Below the pieces are notes generated by a model. That model saw only the letters and a program-made list of their open reading frames with translations, had not been told where the DNA came from and ran no database searches. The position numbers and the translations under genes are program-made. Shown here piece after piece: positions 1 to 45,245 of a stretch of 45,245 nucleotides of DNA; within the stretch, counting starts at the first letter, position 1, and each line of letters starts with the position of its first letter. Source of the DNA: Rhodospirillaceae bacterium (lineage in GTDB: Bacteria > Pseudomonadota > Alphaproteobacteria > Azospirillales > Azospirillaceae); NCBI GenBank assembly GCA_029267445.1, contig JAJUIU010000024.1, forward strand, positions 1-45,245, in the 5' to 3' direction.

Positions 1-375
1 CGCCAGCAGGCGCGCCAGGGCCGCCATGTCGACCAGCCCGTCCGCGTCCACCGGCACGATCTCCGCGTTAGGGCGCACCTCCAGCACCGACGCGTGCTCC
101 GTGGCCGCGACCAGCACACGGGTCCGGTCCGTTCCGCGCAGGGCGAGGTTGTTCGCCTCCGTCCCGCCGCCGGTGAACACCACGTCGGCGGCATCGGCGC
201 CCGCCAGCGCCGCCACCGCGTCGCGCGCGTCCTCGACGATGCGGCGGGCGGCGCGGCCGAAGCCGTGCACCGACGAGGGATTGCCGATCAGGTCGAGCGC
301 CGACGAAAGCGCCGCCCTGGCCTCAGGCCGGAGCGGCGCCGTCGCGTTCCAGTCGAGATAGGGTCCCGCGGGCAT
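1..375 (-). CDS. Cysteine desulfurase (NifS/IscS-like), N-terminal part
   Basis: PLP-dependent class V aminotransferase that would take sulfur from L-cysteine for Fe-S cluster assembly. Only the first 125 residues lie in the window; the gene runs off the left edge, so the PLP lysine and the catalytic cysteine loop are not visible. The protein opens with YLDWNATAPLRPEA, the usual start of the family. TGGGTEANN (residues 68-76) and ATEHAS (91-96) are the family's cofactor-binding and substrate-side motifs. The ATG at 373-375 follows the iscR-like stop by 23 bases, so it is probably last in a cysE-iscR-desulfurase unit. Cys supply, Fe-S sensing and sulfur mobilisation are thus grouped. Whether it is IscS or a NifS-type paralogue cannot be decided from this fragment. 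Confidence 0.9.
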   Translation of the reverse strand, partial: MPAGPYLDWNATAPLRPEARAALSSALDLIGNPSSVHGFGRAARRIVEDARDAVAALAGADAADVVFTGGGTEANNLALRGTDRTRVLVAATEHASVLEVRPNAEIVPVDADGLVDMAALARLLA

Positions 376-398
376 CGGCCGTGGGCGGGTCGCCGGCC

Positions 399-869
399 TT
401 ACTCGGCCGCGACCGGCGCCCGGCGCGCGTCCTGCACGATCATCTGACCGGCCGACAGGATGCGGCGCTCGACGACGTCCGCCAGGGTGACGGAGCTCAG
501 GAACATGTGGATCTGGTTGCCCAGCTCCTCCCACAGGTCATGGGTCAGGCAGCGGGTCTTGTTCGCCCGGCAGCCGTTCGGGCTGTTGGCGGCGCAGCGC
601 GTGGTGCGGATCGGCTCGTCCACGGCCAGGATGATGTCGGAGATGCGCATCACGTCGGACGGATGGGCCAGCAGATAGCCGCCCCCCGGTCCGCGCACGC
701 TCTTCACCAGCCCGCCCTTGCGCAGCTTGGCGAACAGCTGCTCCAGGTACGACAGGGAGATCTCCTGCCGGTCGGCGATCTCGGCCAGGGCGACCGGGTG
801 GCCCTTGCTGTTCTTGGCGAGGTCGACCATCGCCATCACGGCGTACCGACCCTTCGTGCTCAGTCTCAC
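399..869 (-). CDS. iscR: Rrf2-family Fe-S transcriptional regulator, IscR-like
   Basis: Winged-helix Rrf2 repressor that senses Fe-S status and controls Fe-S biogenesis genes; 156 residues, normal for the family. The N-terminus RLSTKGRYAVMAMVDLA matches IscR. The reading frame is open further upstream, but GTG at 867-869 is chosen because GGAGGGGAAA sits directly before it and the family begins there. Three cysteines, C92, C100 and C107, form the cluster-binding loop, followed by LTHDLW with H110. The C-X7-C-X6-C spacing is like RirA, whereas E. coli IscR has C-X5-C-X5-C; the LTH motif is IscR-like. It lies 43 bases after cysE and 23 before the desulfurase, supporting control of sulfur/Fe-S supply. 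Confidence 0.9.
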   Translation of the reverse strand: MRLSTKGRYAVMAMVDLAKNSKGHPVALAEIADRQEISLSYLEQLFAKLRKGGLVKSVRGPGGGYLLAHPSDVMRISDIILAVDEPIRTTRCAANSPNGCRANKTRCLTHDLWEELGNQIHMFLSSVTLADVVERRILSAGQMIVQDARRAPVAAE

Positions 870-912
870 TTTCCCCTCCGTCCGTAAAGGTCGCGGCGCA
901 TGGCCGTCGGAC

Positions 913-1638
913 CTAGTAGCCCGCTCCTGTGCTTTTCTGGTTCCGGCTGTCGTCGCCGGTTCGATCGAGCGGCGGCAAGGCCTCGGCCTGCTGCCGTTCG
1001 AGTTCCTCCACACGCTGTTTCAACGCATGAACCTGATCGAGCAATCCCGACATGGCCCTCGCCACCGGATCCGGCAAGTCCCCGCAGGGTGTGCCGTATG
1101 CGAGAAAATCCTGGTTCAGCTGTTCCTTCGGCACGACCGGCTTGCCGGGGATGCCGACGATGGTCTGCCCCGGATTGACGTCGGCCACGACCACGGCGTT
1201 GGCGCCGACACGGGCGCCCTCGCCCACCGTGATGGCGCCCAGCACCTTGGCCCCGGCCCCGATGATGACGTTGTCGTGCACGGTCGGGTGGCGCTTGCCC
1301 TTGGCCAGCGAGGTGCCGCCCAGGGTCACCTGGTGGTACAGGTGGACGTTGTCGCCCACCTCCGCCGTCTCGCCGATCACCACACCCATGCCGTGGTCGA
1401 TGAAGAAGTGGCGCCCGATGCGCGCCGCCGGATGGATCTCGATCCCGGTCAGGAACCGGGCCAGGTGCGACACCCAGCGCGCCGCGAGCCGCCAGCCGCC
1501 GTTCCAAAGGGAATGCGCCAGCCGGTGCAGCAGCACCGCATGGAAGCCCGGATAGCAGAGCACCACTTCCAGGCGCGACCGTGCGGCCGGGTCCCGGGCG
1601 AGAACGGTGTCGATCTCTTCGCGAAGACGCTTGAACAC
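913..1638 (-). CDS. cysE: Serine O-acetyltransferase
   Basis: Cytosolic enzyme that acetylates L-serine with acetyl-CoA, the first step of cysteine synthesis; the product O-acetylserine is sulfhydrylated by CysK/CysM. The 241-residue protein is the short form: a brief helical N-terminal part, then left-handed beta-helix hexapeptide repeats from about residue 65 to 170. [14 protein letters not shown] contains the catalytic D81-H82 pair, and VTLGGT and [10 protein letters not shown] are typical of the repeat domain. The C-terminal tail from about 190 is predicted helical ([19 protein letters not shown]) and is where CysE usually binds CysK, though the classic terminal Ile is absent. It is the first gene of the leftward unit with iscR and the desulfurase and has a good upstream sigma-70-type promoter. 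Confidence 0.95.
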
Positions 1639-1743
1639 TGAGCCTCTCGCCGTGGTATATTCCGCGCCCGTTTCGGCCCGCCCCCGATTGGGGTCAACCG
1701 CTCGACATCGGCACCTATGGTTGGAAAGACCATGGAACGCCTA

Positions 1744-1779
1744 TGGGAGCGATATAGAATGCCCCACCTACATGGTCAA
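1744..1779 (-). promoter_or_regulatory. Sigma-70-type promoter for cysE-iscR-desulfurase
   Basis: On the minus strand TTGACC (1774-1779) and TATATC (1751-1756) are separated by exactly 17 bases, a near-consensus housekeeping promoter. Transcription would start near 1744 and leave a leader of about 105 bases before cysE. The leader holds a short dyad (GACCCCAATCGGGG) and is otherwise unassigned. I found no clear IscR/RirA box by eye. Confidence 0.6.
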
Positions 1780-1885
1780 GAATTGCCCCCGACGGATATT
1801 TTTCGGTGCCATGTCCGGCGCCCACGCCTGTTCGGGGTATGGCGCGACCGGCCGAGAGACAGCCATTTTCTGGGACCGCTGACGG

Positions 1886-2548
1886 ATGCCTGACGTGATC
1901 ATCAACGGGCCGGCTGGACGGCTCGAAGGGCGCTACTCGCACAGCAAGGTGCCGAACGCGCCCGTCGCCCTCCTGCTGCACCCCCATCCGCAGCACGGCG
2001 GGACGATGAACAACAAGATCGTCTACACGCTGTTTCACGCCTTCGTCCGGCGCGGCTTCTCGGCGCTGCGCTTCAACTTCCGGGGCGTGGGCCGCAGCCA
2101 GGGCGCCTACGACCGGGGGGAGGGGGAGCTGTCCGACGCCGCCTCGGCGCTGGACTGGCTGCAGACCTACAATCCCAACGCCCAGTCCTGCTGGATCGGC
2201 GGCTTCTCCTTCGGCGCCTGGATCGGCATGCAGCTTCTGATGCGCCGGCCGGAGATCGACGGCTTCATCAGCATCGCCCCGCCCGCCAACATGTTCGATT
2301 TCAGCTTCCTCGCCCCCTGCCCGGCCTCCGGCCTGATCGTGCATGGCGACAAGGACGAGATCGTGCCGGAGGCGGCGGTGACGAAGCTCGTCAACAAGCT
2401 GTCCCACCAGCGCGACATCAAGATCGATTTCCGCAAGGTCGCCGGCGCCAACCACTTCTTCGTGAACCAGTCCGAAGAGCTGGGGCTGATCGTGGACGAC
2501 TACCTCAACACCTCGCTGGGCAACCGCGTCGCCCAGGTGGCGGAGTAG
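1886..2548 (+). CDS. Alpha/beta hydrolase of the dienelactone hydrolase-like superfamily
   Basis: 220-residue soluble hydrolase with the complete alpha/beta-hydrolase layout. HPHPQHGGTM (residues 32-41) forms the oxyanion region. GGFSFGAWIG places the nucleophile at S108 in a GxSxG elbow. HGDKDEIV gives the acid, D155 or D157, and GANHFF gives the catalytic histidine H190. This subgroup is widespread in Proteobacteria and usually annotated only as alpha/beta hydrolase; the substrate is unknown. ATG at 1886 is preceded by a weak ribosome site. It is divergent from cysE and converges with anmK, with 10 bases between the stops, so it is probably monocistronic. An esterase or thioesterase role is likely but unproven. 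Confidence 0.85.
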   Translation: MPDVIINGPAGRLEGRYSHSKVPNAPVALLLHPHPQHGGTMNNKIVYTLFHAFVRRGFSALRFNFRGVGRSQGAYDRGEGELSDAASALDWLQTYNPNAQSCWIGGFSFGAWIGMQLLMRRPEIDGFISIAPPANMFDFSFLAPCPASGLIVHGDKDEIVPEAAVTKLVNKLSHQRDIKIDFRKVAGANHFFVNQSEELGLIVDDYLNTSLGNRVAQVAE

Positions 2549-2558
2549 CGGGGCGGAC

Positions 2559-3641
2559 TCAGTCCTGACGGGGGTGGAACCGCCCGCCCCGCTGGGGTGC
2601 CGGCACGCCCGTCGTGCCGGGCAGCGACAGCGGCAGCCCCAGGCGCGACCGGACGGCGAGGTACGCGAAGGCCTGCGCCTCCAGCGCATCGCCGTCCCAG
2701 CCCACCGCCTCGACCGGCTCCACCGGCACCCGCAGCCGGGCGGCCAGCCTCTCCATCAGCGTCGCGTTCAGCCGCCCGCCGCCGGTGACGAGCCAGCGCA
2801 CCGGCGCCTCCGGCAGGTGCGGCAGGGCCGCCTCGACGGAGGCCGCCGTGAATTCCGTCAGGGTGGCGGCCCCGTCCGCCGCCGACAGCCCGTCGACGAT
2901 CCGGGCGTTCCAGGCGTCGCGGTCCAGGGATTTCGGCGGCCGTTCGGCGAAGAACGGGTTCTGCATCAGCCGTGACAGGCCCGGGCCATCGACCCGCCCC
3001 TCCGCCGCCAGTTGCCCCTCGGCGTCGAACCCCGCCCCGGTGTGCTTGAGGACCCAGTCGTCGATCAGGGCGTTGCCCGGCCCCGTGTCGAAGGCCAGCA
3101 CCTCGTCCCCGCCCCGCCCCAGCCAGGTGACGTTCGCCACCCCGCCGATGTTCAGCACCGCCAGCGGGCGCTCCAGCCCCGCCGCAAGCGCCCGGTGGAA
3201 CAGTGGCACCAGTGGGGCTCCCTGCCCGCCGGCCGCCACATCCGCCGTCCGGAAGTCGTTCACCACCGGGATGCCCGTCGCCGCCGCCAGCCGCGCGCCG
3301 TCGCCGATCTGCCAGGTCCGCCGCTCCTCGGGCGCGTGCAGGATCGTGTGGCCGTGGAAGCCGATCAGGTCGACCTCGTCCGGCCCCAGCGCCGCCAGCC
3401 GCAGGAAATGCCGCACCACCTCGGCATGCCGGTCGGTCAGCTCGGCCTCCACCGGCGGGATGTCGCCCCGCCCGCCCAGCACGGCGCGCAGCCGCTCGCG
3501 GAAGGCGGGCTCGTAGGGCAGCGTCAGGAACGGACCGGTCTCGACCCAGTCGGCCCCGTCGGTGCGGACGAGCGCGCAGTCGATCCCGTCCATGGACGTG
3601 CCGCTCATCAGCCCGATCGCCGTGAAGACCTTGCGCTCCAT
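2559..3641 (-). CDS. anmK: Anhydro-N-acetylmuramic acid kinase
   Basis: Phosphorylates and opens 1,6-anhydro-MurNAc released from peptidoglycan by lytic transglycosylases, giving MurNAc-6-phosphate for cell-wall recycling; cytosolic. The 360-residue length fits the family. IGLMSGTSMDGID (residues 9-21) is the hallmark ATP-binding start, and FDTGPGN contains the catalytic aspartate. Other ASKHA-fold motifs are GFHGHT, NIGGVAN and TGGGRLN. The frame is open far upstream on this strand because of base composition; ATG at 3639-3641 puts the first motif where the family has it. A start 18 bases further upstream (MGRATG) is also possible. Two lytic transglycosylase genes elsewhere in the window would feed this pathway. 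Confidence 0.95.
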   Translation of the reverse strand: MERKVFTAIGLMSGTSMDGIDCALVRTDGADWVETGPFLTLPYEPAFRERLRAVLGGRGDIPPVEAELTDRHAEVVRHFLRLAALGPDEVDLIGFHGHTILHAPEERRTWQIGDGARLAAATGIPVVNDFRTADVAAGGQGAPLVPLFHRALAAGLERPLAVLNIGGVANVTWLGRGGDEVLAFDTGPGNALIDDWVLKHTGAGFDAEGQLAAEGRVDGPGLSRLMQNPFFAERPPKSLDRDAWNARIVDGLSAADGAATLTEFTAASVEAALPHLPEAPVRWLVTGGGRLNATLMERLAARLRVPVEPVEAVGWDGDALEAQAFAYLAVRSRLGLPLSLPGTTGVPAPQRGGRFHPRQD

Positions 3642-3722
3642 GCCTGTCGCCCGCCCCATCGCCCGCCCTGCCGCCACCGTGCCGATCTTGCACGCGCGGC
3701 CGGGCTGTGCCAGGGAAAACGG

Positions 3723-4394
3723 ATGGCTCCGCCCGCGACCTCCGCCGCCGAAGACGATCTGCCGCCGCTCGACCGGACGGGGGAGGCCGCGCGGGACGCG
3801 ATGGTCTCGGATTTCCTCGCGGGCCTGGACCCGAAGGAGACGGCCCGGCGCCTGATCGCCGAACTGGAGGCGGAGGTGGCGCGCCTGGAATCCGCCGCAC
3901 CGCCGCCCAAGCCGCTGGCCTGCAAGGCCGGCTGCGCCTGGTGCTGCCACCAGGGCGTGGACGTCACCTTGCCGGAGGCGAGCCTGATCGCGGCCTGGCT
4001 GGACAAGTCGGTTCCCCCGGCGGAGCGGCGCCGGCTGGTCGCGGCCGTGCGGGACGTGGCCGCCCGTTCCAGAGGGCTGACCCCGGTGGAGCGTCAGCGC
4101 GCCGCGATCCCCTGCGCCTTCCTGAAGGCGGACGGCGCCTGCGGGATCTACGCCGTGCGCCCGCTGCTCTGCCGGGCGGCCCTCGCCACCGACGCGGAGC
4201 GCTGCCGCCGGGCCTTCGTGGGCGGCGAGCCCGGGACGGAGGAGACTTGGCGGGAGCCCGCCGCCCATGCCAAGCAGCTGGTGCTGGGCACCGCCGCCGG
4301 TTACCGGCTTGCCACCGGCAGCCGGGGGGTTTACGAGCTTCACGCGCTGCTGGCGGCCGTCTTCGACAAGGTGGACGGTGCCGCCGGCGCCTGA
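3723..4394 (+). CDS. YkgJ-family cysteine-cluster protein
   Basis: 223-residue protein whose hallmark is a cysteine cluster thought to bind zinc or an Fe-S centre. Eight cysteines are placed as in the family: C67, C71, C74 and C75 (CKAGCAWCC), then C131 (IPCAFL), C140 (GACGIYAVRP), C150 (LLCR) and C161. The N-terminal 60 residues are charged and helical. Biochemical function is not known for most members; a few relatives methylate flagellin lysines, but nothing here points to that role. ATG at 3723 follows AGGGAAAACGG. It diverges from anmK with 81 bases between and is followed after 27 bases by tyrS, so the two may be cotranscribed. Confidence 0.85.
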   Translation: MAPPATSAAEDDLPPLDRTGEAARDAMVSDFLAGLDPKETARRLIAELEAEVARLESAAPPPKPLACKAGCAWCCHQGVDVTLPEASLIAAWLDKSVPPAERRRLVAAVRDVAARSRGLTPVERQRAAIPCAFLKADGACGIYAVRPLLCRAALATDAERCRRAFVGGEPGTEETWREPAAHAKQLVLGTAAGYRLATGSRGVYELHALLAAVFDKVDGAAGA

Positions 4395-4421
4395 GCCGCC
4401 CGCCTGTCCAGGAGTGAGAAG

Positions 4422-5693
4422 ATGTCCGCCCCGTCCATCCCCGCCTCGGTGAAGTCCGACTTCCTGCGCGTGATGGCGGAGCGCGGCTACTTCCACCAGT
4501 GCACCGACCTGGAGGCGCTGGACGCCAAGCTCCGCCAGGGGCCGGTGACCGGCTACATCGGCTTCGACGCCACGGCCGACAGCCTGCATGTCGGCTCGCT
4601 CATCCAGATCATGATCCTGCGCCGGCTCCAGCAGACGGGGAACCGCCCGATCGCGCTGATGGGCGGCGGCACCACCAAGATCGGCGACCCGACCTTCAAG
4701 GACGAGGCGCGGCCCCTGCTGTCTGACGGGACGATCCGCACCAACATCGCTGGCATCCTGAAGCCGTTCGAACGGCTGATGCGCTTCGGCGACGGCCCGA
4801 CCGACGCCATCATGGTCAACAACGGCGACTGGCTGGACCGGCTGGAATACATCCCCTTCCTCAGGGATGTCGGCCGGCACTTCACCATCAACCGGATGCT
4901 GACCTTCGACTCCGTCAGGCTCCGGCTCGACCGGGAGCAGCCGCTGACCTTCCTGGAGTTCAACTACATGATCCTCCAGGCCTACGACTTCGTGGAGCTG
5001 AACCGCCGCTTCGGCTGCGTGCTCCAGTGCGGCGGCAGCGACCAGTGGGGCAACATCGTCAACGGCGTGGACCTCGGCCGCCGCATCGCGGAGGCGGAGC
5101 TGTTCGGCCTCACCTCCCCGCTGCTGACCACCGCCTCCGGCGCCAAGATGGGCAAGACCGCGCAGGGGGCCGTCTGGCTGAACCCGGAGCGCCTGTCGGA
5201 CTGGGACTTCTGGCAGTACTGGCGCAACACCGAGGATGCCGACGTCGGCCGCTTCCTGAAGCTCTTCACCGATCTGCCGCTGGACGAGATCGCCCGGCTG
5301 GAGGCGCTCCAGGGGGCGGAGGTCAACGAGGCCAAGAAGATCCTGGCGACCGAGGTGACCCGCCTCGTGCGCGGGCCGGAGGCGGCGGAGGCGGCGGCGG
5401 AGACCGCCCGCCGCACCTTCGAGCAGGGCGCGCTGTCCGAAGGGCTGCCGACGCTGGAGGTCGCGGCCGAGGAGCTGGCGGCCGGCATCCCGCTCTACGC
5501 CCTGCTCGCCCGCACCGGTCTCGCCGCCTCCAACGGGGAGGCGCGGCGCCTCATCAAGCAGGGCGGTGCCAAGGTCAACGACGCCGCCGTGACGGACGAG
5601 GCGGCCAAGGTCGGCACGGCCGACCTGACGCCTGACGGGGCGGTGAAGCTGACGGCGGGCAAGAAGCGCCACGCGCTGATCAAGGTCGCCTGA
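4422..5693 (+). CDS. tyrS: Tyrosyl-tRNA synthetase
   Basis: Class I aminoacyl-tRNA synthetase charging tRNA-Tyr; essential and cytosolic. 423 residues, the normal bacterial TyrRS length. The HIGH-like motif is HVGS (residues 56-59) in [13 protein letters not shown], and the KMSKS-like loop is KMGKT near residue 240. The C-terminal 70 residues form an S4 RNA-binding domain ([18 protein letters not shown]). The start is fixed by AGGAGTGAGAAG ahead of ATG 4422. A long-looped GC-rich dyad lies just after the stop (arms 5702-5710 and 5737-5745) but has no T-run, so I do not call it a terminator. Confidence 0.97.
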
Positions 5694-5944
5694 GGACGGG
5701 CGGCGGGAGGGGGGCTGCGGTCCGCGCCGCCGTCCGCCTCCCGCCACACGCATGCCAGCCACGAGCGTGGTGGGCGGCGAAAGACCCGATAGTCGTTGCG
5801 GGAATTTCAATATCCGCGTAATCATCAAGGCATCGAACCTACTGACGGCCGAATGCTCTCAGCCTTTCGGGGCTGGCACGTTTCCTGAAGTGATTTGATA
5901 CGACTGGCAACATCGCCAGGAACAACTCCCTGAGGGAACCAGAC

Positions 5945-6154
5945 ATGACCATCGGTACCGTGAAGTTCTTCAATTCGACCAAGGGCTTCGGCTTCATTCA
6001 GCCGGAGGACGGCTCGGCCGACGTTTTCGTCCACATCTCCGCCGTCGAGCGCGCCGGGATGAGCACGCTGAACGAGGGCCAGCGGGTCTCGTTCGACGCC
6101 GTCATGGACCCCCGCAAGGGGAAGAGCGCCGCTGAGAACCTGCGCGCCGCCTGA
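5945..6154 (+). CDS. Cold-shock domain protein
   Basis: 69-residue single cold-shock domain protein that binds single-stranded RNA/DNA and melts RNA structure. RNP1 is KGFGFI (residues 13-18) and RNP2 is VFVHISA (27-33). The strong ribosome site GAGGGAACCAGAC precedes ATG 5945. The 251-base space from tyrS is long for this tight genome, and its second half is relatively AT-rich with a short hairpin (CAGCC/GGCTG near 5860). This fits a structured cold-shock-type leader, although cold induction cannot be read from sequence. A textbook terminator follows the gene, so it is transcribed alone. Confidence 0.93.
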
Positions 6155-6189
6155 TCGGCACGAAAGCCGCTTTTCGGAGCTGGCTGGAT

Positions 6190-6214
6190 GGGGCGGCTTC
6201 GGCCGCCCCTTTTC
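6190..6214 (+). terminator. Rho-independent terminator after the cold-shock gene
   Basis: A perfect 8-bp stem GGGGCGGC/GCCGCCCC closed by a TTCG tetraloop (6190-6209) is followed by TTTTC. It lies 35 bases after the cold-shock stop codon. Confidence 0.88.
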
Positions 6215-6267
6215 GTTTCCGGCTCCGGCCTCTCCGGATCCGTGACAGGACCCTGGGGGGACCCCGC

Positions 6268-6462
6268 ATGCAGACGCACAAATTCGCCATCGGTCAGAAG
6301 CTGTCCTTCAGCCCCGGCCGGTTCGAGCATGAACGGACGCCCAGCCTGTTCGAGGTCACCCGCCTCCTTCCGGCCGAGGGGACCGACCTGCAGTACCGGG
6401 TCAAGAACATGAGCAGCGGCCAGGAACGCGTCGTGCGCGAAAGCCAGCTCAACTCCAAATGA
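6268..6462 (+). CDS. Small conserved-type hypothetical protein, 64 aa
   Basis: I do not recognise a named family. The 64-residue protein is soluble and basic, with a predicted beta-rich core (KFAIGQKLSFSPGRFEHERT, then FEVTRLLPAE and YRVKNMSSGQERVVRESQL). This layout resembles small alphaproteobacterial hypothetical proteins with an SH3-like barrel, but that is only an impression. ATG 6268 follows CCTGGGGGGACC. It sits between the cold-shock terminator and the DUF6481-like gene, 52 bases upstream of that gene's TTG start. The two small genes probably form one transcript. Confidence 0.75.
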   Translation: MQTHKFAIGQKLSFSPGRFEHERTPSLFEVTRLLPAEGTDLQYRVKNMSSGQERVVRESQLNSK

Positions 6463-6514
6463 AACGATACGCGGCGGCGGAGCGGCGCTCCGGCACGCCG
6501 GGAGACGGCCAGAC

Positions 6515-6877
6515 TTGAAGAACGCACCGAACTCCAGCTTCAACGACCGCCTGCAGGCCGCGAACCGGGCCCGCCAGGCGGTGAAGGAGCGGATCAGCGC
6601 CCTGCCCCGCACCGACGAGGAGACGCTCCGCGCCCGTGAGGCGGAGCGTCAGGCCCGCCGTGCCGAACGGGACGCGCAGGCCGCCGCCCGCCGTGAGGCC
6701 GCCGAAACGGCCAAGCGCGCCGAGGCGGCCCGCCTGGAGGCGGAACGGCAGGCCGCAGAGGCCGCCAGGATCGCGGAGACCGCCGAGAAGGCTGAGCGCG
6801 CCCGCGCCCTGGAGGCCGAGCAGAAGGCCGCCCGCGACGCCCGCTACGCGGCCCGCAAGGCCCGCGCCAGGGGCTGA
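6515..6877 (+). CDS. DUF6481-like charged coiled-coil protein
   Basis: 120-residue, Ala/Arg/Glu-rich protein that is almost entirely predicted helix. The N-terminus (SSFNDRLQAANRARQAV) resembles what I know as DUF6481, found in Alphaproteobacteria; no function is established. Residues 40-118 are heptad-like runs of A, R and E (EAERQARRAERDAQAAARRE), consistent with a long single helix or coiled coil. The initiation codon is TTG at 6515, the only start in frame, preceded by GGGAGACGGCCAGAC. The gene end overlaps a 15-bp tandem repeat that contains the stop codon. Low-complexity composition means any homology claim needs checking. Confidence 0.75.
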   Translation: MKNAPNSSFNDRLQAANRARQAVKERISALPRTDEETLRAREAERQARRAERDAQAAARREAAETAKRAEAARLEAERQAAEAARIAETAEKAERARALEAEQKAARDARYAARKARARG

Positions 6878-6908
6878 ACGGCGAAGGGCTTAACGGCGAG
6901 GGGCTGAC
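6871..6908. repeat. 15-bp tandem repeat, about 2.5 copies, over a stop codon
   Basis: GGGCTGAACGGCGAA (6871-6885) is followed by GGGCTTAACGGCGAG (6886-6900) and a partial GGGCTGAC (6901-6908). The first copy carries the DUF6481-like stop TGA and the later copies again carry TAA and TGA. It fills the short space between two convergent genes. Confidence 0.85.
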
Positions 6909-6932
6909 CCGGCCGTTCAGGCCCGTCCCATC

Positions 6933-9900
6933 TCAGGGCCGTCCCGCCGTAGGGTCAGCCGCCTCCGGCTGGTCGGCCTTGCCGGTCGGCTGCGGCAGGT
7001 CCTGCGGCACCGCACCGCCCTCGCCGGCGGGCGAGCCCAGGAAGAACAGGTTGCGCAGGAACCCCGGCGCCAGCACCGCCAGCGGGTTCACCCCGATGTC
7101 CGGCTCGGCCAGCTTGCCCTTCACCGTATAGGTCGCGGCGAACAGGCCCTGCCCCTCGCCGCCGACCAGCAGGTCGCCGACCAGCGGAATCGCCCCGACC
7201 AGCCGGTTCACGGTGGAGAAGGGCACCACCGTCCCCTGCAGCGCCAGCGTGTCCCCGTCGAGATCGATGTCGCCCTCCGCCGTCAGTCCCACGGCGGAGC
7301 CGGAAGTCTGCACCTCGCGCAGGCTGATGCCCCGCTCGTGCCAGCGGAACTCGCCGACCAGTCGGGAGAAGGCGATCGGCTGTCCGCTCATGAAGTTGGC
7401 GAAGCCGCGCGGGCTGGCCGCCGACAGGATGCGCGCCAGCACCGGCGCGTCCTGCACCTGGTAGTCGCGCAGGTCGATGCGGCCGGCCACCGTCTTGGTC
7501 GGGTCCTTGGGATCGCTGCGGCCGGTCACGATCAGCCGCCCGCCGCGCACATGCTGCAGCACGTCGAAGTCGCGCAGGGCCGCACCGGCGTCGTCGCTCT
7601 CCAGCGTCAGCGAAAGCGTGTCCCCGTCCGGGCGGTAGCGCAGGATCACGCTGCCCGCCTCCCCCACCGCCGCGTCCAGGATCGCCTCCTCCCAGAACCG
7701 GCCGTTGTTGCGGGCGGACCCGACGGCCCGCCGGATCTCCTGCCCCTCCTCGCCCATCACCACCCGGTCCAGCTCGAAGCTGACCCGCAGCGGCGCCTCG
7801 TCCTCCGTCGGGTCGTCGCCGCCGGGCGGCGTCTCGTCATCCTCCCTGAGCGGCCGCGCGTCGAAGCTCCGCCCCTTGACCGCGACCGTCTGCGCCCCGT
7901 CCTCGGCGGCCGTCAGCAGCAGGGCCACGTCCGTCGCCTCCAGCAGGGTGAAGCGGTCCAGTTCCAGCCGCTCGATGCCGTAATCGGCCGCGCGCAGCCG
8001 GGCCCGCCCCTCGACCTGCATCTCCTCGGTCACGACCTTGAAGCGCGGCAGGTTGAGCGGCTTGCCGTCGACGAACTCGACCCGCACCTCCCCCCGCCCC
8101 CGCGCGCCGACTGGCTTTTCCCAGTCCATCAGGGCGATGTTCAGGGTCGCGGGCGTGACGTCCACCTCGGCATCGATGATGTCGCGGTCGTCCGCCGTCC
8201 GTTGATAGACCAGATGCACCGGCGTCTCGCCCCGGACCCAGTCCGGGAAGTCCAGATCGAACGCCGCGCGACCGGCATCGTCGGGCCGCGCCGTGATCTC
8301 GACCCGTGTCGAGACCGGTGCCGTGTCGGTGAAATGCTCCGTCCAGGCGATCTCCGCCGGCACGCCGTTCAGCCGCGCGGCCCCCTTCACCACCATCTTC
8401 GCGTTGTCGACCATCAGGTCCAGTTGGCCGTCCGTCCCCGCCACGTCGGGCACGATCCCGGCGGCGCTCACATCCTTCAGGGTCGCGGTCCCGGCCAGCC
8501 GCACATCGTCGAACATCAGGTCCCTGACCAGGGGAAAGGCGAAATGGACGAACATCTCCGCCGTGCCGCCGACCTCCTTCGGCACCAGATTGACCTTGCG
8601 CGCGTACTCCAGCGGCGGATGGTCCAGCACCTCCAGGGCGGACGCCACCGGGCCTGAGAACGGGATCTTGATGTCGATGGCGTGGTTGGGCGTGTCCAGC
8701 CCGTAGACCCGCACGGCGGATTTCGCCAGTCGCAGGTCCAGCAGCCGCCCCTCCGTCAATGCTATGTCGAAGGCGCCGCCATCGAAGGTCGCCGTGCCGT
8801 TCACCCCCCGCACCGGCGGCAGCGTCTCCATGTAGCGGATGGTGAAGCCGGAGAAGGCGAACTTCCCCTCGATCAGGCTGGGCACCAGTTCCGACGGGGT
8901 CTCCAGCGGCACCCGGCCTTCCAGGCGGAACTCCGTCCTGTCGAACACCCCGTCCGACAGGTTCTCCAGCATCCAGCTCCTGGCACCGGCCTTGACCTCG
9001 GCCGGCCAAAGGCGGGGCAGCTCCGTCATCGGCAGGTCGGTCAGCGTGATCCCCAGCGCCACGCCCGACCCCTCCGGCCCCTGGCTGATGGTGCCGGCGG
9101 CGACCAGTTCCGGCCGGCCCAGGTCGATGGCGAACCGGTCCAGCACCAGGCGCCGCCCGTCATCCTCCAGCCGCCCGTCCAGCGACACGCCCTCGAAGGG
9201 CACGGGCTCGGGCAGGTGGCGCGGCACGACGATCCGGCCCGCCCCGCCGGTCAGCGCCAGCGTGACGAACTCCGGCTCCATGTCCCGGCCCACGCGCACG
9301 GTCGCCGTACCCGCCAGTGCGACCTCGACGGATCGCAGAGGCTCCAGCACCGGGGCGAGCTGCGCCAGCTCGGCCGGCTGGATGTCGGCGAAGCGCAGCC
9401 GCGCAACGGTGGTCCCGTTCGCCGCCGTGTATTCCAGCTCGGCCGCGACCTTGTTCAGCTCGCCGCCCAGATCGACATCCAATGCCGCCGAGCCCGACAG
9501 CCCGGCGGCGTTGCGGATCAGGGTCAGCTCAAGCTTCGGCGCCATCCAGGTCACGCCGAGCTGCCGGTTCTCCACCACCAGCGAGGCGTCGACGATCCGC
9601 ACCGACTGCAGCGCGCCGAACGGCTCGCGCGGGTTCGGCGGGCGGCGCAGCGTGTCCACGAGCTGGCCCAGGAACTGCCGGCCCGCCTCCGGGTCGTTCG
9701 TGCCACCCAGCTGGATGTCGAGGCTGAACTCCCCGGCTTCCGTCCGCACGGCGCTCAGACGGGGCCGCACCAGCTCGATCCGGCTCGGCGCCACCCGGAA
9801 CTGCAGCAACGCGGGCAGCGACAGCGACAGCCGCAGCTCCGGCACCTGCAGCACGGGCTGGCCCGTCTCGCCATAGGCGGCGAACTCAACCGCCTGGATG

Positions 9901-10121
9901 TCCAGGGGCGCCCCGAACCCCGCCCAGCTCAGGCGGGTGCCGCCGATCTCCACCCGCACCGGCGAATCCCGGTTGATCGCCTGCTCCAGATAGGGGGTCA
10001 GCGCGTCCACCTGCAGCGGGCCCTGGGTCAGCCGCCACGCCACCAGCCCCCCCGCGAGCACGGCCATGGCCAGGAGACCGGCGACGATCTCGAGCAGGAC
10101 CAGGGTGGTGTGGCGGACCAT
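6933..10121 (-). CDS. AsmA-like/DUF3971 envelope protein (YhdP-type bridge protein)
   Basis: 1062-residue protein with one N-terminal membrane anchor (residues about 7-29, LVLLEIVAGLLAMAVLAGGL) and a very long periplasmic part. Its repeating beta pattern and the C-terminal region (GTVVPFSTVNRLVGAIPLVG, then GGEGQGLFAATYTVKG) are typical of AsmA-like C-terminal/DUF3971 proteins. Relatives such as YhdP form long hydrophobic grooves that carry phospholipids between inner and outer membrane; a role in lipid transport or outer-membrane integrity is inferred from that. Length fits the large members (about 1000-1300 residues). ATG 10119-10121 lacks an obvious Shine-Dalgarno. It is divergent from glnE, with 117 bases between. 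Confidence 0.88.
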   Translation of the reverse strand: MVRHTTLVLLEIVAGLLAMAVLAGGLVAWRLTQGPLQVDALTPYLEQAINRDSPVRVEIGGTRLSWAGFGAPLDIQAVEFAAYGETGQPVLQVPELRLSLSLPALLQFRVAPSRIELVRPRLSAVRTEAGEFSLDIQLGGTNDPEAGRQFLGQLVDTLRRPPNPREPFGALQSVRIVDASLVVENRQLGVTWMAPKLELTLIRNAAGLSGSAALDVDLGGELNKVAAELEYTAANGTTVARLRFADIQPAELAQLAPVLEPLRSVEVALAGTATVRVGRDMEPEFVTLALTGGAGRIVVPRHLPEPVPFEGVSLDGRLEDDGRRLVLDRFAIDLGRPELVAAGTISQGPEGSGVALGITLTDLPMTELPRLWPAEVKAGARSWMLENLSDGVFDRTEFRLEGRVPLETPSELVPSLIEGKFAFSGFTIRYMETLPPVRGVNGTATFDGGAFDIALTEGRLLDLRLAKSAVRVYGLDTPNHAIDIKIPFSGPVASALEVLDHPPLEYARKVNLVPKEVGGTAEMFVHFAFPLVRDLMFDDVRLAGTATLKDVSAAGIVPDVAGTDGQLDLMVDNAKMVVKGAARLNGVPAEIAWTEHFTDTAPVSTRVEITARPDDAGRAAFDLDFPDWVRGETPVHLVYQRTADDRDIIDAEVDVTPATLNIALMDWEKPVGARGRGEVRVEFVDGKPLNLPRFKVVTEEMQVEGRARLRAADYGIERLELDRFTLLEATDVALLLTAAEDGAQTVAVKGRSFDARPLREDDETPPGGDDPTEDEAPLRVSFELDRVVMGEEGQEIRRAVGSARNNGRFWEEAILDAAVGEAGSVILRYRPDGDTLSLTLESDDAGAALRDFDVLQHVRGGRLIVTGRSDPKDPTKTVAGRIDLRDYQVQDAPVLARILSAASPRGFANFMSGQPIAFSRLVGEFRWHERGISLREVQTSGSAVGLTAEGDIDLDGDTLALQGTVVPFSTVNRLVGAIPLVGDLLVGGEGQGLFAATYTVKGKLAEPDIGVNPLAVLAPGFLRNLFFLGSPAGEGGAVPQDLPQPTGKADQPEAADPTAGRP

Positions 10122-10238
10122 GTGCGATCGGGCTCGCGCGGACGTTCAGACGACTATGGGCCGGTCTTGACCGGGCCCGGCGGCGGGGCGCACCCTCGCC
10201 GGTCCCTGTCCAGGCTGGCATAGCGCTTCGGCGGTCGC

Positions 10239-13200
10239 ATGTTCAATCCGGTTTCCCTTCCCCGCCCGGCGGATGCCAATCGGGCAGCCGTCGGCCTGGA
10301 ACGATGGCACGAGGCGGCGGCCGCCGCCGATCCTGGGATTGCTGAATTCGCCGCCGGCCTCGCCGCCGATCCCGGCGGACGCGCCCTGCTGGAGGCCGTG
10401 CTCGGCAACAGCCCGTTCCTGGGGGAACTGCTGCTGCGCGAACAGGCCTTCCTGAAGGACCTGCTGGCCGCCGGATTCGACCCGACCCTGACGCAGCTTC
10501 TCGATGGTTTGCGCCGGGAGTATGGCGCCGAGGAGGACACGGCGCGGCTTATGCGCGGGCTGCGGATCGCCAAGCGCCGCGCGGCACTCCTGATCGGCCT
10601 CGCCGATATCACCGGGGCCTGGAGGCTCGAGCGGGTCACCGGCGCGCTCTCGGACCTGGCGGAGGCGGCGCTGCGCCTCGCCTGCGCCCATCTCCTGCGC
10701 CAGGCCCACGCGGCGGGCCGCATCGCCCTGCCCGACCCAGCGGATCCGGAGCGCGGGTCGGGGCTGATCGTGCTGGCCATGGGCAAGTTCGGCGCCTGCG
10801 AGCTCAACTACTCCTCCGATATCGACCTCATCGTACTCTACGACGACGGGGTGGCCCGCGTGGACCCGGACATGATGTCCAAGGTCTTCGTCCGCCTCGC
10901 CCGCGACCTCGTCCGGGTGATGGAGGAACGGACGGTGGACGGTTACGTCTTCCGCACCGACCTGCGCCTGCGCCCGGACCCCGGGGCGACACCGCTGGCC
11001 GTCTCCGTCTCGGCGGCGGAGGCCTACTATGGCAGCCTCGGCCAGAACTGGGAGCGTGCGGCCATGATCAAGGCGCGGCCCGTGGCCGGCGACCGCGAGG
11101 CCGGCGCCGGCTTCATGGAGATCATCCGCCATTTCGTCTGGCGCCGCTCCCTCGATTTCGCCGCCATCCAGGACATCCACTCCATCAAGCGTCAGATCGG
11201 CACGCACAAGGGCCATCGGCAGACGGCCGTGAACGGCCACAACATCAAGATCGGCCGGGGCGGCATCCGCGAGATCGAGTTCTTCGCCCAGACCCAGCAG
11301 CTCATCTTCGGCGGGCGCGACCCGTCCCTGCGGGTACCCCGGACCGTCGGCGCCCTGGACGCGCTGGTGGAGGCGGGCCGGGTCGAGCGGCGCACCGCCG
11401 ACGAGCTGGCCGAGGCCTACCGGTTCCTGCGCACGGTCGAGCATCGCATCCAGATGGTGGACGACCAGCAGACCCACGCCCTGCCGAAGTCGGACGAGGG
11501 GGTCGCCGCCATCGCCGCCTTCCTGGGCTATGCCGATCCCGCCCGCTTCCGCGCCGACCTGCTCAGCACCCTGACCACCGTGGAGGAGCATTACGCCCGC
11601 CTGTTCGAGGAGGCCCCGCCCCTGTCCGGTCCCGGCAACCTCGTCTTCACCGGGACGGAGGACGATCCGGAGACGCTGAAGACGCTGGAGGGGCTGGGGT
11701 TCCGCAATCCGGCCGCCGTCGCGGCCCAGATCAGGGGCTGGCACCACGGCCGCTACCGCGCCACCCGCAGCACCCGCGCGCGGGAACTCCTGACGGAGCT
11801 GACGCCGGCACTGCTGGAGCGGATAGGGGAGACCCCCACGCCCGACCAGGCCTTCATGATGTTCGACGAGTTCCTGGCGAAGCTGCCGGCGGGGGTGCAG
11901 CTCTTCAGCCTGTTCTACTCCAACCCGCCGCTGCTGAGCCTGGTGGCGGAGATCATGGGCACCGCCCCGCGCCTCGCCCAGCAGCTCGCCCGCCGCCCCT
12001 CCGTGCTGGACGCCGTGCTGGAGCCCGATTTCTTCGGCCCGCTTCCCGAACGGGAGGAGCTGGAGCCCGGCTGCGCCGCCGTGGTGGCGGAGGCGCGCGA
12101 CTTCGAGGATGTGCTGCTGCTCGTGCGGCGCTGGACCAACGACCAGAGATTCCGGGCCGGCGTGCACATCCTGCGCAACACCACCGACAGCGACCGCTGC
12201 GGCGCCTTCCTGACCACCGTGGCGGAGATCGGGCTGACACACCTCCAGGCCGCCGTGGAGGCGGAGTTCGCGCGGCGGCACGGCCGCTTCGCGGGGGCCG
12301 GCTTCGCCATCGTCGGTATGGGGCGGCTGGGGGCCGGCACCCTCAGCCTGCGCTCCGACCTGGACCTGATCACCGTCTACGAGGTGCCGGACGACGCCGC
12401 GCAATCCGACGGTCCGCGCCCGCTGGCGCCCAACGACTATTTCATCAAGCTGACCCAGCGCCTGATCGGCGCCGTTACGGCGCAGACGCCGGAAGGGGTT
12501 CTGTACGAGGTGGACCTGCGGCTGCGCCCGTCGGGCAACGCCGGCCCGCTGGCCGTCAGCGCCGAGGGGTTCCGCCGCTACCAGACGGAAAGCGCCTGGA
12601 CGTGGGAGCATATGGCCCTGACCCGCGCCCGCGTGCTGACCGGCCCGCCGGACCTCAAGGCCCGGCTTGAGGCGACGATCCGCGCCGTGCTGACCGCCCC
12701 GCGCGATCCGGACCGGCTGCTGGCCGACGTCGCCAGCATGCGCGCCCGCATCGACAAGGAGCACGGGACCGACGACATCTGGCAGGTGAAGTACGTGCGC
12801 GGCGGCATGGTCGACATCCAGTTCATCGCCCAGTACCTGACCCTGCGCCACGCCCATGACCGGCCGGAGGTGCTGGACCCCAACACCACCGGCGCGCTGG
12901 CGTGGCTGGGGGACACCGGGCTGCTGGACCTCGCCACCGCGCGGGAGCTGATCGACACCATGAAGCTCTGGCGGCGGGTCCAGGGCTTCCTGCGCCTGAC
13001 GACGGAGGGCCGGTTCAACGCGGCGGAGGCGCCGCTCGCCCTGCGCCGCGCCCTGGCGCGGGTGGTCGGCGCGGATGGTGGCGCGGATGGCGGCTCTGGC
13101 GGCGGTCACGGCGGGGATCAACATGCGATTGACTTCGCCGCCGTGGAAACCATCCTTCGTCGCGCGGCGGACCGGGCCTTCGCCCATTACCGCCGGATCG

Positions 13201-13252
13201 TTGAGGAGCCGGCCGCGGGACTCGCGGCCAGACGAGAGGAGACGCAAGGTCC

Positions 13253-13256
<4 letters not shown>
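10239..13256 (+). CDS. glnE: Bifunctional glutamine synthetase adenylyltransferase/adenylyl-removing enzyme
   Basis: Controls nitrogen assimilation by adding AMP to, or removing it from, glutamine synthetase in response to PII and glutamine. The 1005-residue protein has the two duplicated nucleotidyltransferase domains. The N-terminal deadenylylase core is GKFGACELNYSSDIDLIVLY near residue 190. The C-terminal adenylylase core is GMGRLGAGTLSLRSDLDLI near residue 700. Both keep the DxD metal-binding pair. Each domain is followed by its helical PII-responsive region. ATG 10239 gives the typical start. Its stop overlaps the bcp start by four bases (ATGA), so the two genes are translationally coupled. 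Confidence 0.97.
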
Positions 13257-13717
<461 letters not shown>

Positions 13718-13735
13718 TCCCGTTGGGCTTTCCTT

Positions 13736-13753
13736 GACAAAATTCCTATTGTC
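13736..13753. promoter_or_regulatory. AT-rich inverted repeat, possible operator
   Basis: GACAA (13736-13740) and TTGTC (13749-13753) flank an 8-base AT-rich core just after bcp. The left arm lies in TTGACA (13734-13739), a consensus -35 box, but no convincing -10 box lies 16-18 bases downstream. A promoter is therefore possible but not supported. Confidence 0.35.
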
Positions 13754-13840
13754 GCGCAGGATCGGGTTGGACTGTGGGCGGGGTGCGCCCGCGTCCCGCC
13801 CGGTCCGGTGATACGTTGCGGGCCGAAACCGCCAAAAACG

Positions 13841-13870
13841 TAACACGGCGTAACACAGCGTATCACAGCG
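13841..13870. repeat. Three 10-bp direct repeats between bcp and parA
   Basis: TAACACGGCG, TAACACAGCG and TATCACAGCG follow each other without a gap, a period of one helical turn. The core CGTAWCAC occurs a fourth time in inverse orientation as GTGATACG at 13808-13815, so outer copies 13808-13815 and 13859-13866 form a perfect 8-bp inverted pair. The cluster lies 46 bases beyond the end of parA, in a noncoding space between convergent genes. Iteron-like arrays can serve as protein-binding or centromere-like sites; that role is an inference here. Confidence 0.8.
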
Positions 13871-13915
13871 GGGTGCGATGAGCGGTCCGAAAGAGGGCCG
13901 GCCGCTGACGCCCGC

Positions 13916-14551
13916 TCAGGCCGACTTCAGGATCTCCGCCGCCAGTTCGGCGATCTCCTCGGCCCCCCGGCTCTTCCGCTCGGTCTCCATCAGGCCGCGC
14001 CCGTCCATCATGGCGGCGGCGAATCCGGTGCGGTTGCCGATCATGGTGTCGGCGACGGGCACGCCCATGTCCTTCGCCCTCTCGGTGATGATGTCGGCGA
14101 CCTTGCCGCGCGGCGGCACCCGGTTCAGCACCAGCATCGCCTGCCGCTTCTCCGCCTTGGCGAGGTCCAGGGTGGGCCGTGTCGCCCACAGGTCCATCGG
14201 GCTCGGCTGCACCGGCACGATGACCAGATTGGCCACCCGGACGGCCAGCTTGGCCTCGGTCTCCGCATGGGGCGGGCTGTCGACCACCACGACGTCATGG
14301 TCGCGGGCCAGACGCTCCACCTCCTTCTGGGTCCGCCAGCCGGAGACCTGGACATGGGACAAGCCCGTGCCGGCGCCGTTGAAGCTCTCCTCGCGCGCCT
14401 TGTGCCACGCGGTCAGGCTGCCCTGCGGATCGATGTCGACCGTGGCGACCCGCTTGCCGGCCAGCACCCAGGCCACTGCCAGATTGATCGCCAGCGTGGT
14501 CTTGCCGGCCCCGCCCTTCTGCTGCGCGATGGTGACGACCGTCCCAGCCAT
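13916..14551 (-). CDS. Orphan ParA-family ATPase
   Basis: 211-residue P-loop ATPase of the ParA/MinD group, likely to position cargo or DNA on the nucleoid. The deviant Walker A is QKGGAGKTT (residues 11-19, with signature K12 and K18). The switch motif is DIDPQGS (39-45) and Walker B is VVVVDSPPH with D91. ATG at 14549-14551 is chosen because GGAGGGGCAA precedes it directly; the open frame extends 38 codons further upstream without a good start. There is no N-terminal HTH, as in small type Ib plasmid ParAs and chromosomal orphans such as McdA. No ParB-like gene is adjacent. The cargo is unknown. Confidence 0.9.
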   Translation of the reverse strand: MAGTVVTIAQQKGGAGKTTLAINLAVAWVLAGKRVATVDIDPQGSLTAWHKAREESFNGAGTGLSHVQVSGWRTQKEVERLARDHDVVVVDSPPHAETEAKLAVRVANLVIVPVQPSPMDLWATRPTLDLAKAEKRQAMLVLNRVPPRGKVADIITERAKDMGVPVADTMIGNRTGFAAAMMDGRGLMETERKSRGAEEIAELAAEILKSA

Positions 14552-14597
14552 TTGCCCCTCCATCCGCCCCGACCGACCGGCTGCGCCGCCGGTCATG

Positions 14598-14619
14598 TGT
14601 GCACTGCACAATAAGTATA
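14598..14619 (-). promoter_or_regulatory. parA -10 element with overlapping palindromic operator
   Basis: TGTGCA-C-TGCACA (14598-14610) is a perfect 6-bp-arm palindrome. On the minus strand a TATACT -10 box (14614-14619) lies just upstream, so the palindrome would cover the transcription start, about 50 bases ahead of the parA ATG. The -35 is weak (TGGCAA-like). The surrounding sequence is AT-rich for this genome. Autorepression by ParA or control by another factor is an inference. Confidence 0.5.
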
Positions 14620-14755
14620 AAGCAATGCAATATCGGATTGCCACCCTGCATTCACGGGCATTCATTCGCCCCCGTGGCGGCCCCTATGGCGGCCATCCTA
14701 TTGGACAGGACCCGCCATCGCGACTAGATACCGGCGGACGAAAGGCCCGCCCGTG

Positions 14756-15739
14756 ATGAACGCCAGCCCGCTCCTCCAGTCCCCCTCGCCCGACAGCTAC
14801 GCCCGTGCCGCGGCGGCGCTGGCGGACGGCCGGCTGGTCGCCTTCCCGACCGAGACCGTCTACGGCCTCGGCGCCGACGCAGGAGCCGACCGCGCCGTGG
14901 CCGCCGTCTTCGCCGCCAAGGGCCGGCCCAGCTTCAACCCGCTCATCGTGCATGTCGACGACATGGACGCGGCCGACCGTCTGGCCCTGCTGGACGACCG
15001 GGCCGTCAGGGCGATGGAGGTCTGGTGGCCGGGGCCGCTGACGCTGGTGCTGCCGCGCCGCACCGACGCGCCGCTCAGCCTGCTCGTCAGCGCCGGGCTG
15101 GACAGCGTGGCCCTGCGCGCCCCCGCCCATCCCGTCGCCCGCGCCCTGCTGGCCGCCTCCGGGCGTCCCATCGCGGCCCCCAGCGCCAACCGCTCCGGCC
15201 ATGTCAGCCCGACCTCGCCGCTGCATGTGGCGGAGGAGTTTCCGGACGCGGCCAATGGCGCGCTCGCCATGATCCTGGCGGGCGGGCGCTGTCCCATCGG
15301 GCTGGAATCGACCGTTCTTGACCTGACCGGGGAGCGTCCCGTGATCCTGCGCCCCGGCTCCGTCACGCCGGAGGAGCTGGCCGCCGCCTTCGGCCCGGTG
15401 GAGGTCGCGGGCGGCGGCACCGGCGTGAAGGCGCCCGGCATGCTCGCCAGCCATTACGCCCCCGGCCTTCCCGTGCGGCTGGACGCCGACCGCCCCGGCC
15501 CGGACGAGGCGTTCCTCGCCTTCGGGCCGGACCAGTTCATCCCCGGCGGGGCGGAGCGGCTGAACCTGTCCCAGAACGGCGACCTGCACGAGGCGGCGGC
15601 CAACCTGTTCGCAATGCTCCGCGCCCTCGACCGGCCGGGCCGTTCCGCCATCGCGGTGATGCCGATCCCGGATACCGGCCTCGGCCTCGCCATCAACGAC
15701 CGGCTGCGCCGCGCGGCGGCCCCGCGCTCCAGCCCGTGA
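14756..15739 (+). CDS. L-threonylcarbamoyladenylate synthase (Sua5 type)
   Basis: Makes threonylcarbamoyl-AMP from threonine, bicarbonate and ATP, the first step of the t6A37 modification of ANN-decoding tRNAs; cytosolic. 327 residues, the long Sua5 form with both a YrdC domain (1-200) and a C-terminal Sua5 domain (about 220-325). Motifs are PTETVYGLGADA, AKGRPSFNPLIVHV, GPLTLVLPR and APSANRSGHVSPT. The linker region includes APGMLASHYAP. ATG 14756 is taken; a GTG lies one codon upstream. It is divergent from parA. Its stop overlaps a GTG from which the next gene could also start. Confidence 0.94.
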   Translation: MNASPLLQSPSPDSYARAAAALADGRLVAFPTETVYGLGADAGADRAVAAVFAAKGRPSFNPLIVHVDDMDAADRLALLDDRAVRAMEVWWPGPLTLVLPRRTDAPLSLLVSAGLDSVALRAPAHPVARALLAASGRPIAAPSANRSGHVSPTSPLHVAEEFPDAANGALAMILAGGRCPIGLESTVLDLTGERPVILRPGSVTPEELAAAFGPVEVAGGGTGVKAPGMLASHYAPGLPVRLDADRPGPDEAFLAFGPDQFIPGGAERLNLSQNGDLHEAAANLFAMLRALDRPGRSAIAVMPIPDTGLGLAINDRLRRAAAPRSSP

Positions 15740-15786
15740 CGGACCCGACCCGTGACAGCCGGTCCGCACCGGGGGACAATGCGCCG

Positions 15787-17202
15787 ATGACGACGGACAT
15801 CCTCTCCCGCCTGCGGAACCTGCTCGGCCCCAAGGGTCTGCTGACGGCACCCGATGACATGGCGCCCTACGCCTTCGACTGGCGCGGGATCGAGACCAGC
15901 CATCCGCTGGCCGTGGTCCGCCCGGCCACGACGGCGGAGGTGTCGGCCGTGGTCGGCCTCTGCGCCGAGGCTGGCGTGCCGCTGATCCCGCAGGGCGGCA
16001 ACACCGGCCTTGTCGGTGGCACCGTGGCGCGGGCGGGCCAGGGCGCGCTGCTGCTCAACCTCGGCCGCATGAACCGCATCCGCGAACTGGACCCGCTGGA
16101 TTACACCGTGACGGCGGAGGCGGGCTGCGTCCTGGCCGATCTGCAGGCGGCATCCGCCGCCGCCGACCGGCTGTTCCCGCTCAGCCTGGGGGCGGAGGGG
16201 ACCTGCACCCTGGGCGGCAACCTCGCCACCAACGCCGGCGGCATCCTCACCATCCGCTACGGCAACGCCCGCGACCTCGTCCTGGGGCTGGAGGTGGTGC
16301 TGCCCGACGGTCGCGTCTGGAACGGGCTGCGCCGCCTGCGGAAGGACAATACCGGCTACGACCTCAAGCACCTGTTCTTAGGCGCCGAGGGCACGCTGGG
16401 CGTCATCACCGCCGCCACCTGCAAGCTGTTCCCCCGCCCCCGCGTGACGGAGACCGCCTTCGTCGCCGTCCCCAATCCAGCAGCGGCCGTGGAACTGCTG
16501 GCGGGCCTGCGCGGCGGTACGGGCGACGCGCTGACCGCCTTCGAGCTGATCCCCCGCTTCGCCATCGACGGGGCCGCGGCCCTGCTGGACGACCCGTTCG
16601 ACCCGCTGGGGACGGCCTCGCCCTGGTACGTGCTGCTGGAGGTGGCGGGCGGCCTGCCGGGGCCGTCCCTGCGCGACGCGCTGGAGGGGGCGCTGGCCGC
16701 CGCCATGGAGTCCGGAACGTCCACCGACGCCGTGCTGGCGGAATCCGACGACCAGCGCCGCCGGCTCTGGCGCATCCGGGAGAACCTGCCGGAGATCGGG
16801 CGCAAGGTGGGTGGGGCCGTGCATCACGACGTGTCCGTGCCGGTCAGCCGCGTTCCGGACCTGATCGACCGCGCCGGTGCGGCCCTGGCGGCGCGCTGGC
16901 CGGGCATCCGGCCCTACCCCTTCGGCCATGTCGGCGACGGCAACATCCACTACAACGTCGCCCGACCGGTCAGCATGGACGGCGCCGCGTTCCTGGCCGA
17001 AGCGGGGGCGGTCACCCGCATGGTCCACGACATCGTCGTCGATCTCGGCGGCTCCATCAGCGCGGAGCATGGGATCGGCGGCCGCAAGCGGGCGGAGCTG
17101 GCCCGCTTCAAGGACCCGGTGGAACTCGATCTGATGCGCCGGATCAAGGCGATGCTCGATCCGGCCGCGATCATGAACCCGGGCAAGGTGCTGCCCGACT
17201 GA
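15787..17202 (+). CDS. FAD-linked oxidase, D-2-hydroxyglutarate dehydrogenase-like
   Basis: 471-residue flavoprotein of the VAO/GlcD family, oxidising D-2-hydroxy acids and passing electrons to a quinone or cytochrome partner. The FAD-binding N-terminal domain shows PQGGNTGLVGG (FAD pyrophosphate loop) and LGGNLATNAGG. The C-terminal cap ends with HVGDGNIHYNV and SAEHGIGGRKR, the metal and substrate motifs seen in D-2-hydroxyglutarate and D-lactate dehydrogenases. ATG 15787 (MTTDILSRLRNLLGPKG) is preferred, as homologues start here. The frame is open from GTG 15736, which overlaps the Sua5 stop. D-2-hydroxyglutarate is the likeliest substrate, D-lactate or glycolate the alternatives. Confidence 0.88.
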   Translation: MTTDILSRLRNLLGPKGLLTAPDDMAPYAFDWRGIETSHPLAVVRPATTAEVSAVVGLCAEAGVPLIPQGGNTGLVGGTVARAGQGALLLNLGRMNRIRELDPLDYTVTAEAGCVLADLQAASAAADRLFPLSLGAEGTCTLGGNLATNAGGILTIRYGNARDLVLGLEVVLPDGRVWNGLRRLRKDNTGYDLKHLFLGAEGTLGVITAATCKLFPRPRVTETAFVAVPNPAAAVELLAGLRGGTGDALTAFELIPRFAIDGAAALLDDPFDPLGTASPWYVLLEVAGGLPGPSLRDALEGALAAAMESGTSTDAVLAESDDQRRRLWRIRENLPEIGRKVGGAVHHDVSVPVSRVPDLIDRAGAALAARWPGIRPYPFGHVGDGNIHYNVARPVSMDGAAFLAEAGAVTRMVHDIVVDLGGSISAEHGIGGRKRAELARFKDPVELDLMRRIKAMLDPAAIMNPGKVLPD

Positions 17203-17217
17203 TCCATTCACATCGCG

Positions 17218-17246
17218 TTGACATGATCCGTGGAATTCCCGTTAGT
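17218..17246 (+). promoter_or_regulatory. Candidate promoter for the PAS_5 gene
   Basis: A perfect TTGACA (17218-17223) is followed after 17 bases by GTTAGT (17241-17246), a weak -10 box. Transcription would start near 17253, which favours the ATG at 17274 over the one at 17223. Confidence 0.45.
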
Positions 17247-17273
17247 ACGGAACGGGGTTCTCTTGAGGGGCGC

Positions 17274-17765
17274 ATGTCTGAGCGGGCCGGTGGACAGGAT
17301 TGGACCTTCACGCTGTTCGACCCGGACGGCGACCTGTCACACCTGCGTCTGCATCATGACCTGATCGACTTCCTTGAGACCTGGAAGGCGCTGCGCCAGG
17401 GGCGGCGCGCCCCGGCGCGGCCGGACGACCTGCCAGGCGCGTTCCGCCGGCACCTTGGCTGGATCACCCTGATCGAACCCGCCGGCGACGATTACCGCTT
17501 CCGGCTGATCGGCTCCCATGTGGTGGAGATGGCGGGCCGCGACGCGACCGGTAAACGCATGCGGGAAGCCTACGCCCCCGACGACGCCGCCACCATCATC
17601 GCGGAGTGCGCGGCGGTCTTCCGCGACTGCGCCTGCCTGCACAGCGAGTTCAAGGCCCGCGCGCCCGGCCGGGACTTCATCCGGATCGTGGGGCTGGCGC
17701 TTCCGCTCGCGGCGGACGGGCGCACCACCGACATGCTCATCGCGCGTTACCGGCAGTTGAACTGA
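17274..17765 (+). CDS. PAS_5-domain sensory protein
   Basis: 163-residue single-domain PAS protein of the PAS_5 (PF07310) type, common in Rhodospirillales and usually present in many copies per genome. LPGAFRRHLGWITLIEP begins the domain, followed by the core strands DDYRFRLIGSHVVEMAGRDA and TGKRMREAYAPDD, and a last pair of strands (FIRIVGLALPLAADGRTTDM). No output domain or membrane segment is present, so it may signal by protein contact. Ligand and partner are unknown. ATG 17274 follows GAGGGGC and fits the upstream promoter; ATG 17223 would add 17 residues. It converges with the transglycosylase gene, with seven bases between. Confidence 0.82.
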   Translation: MSERAGGQDWTFTLFDPDGDLSHLRLHHDLIDFLETWKALRQGRRAPARPDDLPGAFRRHLGWITLIEPAGDDYRFRLIGSHVVEMAGRDATGKRMREAYAPDDAATIIAECAAVFRDCACLHSEFKARAPGRDFIRIVGLALPLAADGRTTDMLIARYRQLN

Positions 17766-17772
17766 GACGCCG

Positions 17773-18675
17773 TCAGGCGAAGGCGCCGGCCAGCAGGTTC
17801 GGGGTCTTCACCGCGTCGCCCTCGGGGCGGTCCTCCTCACCGTCGACACCGGGGTTGCCCTGGCGCTTCTCCTTCTCCATGGGCGGTGCCAGCGCGTTCA
17901 GCACCATGACCGTGAAGGTGGAGATCGGCTCCTGCCCCGTTGCGGCCGACCGGCTGGACGCCCAGGGCTGGTGCGTCGGCGCGTCGCCCTGGACGGCGCC
18001 GAACGGGGAGCTGTCGGCGAACTGCGCCTCGCCCCCGAACTTGCCGGCGAAGCGGTCGTAGATCTGGCCCAGCGACAGGGTCCGCCCGGACTTGTCATAG
18101 AAGACGTTGCGGTTCGCCCGCGCCGCCTCCGGCAGCAGCGGTGCGGCACCACGATGCGGGTCCTTGTCCATCGCCTTCAGGAAGGTGGCGGCCCCGCCCG
18201 CGCCCAGGAAGTGGGCGAGGTACAGATCCGTGTTGCCGACGGGGCGGCCCAGTGCCGTCTCCAGCGCCTGCTTGTTCTCCTTCACCAGCTCGCCCGCCAT
18301 CAGCGCGGAGGCGCGGGGGTCCTTGCGGAGGTCGAGGATTTCGCGGCGGAGCGCGGGGTTGGCGACGAACGGATCGCCGTTCCGGTCGCGCTGGATGGCG
18401 CCGGCGTAGCGGCCCAGCCCGTGCTTGGCGCCATGGCTCTGGACCATGTCGAGCCAGGTGCTCTCGATGAACTGGAACAGGCCCGTGGCCGAGCTCGTCG
18501 CCGCCTTCACGTCGGTGCGGTAGCCGCTCTCCACGGCAGCTTTTTCCATCAGGTAGGAAAAATCGACCCCGGTGCGGGCACTGGCGCTCTGGACGGCGGA
18601 CACCACCTGCACCGGCGCGCCACGGGACGCTGCCTGGGATTCCGGCGGGCGGGCTGACAATGCGAACGCGACCAT
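17773..18675 (-). CDS. Lytic transglycosylase-like (SLT domain) protein
   Basis: 300-residue protein with an SLT/lysozyme-like domain that would cleave the MurNAc-GlcNAc bond of peptidoglycan to give 1,6-anhydro-MurNAc. The likely catalytic glutamate is E49 in EKAAVESGYRTD, followed by SSATGLFQFIESTWLDMV, the usual G-L-x-Q-F motif. A conserved helical part (GNTDLYLAHFLGAGGAATFL) lies near residues 146-165. No clear signal peptide is visible, although the N-terminus MVAFALSARPP is mildly hydrophobic. The last 70 residues are disordered and charged. Relatives are often linked to flagella or phage-like export, but there is no such context here. The product would feed AnmK. Confidence 0.85.
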   Translation of the reverse strand: MVAFALSARPPESQAASRGAPVQVVSAVQSASARTGVDFSYLMEKAAVESGYRTDVKAATSSATGLFQFIESTWLDMVQSHGAKHGLGRYAGAIQRDRNGDPFVANPALRREILDLRKDPRASALMAGELVKENKQALETALGRPVGNTDLYLAHFLGAGGAATFLKAMDKDPHRGAAPLLPEAARANRNVFYDKSGRTLSLGQIYDRFAGKFGGEAQFADSSPFGAVQGDAPTHQPWASSRSAATGQEPISTFTVMVLNALAPPMEKEKRQGNPGVDGEEDRPEGDAVKTPNLLAGAFA

Positions 18676-18761
18676 GGTGAACCTCGATGCGGCGATACGT
18701 GCCTAAGTCCACCCGGTATCAGCAACCGCCGTGCCAACCCACCGGCGATGGCGCTCCGGGT

Positions 18762-18782
18762 GGACAAGCTGCCCACTTGTCC
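18762..18782. promoter_or_regulatory. 21-bp perfect dyad between divergent genes
   Basis: GGACAAG (18762-18768) and CTTGTCC (18776-18782) are perfect inverted 7-bp arms around CTGCCCA. The dyad lies 86 bases upstream of both the transglycosylase start and the acyl-CoA dehydrogenase start, a natural place for an operator. TTGTCC of the right arm could act as the -35 of the dehydrogenase promoter. The regulator is unknown. Confidence 0.5.
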
Positions 18783-18867
18783 CCGTCCGTCCGTCCGGCC
18801 ATGTTAGCCGCGACCAAACGGGCCGCCATGACGGCCCGCCAGAACGCACTCGGGAGAACGACCGGCC

Positions 18868-20664
18868 ATGATCCCCTACAACGCGCCCGTCCAGGACATG
18901 CGCTTCACCCTCAACCACATCATCGGCCTGCCCCATGTGGCGGAGCTGCCGGGATACGAGGCCGCGTCCCCGGATCTGGTCGACGCGGTGCTGGAGGAGG
19001 CCGGCAAGCTGGCGCGGGACGTGCTGGCCCCGATCAACTGGCAGGGAGACCAGGAGGGCTCTGTGCTGGAGAACGGGGTGGTCCGCACGGCCACCGGCTT
19101 CAAGGAGGCCTACCGCCAGTACCAGGAGGGCGGCTGGAACAGCGTTCCCTTCGATCCGGAGTATGGCGGCCAGGGGCTGCCCTGGGCCTTGGCCATGCCG
19201 ATCCAGGAGATGTGGAACGCGGCCAACATGTCCTTCGCCCTCTGCCCCATGCTGAACCAGGGGGCCGTCGAGCTGCTGACCGAGCACGGCAGCGAGGAGC
19301 AGAAGCGCCTCTATCTGGAGAAGATGATCTCCGGGGAGTGGACCGGCACCATGAACCTGACGGAGCCGCAGGCGGGCTCCGACGTGGGCGCCGTCCGTAC
19401 CAAGGCCGTGCCGACGAAGGACGGCAGCTACCGCATCCTCGGGCAGAAGATCTACATCACCTATGGGGAGCACGACTTCACGTCCAACATCATCCACATG
19501 GTGTTGGCGCGCACGCCGGACGCCCCGCCGGGCGTCAAGGGCATCTCCCTGTTCATCGTGCCGAAGTTCCTGGTCAATCCGGACGGCAGCCTGGGGGAGC
19601 GCAACGACCTGCGCTGCGCGGGCCTTGAGCACAAGATGGGCATCCACGCCTCGCCCACGGCCGTCATGGCCTACGGGGACAATGGCGGTGCCGTCGGCTG
19701 GCTGATCGGGGAGGAGAACCGCGGCATCGAGTACATGTTCACCATGATGAACAACGCCCGCCTGGGCGTGGGCATCCAAGGTGTCGCCATCGCCGAGCGG
19801 GCCTACCAGCAGGCCCGCGACTACGCCCGCAACCGGGTCCAGTCCCGCGCCATCGACGGCAAGGACCCCAACGCCGTCGCCATCATCAATCATCCGGACG
19901 TGCGCCGGATGCTGCTGGAATCCAAGAGCCAGATCGAGGCGGCGCGGGCGCTGGCCTACTACACCGCCGCCGCCTTCGACATGGGCAAGCGCCACCCCGA
20001 CGCCGATACCCGCCGCAAGGCCCGCGCGCTCAACGACCTGCTGACCCCGGTGACCAAGGCGTGGTGCACGGACCTTGGCGTGGAGGTCTCCTCCCTCGGC
20101 CTCCAGGTCCATGGCGGCATGGGCTTCATCGAGGAGACGGGTGCCGCCCAGCACTACCGCGACGCCCGCATCGCCCCGATCTACGAGGGCACCAACGGCA
20201 TCCAGGCCAACGACCTCGTCTTCCGCAAGGTGGTGCGCGACGGCGGCCAGGCGGCCTTCGCCCTGATGGCTGAGATGAAGGAGCTGGCGGCCACGGCCAA
20301 GAACCGGCCGGGCGACGATCTCGCCGCCATGGGGGAGAACCTGCACCACGCCGTGCGCGATCTGGAGCAGGCCACCACATGGCTGGTGGAGGCCGGCAAG
20401 GTCGACCCCCGCGCGGCGGCCGCCGGTGCCGTCAACTACCTGCGCATGTTCGGCATCGCCGTCGGCGGGTTCCTGACGGCCAAGGGCATGATCGCCGCGC
20501 AGGAGCAGATGATGGACCCGGCCAGCGACAAGCGCTTCCTGGACGGCAAGCTGATCACCGGCCGCTTCTACGCCGACCAGATCCTGCCCCGCACGGCCGG
20601 TCTGCTGAAGCCGATCGTCGCCGGCCACCGGGCGGTTTCGGCCCTGGCCGAGGATCAGTTCTGA
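18868..20664 (+). CDS. Acyl-CoA dehydrogenase, DmdC/AcdA-like with C-terminal extension
   Basis: 598-residue FAD enzyme that oxidises acyl-CoA to the 2,3-enoyl-CoA and passes electrons to ETF. The long form matches the 3-methylmercaptopropionyl-CoA dehydrogenase (DmdC)/long-chain group rather than short 380-residue enzymes. MNLTEPQAGSDVGAVRTKA is the FAD/substrate motif and YITYGEHDFT continues it. The catalytic glutamate sits in IYEGTNGIQANDLV near residue 440. The last 130 residues are the group's C-terminal helical domain. ATG 18868 follows CGGGAGAACGACCGGCC. Substrate (fatty acyl-CoA or methylmercaptopropionyl-CoA) cannot be decided here, and no other beta-oxidation gene is adjacent. Confidence 0.93.
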   Translation: MIPYNAPVQDMRFTLNHIIGLPHVAELPGYEAASPDLVDAVLEEAGKLARDVLAPINWQGDQEGSVLENGVVRTATGFKEAYRQYQEGGWNSVPFDPEYGGQGLPWALAMPIQEMWNAANMSFALCPMLNQGAVELLTEHGSEEQKRLYLEKMISGEWTGTMNLTEPQAGSDVGAVRTKAVPTKDGSYRILGQKIYITYGEHDFTSNIIHMVLARTPDAPPGVKGISLFIVPKFLVNPDGSLGERNDLRCAGLEHKMGIHASPTAVMAYGDNGGAVGWLIGEENRGIEYMFTMMNNARLGVGIQGVAIAERAYQQARDYARNRVQSRAIDGKDPNAVAIINHPDVRRMLLESKSQIEAARALAYYTAAAFDMGKRHPDADTRRKARALNDLLTPVTKAWCTDLGVEVSSLGLQVHGGMGFIEETGAAQHYRDARIAPIYEGTNGIQANDLVFRKVVRDGGQAAFALMAEMKELAATAKNRPGDDLAAMGENLHHAVRDLEQATTWLVEAGKVDPRAAAAGAVNYLRMFGIAVGGFLTAKGMIAAQEQMMDPASDKRFLDGKLITGRFYADQILPRTAGLLKPIVAGHRAVSALAEDQF

Positions 20665-20741
20665 GCTTGCGCGGCGGGAGAAAGCAACGCGCCCGCTCTC
20701 GCGGGAGTTGATTTCCCGACTGCACTTGTCATCCTGGCCCG

Positions 20742-21815
20742 GTGTTCCGCAGCACCGTTCTCGCACTGTTGTTGACAGCCATGCCACCCCTTCCCGCCAC
20801 GGCGGAAGGGGGCGGCAGGGTCTGGGTCGACCCGGGCCGGGCGGTTCCGGCCGCCACCGCCATCGGGCGGACCGCCCTGGCGACACCGCCGGCGGTGGAC
20901 GGGTCCGTCCGGGTGGACCTGTACGGGCCCCTCGGGCTGCCCGGCACCGCCATCGAGTTGATCGCCGCCGACCTCGCCAACGCCCTTGCCCACCACGGCA
21001 GCCCGGAGGAGGCCGGGCGCAACGCCCGGTTCATGCCGGCCGATCCGCCGTCCGCCGGCTTCCCGCGCCTGACGGTCGGAGCCGCCCCTGGCCTGGACTT
21101 CGGCCGCGATGCCGCCGGATCGGACTGGGCCGGCCGGGCGCTGCTCGACCTCCGCGCGTCGGTCGAGCCCGTTCGCGGCGTCGCCTTCGCGGGTGAGATG
21201 CGGACCACACCGGCAGCCTGGGGCGCGGGCATCGCCGGCCGTCCCGTCCGCGTCGGACGCGCCTATGCCGTCGGCGCGACCCGGCTTTGGGACTCGGGCT
21301 ACGCGCTGGTCGAGGCGGGCCTGCTGGAGGAATCCGCCGGGGGCTTCGGCGGGGAACTGCTGTGGCGGCCTTTCGACGCGCGCTGGGCCGTGTCGGTCGA
21401 GCTGCACCGTGTCTGGCGGCGCGAACCGGACGTGGCCGGGCCACTGGCTGGCGCGGGGATGACGCTGTTCGGCGCGACCGTCGCCTGGGACGCCGCCGAC
21501 GGCACCCGGTTCTCGGCGTCGCCCGTCCGCTTCCTGGACGGCGGCTCCGGACTGGAACTGTCCGTCGAGCGTCGCTGGATCGGGGGAAGCCGCATCGCCA
21601 TCGGGATGGTCGCAGACGGGTGGATCGCCCCGCTCCTGCGCGTGACCGTGCCACTGGGGTCGGGCGGCCCTTTCGGCTCAGAGGCCTGGCTGAAACTGCG
21701 GCCGCAGGATGCGGCAACCGGGCGGCGGCTGAATCGCCCCGCCCGGTTGCTCGATCTCACCGCTCCGGCGTCGTTCGGCGCCGTGACGGCCGGCTGGGAT
21801 CGTCTGCTCGACTGA
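20742..21815 (+). CDS. Secreted YjbH-like (DUF940) outer-membrane-type protein
   Basis: 357-residue exported protein. GTG 20742 starts a signal peptide (FRSTVLALLLTAMPPLPATA, cleavage near residue 22). The C-terminal 200 residues look like the YjbH/WbfB family of exopolysaccharide-linked outer-membrane proteins: GYALVEAGLLEESAGGFGGE, LLWRPFDARWAVSVELHRVW, and later alternating strands ending in LLRVTVPLG. YjbH homologues are usually about 700 residues, so this is about half length. No partner yjbE/F/G gene or polysaccharide locus is adjacent. Function in capsule or EPS export is only suggested by family. It follows the dehydrogenase by 77 bases and converges with the next gene, with six bases between. 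Confidence 0.65.
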   Translation: MFRSTVLALLLTAMPPLPATAEGGGRVWVDPGRAVPAATAIGRTALATPPAVDGSVRVDLYGPLGLPGTAIELIAADLANALAHHGSPEEAGRNARFMPADPPSAGFPRLTVGAAPGLDFGRDAAGSDWAGRALLDLRASVEPVRGVAFAGEMRTTPAAWGAGIAGRPVRVGRAYAVGATRLWDSGYALVEAGLLEESAGGFGGELLWRPFDARWAVSVELHRVWRREPDVAGPLAGAGMTLFGATVAWDAADGTRFSASPVRFLDGGSGLELSVERRWIGGSRIAIGMVADGWIAPLLRVTVPLGSGGPFGSEAWLKLRPQDAATGRRLNRPARLLDLTAPASFGAVTAGWDRLLD

Positions 21816-21821
21816 TCGGGA

Positions 21822-22331
21822 TCAGCGCCGGGCGACGATCGTGCCGCTCATCGGATCCATGACGACCGTCACCCAGTCGCCGTCCTTGGACAGCGCCTCG
21901 GCGATGTAGCTCTCGCCTTCCCGGCGGAAGTCGCGCACCTCGCTGAAGCCCAGCTGGCTGAAGCGGTTCAGCAGCGTGGTCTGCATCAGGGCGGTGGGAC
22001 GCTGCTCGGGGCCGGAGCGCTGCTCGACATTGGCCGGGTCGTCGATCTCGACCAGCACATCAGCGCCTGCCGGAACGTCGCCCTCGCCGATGGTGTCGGT
22101 CGTGCCCTGGCCGGTCACGACATTGCCTGACATGTCGCTGGCCGCCGTCCCCGTGTCCGTCGGGTTCTCGGCCGCGGGCGACGGCGGTGTCGGCGTGGTG
22201 GAGGCCGGTGGCGTTCCCGGGGCCGCCGACTGGTCCATCGACCCGGTCTGGGCGATGCCGTCCCCGCTTCCTAGGGTCGCGAAAACCAGGGTGAAGGCCG
22301 CGATGGCGGTCAGTATGCTGCGCGTCTTCAT
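21822..22331 (-). CDS. Secreted PepSY-like hypothetical protein
   Basis: 169-residue exported protein of unknown function. MKTRSILTAIAAFTLVFATL is a signal peptide, probably cut before residue 30. Residues 30-75 are a Pro/Ser/Thr-rich, disordered linker. The C-terminal part (about 110-169) has a PepSY-like alpha-beta pattern: LLNRFSQLGFSEVRDFRREG, then YIAEALSKDGDWVTVVMDP and SGTIVARR. ATG 22329-22331 follows AGGCAGACCC; the open frame extends 17 codons upstream without support. An EcfG-like promoter lies 64 bases upstream, suggesting induction in the general stress response. Small PepSY-like proteins often modulate envelope enzymes, which is inference here. Confidence 0.75.
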   Translation of the reverse strand: MKTRSILTAIAAFTLVFATLGSGDGIAQTGSMDQSAAPGTPPASTTPTPPSPAAENPTDTGTAASDMSGNVVTGQGTTDTIGEGDVPAGADVLVEIDDPANVEQRSGPEQRPTALMQTTLLNRFSQLGFSEVRDFRREGESYIAEALSKDGDWVTVVMDPMSGTIVARR

Positions 22332-22394
22332 GGGTCTGCCTCGTCGTTGGGTTGTTGACGCATCCGTTTCGGTCCTGGGCACCGTCGGCAGACC

Positions 22395-22420
22395 AACACA
22401 AGGGCGTGCTGCCCCGTTCC
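22395..22420 (-). promoter_or_regulatory. EcfG-like general-stress promoter, PepSY-like gene
   Basis: On the minus strand GGAAC (22416-22420) is followed after 17 bases by TGTT (22395-22398). The alphaproteobacterial EcfG consensus is GGAAC, 16-17 bases, CGTT. Transcription would start near 22388 and reach the ATG after about 57 bases. Confidence 0.5.
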
Positions 22421-22560
22421 CCGGACGGCCGCTTCTACGCCGAACGTCATAGGGCGAAATTCCGAGACTGTGGGCGGGCGCGGCCCGGATACCTTGCTCT
22501 CGACGCGATACGCGGCCGCCCGGAACGGGATGGGAAGCGCGGATTCAGGGAGGTTCAGGA

Positions 22561-22800
22561 ATGTCCGGACTACGGATCAGCGGGCCGATGGCGGTCCCGG
22601 CGAACGAGGGCGAACTGCGCTTTCTCGCCGCCAAGATCGCCACGTCCTACGCGCGCGCCAACCCGCTGGCGCCGGCGGAGCTCCCGGCCGTCATCCGTCT
22701 CGCTTACAGCGGGCTGCTGACCTGCGCGAACCCGCCGACGCCCGCGCCGGAAAAGCCGGGCCGGAGCAAAGGCGCGAAGATGGATCGTCGGCGCCGCTGA
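22561..22800 (+). CDS. MucR/Ros N-terminal-like miniprotein without zinc finger
   Basis: 79-residue protein. Residues 16-53 (GELRFLAAKIATSYARANPL, continuing APAELPAVIRLAYSGLL) follow the pattern of the MucR/Ros N-terminal oligomerisation region, L..L.A.I...Y...N.....LP.LI...Y..L. Full MucR is about 140 residues and continues into a C2H2-type zinc finger. Here that finger is absent, and residues 56-79 are a Pro-rich, very basic tail (RSKGAKMDRRRR). The gene is well supported by GGAGGTTCAGGA directly before ATG 22561. It lies between two genes with EcfG-like promoters. It could bind MucR and alter its DNA-bridging oligomers, an inference; a degenerate MucR remnant is the alternative. Confidence 0.7.
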   Translation: MSGLRISGPMAVPANEGELRFLAAKIATSYARANPLAPAELPAVIRLAYSGLLTCANPPTPAPEKPGRSKGAKMDRRRR

Positions 22801-22864
22801 ACATGGCCCCGACCACCCGGTTGGGCGACGCGCCGTCGGTGCCGGCGCCCGTCGCGGGCCGTTT

Positions 22865-22889
22865 GGAACCTTGATTGATCGCCGTTGTT
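22865..22889 (+). promoter_or_regulatory. EcfG-like general-stress promoter, DUF1328 gene
   Basis: GGAAC (22865-22869) is followed after 16 bases by TGTT (22886-22889), one mismatch from the EcfG-type consensus GGAAC-N16/17-CGTT. The predicted start near 22896 lies about 54 bases before the DUF1328 ATG. Confidence 0.55.
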
Positions 22890-22949
22890 GTCCCCCATGA
22901 CAAGGCAAGCCTCGAAACCGGGGTTATGTCGGCGCACACGGGGGATGCG

Positions 22950-23114
22950 ATGCTCTATTGGGCGCTTATCTTCTTCATTGTCGCGGTCGTCGCCGGCGTG
23001 CTCGGCTTCGGCGGCATCTCGTCGGCCACGGCGGGAATCGCACAGATCCTCTTCTTCATCTTCCTCGTCGTCTTCGTGATCTCACTGATCATGGGCTTGG
23101 TCAGGCGTCGCTAG
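22950..23114 (+). CDS. DUF1328 small membrane protein (YtjA-like)
   Basis: 54-residue inner-membrane protein made of two transmembrane helices. [20 protein letters not shown] is the first, [11 protein letters not shown] the turn, and [19 protein letters not shown] the second, ending RRR on the cytosolic side. This is the full usual DUF1328 length. ATG 22950 (MLYWAL) is the family start and follows GGGGGATGCG; the open frame reaches 25 codons upstream but those residues are not part of the family. Function is unknown, though members are often stress-induced, which agrees with the EcfG-like promoter upstream. Confidence 0.92.
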
Positions 23115-23237
23115 CCCATGGGCGGCGTCGGGCCCATGGCTCGGCGCCGCCTGCCGGACGCCCCTGCCGGCCGCCGTCGTCACGGTCGTCAGGTTGGATG
23201 GACGACAAGCCTCTCGATGTAAGCCTCGTACCTTGAA

Positions 23238-23268
23238 GGCGGTGCCCCAGCGGCACCGCCTTTTCTTC
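23238..23268 (+). terminator. Rho-independent terminator
   Basis: A perfect 9-bp stem GGCGGTGCC/GGCACCGCC (23238-23246 and 23252-23260) with loop CCAGC is followed by TTTTCTTC. It lies 123 bases after DUF1328 and one base after the stop of a 12-codon frame (ATG 23198, MDDKPLDVSLVP). It may end the DUF1328 transcript or a short RNA. Confidence 0.85.
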
Positions 23269-23320
23269 ATCCGCCTGTGCGCGTTGAGATGTGCCGCGGC
23301 AGACGCCTTGCGGTCGGCGC

Positions 23321-23959
23321 CTAGACGTGCTCCCGCTCCGTCTCGCGCTCGACGACATCGCCAGCACCGCCATCCATCAGCAGGCGGAGCGCGCGGCGGC
23401 CGCGCGACAGGCGGGACTTCACGGTCCCGATGGACACCTGGAGGATGTCCGCCGCCTCGGCGTAGGAGATGCCTTCCAACCCGATCAGTAGCACGACCTC
23501 GCGCTGCTCGGTGGGCAACCGGTCGAGCGCGCGGCGCAGGTCCCGAAGTTCCAGGCGGACGACCTGACTGCCGTGGCTGCCGCCCAGTCCCGCCTGCACC
23601 TCGCCATCGATGTCGACGAAGGTCTGCTGACGGCGGATGCCGTTGATATGGAGGTTGCGCAGGATGGTGAACAGCCAGGCGCGCAGGTTCGTGCCCGCCT
23701 GCCAGAGGTGAAGACGGCTGAGCGCCCGTTCCAGGCACTCCTGGACGAGATCGTCCGCAAGCGCCGAGTCCCGGACCATGGCCCGGGCGAAGCGGCGGAG
23801 CCGGGGAATCTCCTCGGCGATCTGGGCGACGACGGCGGGGTCCTTCTCACGGCGCTCCGCCGCCTGTTCGGCGGACGTCAGCACCCGCTCGTCGGCGACG
23901 CCCTGCGAAGCCGCGTCCGACCGCGGCAGGCGATCGCGGATGGTGATGTCGCCGTCCAT
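23321..23959 (-). CDS. ECF-type RNA polymerase sigma factor
   Basis: 212-residue sigma factor with regions 2 and 4 only. Region 2 includes ADDLVQECLERALSRLHLWQ (68-87) and NLRAWLFTILRNLHINGIRR (91-110). Region 4 is LPTEQREVVLLIGLEGISYA followed by the helix-turn-helix EAADILQVSIGTVKSRLSRG (167-186). A 40-residue charged N-terminal extension is longer than usual. ATG 23957-23959 follows GGAGGGCCATTC. No anti-sigma factor, NepR, PhyR or asp23-like gene is adjacent, so its control is not evident. The exact ECF class cannot be set by eye. The upstream 389 bases are AT-rich and noncoding. Confidence 0.92.
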   Translation of the reverse strand: MDGDITIRDRLPRSDAASQGVADERVLTSAEQAAERREKDPAVVAQIAEEIPRLRRFARAMVRDSALADDLVQECLERALSRLHLWQAGTNLRAWLFTILRNLHINGIRRQQTFVDIDGEVQAGLGGSHGSQVVRLELRDLRRALDRLPTEQREVVLLIGLEGISYAEAADILQVSIGTVKSRLSRGRRALRLLMDGGAGDVVERETEREHV

Positions 23960-24348
23960 GAATGGCCCTCCACTCGAAACCGAAGAATCGTCGGCGGTGG
24001 AGCCGACGACTGAGCAGCGAGTATAGACAGGCCAAGGACATGAAAACCCTTACGCAAAAGAGATTACCGACAGAACTATCGGATCGAGCTCCACGTAAAA
24101 CATCGGCTTCTGGCAGATACATATATAATCGACCGACTCACATAGTCTTTTCCGGGTAGACCTTGTTCACGGTCGTTCGTGATCAGCCGTTTGGTTCCGT
24201 GCGAACAATCGCATCTCCAATCGAGTAGCCTCAGCTGAGCATTTTACTCCTTTATTGTGGATGCGGTGTCTATGCCCATCGGCTGCGTTGGCGGATGCCG
24301 ATCGCACGTGCTAATCCCCCTGCTGCCCGCCGCGACGGAAGAGAGACA
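23960..24348. other. AT-rich noncoding region between divergent sigma and transglycosylase genes
   Basis: 389 bases without a credible gene, noticeably AT-richer than the rest of the window. It contains a perfect 10-bp palindrome CTCAGCTGAG (24230-24239), a run ATATATAAT near 24121, and on the minus strand a TATACT -10-like box near 24024. I could not pair these with convincing -35 boxes. A 65-codon rightward frame at 23962 overlaps the sigma gene's ribosome site and has no family resemblance. Promoters for both flanking genes must lie here; an sRNA is possible but I see no terminator. Confidence 0.6.
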
Positions 24349-25269
24349 ATGCCGCGACGCCGCCGATATTTCCTGACAGCCGCCATTTACTTTGTAACAG
24401 CCGGAACGACTGCGGTTTCCGCAGCCCCCTATTCCGATCGGACCGGTGCGGTGACTTCAAGCGCCGCCGCGTCGCCGGATGAGCTCTACCGGTCGGGCCG
24501 ACGGCACGAACGGGGACACGGTGCCGTCCAGGACCACCGTCTGGCGCTTGAGCACTACTGCGCGGCGGCCAAGGCTGGTCATGCGGAGGCGGCGTTCTCC
24601 ACCGGATGGATGTATCTGACGGGAACCGGGGTTCCGGTCGACCGCCGGGTCGCGGCGGCCTGGTTCGGAAAGGCTGCGGCCAAGGGGCATGCCAGCGCCG
24701 GACGGATGGTCCAGCGCCTTCCGACCGTGCCGGCGACCCTGGCGACCTGCGATGGCGGCGAACTGGCGCGGGCCGAGCATGCCCCGCCGGAGAAACTCGT
24801 CCGCATGATCGACCGGCTGGCGGGCGAGCATGGACTCGATCCGACGCTGGTGCTGGCCGTCGTCGCCATCGAATCCGGCTTCAGGGTCGATGCGGTGTCG
24901 CCGCGCTCGGCCCGGGGCCTGATGCAGCTCATGCCGGACACCGCGACCCGCTTCGGCGTGGAGAACCCCTTCGATCCGGCGCAGAACCTGCGCGGCGGCA
25001 TCCGCTACCTGCAATGGCTCCTGCGCCGGTTCGACGGCGACGTCGCGCTGACGCTGGCCGCCTACAACGCCGGCGAGGGTGCGGTGCAGCGGCATAAGGG
25101 CGTGCCCCCCTATGCCGAGACGCAGGCCTATATCGAGAAGATCCGGCGCTACTATCCGCGCGACCGCCATCCGGTTCCGCACACGGCGGCGGATGTGCGC
25201 GTCCGGACGGCCAAGGCCGCGGCACCGGCCGTTCCGAACGGGAGCCAGATGGCCGCGAGCCCGGACTGA
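24349..25269 (+). CDS. Periplasmic lytic transglycosylase with Sel1-like repeats
   Basis: 306-residue exported enzyme that cleaves peptidoglycan glycan strands. MPRRRRYFLTAAIYFVTAGT starts a signal peptide, cut near residue 26. Residues 43-120 hold about two Sel1-like repeats (LALEHYCAAAKAGHAEAAFS and VAAAWFGKAAAKGHASAG). The SLT domain follows from about 155: catalytic E175 in AIESGF, then SARGLMQLMPDTA, and NAGEGAV before the YIEKI end. ATG 24349 is preferred over an upstream frame start because GGAAGAGAGACA precedes it and the signal peptide begins there. Sel1 repeats probably scaffold partner proteins. Anhydro-muropeptides it makes would be recycled through AnmK. Confidence 0.92.
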   Translation: MPRRRRYFLTAAIYFVTAGTTAVSAAPYSDRTGAVTSSAAASPDELYRSGRRHERGHGAVQDHRLALEHYCAAAKAGHAEAAFSTGWMYLTGTGVPVDRRVAAAWFGKAAAKGHASAGRMVQRLPTVPATLATCDGGELARAEHAPPEKLVRMIDRLAGEHGLDPTLVLAVVAIESGFRVDAVSPRSARGLMQLMPDTATRFGVENPFDPAQNLRGGIRYLQWLLRRFDGDVALTLAAYNAGEGAVQRHKGVPPYAETQAYIEKIRRYYPRDRHPVPHTAADVRVRTAKAAAPAVPNGSQMAASPD

Positions 25270-25276
25270 ACTCCGA

Positions 25277-26839
25277 TCAGCCCGCCGCCTCGACCGGTGC
25301 CGCGCGCCGCCCCGGGGCCGTGCGCAGCAGCGGAACCAGCAGGATCGCGACGACCAGCAGGAACGCCAGGAGGCGGAAGCTGTCGTTGAAGGCCAGGACC
25401 AGGGCTTCCCGCTCCAGCAGCTCCCGCAGCGCCGTCATCGCCGCCTGCTCCGGTTCGGCGGTTCCGATCGCCGCGTGCCGGTCCGCCAAGGCGTACAGCA
25501 TCGCCTCCATGGCCCGGTTGCCGGGCGCCAGTTGCTCCGACAGATGGGCGATGTGCACGTCCTGGCGGGCCAGCAGATAGCTGTTGAGCCCCGCGATCCC
25601 GGCGGCTCCGCCCAGCATGCGCGATAGATTGAAGATGCCGGACCCATCCTTCAGCGCCGACTGGGGCAGCGTGGAGAAGGCGATCAGGCTGACCGGCGGG
25701 AACAGCAGCATGATCGCGAGGCCGCGCAGGATCTGCGGCGGCAGGTGGTCCTCCACGCCCCATTGCGCCGTCATGCCCGTGTTCATCCAGGCGCTGGCGA
25801 GCGCGCAGAGCAGGGCGGCCAGCAGCATGCGCCGCGGTTCCACCCGGTCGGTGATCCACCCTGTGAAGGGCGTGCACAGGAGCTGGGCGAGGCCGGAGAC
25901 ACCCATGATCAAGCCGATGGTGCCGCTCGACCAGCCCGAGACCAGCGCCATGAAGAGGACGCTGAGGAAAATGGACCCGAACACCATGATTCCGATCACG
26001 GCCGAATAGCCGCAGCCGAGCGCGAAGGTCCGGTCGCGCAGCGGCACGGGACTGACGATCGGATTCCCGTGAGTCATGATCCGGGCGACCAAGCCGATCA
26101 TCGCGGCGCCGCCGACAACGGTCGCCAGGGCGATCCGCCCGTCCTCGAACCAGTCATGCCGGGCCCCCTCCTCCAGCACGTACTGGAGGCAACCGAGGCC
26201 GATGGCTAGGCAGGCGAGGCCCGGCAGGTCGAAGCCCCGCGCAATCGTCCAATCCGGGCGGTCCCAGCGGATCGTCAGCCAGGCCGCCAGCGCCACCAGG
26301 GGGCCGGGAACGAGGTTGATCAGGAACAGCCAGTGCCACGACGCCAGTTCGGTGATCCAGCCCCCCAGGGCCGGACCGAAGGTGGGTGCGAGCGTGCCGA
26401 TCACGGTGACGGCGGCCATCGCGGCACCCCGGCGGTTCGGCGGGAACAGGGTGAAGATCGCGACGAACAGGGCCGGGATCATGGCTCCGCCCAGGAAGCC
26501 CTGGACGGTGCGCCAGAAGATCATCACGCCCAGCGTGTCCGCCATGGCGCAGGCGGCACTGGCGATGGTGAAGCCGATGGCCGACGCGGTGAACAGGACG
26601 CGGGTCGACAGCATCCGCGACAGGATGCCGGTCAACGGGATCATCACGACCTCGCCGATCAGGTAGGAGGTCTGCACCCAGCTGATCTCGTCCGGGGTGG
26701 CACCCAGCCCGGCCCTGATCTCCCCCAGGGAGGCGGTGACGATCTGCACGTCGAGGATCGCCATGAACATGCCGCAGCCGAGGGCGGCGAAACCGATCCA
26801 GTCGCGCAGCCCGAGCGGCCTGTAATCCGGCGCCGTCAT
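25277..26839 (-). CDS. DHA2-family MFS drug efflux permease (EmrB-like)
   Basis: 520-residue inner-membrane proton antiporter with about 14 transmembrane segments, as in EmrB/QacA. MFMAILDVQIVTASLGEIRA is the conserved TM1 motif (D1: LDxTIVNVALP-like). WVQTSYLIGEVVMIPLTG follows in TM2, and the motif C-like stretch FLGGAMIPALFVAIFTLFP lies near residue 115. It would work with the adjacent EmrA-like adaptor and an outer-membrane TolC-type channel encoded elsewhere to expel hydrophobic compounds. Its ATG lies within the adaptor stop (ATGA overlap, 26836-26839), so the two are coupled. The C-terminus converges with the transglycosylase gene, seven bases apart. Substrate is unknown. Confidence 0.94.
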   Translation of the reverse strand: MTAPDYRPLGLRDWIGFAALGCGMFMAILDVQIVTASLGEIRAGLGATPDEISWVQTSYLIGEVVMIPLTGILSRMLSTRVLFTASAIGFTIASAACAMADTLGVMIFWRTVQGFLGGAMIPALFVAIFTLFPPNRRGAAMAAVTVIGTLAPTFGPALGGWITELASWHWLFLINLVPGPLVALAAWLTIRWDRPDWTIARGFDLPGLACLAIGLGCLQYVLEEGARHDWFEDGRIALATVVGGAAMIGLVARIMTHGNPIVSPVPLRDRTFALGCGYSAVIGIMVFGSIFLSVLFMALVSGWSSGTIGLIMGVSGLAQLLCTPFTGWITDRVEPRRMLLAALLCALASAWMNTGMTAQWGVEDHLPPQILRGLAIMLLFPPVSLIAFSTLPQSALKDGSGIFNLSRMLGGAAGIAGLNSYLLARQDVHIAHLSEQLAPGNRAMEAMLYALADRHAAIGTAEPEQAAMTALRELLEREALVLAFNDSFRLLAFLLVVAILLVPLLRTAPGRRAAPVEAAG

Positions 26840-27879
26840 CGCGCCTGGGCGTCCGCCCCGCGCGTGTCCACCCTGACCGTGACCGACAGGCCGGGCTTAA
26901 GCAGCAAGTGGTCGAGGGCCGACGGATCGAGTGCGATGCGGACCGGCAGCCGCTGCACGACCTTGGTGAAATTGCCGGTCGCGTTCTCCGGCCGCAGCAC
27001 GGAGAACAGCGCCCCGCTGGCCGGCGCGAAACTCTCGATCCGGCCGGACAGGATCGCACCGGGGATCGCGTCCACCACGATCTCGGCCCGTTGCCCCGGC
27101 CGCATGCGGACGAGCTGGGTCTCCTTGAAGTTGGCGACCACATGCAGGGTCCCGCGCGGCACCAGCACCATGACCTGCCGTCCCGCTTCGACGAATTCTC
27201 CGACCCTGCCCGTCAGGTGCCCGACCACGCCGTCCTCCGGTGCCGCCACCGTCAGCTTCGCGAACTCCGTCCGGACCACGGCCAGCGCCGCTTCCGCCTG
27301 GGCATGCCGGGCCCGCGCCTCCGCCTCGTCCGCAGCCAGCACGGCCCTCTGCTCCTCCGCGGCGGCCAGGGCGGCGCGGAACCGGGCGCGTTCGGCGGCG
27401 GCCTTGCGCCGCTCCGCGTCGACGGACTCCAGGCTACGACGGCTGGCGATATCGCCGGTCAGCAGGGTCTTCACGCGCGCATGGTCGGCCTCCGCGCGGT
27501 CCAGCTCCGCGTCCGCCCCGTCCACTGCCGCCCGAGCCTCCGCGATGAAGGCGCCCTGGAGCGCCGTCCGCCCGGCCGCCGCGACAGCGGCGGCCTGCGC
27601 CACCGCGACGGCCGCCTCGGCCTCCCGCACCCGTGCGGCCGCATCGGCGTCGTCCAGCCGCACCAGCGGGTCGCCGCGCCGCACGGGCGCGTTCTCGACA
27701 GCGGGGATGTCCACGATCCAGCCGTCGATGCGCGGTGCGATGCTGACGAGGTCGGCCTCGATGAAGGCGTTGTCGGTCCGCTCGTAATGGCGGGCGTCCC
27801 GCCACCAGAGCCACCCGGCGAAACCGGCGGCGACGGCGGCCAGCAGACACAGGAAAAGGATCAGCCGCCCCGAAGCCAC
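26836..27879 (-). CDS. HlyD/EmrA-like membrane-fusion adaptor
   Basis: 347-residue periplasmic adaptor anchored by one N-terminal helix (LILFLCLLAAVAAGFAGWLW, about residues 5-24). A lipoyl/barrel-sandwich half starts at DNAFIEADLVSIAPRIDGWI. Residues about 85-205 are a long alpha-helical hairpin rich in Ala, Glu and Arg that would reach the outer-membrane channel. The second lipoyl half (TVAAPEDGVVGHLTGRVGEF) and beta-barrel follow. GTG at 27877-27879 is the start, preceded by GGGAGCGCATC. It is the first gene of the emrAB-like operon, and a perfect 17-bp palindrome lies 18 bases upstream, so repression by the divergent TetR protein is likely. Confidence 0.93.
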   Translation of the reverse strand: MASGRLILFLCLLAAVAAGFAGWLWWRDARHYERTDNAFIEADLVSIAPRIDGWIVDIPAVENAPVRRGDPLVRLDDADAAARVREAEAAVAVAQAAAVAAAGRTALQGAFIAEARAAVDGADAELDRAEADHARVKTLLTGDIASRRSLESVDAERRKAAAERARFRAALAAAEEQRAVLAADEAEARARHAQAEAALAVVRTEFAKLTVAAPEDGVVGHLTGRVGEFVEAGRQVMVLVPRGTLHVVANFKETQLVRMRPGQRAEIVVDAIPGAILSGRIESFAPASGALFSVLRPENATGNFTKVVQRLPVRIALDPSALDHLLLKPGLSVTVRVDTRGADAQAR

Positions 27880-27896
27880 GATGCGCTCCCAAACTA

Positions 27897-27913
27897 AACT
27901 GAACGGTTCAGTT
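27897..27913. promoter_or_regulatory. 17-bp perfect palindromic operator, emrA/tetR
   Basis: AACTGAAC-G-GTTCAGTT is a perfect inverted repeat in the 111-base divergent space. An extra half site (TTCAG) follows at 27912-27916 and a related AAACTAAACT precedes it. It lies 17 bases upstream of the adaptor GTG and 77 bases before tetR. This is the expected form and place for a TetR-family operator controlling both directions. Confidence 0.8.
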
Positions 27914-27990
27914 CAGTGTTGCGGTAATCTGGGCCGCGTTCTAACGTCTGTCAACTGGCGGCCCCCGCCGTTCCGTGCCACGGTCTGCGG

Positions 27991-28629
27991 ATGCCGACGG
28001 ACAGCCCCTCCCCCCCGCATGGCCGCAAGGCGGCGCAGATCCTCGACGCCGCCCGCGCCGTCTTCCTGGAGCAGGGCTTCGGTGCCGCCAGCATGGACGC
28101 GATCGCGCGCACGGCCGGCGTCTCCAAGGCGACGCTCTACAGCCATTTCAGCGGCAAGGAGGCGCTGTTCGCGCAGGTCGTCGCCGGCGAGTGGGCCAGC
28201 CATTGGCGCGCGCGCCCCGGACCTGAGTTCGCCGGTGGAGACCTGCGCCAGGACCTCACGGCCTTCGGCCAGGGCTTCATGGAGCTGCTGCTCCATCCCG
28301 TGGCGCTCGCCATCTATCGCATCACCATGGGGGAGGCGCGCCGCTTCCCGGAGCTCGGCCGCCTGTTCTTCGAATCAGGCCCGGCCACGGTGCGCGAGCG
28401 TCTGACCGCATTCCTGGCGGATCGCGAGGCGCGGGGCGAACTCAGCCTGCCGGACCGAAGGCTCGCGGCGGAGCAGTTCCTGGGGCTGATGCAGACGCCG
28501 CTGTACCTGCGGTCCCTGCTGGACATCCGGGACGGGTTGGGGCCTGCGGACATGGACCGGATCGTCGCATCGGCGGTGGACGTGTTCCTGCGCGCCTATG
28601 GCACGGAACGACGGGGGGACGGGATATGA
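27991..28629 (+). CDS. TetR/AcrR-family repressor
   Basis: 212-residue regulator. The N-terminal helix-turn-helix is MDAIARTAGVSKATLYSHFS (residues 36-55), followed by GKEALFAQVV, the standard end of the TetR DNA-binding domain. The ligand-binding C-terminal domain (about 70-210) has a pattern like the AefR/TetR_C group (FLGLMQTPLYLRSLLDI). ATG 27991 is the only sensible start; the ribosome site is weak. It diverges from the emrAB-like pump, and a palindrome between them is the probable operator. Its stop overlaps the start of the FAH-family gene (ATGA), so repressor and hydrolase are translated together. Confidence 0.92.
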   Translation: MPTDSPSPPHGRKAAQILDAARAVFLEQGFGAASMDAIARTAGVSKATLYSHFSGKEALFAQVVAGEWASHWRARPGPEFAGGDLRQDLTAFGQGFMELLLHPVALAIYRITMGEARRFPELGRLFFESGPATVRERLTAFLADREARGELSLPDRRLAAEQFLGLMQTPLYLRSLLDIRDGLGPADMDRIVASAVDVFLRAYGTERRGDGI

Positions 28630-29468
28630 AGCTGCTGCGCTGGGGACCGCCGGGGACCGAGAAGCCGGGGCTCCTGGATGATAGGGGCGTGATCCGCGAC
28701 CTTTCGGGCATCGTCCCGGATATCGGGGGCGAAACGCTGCTGCCCCGGAGCCTGGACCGCATCCGGGCGCTCACCCCCGCGAGGCTCCCGCCGGTCGACC
28801 CGGGTGTCCGCATCGGTCCGTGCGTTGCCGGTGTGGGCAAGTTCGTCGGCATCGGCCTCAACTATGCCGACCATGCCGCCGAGCTGGGAGCCGCCGTGCC
28901 GCCGGAACCCGTGGTGTTCCTGAAGGCGACCAGCAGCATCTGTGGCCCCAACGACGCCATCGAGATTCCGCGCGGGTCTGAGAAGTGCGACTGGGAGGTG
29001 GAGCTGGGCGTCGTCATCGGCACCACGGCGAAGTACGTCCCGGAAGCCGACGCGATGTCCCATGTGGCCGGTTACTGCGTCGTCAACGACGTGTCGGAAC
29101 GGGACTTCCAGCTGAACCGCTCGGGCACCTGGGACAAGGGCAAGGGGCATGACACCTTCGGCCCGATCGGTCCCTGGCTGGTCACCGCCGACGAGGTCCC
29201 CGATCCCCAGGACCTCCCGCTCTGGCTGGAGGTGGACGGACGGCGGATGCAGCAGGGCAGCACGCGCACCATGGTCTACGGCGTGCGCTTCCTGGTCAGT
29301 TACCTCAGCCGGTTCATGACCCTGCATCCCGGCGACGTGATCGCCACCGGCACGCCGCCCGGCGTCGGCCAGGGGATGAAGCCGCCGGTGTTCCTGCGGC
29401 CCGGACAGACCATCCGCCTGTCGGTGGAGGGGCTGGGCGTGCAGGAACAACGGACGGTGCCAGCCTAA
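28626..29468 (+). CDS. Fumarylacetoacetate hydrolase-family protein
   Basis: 280-residue metal-dependent enzyme of the FAH superfamily. The metal ligands are E124 and E126 in CDWEVELGVVIG and D155 in VVNDVSERD. KFVGIGLNYADHAAELG and TGTPPGVGQG are the other family motifs. The length and motifs fit the 2,4-didehydro-3-deoxy-L-rhamnonate/fuconate hydrolase or ureidoglycolate lyase-like subgroup, which cleaves or hydrolyses acyl-ketoacids. The true substrate is not evident. Its ATG overlaps the tetR stop, an unusual partner for an efflux regulator; it could degrade a compound also exported by the pump. It converges with the MacB-type permease gene, 13 bases apart. Confidence 0.9.
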   Translation: MKLLRWGPPGTEKPGLLDDRGVIRDLSGIVPDIGGETLLPRSLDRIRALTPARLPPVDPGVRIGPCVAGVGKFVGIGLNYADHAAELGAAVPPEPVVFLKATSSICGPNDAIEIPRGSEKCDWEVELGVVIGTTAKYVPEADAMSHVAGYCVVNDVSERDFQLNRSGTWDKGKGHDTFGPIGPWLVTADEVPDPQDLPLWLEVDGRRMQQGSTRTMVYGVRFLVSYLSRFMTLHPGDVIATGTPPGVGQGMKPPVFLRPGQTIRLSVEGLGVQEQRTVPA

Positions 29469-29481
29469 CGGCCACCAGCGT

Positions 29482-30705
29482 CTATTCGAAACGCAGCGCC
29501 TCGATCGGGTCCAGCTTCGCCGCACGCCTTGCCGGCCAGAAGCCGAAAAAGATGCCGATGGCGGCGGAGACCAGCACGCTCATCACCACGACCTGCGCGT
29601 CGATCAGCGTCGGGGCGCCCAGGAATGAGGCCACCGCCGCGCTGAGCGCCACACCCAGCCCGATGCCCAGCAACCCGCCGAGCACGCAAAGGGTGACAGC
29701 CTCCACCAGGAACTGGCCCAGGATGTCGAACGGCCGGGCGCCGACGGCGAGTCGCAAGCCGATCTCCCGGGTCCGCTCGGTCACCGACACCAGCATGATG
29801 TTCATGATCCCGATGCCGCCCACCAGCAGCGAGATGCCGCCGATGGCCGCCAGGAACAGGCTGATGGTGCGGGTCGTCTCCTGGGCCACCGCCATGAACT
29901 CCGCGAGGTTGCGCACCTCGAACGGGTCGGGGGAACCGTCCGGCACCCGCAGCCGCTGCCGCAGGAGGGCCTGCACCTCCTCCTGCACCGGCGTCAAATC
30001 CTCCGCCCGCTCGGTCTTGATGAAGATCGTGTCGACACGGCGCGGCTGGATCCGGCTGGTGCCGAGGATGCGCCGGGCGGTCTGCAATGGCACCAGCACG
30101 ATCCGGTCCTGGTCGGACCCCATGGCCGACTGGCCCTTGGACGCCAGGACACCGATGACGGTCAGAGGCGTTCTGTTGACCCGGATCGTCTCGCCAAGCG
30201 GATCGGCCTCGCCGAAAAGCTCGTTGGCGATGGTCCGGCCGATCAGGACGACCTGACCGCCGACGCGCGCTTCGGAGCTGGAGAAGCTGCGCCCGAACTC
30301 CACGGACCAGTCCCGTGCGACCAGGTAGTCCGGCGTGACCCCGATGATCTGGGACGGCGCGTTGGCCCGCCCGGAGACCAGTTGCGCATTACCGTTCCGG
30401 GTCGGGGCGACGGCCTCCAGTCCCGGAATCTGGCGCGCGATGGCCTCCGCATCGTCCTCCGACACGTTCTGCACGCCGGTGACGGCCACTCCGCCGACCC
30501 GTCTGGACGCCGAGGTGACCAGCAACAGGTTCGACCCGATGGAGGCCATCTGCTGCTGCACCTGGGCCTGCATGCCATTGCCAAGCGATACGGTGGCGAT
30601 CACGGCGCCGACGGCGATGATGATCCCAAGCACCGCCAGCAGGCTCCGGAGCTTGTTGGCGCGGATGGCGCCCAGCGCCGTCAGGACGCCGTCCAGCATG
30701 TTCAT
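29482..30705 (-). CDS. MacB-like ABC transporter permease
   Basis: 407-residue type VII (mechanotransmission) ABC permease. One transmembrane helix lies near the N-terminus (LRSLLAVLGIIIAVGAVIAT). A periplasmic MacB_PCD domain follows (about 45-275), then three helices: ISLFLAAIGGISLLVGGIGI, the region VTLCVLGGLLGIGLGVALSA, and VVMSVLVSAAIGIFFGFWPA. RTREIGLRLAVGAR is the FtsX-type cytosolic loop and PARRAAKLDPIEALRFE the standard end. E. coli MacB fuses ATPase and permease; here they are separate, as in YknYZ. ATG 30703-30705 follows GGAGGCGGTGGC and overlaps the ATPase stop by three bases. It likely drives periplasm-to-outside export with MacA and a TolC channel. Confidence 0.93.
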   Translation of the reverse strand: MNMLDGVLTALGAIRANKLRSLLAVLGIIIAVGAVIATVSLGNGMQAQVQQQMASIGSNLLLVTSASRRVGGVAVTGVQNVSEDDAEAIARQIPGLEAVAPTRNGNAQLVSGRANAPSQIIGVTPDYLVARDWSVEFGRSFSSSEARVGGQVVLIGRTIANELFGEADPLGETIRVNRTPLTVIGVLASKGQSAMGSDQDRIVLVPLQTARRILGTSRIQPRRVDTIFIKTERAEDLTPVQEEVQALLRQRLRVPDGSPDPFEVRNLAEFMAVAQETTRTISLFLAAIGGISLLVGGIGIMNIMLVSVTERTREIGLRLAVGARPFDILGQFLVEAVTLCVLGGLLGIGLGVALSAAVASFLGAPTLIDAQVVVMSVLVSAAIGIFFGFWPARRAAKLDPIEALRFE

Positions 30706-31484
30706 GCCACCGCCTCCCGTGGCGTGGTCGCCGTCGCCAACGCCGCCAGTTCGGCGGCCAGATCGCGCGGGCGTTCGTTGCGGCGGTCGGACACGATCAG
30801 GCCGTCCCGGAACGTGAGGACCCGCTTGGCCGCCGCCGCGACCTCGGCGTCGTGGGTGACGACGATGACGGTGATGCCACGCCGGTTCAGCCGCTGGAAA
30901 AGGTCCAGGATCTCCATGCCGGTGCGGGTGTCCAGGGCACCGGTGGGCTCGTCGGCCAGCAGGATCGCCGGATCGTTCACCAGCGCGCGGGCGATGGCCA
31001 CGCGCTGCTGCTGCCCGCCCGACAGCTGGGAGGGCTGGTGGTCCATCCGGTCGCCCAGGCCAACCAGCTCCAGACAGGCGGCGGCCTTGGCGCGGCGCGC
31101 CGTCCGACCGCCGCCGCCCCCGTCGGCGTAGAGCAGCGGCATGGCCACATTGTCGAGCGCGATGGTGCGACGGAGCAGGTTGAACTGCTGGAACACGAAG
31201 CCGATGCGGCGCGAGCGGATGGCCGCGAGCTGGCTTGTGGACAGCCGTGAGACATCCTGCCCGTCGACCAGGATCGATCCCGCCGACGGGCTGTCGAGGC
31301 ATCCCAGCAGGTTCATCAGCGTCGACTTGCCGGAACCCGACGGCCCCATCACCGCGACGAAGTCGCCGGCCGCGATCTCGAGCGATACGCCCTTTAGGGC
31401 ATGGACGACACCCCCGCCCAGTCTGAAGCTCTTCTGCAGATCGCGGCAGACGATGACGGGCGGCGGCCCGGCGGGTTCACGCAT
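30702..31484 (-). CDS. MacB-like ABC transporter ATPase
   Basis: 260-residue ATPase of the LolD/MacB/FtsE group. Walker A is GPSGSGKST (47-55), the Q-loop FVFQQFNLL (97-105), the signature LSGGQQQR (154-161) and Walker B ILLADEPTG (174-182). A glycine-rich insertion (ADGGGGGRTARR) sits before the signature. The last 30 residues are a charged tail. It overlaps the permease start and follows the MacA-like adaptor by two bases, so macA, ATPase and permease form one operon. Mechanotransmission pumps of this type export siderophores, antibiotics, lipoproteins or peptides; the cargo is not evident here. Confidence 0.95.
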   Translation of the reverse strand: MREPAGPPPVIVCRDLQKSFRLGGGVVHALKGVSLEIAAGDFVAVMGPSGSGKSTLMNLLGCLDSPSAGSILVDGQDVSRLSTSQLAAIRSRRIGFVFQQFNLLRRTIALDNVAMPLLYADGGGGGRTARRAKAAACLELVGLGDRMDHQPSQLSGGQQQRVAIARALVNDPAILLADEPTGALDTRTGMEILDLFQRLNRRGITVIVVTHDAEVAAAAKRVLTFRDGLIVSDRRNERPRDLAAELAALATATTPREAVA

Positions 31485-31486
31485 GG

Positions 31487-32767
31487 TCAGAACCTCATGC
31501 CGGGACGCGGGCCGCCCTGGGCCGGACGCTGGCCCTGCCGGTCGGCGCGCACGATCAGCTGCTGGCCGGCCTTCAACGGTCCATCCAGCACCTCGACCCA
31601 GTCCGGGTCGGCGAGGCCGAGCTTGAGGGCGATGGGCTGCGGCTTGCCGTCTTCCCCCAGGATCCAGACCGTACCCTCGCCCTCCGTCGGGCGCTCCCGG
31701 CGCGGGCCATCCGGCGGTCCCTGCCGCCCGCCGTCGCCCGCGCGCGGCTGTCCGGGCGCTTCCGGATCCAGCCGGGGGCGGAACCGCAGCGCCTGGGCGG
31801 GGACCTTCGTCGCCCGCTCCCGCTCGCCCATGACGATCTCCAGCTTGGCCGTCAGCCCGGGCAAAAGGCGTTCCTCGGGATTGGCAGCACTGATCACCAC
31901 CGTGTAGGTGACGACCGACTGGACCTCCTTCGGCGCCTTCTGGATCTGCTGGACCTTGCCCTGGAAGGTGCGGCCGGGGAAGGCGTCGACCGTGAACCGG
32001 ACCGGCTGCCCCAGCTCCACCCGGCCGATGTCCGCCTCGTCCACCCTCGCCTCCACCTCCATCTCGGTGAGGTTGGCGGCGAGGATGAACAGGGTCGGCG
32101 CCGTCATGCTGGCCTGGACGGTCTGGCCGGGCTCGATCTCCCGCTTGATGACCACGCCGTCGATCGGCGAGCGGATGTATGTGCGCTCCAGGTCGATCTG
32201 CGCCTGGTTCAGCGCGGCCTCCTGCTGGAGCACCGCCGCCCTGGCGTTCAGGAGCTGCGCCTCGGTCTGTTGCAGATCGACCTCCGCCGTGGCGAGCCGC
32301 GTCCGCGCCGTGTCGAAGTCGCGTTCGGACAGGTTGCCGGACGCGCGGAGCGCGCTCCGCCGTTCGAAGTCGCGGCGCGCCTCGGCCAGATTGAGCTCGG
32401 CCCGCCGCCGCGCCGCCTCCGACTCCGCCACGCGGGCCTTCGCGACCTCCAGGGAGGCCAGGTTCTGGCGCACGCGGGCCTCGAACGTCTTCGGATCGAT
32501 CCGGGCCAGCAGGTCGCCCTTGCGGACACTGTCGTTGTAGTCGACCAGCACCTCGCTGATCTGACCGGAAAGCTGCGACCCGACCGTCACGCTGCCGGCC
32601 GCCTGGAGCGTGCCGGAGGTGGAGACGGCGGCCACGATCGGGCCCTCCTCCACCGCCGCGAAGGTGTAGGCGACCGGCGGTGGCGCTGCGGGCTTGAACA
32701 TCAGCCAGGTCCCGCCGCCCACCAGGACGACGAGCGCGAAACCGATCAGGAGCTTTTTGGGCGACAC
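31487..32767 (-). CDS. MacA-like periplasmic adaptor
   Basis: 426-residue membrane-fusion protein. One N-terminal helix (LLIGFALVVLVGGGTWLMF) anchors it. VSTSGTLQAAGSVTVGSQLS begins the lipoyl half. Residues about 95-195 form the alpha-helical hairpin. SPIDGVVIKREIEPGQTVQA is the second lipoyl half, and the beta-barrel and membrane-proximal domains follow. An unusual Pro/Gly/Arg-rich insert (about 338-372) interrupts the C-terminal domain. GTG at 32765-32767 is the start, with GAGGTCTTCC before it. It leads the operon with the ATPase and permease; no TolC homologue is in the window, so the outer-membrane partner is encoded elsewhere. Confidence 0.93.
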   Translation of the reverse strand: MSPKKLLIGFALVVLVGGGTWLMFKPAAPPPVAYTFAAVEEGPIVAAVSTSGTLQAAGSVTVGSQLSGQISEVLVDYNDSVRKGDLLARIDPKTFEARVRQNLASLEVAKARVAESEAARRRAELNLAEARRDFERRSALRASGNLSERDFDTARTRLATAEVDLQQTEAQLLNARAAVLQQEAALNQAQIDLERTYIRSPIDGVVIKREIEPGQTVQASMTAPTLFILAANLTEMEVEARVDEADIGRVELGQPVRFTVDAFPGRTFQGKVQQIQKAPKEVQSVVTYTVVISAANPEERLLPGLTAKLEIVMGERERATKVPAQALRFRPRLDPEAPGQPRAGDGGRQGPPDGPRRERPTEGEGTVWILGEDGKPQPIALKLGLADPDWVEVLDGPLKAGQQLIVRADRQGQRPAQGGPRPGMRF

Positions 32768-32995
32768 GGAAGACCTCGGGCGGGGACCACGCAGCTAGGC
32801 CGGAAGACTATGCCGAAAGTATGTCGGTTTGCATCACGCGCCAGCATGGGCGGGGGCAGGCGGATCTTTCGCCATCGGCTCGCACCCTTCGCGGCTTCAT
32901 CGACGAAAAGGTGGTAGTGCCGCCGCCCGCCTGCACGGGTCCACATGCATGCGCTCTAATATAGCCGAAGCGGGAAGAACCCCTCGGAGGCGCGC

Positions 32996-33190
32996 ATGCT
33001 GGGCCACATCTTCTTTTCCAAGCAGCTCAATCTCGAGCCGCGCCAAGCCGCTTCACGCACCGCCGTGCCGGACGAGGTCGCGCGCTTCGAGCGCACGTTT
33101 CGAGCCAGGACGCAGCCGGCCGCGGGTCGGACGGAGCAGCCACGCCCGATCGATGCACACCTGAAAGGCGTCGCGGTGGCGGCGGAATGA
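32996..33190 (+). CDS. Possible small protein, 64 aa, unrecognised
   Basis: A 64-codon frame beginning MLGHIFFSKQLNLEPRQAAS. The main support is a strong ribosome site, GGAGGCGCGC, placed directly before ATG 32996, and an AT-rich patch (CTCTAATATAGCC) about 35 bases upstream that could be a -10 region. Composition is basic and Arg/Ala-rich with no motif I recognise. It ends eight bases before an 11-base G run and lies antisense to no known gene, between the macA-like gene and tRNA-Phe. It could equally be a chance frame in GC-rich DNA. Confidence 0.4.
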   Translation: MLGHIFFSKQLNLEPRQAASRTAVPDEVARFERTFRARTQPAAGRTEQPRPIDAHLKGVAVAAE

Positions 33191-33198
33191 CCGGTATT

Positions 33199-33209
33199 GG
33201 GGGGGGGGG
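33199..33209. repeat. Homopolymer G11 (C11 on the tRNA strand)
   Basis: Eleven consecutive G on the plus strand abut the encoded CCA end of tRNA-Phe. On the tRNA-Phe transcript this is eleven C directly after CCA. The tract is noncoding and prone to slippage in vivo and in sequencing. Confidence 0.95.
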
Positions 33210-33285
33210 TGGTGCCCAGGGGCGGAATCGAACCACCGACACGGGGATTTTCAATCCCCTGCTCTACCAACTGAGCTACCTGGGC
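33210..33285 (-). tRNA. tRNA-Phe (GAA anticodon)
   Basis: A 76-base cloverleaf with CCA encoded. The acceptor stem is GCCCAGG/CCTGGGC, the D-arm contains AGCTCAGTTGGTAGAGC, the anticodon loop is TTGAAAA with anticodon GAA, and the T-arm contains GGTTCGATTCC. It ends the conserved murA-to-yacG cluster, lying 84 bases after yacG with its own candidate promoter. Confidence 0.97.
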
Positions 33286-33332
33286 ATGCCCGGCGCGGTT
33301 CCCGGTAAAGGGCACCGCCGTGCGAGGCCCGC

Positions 33333-33361
33333 GATATAGACGATGTGACGGGGCCTGTCCA
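33333..33361 (-). promoter_or_regulatory. Promoter for tRNA-Phe
   Basis: On the minus strand TGGACA (33356-33361) and TATATC (33333-33338) are 17 bases apart. Transcription would start near 33326, about 40 bases ahead of the mature tRNA 5' end. The same TATATC -10 is used in the cysE promoter. Confidence 0.6.
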
Positions 33362-33369
33362 GCGCCCGA

Positions 33370-33591
33370 TTACGGTTTCGCGTCGGACCCGTCATCGTCC
33401 AGCGGACCAGCCTCATCCTCCCGGTCGACCACCGGCACCCGGTAGACACCGTTCAACCAGCGCGCAAGATCGACATCCGCGCAGCGCTTGGAGCAGAAGG
33501 GCTTGAACTGGGATTCCGTGGGGCGTCCGCAGACGGGACAGGCGGCCCGCCGGGGCTTGGCGGCGGCAAGGCTGATCGGATCGGTGGGCAT
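33370..33591 (-). CDS. yacG: DNA gyrase inhibitor-type zinc protein YacG
   Basis: 73-residue zinc protein. The four ligands are C18 and C21 (ACPVCGRP) and C33 and C37 (FCSKRCADVDLARWL), the exact YacG pattern. In E. coli YacG binds GyrB and inhibits DNA gyrase. The last 20 residues are acidic and disordered (EDEAGPLDDDGSDAKP), also typical. It starts five bases after the RNase E/G gene stop and is the last protein gene of the conserved cluster. Because the RNase here lacks its own zinc-link motif, the adjacency invites the thought that YacG interacts with it, which is speculation. Confidence 0.95.
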   Translation of the reverse strand: MPTDPISLAAAKPRRAACPVCGRPTESQFKPFCSKRCADVDLARWLNGVYRVPVVDREDEAGPLDDDGSDAKP

Positions 33592-33596
33592 CGGCG

Positions 33597-34742
33597 TCAG
33601 GTCGGATCGGGGAGGAGATCGGCGAGGGCGGGGCCGCGCCGGGCGCGAGTCATTTCCATGAGGCCCAGCTTGGTCATGCCGTACACATGGGTGCCGGCGG
33701 GGTCGTCGGAAACCGCGTGCGACAGGGCGAGTTCGATCCGCTCGCGCTCGGCGGCGCCGGCCACGTTGATGAAATCCACCACCACGATGCCACCGACATT
33801 GCGCAGACGCAGCTGCCGCGCGATCTCCCGGCAGGCTTCAAGGTTGGTCGCCAGCGCATTGCCCCGCTCGCCGCCGTTCACGTCCACGACGGTCATCGCC
33901 TCCGTCCGTTCGATCACCAGCGAACCGCCGTCGGAAAGCGGGACGCGCGGATCCAGCAGGGCGCGGATCGCCCCCTCCAGATCGTCCTCCTCGAAAAGGG
34001 GATGCGGCGACTTGTGGGGGACCAGCCTAGCCTCCATGTCCGGCGCACGACTGGCGACCCAGCCGCGCACCGACGCCAGCGTATCGGCCCCCTGGGCGCG
34101 GATGCGCGGAGCCCGGCCGGACAGTTCCACCAGAGCCCGCTCCCACGCGTTCGCAGGCCGGATCAGGACAGTTTCGTTTGATGGCGAGGCGTCACGCCAC
34201 TGGGCGCGCAGGGCGTCGGCCTCGCCGGCGACAAGCCCCGGGTCGGCGCCCGCGGCCTCCGCCCGCACGATCCAGCCGCCTTCCGGCGGCAGCGCCTCGC
34301 GCATGGCGATCTGCAGGCGCGCCCGCTCCGGTCCCCGGGCCAGCCGCTTGGACAGGTGAATGCCCGCACCTGACGGTGTGTGGACGACGAAACGCCCCGG
34401 CAGGGCGATATCCATGCTGACGACGGCGCCCTTCCCGCCATGGGCGTCGGCCTTGACCTGGACGATCACGTCCTGGCCCGCCCGCAGCAGCTGCCCGATC
34501 CTGGCGTCCCGCCGCAGGGGACGCACATCGCTGGCGTTCAGAAGCGCCGGCGTCCTGTCGCCGATCTCGACGAAGGCGGCGTCCAGTCCGGCCACGAGTC
34601 GGACCACACGGCCACGGACGACCGCACCCAGAAGCGAGGGGCGGTCCAGCCGGTCGATATGAAGGTCGGTCAGGACCCCGTCCTGGACCAGGGCCGCCCG
34701 GCGCAACCCGCCGGCGCTGTCGAGGCGGAGCTCGGCCACCAT
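33597..34742 (-). CDS. Short ribonuclease E/G-family endoribonuclease
   Basis: 381-residue member of the RNase E/G family, which cuts single-stranded AU-rich RNA and processes rRNA 5' ends. An S1-like part is near the N-terminus (GAVVRGRVVRLVAGLDAAFV, GDRTPALL). The DNase I-like catalytic part keeps both magnesium-binding aspartates: D287 in MTVVDVNGGE and D323 in VVVDFINVAG. The second motif has FIN where RNase E has FID. It ends at about where the zinc-link (CPxCxG) would start, so that motif and the small domain are missing; E. coli RNase G has 489 residues. It starts three bases after maf. This short form is typical of the alphaproteobacterial infA-maf cluster. Confidence 0.9.
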   Translation of the reverse strand: MVAELRLDSAGGLRRAALVQDGVLTDLHIDRLDRPSLLGAVVRGRVVRLVAGLDAAFVEIGDRTPALLNASDVRPLRRDARIGQLLRAGQDVIVQVKADAHGGKGAVVSMDIALPGRFVVHTPSGAGIHLSKRLARGPERARLQIAMREALPPEGGWIVRAEAAGADPGLVAGEADALRAQWRDASPSNETVLIRPANAWERALVELSGRAPRIRAQGADTLASVRGWVASRAPDMEARLVPHKSPHPLFEEDDLEGAIRALLDPRVPLSDGGSLVIERTEAMTVVDVNGGERGNALATNLEACREIARQLRLRNVGGIVVVDFINVAGAAERERIELALSHAVSDDPAGTHVYGMTKLGLMEMTRARRGPALADLLPDPT

Positions 34743-34745
34743 CGG

Positions 34746-35384
34746 TCAGGTTCCGACGCGCCGCGACAGCGGGTCGATCCCGGCGGCACGCAGCAGGCCG
34801 GCAACTTCGAACAGCGGCAGCCCGACGACGTTGGGATGCGATCCGACGATCTGCCGGACGAAAAGGGCCGCGAGGCCCTGGATGGCATAACCGCCGGCCT
34901 TCCCGTGCCATTCGCCGCTGGCGATGTAGGCGTCGATCTCGGCGGGGGAAAGGCGCTTGAATACGACCGCCGTTTCCACGCGTCGGGAGCGGACGCGGCC
35001 GTTGCCATCGATGACGCAGACGCCCGTATGGACCCGGTGGCGCCGGCCTGAAAGAAGCTCGAGACAGTGGCGGGCGGCCGCCTCGTCCTCCGTCTTCGGC
35101 AGGATGCGGCGCCCGCAGGCGACCACGGTGTCGGCGGCCAGCACGACGGCGTCAGGATGCCGCGCCGCGACGACCGCCGCCTTTTCCGTCGCGAGGCGCA
35201 CGGCATGGGGGGCTGGCAGCTCGGACTTTCGCGGTGTCTCGTCGATGTCGGCGGGATCGATCGCGTCGGGCGCGATCCCGATCAGCGCCAGCAGATCGCG
35301 GCGCCGGGGCGAGCCGGAGGCGAGGACCAGCCGTGTCGCCGCGACCGGGGATGAGCCTGGGGCGGCCATCGGGAAGTCCGCCAA
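34746..35384 (-). CDS. Maf-family nucleotide pyrophosphatase
   Basis: 212-residue enzyme that hydrolyses non-canonical or modified nucleoside triphosphates to monophosphates, a house-cleaning function also linked to septum control. ASGSPRRRDLL (22-32) is the phosphate-binding signature, VVLAADTVV carries the catalytic aspartate, and GKAGGYAIQGLAALFV is the second conserved block. The first 18 residues vary; a second ATG at residue 6 is an alternative start. It follows infA by ten bases and is followed three bases later by the RNase E/G gene. Whether it is the dTTP/UTP (YhdE) or m7GTP (YceF) type is not settled by eye. Confidence 0.94.
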   Translation of the reverse strand: MADFPMAAPGSSPVAATRLVLASGSPRRRDLLALIGIAPDAIDPADIDETPRKSELPAPHAVRLATEKAAVVAARHPDAVVLAADTVVACGRRILPKTEDEAAARHCLELLSGRRHRVHTGVCVIDGNGRVRSRRVETAVVFKRLSPAEIDAYIASGEWHGKAGGYAIQGLAALFVRQIVGSHPNVVGLPLFEVAGLLRAAGIDPLSRRVGT

Positions 35385-35394
35385 TCCCGGCCGC

Positions 35395-35613
35395 TTACTT
35401 GAAGCGGAAGGTGATGCGACCCTTGGTCAGGTCGTACGGCGTCATCTCGACGTTGACCCGGTCGCCCGCGAGGACGCGGATGCGGTTCTTGCGCATCTTT
35501 CCGGAGGTGTGGGCCAGCACTTCGTGATTGTTGTCGAGCTTGACGCGGAACATCGCGTTCGGCAGCAGTTCCGTCACCGTGCCGGAGAACTCGATCAGGT
35601 CTTCCTTCGCCAT
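35395..35613 (-). CDS. infA: Translation initiation factor IF-1
   Basis: 72-residue OB-fold protein that occupies the ribosomal A site during initiation; essential. The sequence [20 protein letters not shown] and the end of the protein, [18 protein letters not shown], are standard for IF-1. AAAGGAAGTT precedes the ATG at 35611-35613. A 98-base gap separates it from the phosphatase gene upstream, so it may have its own promoter within the cluster. Confidence 0.99.
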
Positions 35614-35711
35614 AACTTCCTTTCACCGGTTGTGGAATTGCGCACATAGGTGATTGCCGCCGCAACAGCGGTCAAGTGTTTTCCCAGCGGGGCAGCCGTC
35701 CGCGCCAGCCC

Positions 35712-36155
35712 TCAGGTCCTTTCCGGGAAGCGTTCGCGGATTTTGCGCAACAGCTCGTCACGGACCGCGCGGTAGGCCTGCATGCGGGTCTCGCGGCTGC
35801 CCTCCACGACGGAGGGGTCCATGGTTCGCCAGAACTCCACGTCGCACGCCATGGTGCGGGTCATCTCCACAGCCTTGTGCTGCGCTTCCGGCGACAGGGA
35901 GATGACCAGATCGAAGCTTGTGTCCTGAAGCTGTTCGAAGGTCTTCGCCCGATGGCGGGCGAGATCCACGCCGATCTCTGCCAGTACCGCCACGGCGAAG
36001 GGATCGAGTTCCCCGTCCCGCACACCGGCGGAATCCACGTAGATGCGCTTGCCGTGAAGGTGCTTCAGCAGCGCCTCCGCCATCGGCGACCGGATGGCGT
36101 TGTGCGTGCAGGCGAAAAGCACGCTCGTGATGGTGGACGGGTGGATGTCGGCCAT
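35712..36155 (-). CDS. Low-molecular-weight phosphatase/ArsC-like protein
   Basis: 147-residue protein of the LMW protein-tyrosine phosphatase fold. The P-loop is CTHNAIRS with C16 and R22 (CX5R), and the general-acid aspartate is probably in RTMDPSVVEGS near residue 113. HNAIRSPMAEALL resembles arsenate reductase, but the resolving cysteine pair of thioredoxin-coupled ArsC is missing: C103 (MACDVEF) is the only other cysteine. A phosphatase role is therefore more likely than arsenate reduction. It is conserved at this place between UPF0262 and infA in alphaproteobacteria. It lies eight bases after UPF0262. The substrate is unknown. Confidence 0.88.
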   Translation of the reverse strand: MADIHPSTITSVLFACTHNAIRSPMAEALLKHLHGKRIYVDSAGVRDGELDPFAVAVLAEIGVDLARHRAKTFEQLQDTSFDLVISLSPEAQHKAVEMTRTMACDVEFWRTMDPSVVEGSRETRMQAYRAVRDELLRKIRERFPERT

Positions 36156-36163
36156 GGCGGCCT

Positions 36164-36646
36164 CTATCCCCGTATATGCAGGACGCAGATCAGTGTGAAC
36201 AGGCGCCGGGCCGTCTGCAGGTCCATGTCGATGCGGCCCGCGAGCCGCTCCCGCAACAGCTCCGACCCTTCGTTGTGGAGGCCGCGCCGCCCCATGTCCA
36301 CCGCCTCGATCTGGGATGGGGAGGCCGTCTTGATGGCCTTGTAGTAGCTGTCGCAGATCAGGAAATAGTCCTTCACGATGCCCCGGAACGGGGTCAGCGG
36401 CAGCTGCACCTTGGCGAGTTCGGCATCGCCCTCGGACCGGACATCGAAGATGAGGCGGTTGTCCTCGATGGAGAGATAAAGGCGGTAGGGCCCGTCGGTA
36501 CTGTCGCCGACAAGGGAGAAGCGGTTCTCCTCCAACAGGTCGAACAGGGCGACGGCGCGCTCATGCTCGACCTCGGCGCTGCGGCGGACGACGTTGCGCT
36601 CCACCAGCTCCACATGGGTGATCCGGTCGCGCTGCCCAGACGTCAT
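36164..36646 (-). CDS. UPF0262 family protein
   Basis: 160-residue protein of a family restricted to Alphaproteobacteria. RITHVELVERNVVRRSAEVE at the start, RLIFDVRSEGDAELAKVQLP in the middle, then PFRGIVKDYFLICDSYYKAI are the family's conserved blocks. It is a soluble alpha-beta protein with no catalytic motif I can identify. The gene lies 29 bases after hisD and eight before the phosphatase, as in other members of the order. Function is not known; constant association with hisD and infA suggests a housekeeping role. Confidence 0.95.
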   Translation of the reverse strand: MTSGQRDRITHVELVERNVVRRSAEVEHERAVALFDLLEENRFSLVGDSTDGPYRLYLSIEDNRLIFDVRSEGDAELAKVQLPLTPFRGIVKDYFLICDSYYKAIKTASPSQIEAVDMGRRGLHNEGSELLRERLAGRIDMDLQTARRLFTLICVLHIRG

Positions 36647-36675
36647 GCCGCCGCCTCCCGTCGCCTTTCTTCTTC

Positions 36676-37983
36676 TTACGCCGCCGAAGCCCGTGCCCCC
36701 AAGCGGATCGATACCGACAGCGCGTGCGCGTCCAGCCCCTCCGCCTCGGCCAGGGCCACCGCGGCCGGCCCGATCGCCGCGAGACTTGCGGGATCGCAGG
36801 CCACGAGCGTCGTCCGCTTCATGAAATCAAGCACATTGAGGCCGGAGGAGAAGCGGGCCGACCGCGCCGTGGGCAGCACATGGTTCGGGCCGGCGACATA
36901 ATCGCCGATCGCCTCGGGCGTGTGGCGGCCAAGGAAGATGGCGCCCGCGTTGCGGATGCGGGCGGCGAGCGGGTCCGGGTCGGCGACGGCCAGTTCCAGA
37001 TGCTCCGGCGCCAGACGGTCGACCAGGGGAACCGCGTCCTCCAGCCTTTCCACGACGACGATGGCGCCATGGTCGCGCCAGCTCGCCCCGGCGATCTCCG
37101 TACGCGGCAGGCGCTGGAGATGCACGTCCACGGCGCGCGCCACGGCGTCGGCGAATATCCGGTCGTCGGTGATCAGGATGGACTGCGCGCTGACGTCATG
37201 CTCCGCTTGGGACAGCAGATCGGCCGCGATCCAGGCGGGATCGTTGGCGGCGTCCGCCACGACCAGGATTTCCGATGGGCCGGCGATCATGTCGATGCCG
37301 ACCGTCCCGAAAACCTGCCGCTTGGCCGCCGCGACATAGGCGTTCCCGGGACCGGTGATCTTGTCCACAGGGGCGACCGTCTCCGTTCCATAGGCCAGCG
37401 CCGCCACGGCCTGGGCTCCACCGATGCGGTAGATCTCGGTGATGCCGGCGATGCGCGCCGCCGCCAACACCAGCGGGTTCAGCTTCCCGTCGGGCGTGGG
37501 CACGACCATGGCGATGCGCGGAACGCCCGCGACCCGCGCGGGCACGGCGTTCATCAGCACGGAGCTGGGATATGCGGCCGTGCCGCCGGGAACGTACAGC
37601 CCGACCGCCCCCACCGGCGTCCAGCGGGCACCCAGGCGCACCCCGGCCTCGTCGGTGTAATCCATCGCGTCCGGACGCTGGCGCGCGTGGAAGGCTTCGA
37701 TCCGTTCGGCCACTAGCTTCAGCGCCTCCAGCGTGCGCGGATCGCACGCGGCCATGGCCGCATCCACCTCCGCGGAAGTGATGCGCAGCGTCGCGGGCGT
37801 CAGCGCCACCCGGTCCCAGCGCTGGGTGTACTCGATCACGGCGGCGTCGCCGCGCGCCCGCACATCGGCCAGGACGGCGGCCACGGCGGCGTTCACATCC
37901 TCGGCCGTCTCCCGCTTGGCATGCAGCAGACGCTCGAAGGCGGCGGGGAAATCCGTGTCGCGGGCGTCAAGTCTGGCCGGCAA
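36676..37983 (-). CDS. hisD: Histidinol dehydrogenase
   Basis: Zinc enzyme that oxidises L-histidinol to L-histidine in two NAD-dependent steps, the last of the pathway. Motifs are [57 protein letters not shown] with the catalytic Glu-His pair, and LAPEHLEL. The frame is open to 38028, but TTG at 37981-37983 is chosen: GGGAGGCGACCC sits directly ahead of it, it gives 435 residues (E. coli has 434), and [12 protein letters not shown] matches usual starts. It then overlaps hisG by 17 bases. Only hisG and hisD of the pathway lie here; the rest are elsewhere. Confidence 0.95.
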
Positions 37984-38641
37984 GGGTCGCCTCCCGGAAG
38001 CGGTCGATCCATCCCTGGATCTCGTCATGGCGGGTCTTGAACGCGGCCCTGTTCACGATGAGCCGCGAGGTGATGTCGGCGATGTGCTCGATCTCGACGA
38101 GACCGTTCGCCTTCAGGGTGGAGCCGGTGGAGACGAGGTCCACGATCCGGCGACACAGGCCCAGGCCGGGCGCCAGTTCCATGGCGCCGTTCAGCTTGAT
38201 GCACTCGGCCTGCACGCCGCGGGCGGCGAAGTGGCGGCGGGTGATCTCGGGATACTTCGTCGCCACCCTCACATGGCTCCAGCGCGACGGATCGTCGGTT
38301 TCCACCATGTCCGCCGGCTCCGCGACCGCGATGCGGCACTTGCCGATGCCGAGGTCGAGCGGGGCGTAAAGCTCCGGATAGTCGAACTCCATGAGCACAT
38401 CGTTGCCGGCGACGCCAAGCTGCGCGGCGCCGAAGGCGACGAAGGTCGCCACGTCGAAGCTGCGCACCCGGATGATGCGGACGTCGGGACGGTTGGTCGC
38501 GAACTGGAGCGCCCGGCTTTTCGGATCGTCGAAGGCAGGCTCCGGCACGATGCCGACATGGTCCAGCACGGGACGCAGCTCGTCCGCGATCCGACCTTTC
38601 GGCAGGGCGAGGACGAGCGGTTCGTTGGCGGGCGGGGTCAT
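37967..38641 (-). CDS. hisG: ATP phosphoribosyltransferase, short form
   Basis: Catalyses the first step of histidine synthesis, joining ATP and PRPP. The 224-residue length marks the short HisGS form, which needs the regulatory subunit HisZ; no hisZ gene lies in the window. [10 protein letters not shown] is the N-terminal motif, and [14 protein letters not shown] contains the PRPP-binding loop. ATG 38639-38641 gives [16 protein letters not shown]; the frame is open upstream without support. The stop lies inside the first codons of hisD, so translation is probably coupled. A 128-base gap separates it from the DUF2948 gene. Confidence 0.95.
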
Positions 38642-38769
38642 GCGGCGGTTCTGCTGGGGCGTGGCATGGGCCGCATTAATTGGCACGCGATGGGCGGGGC
38701 GTCCAGCCGCGCGGACGCGGAGGCCGCCATGCCGGTCCGTATGGACGGTTCCTTTATGCCGCCGAACCA

Positions 38770-39249
38770 TCAGACTCCGGCGGCATCGGCGGGTGCCGCC
38801 TCGGTATCATGGCGGGGCCGGGTTCCGGTCGGCCAGGGCTCGCCGAGGTCTTCCAACACGCAATCCAGCGACGGGCTGACAAGCCGGATGCAGCTTCCGC
38901 CGGAGAAATGCAGGAGCACCCCGTCACCGGCCACCTCCAACGCCAGGAGGTTCAGCATCTGCCGCCGGTCCGTGAGATCGAGATCGCGATAGGCCACCCT
39001 GTCCACGCCGTCGAAGCGGACGGCGCAGTTCGTCCGCTCATAGGGGGGTTCGCCGTCCGGAACGTCGGGCGTGGGCCCAGCCGCCCTGTCCCCTTCCGCC
39101 TCCCAGCGGAAGCGGTTGGCGATCAGCACGAAGCGCCTTTCCCCTGGCAGGAAGGCCAGGTCGCAGATCGGCACGATCGCATCCTGAAGCATCGCCGATA
39201 CGACCTTCAGGTCCTCCCCGTCCTTCGCCCGCAATTTCAGGCCGGCCAT
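38770..39249 (-). CDS. DUF2948 family protein
   Basis: 159-residue soluble protein of a family found mainly in Alphaproteobacteria and placed after mur[21 protein letters not shown] and [16 protein letters not shown] open it, and [20 protein letters not shown] lies near residue 110. It looks beta-rich, with no catalytic motif known. The start is taken as ATG 39247-39249 because GCGGAGTGGTGCCG precedes it; GTG three codons upstream is in the same frame. It lies 36 bases after murA. The constant link to murA and hisG is the only clue to its role. Confidence 0.92.
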
Positions 39250-39285
39250 CGGCACCACTCCGCGTAATCGGATACGGCCCTGTAT

Positions 39286-40575
39286 CTAGTCGGTCTCCTT
39301 CAGACGTTCCATATCCGCCCCGCACGCGGACAGCTTCTCCTCGATCCGCTCGTAGCCGCGGTCCAGGTGATAGATGCGGTTGACCACCGTTTCCCCCTCG
39401 GCCGCGAGCCCCGCGAGCACGAGGCTGACGGAGGCGCGCAGGTCCGTCGCCATGACGGGCGCCCCGGTCAGCTTGGGCACACCGCGAACGAGCGCCGAAG
39501 CCCCGTGGACGGTGATGTTCGCACCCATGCGCGACAGTTCCGGCACGTGCATGAACCGGTTCTCGAAGATCGTCTCGGTGATCATCGCAGCACCCTGGGC
39601 CGTGCACATCAGCGCCATCATCTGGGCCTGGAGATCGGTCGGAAACCCTGGGAACGGCTCGGTCATGACGTCGACGCCGACGATGTGGCCGTTGAGCCGC
39701 CTCACCCTCATCCCACGCGGGGTTTCCGTGATCGCGACCTCCGCACCGGACAGGACCGTGGCGACGGAGCGGATGTCGTCCAGCCGCGCGCCGATCAGCT
39801 CCAGGTCGCCACCCGTGATGGCGGCGGCCATGACGAAGGTGCCGGTCTCGATGCGGTCGGGGATGATGTCGTGGACCGCCCCGTGCAGCACCTTGCGGCC
39901 GACGATCCGGATGCGGTCGGTCCCATGCCCCTCGATCTCCGCCCCCATGGCGATCAGGCAATGGGCGAGGTCGGAAATCTCGGGCTCGCGCGCGGCGTTG
40001 ACCAGGGTGGTGACCCCATCGGCCAGCGCCGCCGCCATCATCAGGTTCTCCGTGGCGCCGACCGACACCTGCGGGAACACGATCTCCGCACCCTTGAGCC
40101 CGCCGTCCGGCGCCTTGGCGACGATGTAGCCGCCCTCGATGTCGATCCTGGCCCCCATGGCCTGCAGGCCCTTGATGTGCAGGTCCACCGGGCGCGGGCC
40201 GATGGCGCAGCCGCCGGGCAGGCTGACCTTCGCCTCGCCGAAGCGGGCGAGCAATGGGCCCAGCACCAGGACGCTGGCGCGCATCTTCCGCACCAGGTCG
40301 TAGGGCGCCATGGTGCTGACGATCCGCTTGGCCGACAGCTCGACAACCCGGCCCTCGTAGCTGGTGCCCTTGCCGTTCAGGTGGATGTCCACCCCATGCT
40401 GGGCCAGCAGGTTCGCCAGCGTGGTGATGTCCGCCAGATGCGGCAGGTTGCGGAGGGTGATGGTCTCCTCCGTCAGCAGGCAGGCCGCCATCAGCGGCAA
40501 CGCGGCGTTCTTGGCCCCGCTGATGGCGATCTGGCCGCGCAGGGGACGGCCGCCCCGAATCCGAAGCTTATCCAT
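39286..40575 (-). CDS. murA: UDP-N-acetylglucosamine 1-carboxyvinyltransferase
   Basis: Transfers enolpyruvate from PEP to UDP-GlcNAc, the first committed step of peptidoglycan synthesis; cytosolic, essential and the fosfomycin target. 429 residues. K22-N23 ([11 protein letters not shown]) bind substrate, and the catalytic cysteine C123 is in [18 protein letters not shown], so the enzyme should be fosfomycin-sensitive. GIGAGLA-type loops are replaced by [13 protein letters not shown] near the end. ATG 40573-40575 has no clear Shine-Dalgarno. It begins the leftward cluster to tRNA-Phe, after a 134-base gap from dcd holding a candidate promoter. Confidence 0.97.
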
Positions 40576-40611
40576 GGATGGTATGTCGATCTTTCGTGGA
40601 GACCCAGCCGT

Positions 40612-40640
40612 AGAATGCTGCGTCGCGATGATGGCCGCAA
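40612..40640 (-). promoter_or_regulatory. Candidate promoter for the murA cluster
   Basis: On the minus strand TTGCGG (40635-40640) and CATTCT (40612-40617) are 17 bases apart. Both boxes are imperfect. Transcription would start near 40605, about 30 bases ahead of murA. Confidence 0.35.
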
Positions 40641-40709
40641 CGTGATTAAGGGAAGGTGATGCGGCGGCGGGTGTTCCGCCGCCGTCACAGGGAGATCACA
40701 AATGGTCCG

Positions 40710-41264
40710 TCAGAGTCGCGGCAGAGTCACGCCGCGCTGGCCCATGTATTTGCCGGAGCGATCCGCATAGGAGGTCTCGCACAGCCCCTCGCCCTTCAGG
40801 AACAGGAACTGGCAGAGTCCTTCGTTGGCGTAGACCTTGGCCGGCACCGGTGTGGTGTTGCTGATCTCCAGCGTCACGTGCCCCTCCCACTCCGGCTCGA
40901 GCGGCGTGACGTTCACGATCAGGCCGCAACGGGCATAGGTGGATTTGCCGAGGCAGATCACAAGCACGTCGCGCGGGATACGGAAGTACTCCACCGTCCG
41001 GGCCAGGGCGAAGCTGTTCGGCGGGATGACGCAGATGTCGGTCTGGCGATCGACGAAGCTGGTCGAATCGAAGGTCTTCGGATCGACGATCGCGTTGTCG
41101 ACATTGGTGAAGATCTTGAACTCGTCGGCGACCCGCGCGTCGTAGCCGTAGCTGGACAGGCCGTAACTGATCACACCTTCCCGCTTCTGCGCCTCGACGA
41201 AGGGCTCGATCATGCCCTTGGTCGTGGCCATCTCGCGGATCCAGGCGTCGGGCATGATTCCCAT
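40710..41264 (-). CDS. dcd: dCTP deaminase
   Basis: Deaminates dCTP to dUTP, the main source of dUMP for thymidylate. 184 residues, the usual length. [20 protein letters not shown] is the N-terminal signature, [20 protein letters not shown] the nucleotide-binding block, and [10 protein letters not shown] contains the catalytic glutamate E133. The C-terminal [12 protein letters not shown] closes the active site of the neighbouring subunit. ATG 41262-41264 (MGIMPDAWI) is the family start. A GC-rich dyad (40661-40682) after the stop lacks a T-run, so termination there is uncertain. It precedes murA on the same strand. Confidence 0.97.
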
Positions 41265-41325
41265 GGGGCGGGTTCCCGGTGTCTGAGGGTCGCTTACGCC
41301 TTACTAGCCCGCCGACCCGCCGCGC

Positions 41326-42429
41326 TCAAGCGCCGGCCATCTCGGCAACCATGTCCGCTAGCGCGAGGCTCGCGGTCAGGCCGGGCGACTCGATGCCATA
41401 GAGGTTGATCAGCCCCGGCACCCCATGCGTGGCCGGACCCTGCACCAGGAAGTCCGCGTCCGGCGCCCCCGCCGGCACCAGTTTGGGCCGGATGCCGGCA
41501 TAGCCCGGCTGCAGGGCGCCGTCCTTCAGGTCCGGCCAGTAGCGCCGCACGGCCGCATAGAACCTGTCGCCGCGCCGCGGATCGACCGTGTAGTCGATCC
41601 GGTCCACCCATTCGACGTCCGGCCCGAAGCGGGCCTGCCCGCCCATGTCGATCGTGACGTGCACGCCCAGCCCGCCGGGCTCCGGCACGGGATAGATCAG
41701 GCGGCTGAAGGGAGAGCGGCCGGACAGGGTGAAATAGTTGCCCTTGGCGTACCAGCGGGGCGGAACGCTGTCCTGCGGCAGACCCCGGATCGTCCTGGCG
41801 ATCTCCTGGGCGTGCAGCCCGGCGGCGTTCACCACCGTCCGCGCCGCCACCTCCATCGGCTCCGCCCCTCCGACGGACAGGGATATCCCCTCCTCCAGAG
41901 CCGCTCCACCCAGGATCGGGCTCCCGAACGCGAACATGGCGCCTTTGTCCTCGGCCTCCCCCTGGAGGGCGAGCATGAGGGCATGGCTGTCCACGATGCC
42001 GCTGGACGGTGACCAGAGCGCGGCGACGCACGACAGCGCCGGTTCCATCGCCATCGCCTCGGCCGCCCCCAGAAGGCGCAGGTCGTCCACGCCGTTCGCC
42101 GCCCCCTTGGCCTTGATTGCGTCCAGCTTGCCCAGTTGCTCCGGATGGGTGGCGACGATCAGCTTGCCGCAGTTCAGGTGGGGAACGCCCCGCTCGGCGC
42201 AGAAGCGGTACAGCGCCAGTTTTCCGGCGACGCAGAGCCGCGCCTTCAGCGATCCGGCCGGGTAGTAGAGCCCGGCGTGGATCACCTCGCTGTTGCGGGA
42301 GCTGGTACCAGTGCCGACGCCGTCGGCCGCCTCGACGACGACGACCTCCCGCCCCTTGAGGGCCAGTGCCCGGGCGACGGCAAGACCGACCACCCCGGCG
42401 CCGATGACGACGGCGTCGATCCGCTCCAC
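41326..42429 (-). CDS. FAD-dependent oxidoreductase, L-2-hydroxyglutarate oxidase-like
   Basis: 367-residue DAO-family flavoenzyme. The FAD dinucleotide motif [20 protein letters not shown] (8-27) and [20 protein letters not shown] match L-2-hydroxyglutarate dehydrogenase (LhgO/L2HGDH), which repairs L-2-hydroxyglutarate made by side reactions. [20 protein letters not shown] and GYAGIRPKL are shared with that group. GTG at 42427-42429 ([11 protein letters not shown]) is the start; the frame is open through tRNA-Thr but that is not coding. Its start lies four bases after the stop of a 47-residue gene. Glycerol-3-phosphate or other 2-hydroxy acids are alternative substrates. Confidence 0.88.
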
Positions 42430-42433
42430 GCCC

Positions 42434-42577
42434 TCAGCCCCCGCGCTCGTCGGCGGGGGCCGGCTCCGGTTCGGCCGCGTCGGCCATGCGGGCGCGCTCC
42501 TGTTCCTTGCGGCGGCGCAGGTTGTCGCGCAGCGCCTTCGCCAGCCTCTCCTCGCGCTCTTTGTCCTTCGTCGGCAT
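42434..42577 (-). CDS. Tiny charged protein, 47 aa, upstream of the flavoenzyme
   Basis: A 47-codon frame, ATG 42575-42577 to TGA 42434-42436. The product starts [20 protein letters not shown] and continues [19 protein letters not shown], a charged helix with an acidic, Pro-rich tail. Such short K/E/R-rich proteins are common in Alphaproteobacteria and I cannot assign a function. Support comes from the tight spacing to the flavoenzyme GTG (four bases), the same strand, and codon use that keeps G/C in third positions. The ribosome site (ACGGGCACCA) is weak. Confidence 0.6.
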
Positions 42578-42726
42578 TGGTGCCCGTTGCGGATGCGAAA
42601 CCGCCGGAATTCAGACCCCTGCGATCCGCGCGCGTCAAGCGCCCCGAAATCGCCTGGCGCGGGATGCGGCTTACCGCTTGCATCACCCCGTCGCCTGTGG
42701 CAGAAACCGCCGCCACGCGATGGTGG

Positions 42727-42801
42727 GCTGCGGTAGCTCAGTGGTAGAGCACACCCTTGGTAAGGGTGAGGTCGAGAGTTCAATCCTCTCTCGCAGCACC
42801 A
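42727..42801 (+). tRNA. tRNA-Thr (GGT anticodon)
   Basis: 75 bases with encoded CCA. The acceptor stem is GCTGCGG/TCGCAGC (one G-T pair), the D-arm contains AGCTCAGTGGTAGAGC, the anticodon loop TTGGTAA gives anticodon GGT, and the T-arm contains GAGTTCAATCC. It stands between the leftward flavoenzyme unit and an AT-richer methyltransferase gene. I saw no repeat of its 3' end further right. Confidence 0.97.
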
Positions 42802-42920
42802 TTCCCGGCCCTTGGCGGGCGATCCCCAACGAGAATTCAGGCGTGCTGGGCCTCAGGCGGCCGCGTCCGCGAACGCCTTTTGCGGTTTCCATGCGCGGTG
42901 GCGAGCCCCCTCCACCCACC

Positions 42921-43637
42921 CTAGCCCTTGGCAACACATTGCATGTTGACCAGGGGAAGCGGTGTCGTGTGGGCCAGGGCCCGGTGGGAGGGGTAGTTCC
43001 GAAGCGTCTGGATCGTCCAGCCGGTGTCGTCGAGCATCCTGACCAGATCGCCGAGGATGGGCCAGAACGACACGTCCTGCAGCCCGCTCAGGGGGTCCTT
43101 GTACCCCGATTCCCTGAAGAAATGGCCGCGATAGCCGTTGTGGACCACCCGCGCCGCGACGGAGTAGTGGGTGGAAATGTATATGTGCCTGGACAGATGT
43201 CTCGCTGAAACGAGGAAGTTCCAAGGATCCTTGAGGTGATACAGCACGCCCGTGCAGTAGATCTGGTTGAACGATCCAAGGCTCCGAACCGCCACCGCGT
43301 CATTGATGTCGCAAAGACGCACGGTCACGTTCGAGAGACGCCGCGCGGCGACCGCCGCCGATGTCTTCTCAACATTGTAGTCGCGACCATCAATGGCGAC
43401 GACACTCCTGACACCTGCCAGGCCGGCCAATCGGGCCGTGAGTCCACCCTCGTAGCAACCGATCTCGAGGATATCGCCGTAGGGACGGCCTAGCTCAAGA
43501 AAATCGAAGAAACGATCATCCTGAAGGTAGTTCTCCTGCCCTCCATAGGCGACGCCATCAATCACATGCTGAGTGAACCAGGCGCCATGCCTGTCGGCGA
43601 GGGACTTGAATACTGACGCGATCGACTGATGGTCCAT
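42921..43637 (-). CDS. Class I SAM-dependent methyltransferase
   Basis: 238-residue predicted methyltransferase. Motif I is DILEIGCYEGGLTARLAGLA (55-74), the ribose-binding acidic residue is D83 in AIDGRDYN, and QIYCTGVLYHLKDPWNFL is motif IV/post-motif. This last block resembles CmoB-like and O-antigen or FkbM-type methyltransferases. ATG 43635-43637 (MDHQSIASVF) is preferred; ATG 43722-43724 would add 29 residues with unusual composition, and neither has a clear ribosome site. Codons are visibly less GC-rich than in neighbours, suggesting recent transfer. It lies beside tRNA-Thr and an epimerase-like gene, so a surface-glycan role is possible. Confidence 0.85.
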   Translation of the reverse strand: MDHQSIASVFKSLADRHGAWFTQHVIDGVAYGGQENYLQDDRFFDFLELGRPYGDILEIGCYEGGLTARLAGLAGVRSVVAIDGRDYNVEKTSAAVAARRLSNVTVRLCDINDAVAVRSLGSFNQIYCTGVLYHLKDPWNFLVSARHLSRHIYISTHYSVAARVVHNGYRGHFFRESGYKDPLSGLQDVSFWPILGDLVRMLDDTGWTIQTLRNYPSHRALAHTTPLPLVNMQCVAKG

Positions 43638-43927
43638 TTCCGGGATTTCATGTGTTGGCCGTCGGTCACATCCTACGGACCGGGCGCGAAACCCGTCAAC
43701 GAGGTTCCCAATCGGCGTATTCATGGACCGGCACAGTGTCCAGCCGGTTTCCTTGACGTCGCAAACCGCGCATATCGGGCCCGGGGCGCTTGACCGTCCG
43801 CCCTTCAACTGATAGAGCCGAACTCACGCAAAGCCCGGCAAACCTTTGATTTGAATGATCTCCGGTCACTGGCGACCGAAGCTGGGGATCGTCCCTCGTC
43901 GATGCACTCGCGGACCAGTCGTGGCCA

Positions 43928-44932
43928 TTGTCCGTTCAATCCCCTGAAAGCCTCCATATTCTCGTGACCGGAGCCGGCGGGTTCGTCGGCCGGGCGCTGG
44001 TCGGCGCGCTGCGGCAGCGCGGCCACAGGGTGTCTGTCGCCGTCCGCTCGCCCGAAGCCGTACCGCAGGGGACGGAACCGCGCTGCATCGGTGACATCGC
44101 GACGGTGGCGAACTGGGCGCCCGCCCTGGTGGGATTGGACACGATCGTGCATCTGGCGGCACGGGTGCACCTTGCGGGCCCACAGGGTGAAGCCGCCTAC
44201 ATGGCCGCGAACGTGGCACCGACACTCCGCCTGGCTGAGGCGGCGGCCGTGGCCGGGGTCCGCCGGTTCGTCTTCCTCAGCAGCGTGAAGGCGATGGGGG
44301 AGGCGAGCCCGGGCCGTCCGCTGACGGAAGCCGATCCGGCCATGCCCGCCGACGCGTATGGACGGTCGAAACGGGCGGCGGAGCAGGGTCTGGCGGCGAT
44401 CGCCAGGCGCTCGGGGATGGACTTCGTATCCCTGCGCCCCCCCCTTGTCCACGGTCCGGGCGTGCGGGCGAACATGCTGTCCCTGCTCCGGTGGATCGAA
44501 CGTGGACGGCCGTTGCCCGTGTCCACCGCCGGGAACCGACGCTCCCTGATCTCCGTCGGCAATCTCGCGTCGGCGATCGTCAGCGTCGTGGAGCATCGGG
44601 AATCGGCGGGTGGCGTCTATATGGTGACGGACGGGCCTGCGCTCTCGACCGCCGACCTCGCCCGGGGGCTCGCGGCCGGCCTCGGCCGGCAGGCGCGGCT
44701 GCTCCCCATGCCGCCGATGGTTCTCACGCTCGGATCGCGCCTGCCCGTGGTCGGGCCGGCACTCGCCCGGCTGACAGGCGACCTGGAGATCGACGGCGGC
44801 CTGTTCCGCCGAACGTTCGACTGGAACCCGGTGGAGGACCAGGCGGCAGCGCTGCGCGCGACGGCGTCCTGGTACGCCGCCACGTCCGGCATTCCGGTCA
44901 GTGATCGGAGCCGTGCAGAATCTCCTCCCTGA
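43928..44932 (+). CDS. NAD-dependent epimerase/dehydratase (extended SDR)
   Basis: 334-residue extended short-chain dehydrogenase acting on nucleotide sugars. The NAD-binding motif is VTGAGGFVGRALVGALRQRG (13-32). The catalytic set is S118/S119 in FVFLSSVKAMGE and Y144/K148 in AYGRSK. RPPLVHGPGVRANMLSLLRW is the usual substrate-side segment. It resembles GalE/WbpP-like proteins placed before a WecA-type transferase in O-antigen loci. The start is probably TTG 43928, as no ATG or GTG lies in frame before the Rossmann motif; no good ribosome site is seen. Its last 35 bases overlap the convergent hypothetical gene. The substrate is unknown. Confidence 0.88.
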   Translation: MSVQSPESLHILVTGAGGFVGRALVGALRQRGHRVSVAVRSPEAVPQGTEPRCIGDIATVANWAPALVGLDTIVHLAARVHLAGPQGEAAYMAANVAPTLRLAEAAAVAGVRRFVFLSSVKAMGEASPGRPLTEADPAMPADAYGRSKRAAEQGLAAIARRSGMDFVSLRPPLVHGPGVRANMLSLLRWIERGRPLPVSTAGNRRSLISVGNLASAIVSVVEHRESAGGVYMVTDGPALSTADLARGLAAGLGRQARLLPMPPMVLTLGSRLPVVGPALARLTGDLEIDGGLFRRTFDWNPVEDQAAALRATASWYAATSGIPVSDRSRAESPP

Positions 44933-45236
44933 GGCCGGTATCGTAGATACGGCCCGCATGGGTCAGCACCACCTCGTCCGGGAAGCTGCCCTTCACGAGG
45001 CCCTTGCGCTGGAGGGCCGTCCACGGTGCGGGATTGTGCAGTCCGGTGGCATCCCGCGACAGCACCACCCAGGGACCGAGGTGGAAGTGATCGCCGTGGG
45101 CGTGCGGAAGCCGCACGATGGCGACGTCCCCGTCCTCGGTCGGCTCCCCATAGCCGTCCAGTTCGGCCAGCGCCTGGATCAGCGTCAGGGTCTTGAGCTG
45201 GAGCGGGTTCAGGTTCAGCGGGTTCTTCTTGGCCAT
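44898..45236 (-). CDS. Hypothetical protein with HAHGDHFH motif, 112 aa
   Basis: 112-residue soluble protein, not assigned to a named family. MAKKNPLNLNPLQLKTLTLI begins it, a pattern I associate with conserved Azospirillum-like hypothetical proteins. Residues 45-52 (HAHGDHFH) carry four histidines within eight residues, just before LGPWVVLSRDAT, which could bind a metal. A C-terminal winged-helix-like stretch (WTALQRKGLVKGSFPDEVVL, then THAGRIYDTGL) resembles a DNA-binding or interaction module. ATG 45234-45236 follows GGAGCCGAC. It converges with the epimerase gene and overlaps it by 35 bases. Function is unknown. Confidence 0.8.
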   Translation of the reverse strand: MAKKNPLNLNPLQLKTLTLIQALAELDGYGEPTEDGDVAIVRLPHAHGDHFHLGPWVVLSRDATGLHNPAPWTALQRKGLVKGSFPDEVVLTHAGRIYDTGLREEILHGSDH

Positions 45237-45245
45237 GTCGGCTCC

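Follow-up and report, generated by a model that had tools for sequence, protein, structure and literature searches.

A 79-residue gene of an Azospirillaceae bacterium codes for a protein that is homologous to the N-terminal oligomerisation domain of Ros/MucR regulators and carries, behind that domain, a basic tail and no zinc finger. The gene lies in the 45,245-nt stretch of DNA analysed here (hereafter the window; contig JAJUIU010000024.1 of the Rhodospirillaceae bacterium assembly GCA_029267445.1). Its homology to the MucR N-terminus, its orthologs in several genera and the purifying selection on its core confirm, at the level of sequence and beyond chance, that the gene is real. MucR silences genes of alphaproteobacteria in the manner of H-NS. 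A conserved natural protein that joins the MucR oligomerisation domain to a different candidate DNA-contacting arm probably modulates MucR or acts as a silencer in parallel with it. The reading that we lean towards, with a confidence somewhat short of even, is that of a self-assembling, zinc-finger-free MucR-type binder of AT-rich DNA, which would share MucR's DNA or compete for it.

A short gene with a MucR-type N-terminal domain

The gene and its start site occupy the following positions of the window:

22549..22553 (+): ribosome-binding site GGAGG, with a 7-nt spacer to the ATG of the short gene, found by reading of the sequence
22561..22800 (+): short gene, an ATG open reading frame of 79 aa, coding for a MucR-type N-terminal hairpin and a basic tail, with no zinc finger
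22588..22590 (+): alternative in-frame ATG (M10) of the short gene, which gives a length nearer the N-termini of the orthologs and has no comparable ribosome site

The initial annotation had described a 79-residue gene with a good ribosome-binding site, coding for a MucR/Ros N-terminal module with a basic tail and no zinc finger. Both parts of this description hold: the frame has 79 codons with GGAGG 7 nt before its ATG, and its product shows homology to the N-terminal oligomerisation domain of MucR/Ros over residues about 18-56. The significant match to a MucR profile that was also anticipated was obtained for the family and failed for the single sequence. Alone, the window protein scored 15.2 bits against Pfam ROS_MUCR (PF05443), below the cut-off of 25.4 bits (E = 0.023, residues 22-64 on positions 5-47 of the 123-position profile), and it had no match in NCBIfam. 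Six orthologs scanned singly against ROS_MUCR gave five matches, all under 25.4 bits, and one ortholog without a match, while 14 of 17 short-family members matched the profile at E ≤ 1, the best at 1.3e-4. By hhalign, the profile of the short orthologs (25 rows) aligned to that of the full-length MucR N-terminal domains (50 rows, some of them cut at a late Met) with a probability of 98.4% over 52 columns; the E value of 6.9e-15 refers to this one profile pair and is not database-wide.

When five full-length MucRs were compared with the window by tblastn, three matched the short open reading frame (E from 5e-7 to 2e-4) through their N-terminal domain only, and the remaining two gave no match to it. 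The other match below E 0.5 (E = 0.11, residues 112-161 of the full-length MucR L046) falls within the sigma-factor gene, on the minus strand, and was taken as chance. Zinc-finger remnants downstream, which would mark the frame as a decayed full-length mucR, were looked for with the same five proteins on the window and by a PF05443 search of the genome, and none was found inside or beside the short gene. The latter search led to two places, both of them full-length genes on other contigs.

Distribution and descent of the short family

A profile built from 17 short proteins recovered stand-alone short orthologs (E ≤ 8.4e-20) in 26 of 82 Azospirillaceae genomes and in 6 of 13 genera, in agreement with the expectation that related genomes would conserve it as a short gene in its own right. 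Every sampled genome of these six genera has it: the window's own genus (1/1), Nitrospirillum (g2, 7/7), g3 (1/1), Skermanella (g8, 5/5), g12, which comprises Niveispirillum, Oleisolibacter and Aerophototrophica (11/11), and g13 (1/1). All 26 proteins were read; they span 67-136 aa, and none has a zinc finger or an Ml5-type DNA-binding domain. All other matches of the profile had E values of at least 6.6e-9 and lay in frames of at least 143 aa, and those that were translated are full-length MucRs. Left out of the count were L027/L052 (weak match, not MucR-like) and L017/L046 (a full-length MucR). A single-sequence search of genome contigs gave 217 pattern matches with none confirmed, and an alignment search gave 15 loci. 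The order-level search covered no genomes beyond the 82 of the family search. In the class-level search (385 genomes), the frames that matched outside the family were at least 136 aa long; with at most 11 candidates scored per genome, this is a weak test of absence outside the family.

At least one full-length MucR occurs in each of the 82 family genomes. The coexistence of a full-length MucR with the short gene is thus borne out in the window's genome, by the two PF05443 places, but with MucR present in all 82 genomes it proves nothing.

The 26 short proteins comprise 23 distinct cores and 25 distinct tails. Of 54 full-length frames found, 50 were caught by the core pattern, giving 42 distinct cores. 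In a tree of these sequences, which rests on 39 columns and whose bootstrap had not settled, the 23 short cores fall on one side of a branch against the 42 full-length MucR cores, with a support of 100/99. Ratios of pN/pS in the core were 0.064 (g2, 21 pairs), 0.159 (g8, 10 pairs), 0.305 (part of g12, 15 pairs) and 0.328 (a single pair), values by which the core of the short gene is under purifying selection. We propose that the short family branched off from Ros/MucR long ago, has mostly been inherited vertically and is without the zinc-finger domain.

An origin of the short gene from a mobile element was considered and is not supported by searches of phage, plasmid or viral collections. Phage records searched with the window protein and plasmid records searched with a Nitrospirillum ortholog gave no match, and viral contigs searched with the short-family alignment gave 27 pattern matches, none of which was confirmed.

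The hairpin core

The predicted parts of the protein map to the window as follows:

22606..22659 (+): predicted helix 1, residues 16-33 (AlphaFold2)
22672..22728 (+): predicted helix 2, residues 38-56 (AlphaFold2), which holds the positions of MucR L36, L39 and I40 (residue numbers from PMC6250670)
22723..22725 (+): Cys55, the Cys common to all 23 distinct short cores
22729..22797 (+): proline-rich basic tail, residues 57-79, predicted disordered; the RGR core is absent here and present in most orthologs

The AlphaFold2 model of the window protein, made with 14 sequences, is a two-helix hairpin with disordered ends and tail (pLDDT about 93-94 over residues 21-50; overall pLDDT 73.1, pTM 0.52). 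A Foldseek search against the PDB gave 37 matches, the best at E 3.4, and none of use. According to the available parts of two studies (PMC11662661, PMC6250670), Brucella MucR is modelled with helices at residues 3-28 and 33-55, needs L36, L39 and I40 for oligomers and V22, Y25 and V26 for packing, and is modelled as a 12-mer for which the N-terminal domain suffices. Using the spacing of these six residues, we assigned MucR residue number n+13 to core column n. On this numbering, positions 36, 39 and 40 are hydrophobic and position 25 is Tyr in all 23 distinct short cores. Other residues are replaced: V22 by Ala in 22 cores and by Ser in one, V26 in 22 cores (Ala in 14), V43 by Ala in 22 and by Thr in one, S/T46 by Gly in 20, and L15 by Arg, His or Tyr in all 23. 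All 23 short cores have Cys at position 50, where 33 of 42 full-length cores have V, L or I. The core carries a mean net charge of +1.74 in the short family (0 to 3, n = 23) compared to −1.17 in full-length MucRs (−4 to 3, n = 42).

The changed packing residues and charge suggest that the hairpin of the short family has been re-tuned and that its assembly may be at least partly its own. Since V22 is replaced in all 23 short cores and V26 in 22 of them, the formation of a ring is not assured.

A basic tail with a frequent RGR arm

Behind the Cys, the short family has a basic, mostly proline-rich tail, and the whole-protein pI is 9.9-11.6 in 17 of 17 representatives. RGR occurs in 19 of 25 distinct short tails compared to 7 of 36 distinct full-length MucR C-terminal tails, and RGRP in 9 of 25 compared to 1 of 36. 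In a shuffle test that ignores relatedness, carried out on 17 of the 26 tails after removal of near-copies by hand, RGR was present in 12 tails against 1.46 in shuffles, a number reached by none of 2000 shuffles, and RGRP in 7 against 0.34. The longer motif RGRPTWT is found in three of five Skermanella tails (GRPTWT behind RGR or SRG). The tail of the window protein contains neither RGR nor RGRP and reads GRSKGAK...RRRR; with the RGR core lost, DNA contact may be weaker here. Pfam AT_hook had no match among six orthologs at E ≤ 10, nor among 17 members at E ≤ 1.

The authors of a Ros/MucR study proposed that the basic C-terminal arm of these proteins acts like the AT-hook-like loop of H-NS, QGRTPA (PMC5693944, available part). 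Judged by its sequences, the short family looks like a hairpin with such an arm from which the zinc finger is gone. Seven full-length MucRs (L017, L079, L081, L082, L131, L138 and L150, the 7 of 36 distinct C-terminal tails above) carry RGR in an arm that follows the zinc finger, and some full-length MucRs may therefore have two DNA-contacting parts.

Possible modes of action

In the mechanism that we favour, the hairpin would self-associate and the arm, multiplied by oligomerisation, would contact the minor groove of AT-rich DNA. The short protein would then work beside full-length MucR on AT-rich DNA, either through competition for sites or as part of MucR particles. Basic proline-rich tails can have other roles, which counts against reading the protein as a binder of AT-rich DNA.

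A rather doubtful alternative, which we place next, is that the short protein caps or poisons MucR: the hairpin would enter MucR particles, dilute their zinc-finger arms and relieve silencing as H-NST does on H-NS, with a tail that only assists. H-NST, a homolog of H-NS consisting of the oligomerisation domain only, antagonises H-NS (PMC7074111, available part). Capping would fit the homology of the oligomerisation domains (98.4% by hhalign), the presence of full-length MucR throughout the family and at two places in the window's genome, and the opposite mean charges of the two kinds of core, which could favour mixing; the model also gains from the window's own tail, which is without the RGR core. 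The RGR arm of 19 of 25 distinct short tails argues against it, as does a hairpin core that is more positive and whose packing residues have changed together, whereas the co-occurrence with MucR, being universal in the family, is uninformative. H-NST itself is reported both to antagonise H-NS and to bind DNA to some extent (available part of PMC7074111), so that capping and DNA binding overlap as models.

Conserved neighbours and EcfG-type motifs

The surroundings of the short gene in the window are as follows:

21822..22382 (−): divergent PepSY-like gene, a conserved neighbour (weak PepSY_2 match, E 0.0042)
22395..22420 (−): EcfG-like motif GGAAC-N17-TGTT before the divergent PepSY-like gene
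22865..22889 (+): EcfG-type motif GGAAC-N16-TGTT before the DUF1328 gene
22950..23114 (+): DUF1328 gene, the downstream neighbour (PF07043, E 3.8e-15)
23321..23959 (−): ECF sigma factor gene, a conserved neighbour

Neighbours were analysed for 23 of the 26 short orthologs (G099, G103 and G104 left out). At 17 of 17 loci outside Nitrospirillum, the short gene stands among members of one neighbour set: acyl-CoA dehydrogenase, YjbH-like, PepSY-like, ECF sigma factor and lytic transglycosylase genes. At all six Nitrospirillum loci (L036, L037-L040 and L042), it is flanked by pentapeptide-repeat and hybrid histidine kinase genes, whose domains were taken from one locus. Conversely, seven loci of g11, which we take to be Azospirillum, and one of g5 have the PepSY-like and DUF1328 genes and no short gene in the gap by tblastn; the short gene was therefore gained or lost there and is not obligatory to these neighbours.

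Two of the neighbours deserve separate mention. The YjbH-like protein of the window (20742-21815, +) has 357 aa, compared to 585-696 aa at nine other loci where the open reading frame was found, and aligns to no more than a C-terminal stretch of the Pfam model (positions 474-590 of 658); its gene is shortened or broken in the window's genome. The best Pfam match of the ECF sigma factor is the sigma2 domain of PhyR. In the g3 genome, a 161-aa open reading frame with a weak NepR match (L033:6738-7223, −; E 0.0097) adjoins the ortholog of this sigma factor gene, and the two are possibly an EcfG-NepR-like pair. The best NepR match in the window's genome is on another contig and, at 25.2 bits, just below the cut-off.

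The short gene had been placed between two genes with EcfG-like promoters and linked to stress on that account. The promoter of the general stress response is given as GGAAC-N16-CGTT with a flexible −10 element (PMC7083833, available part). Both motifs are present in the window, and the one before the DUF1328 gene recurs, GGAAC-N15-18-NGTT being found upstream of that gene at 15 of 16 loci, window included. The motif before the PepSY-like gene does not (0 of 6 other loci where a script could place the gene), and the number of EcfG-like motifs in the whole window is unremarkable (5 compared to 2.57 in shuffles). The short gene itself has no EcfG motif within 220 nt upstream in the window. Among the 26 short orthologs, GGAAC-N15-19-GTT lies upstream of eight, namely the five of Skermanella and three others at −146, −154 and −176; in all five Skermanella orthologs it takes the form GGAAC-N16-CGTT at −81 to −83, the spacer varying among them. 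Given its recurring motif, the DUF1328 gene probably belongs to the core of the general stress regulon of Azospirillaceae. For the short gene, the proposed link to stress is plausible in Skermanella, going by these upstream motifs, and unproven in the window's genome.

These surroundings bear on a further explanation, which we regard as improbable, namely that the partner of the short protein is something other than MucR. The protein would then be a small adaptor of its conserved neighbours (the ECF sigma factor, or genes for the envelope or for exopolysaccharide), or else a peptide that binds nucleic acid and has a hairpin that does no more than dimerise, and the Cys would serve as a redox or dimer bond. 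The neighbourhood shared by 17 of 17 non-Nitrospirillum loci, the Cys of all 23 cores and the EcfG-type motif of the five Skermanella orthologs would suit such a role, but the short gene stands elsewhere at all six Nitrospirillum loci and is missing beside the same neighbours at the seven g11 loci and the g5 locus. That the frame is a decayed full-length mucR or has arisen by chance, for which the sub-threshold Pfam score and the lack of an NCBIfam match could speak, is contradicted by the absence of a zinc-finger remnant beside it and by 26 orthologs on one branch, under purifying selection and in a conserved place, and is hardly credible.

Comparison with known systems

The short zinc-finger-free family is not described in titles or the beginnings of abstracts among the matches listed in the literature on MucR, with room left by subscription papers. 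Nearest to it are the full-length MucR2 and MucR3 of S. meliloti, which have altered zinc sites (PMC13297338, available part). In R. centenum, the MucR-type gene RC1_2608 is reported to rise late in cyst germination (PMC7117780, available part), and the available part of PMC8857273 contains nothing on truncated MucR forms.

With Ros/MucR proteins (PF05443; Brucella MucR, the M. loti Ml proteins and S. meliloti MucR1-3), the short family shares a homologous two-helix N-terminal domain, the same spacing of oligomerisation residues, a proline-rich linker and a basic C-terminal arm. It differs from them in having no zinc-finger or Ml5-type domain, in the change of V22, V26 and V43 mostly to Ala, in its invariant Cys and more positive core, and in an arm in which RGR is far commoner. 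Like H-NST, the short protein combines the oligomerisation domain of the local silencer and some basic residues with the lack of the silencer's DNA-binding domain, and it could act by mixing. We claim no homology between the two: H-NST was reported on genomic islands (PMC7074111, available part), whereas the short gene is chromosomal and lies in conserved neighbourhoods.

The comparison with H-NS concerns the order of parts, which is the same in both: an oligomeriser, a linker and an arginine-glycine minor-groove motif. By eye, the GRPTWT of three of the five Skermanella tails resembles the H-NS loop. No homology was detected, Pfam H-NS having no match among 17 short-family members at E ≤ 1, and unlike H-NS, the short protein has no folded domain around the arm motif in the AlphaFold2 model of the window protein.

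Returning to the self-assembling binder of AT-rich DNA, a bolder form of this reading, which we offer only tentatively, is that the short family represents a second design of MucR-based nucleoid protein. In this design, the MucR oligomerisation hairpin, a proline linker and an AT-hook-like arm would add up to an H-NS-like architecture of unrelated origin that at least six related genera have retained. The invariant Cys could make its assembly sensitive to redox state, and the protein would compete with zinc-finger MucR on AT-rich DNA or tune it. The family makes it testable, in Nitrospirillum, Niveispirillum and Skermanella, whether the oligomerisation domain alone or a mixed particle regulates MucR. 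If true, the proposed design would show that the H-NS order of parts can be built from unrelated pieces.
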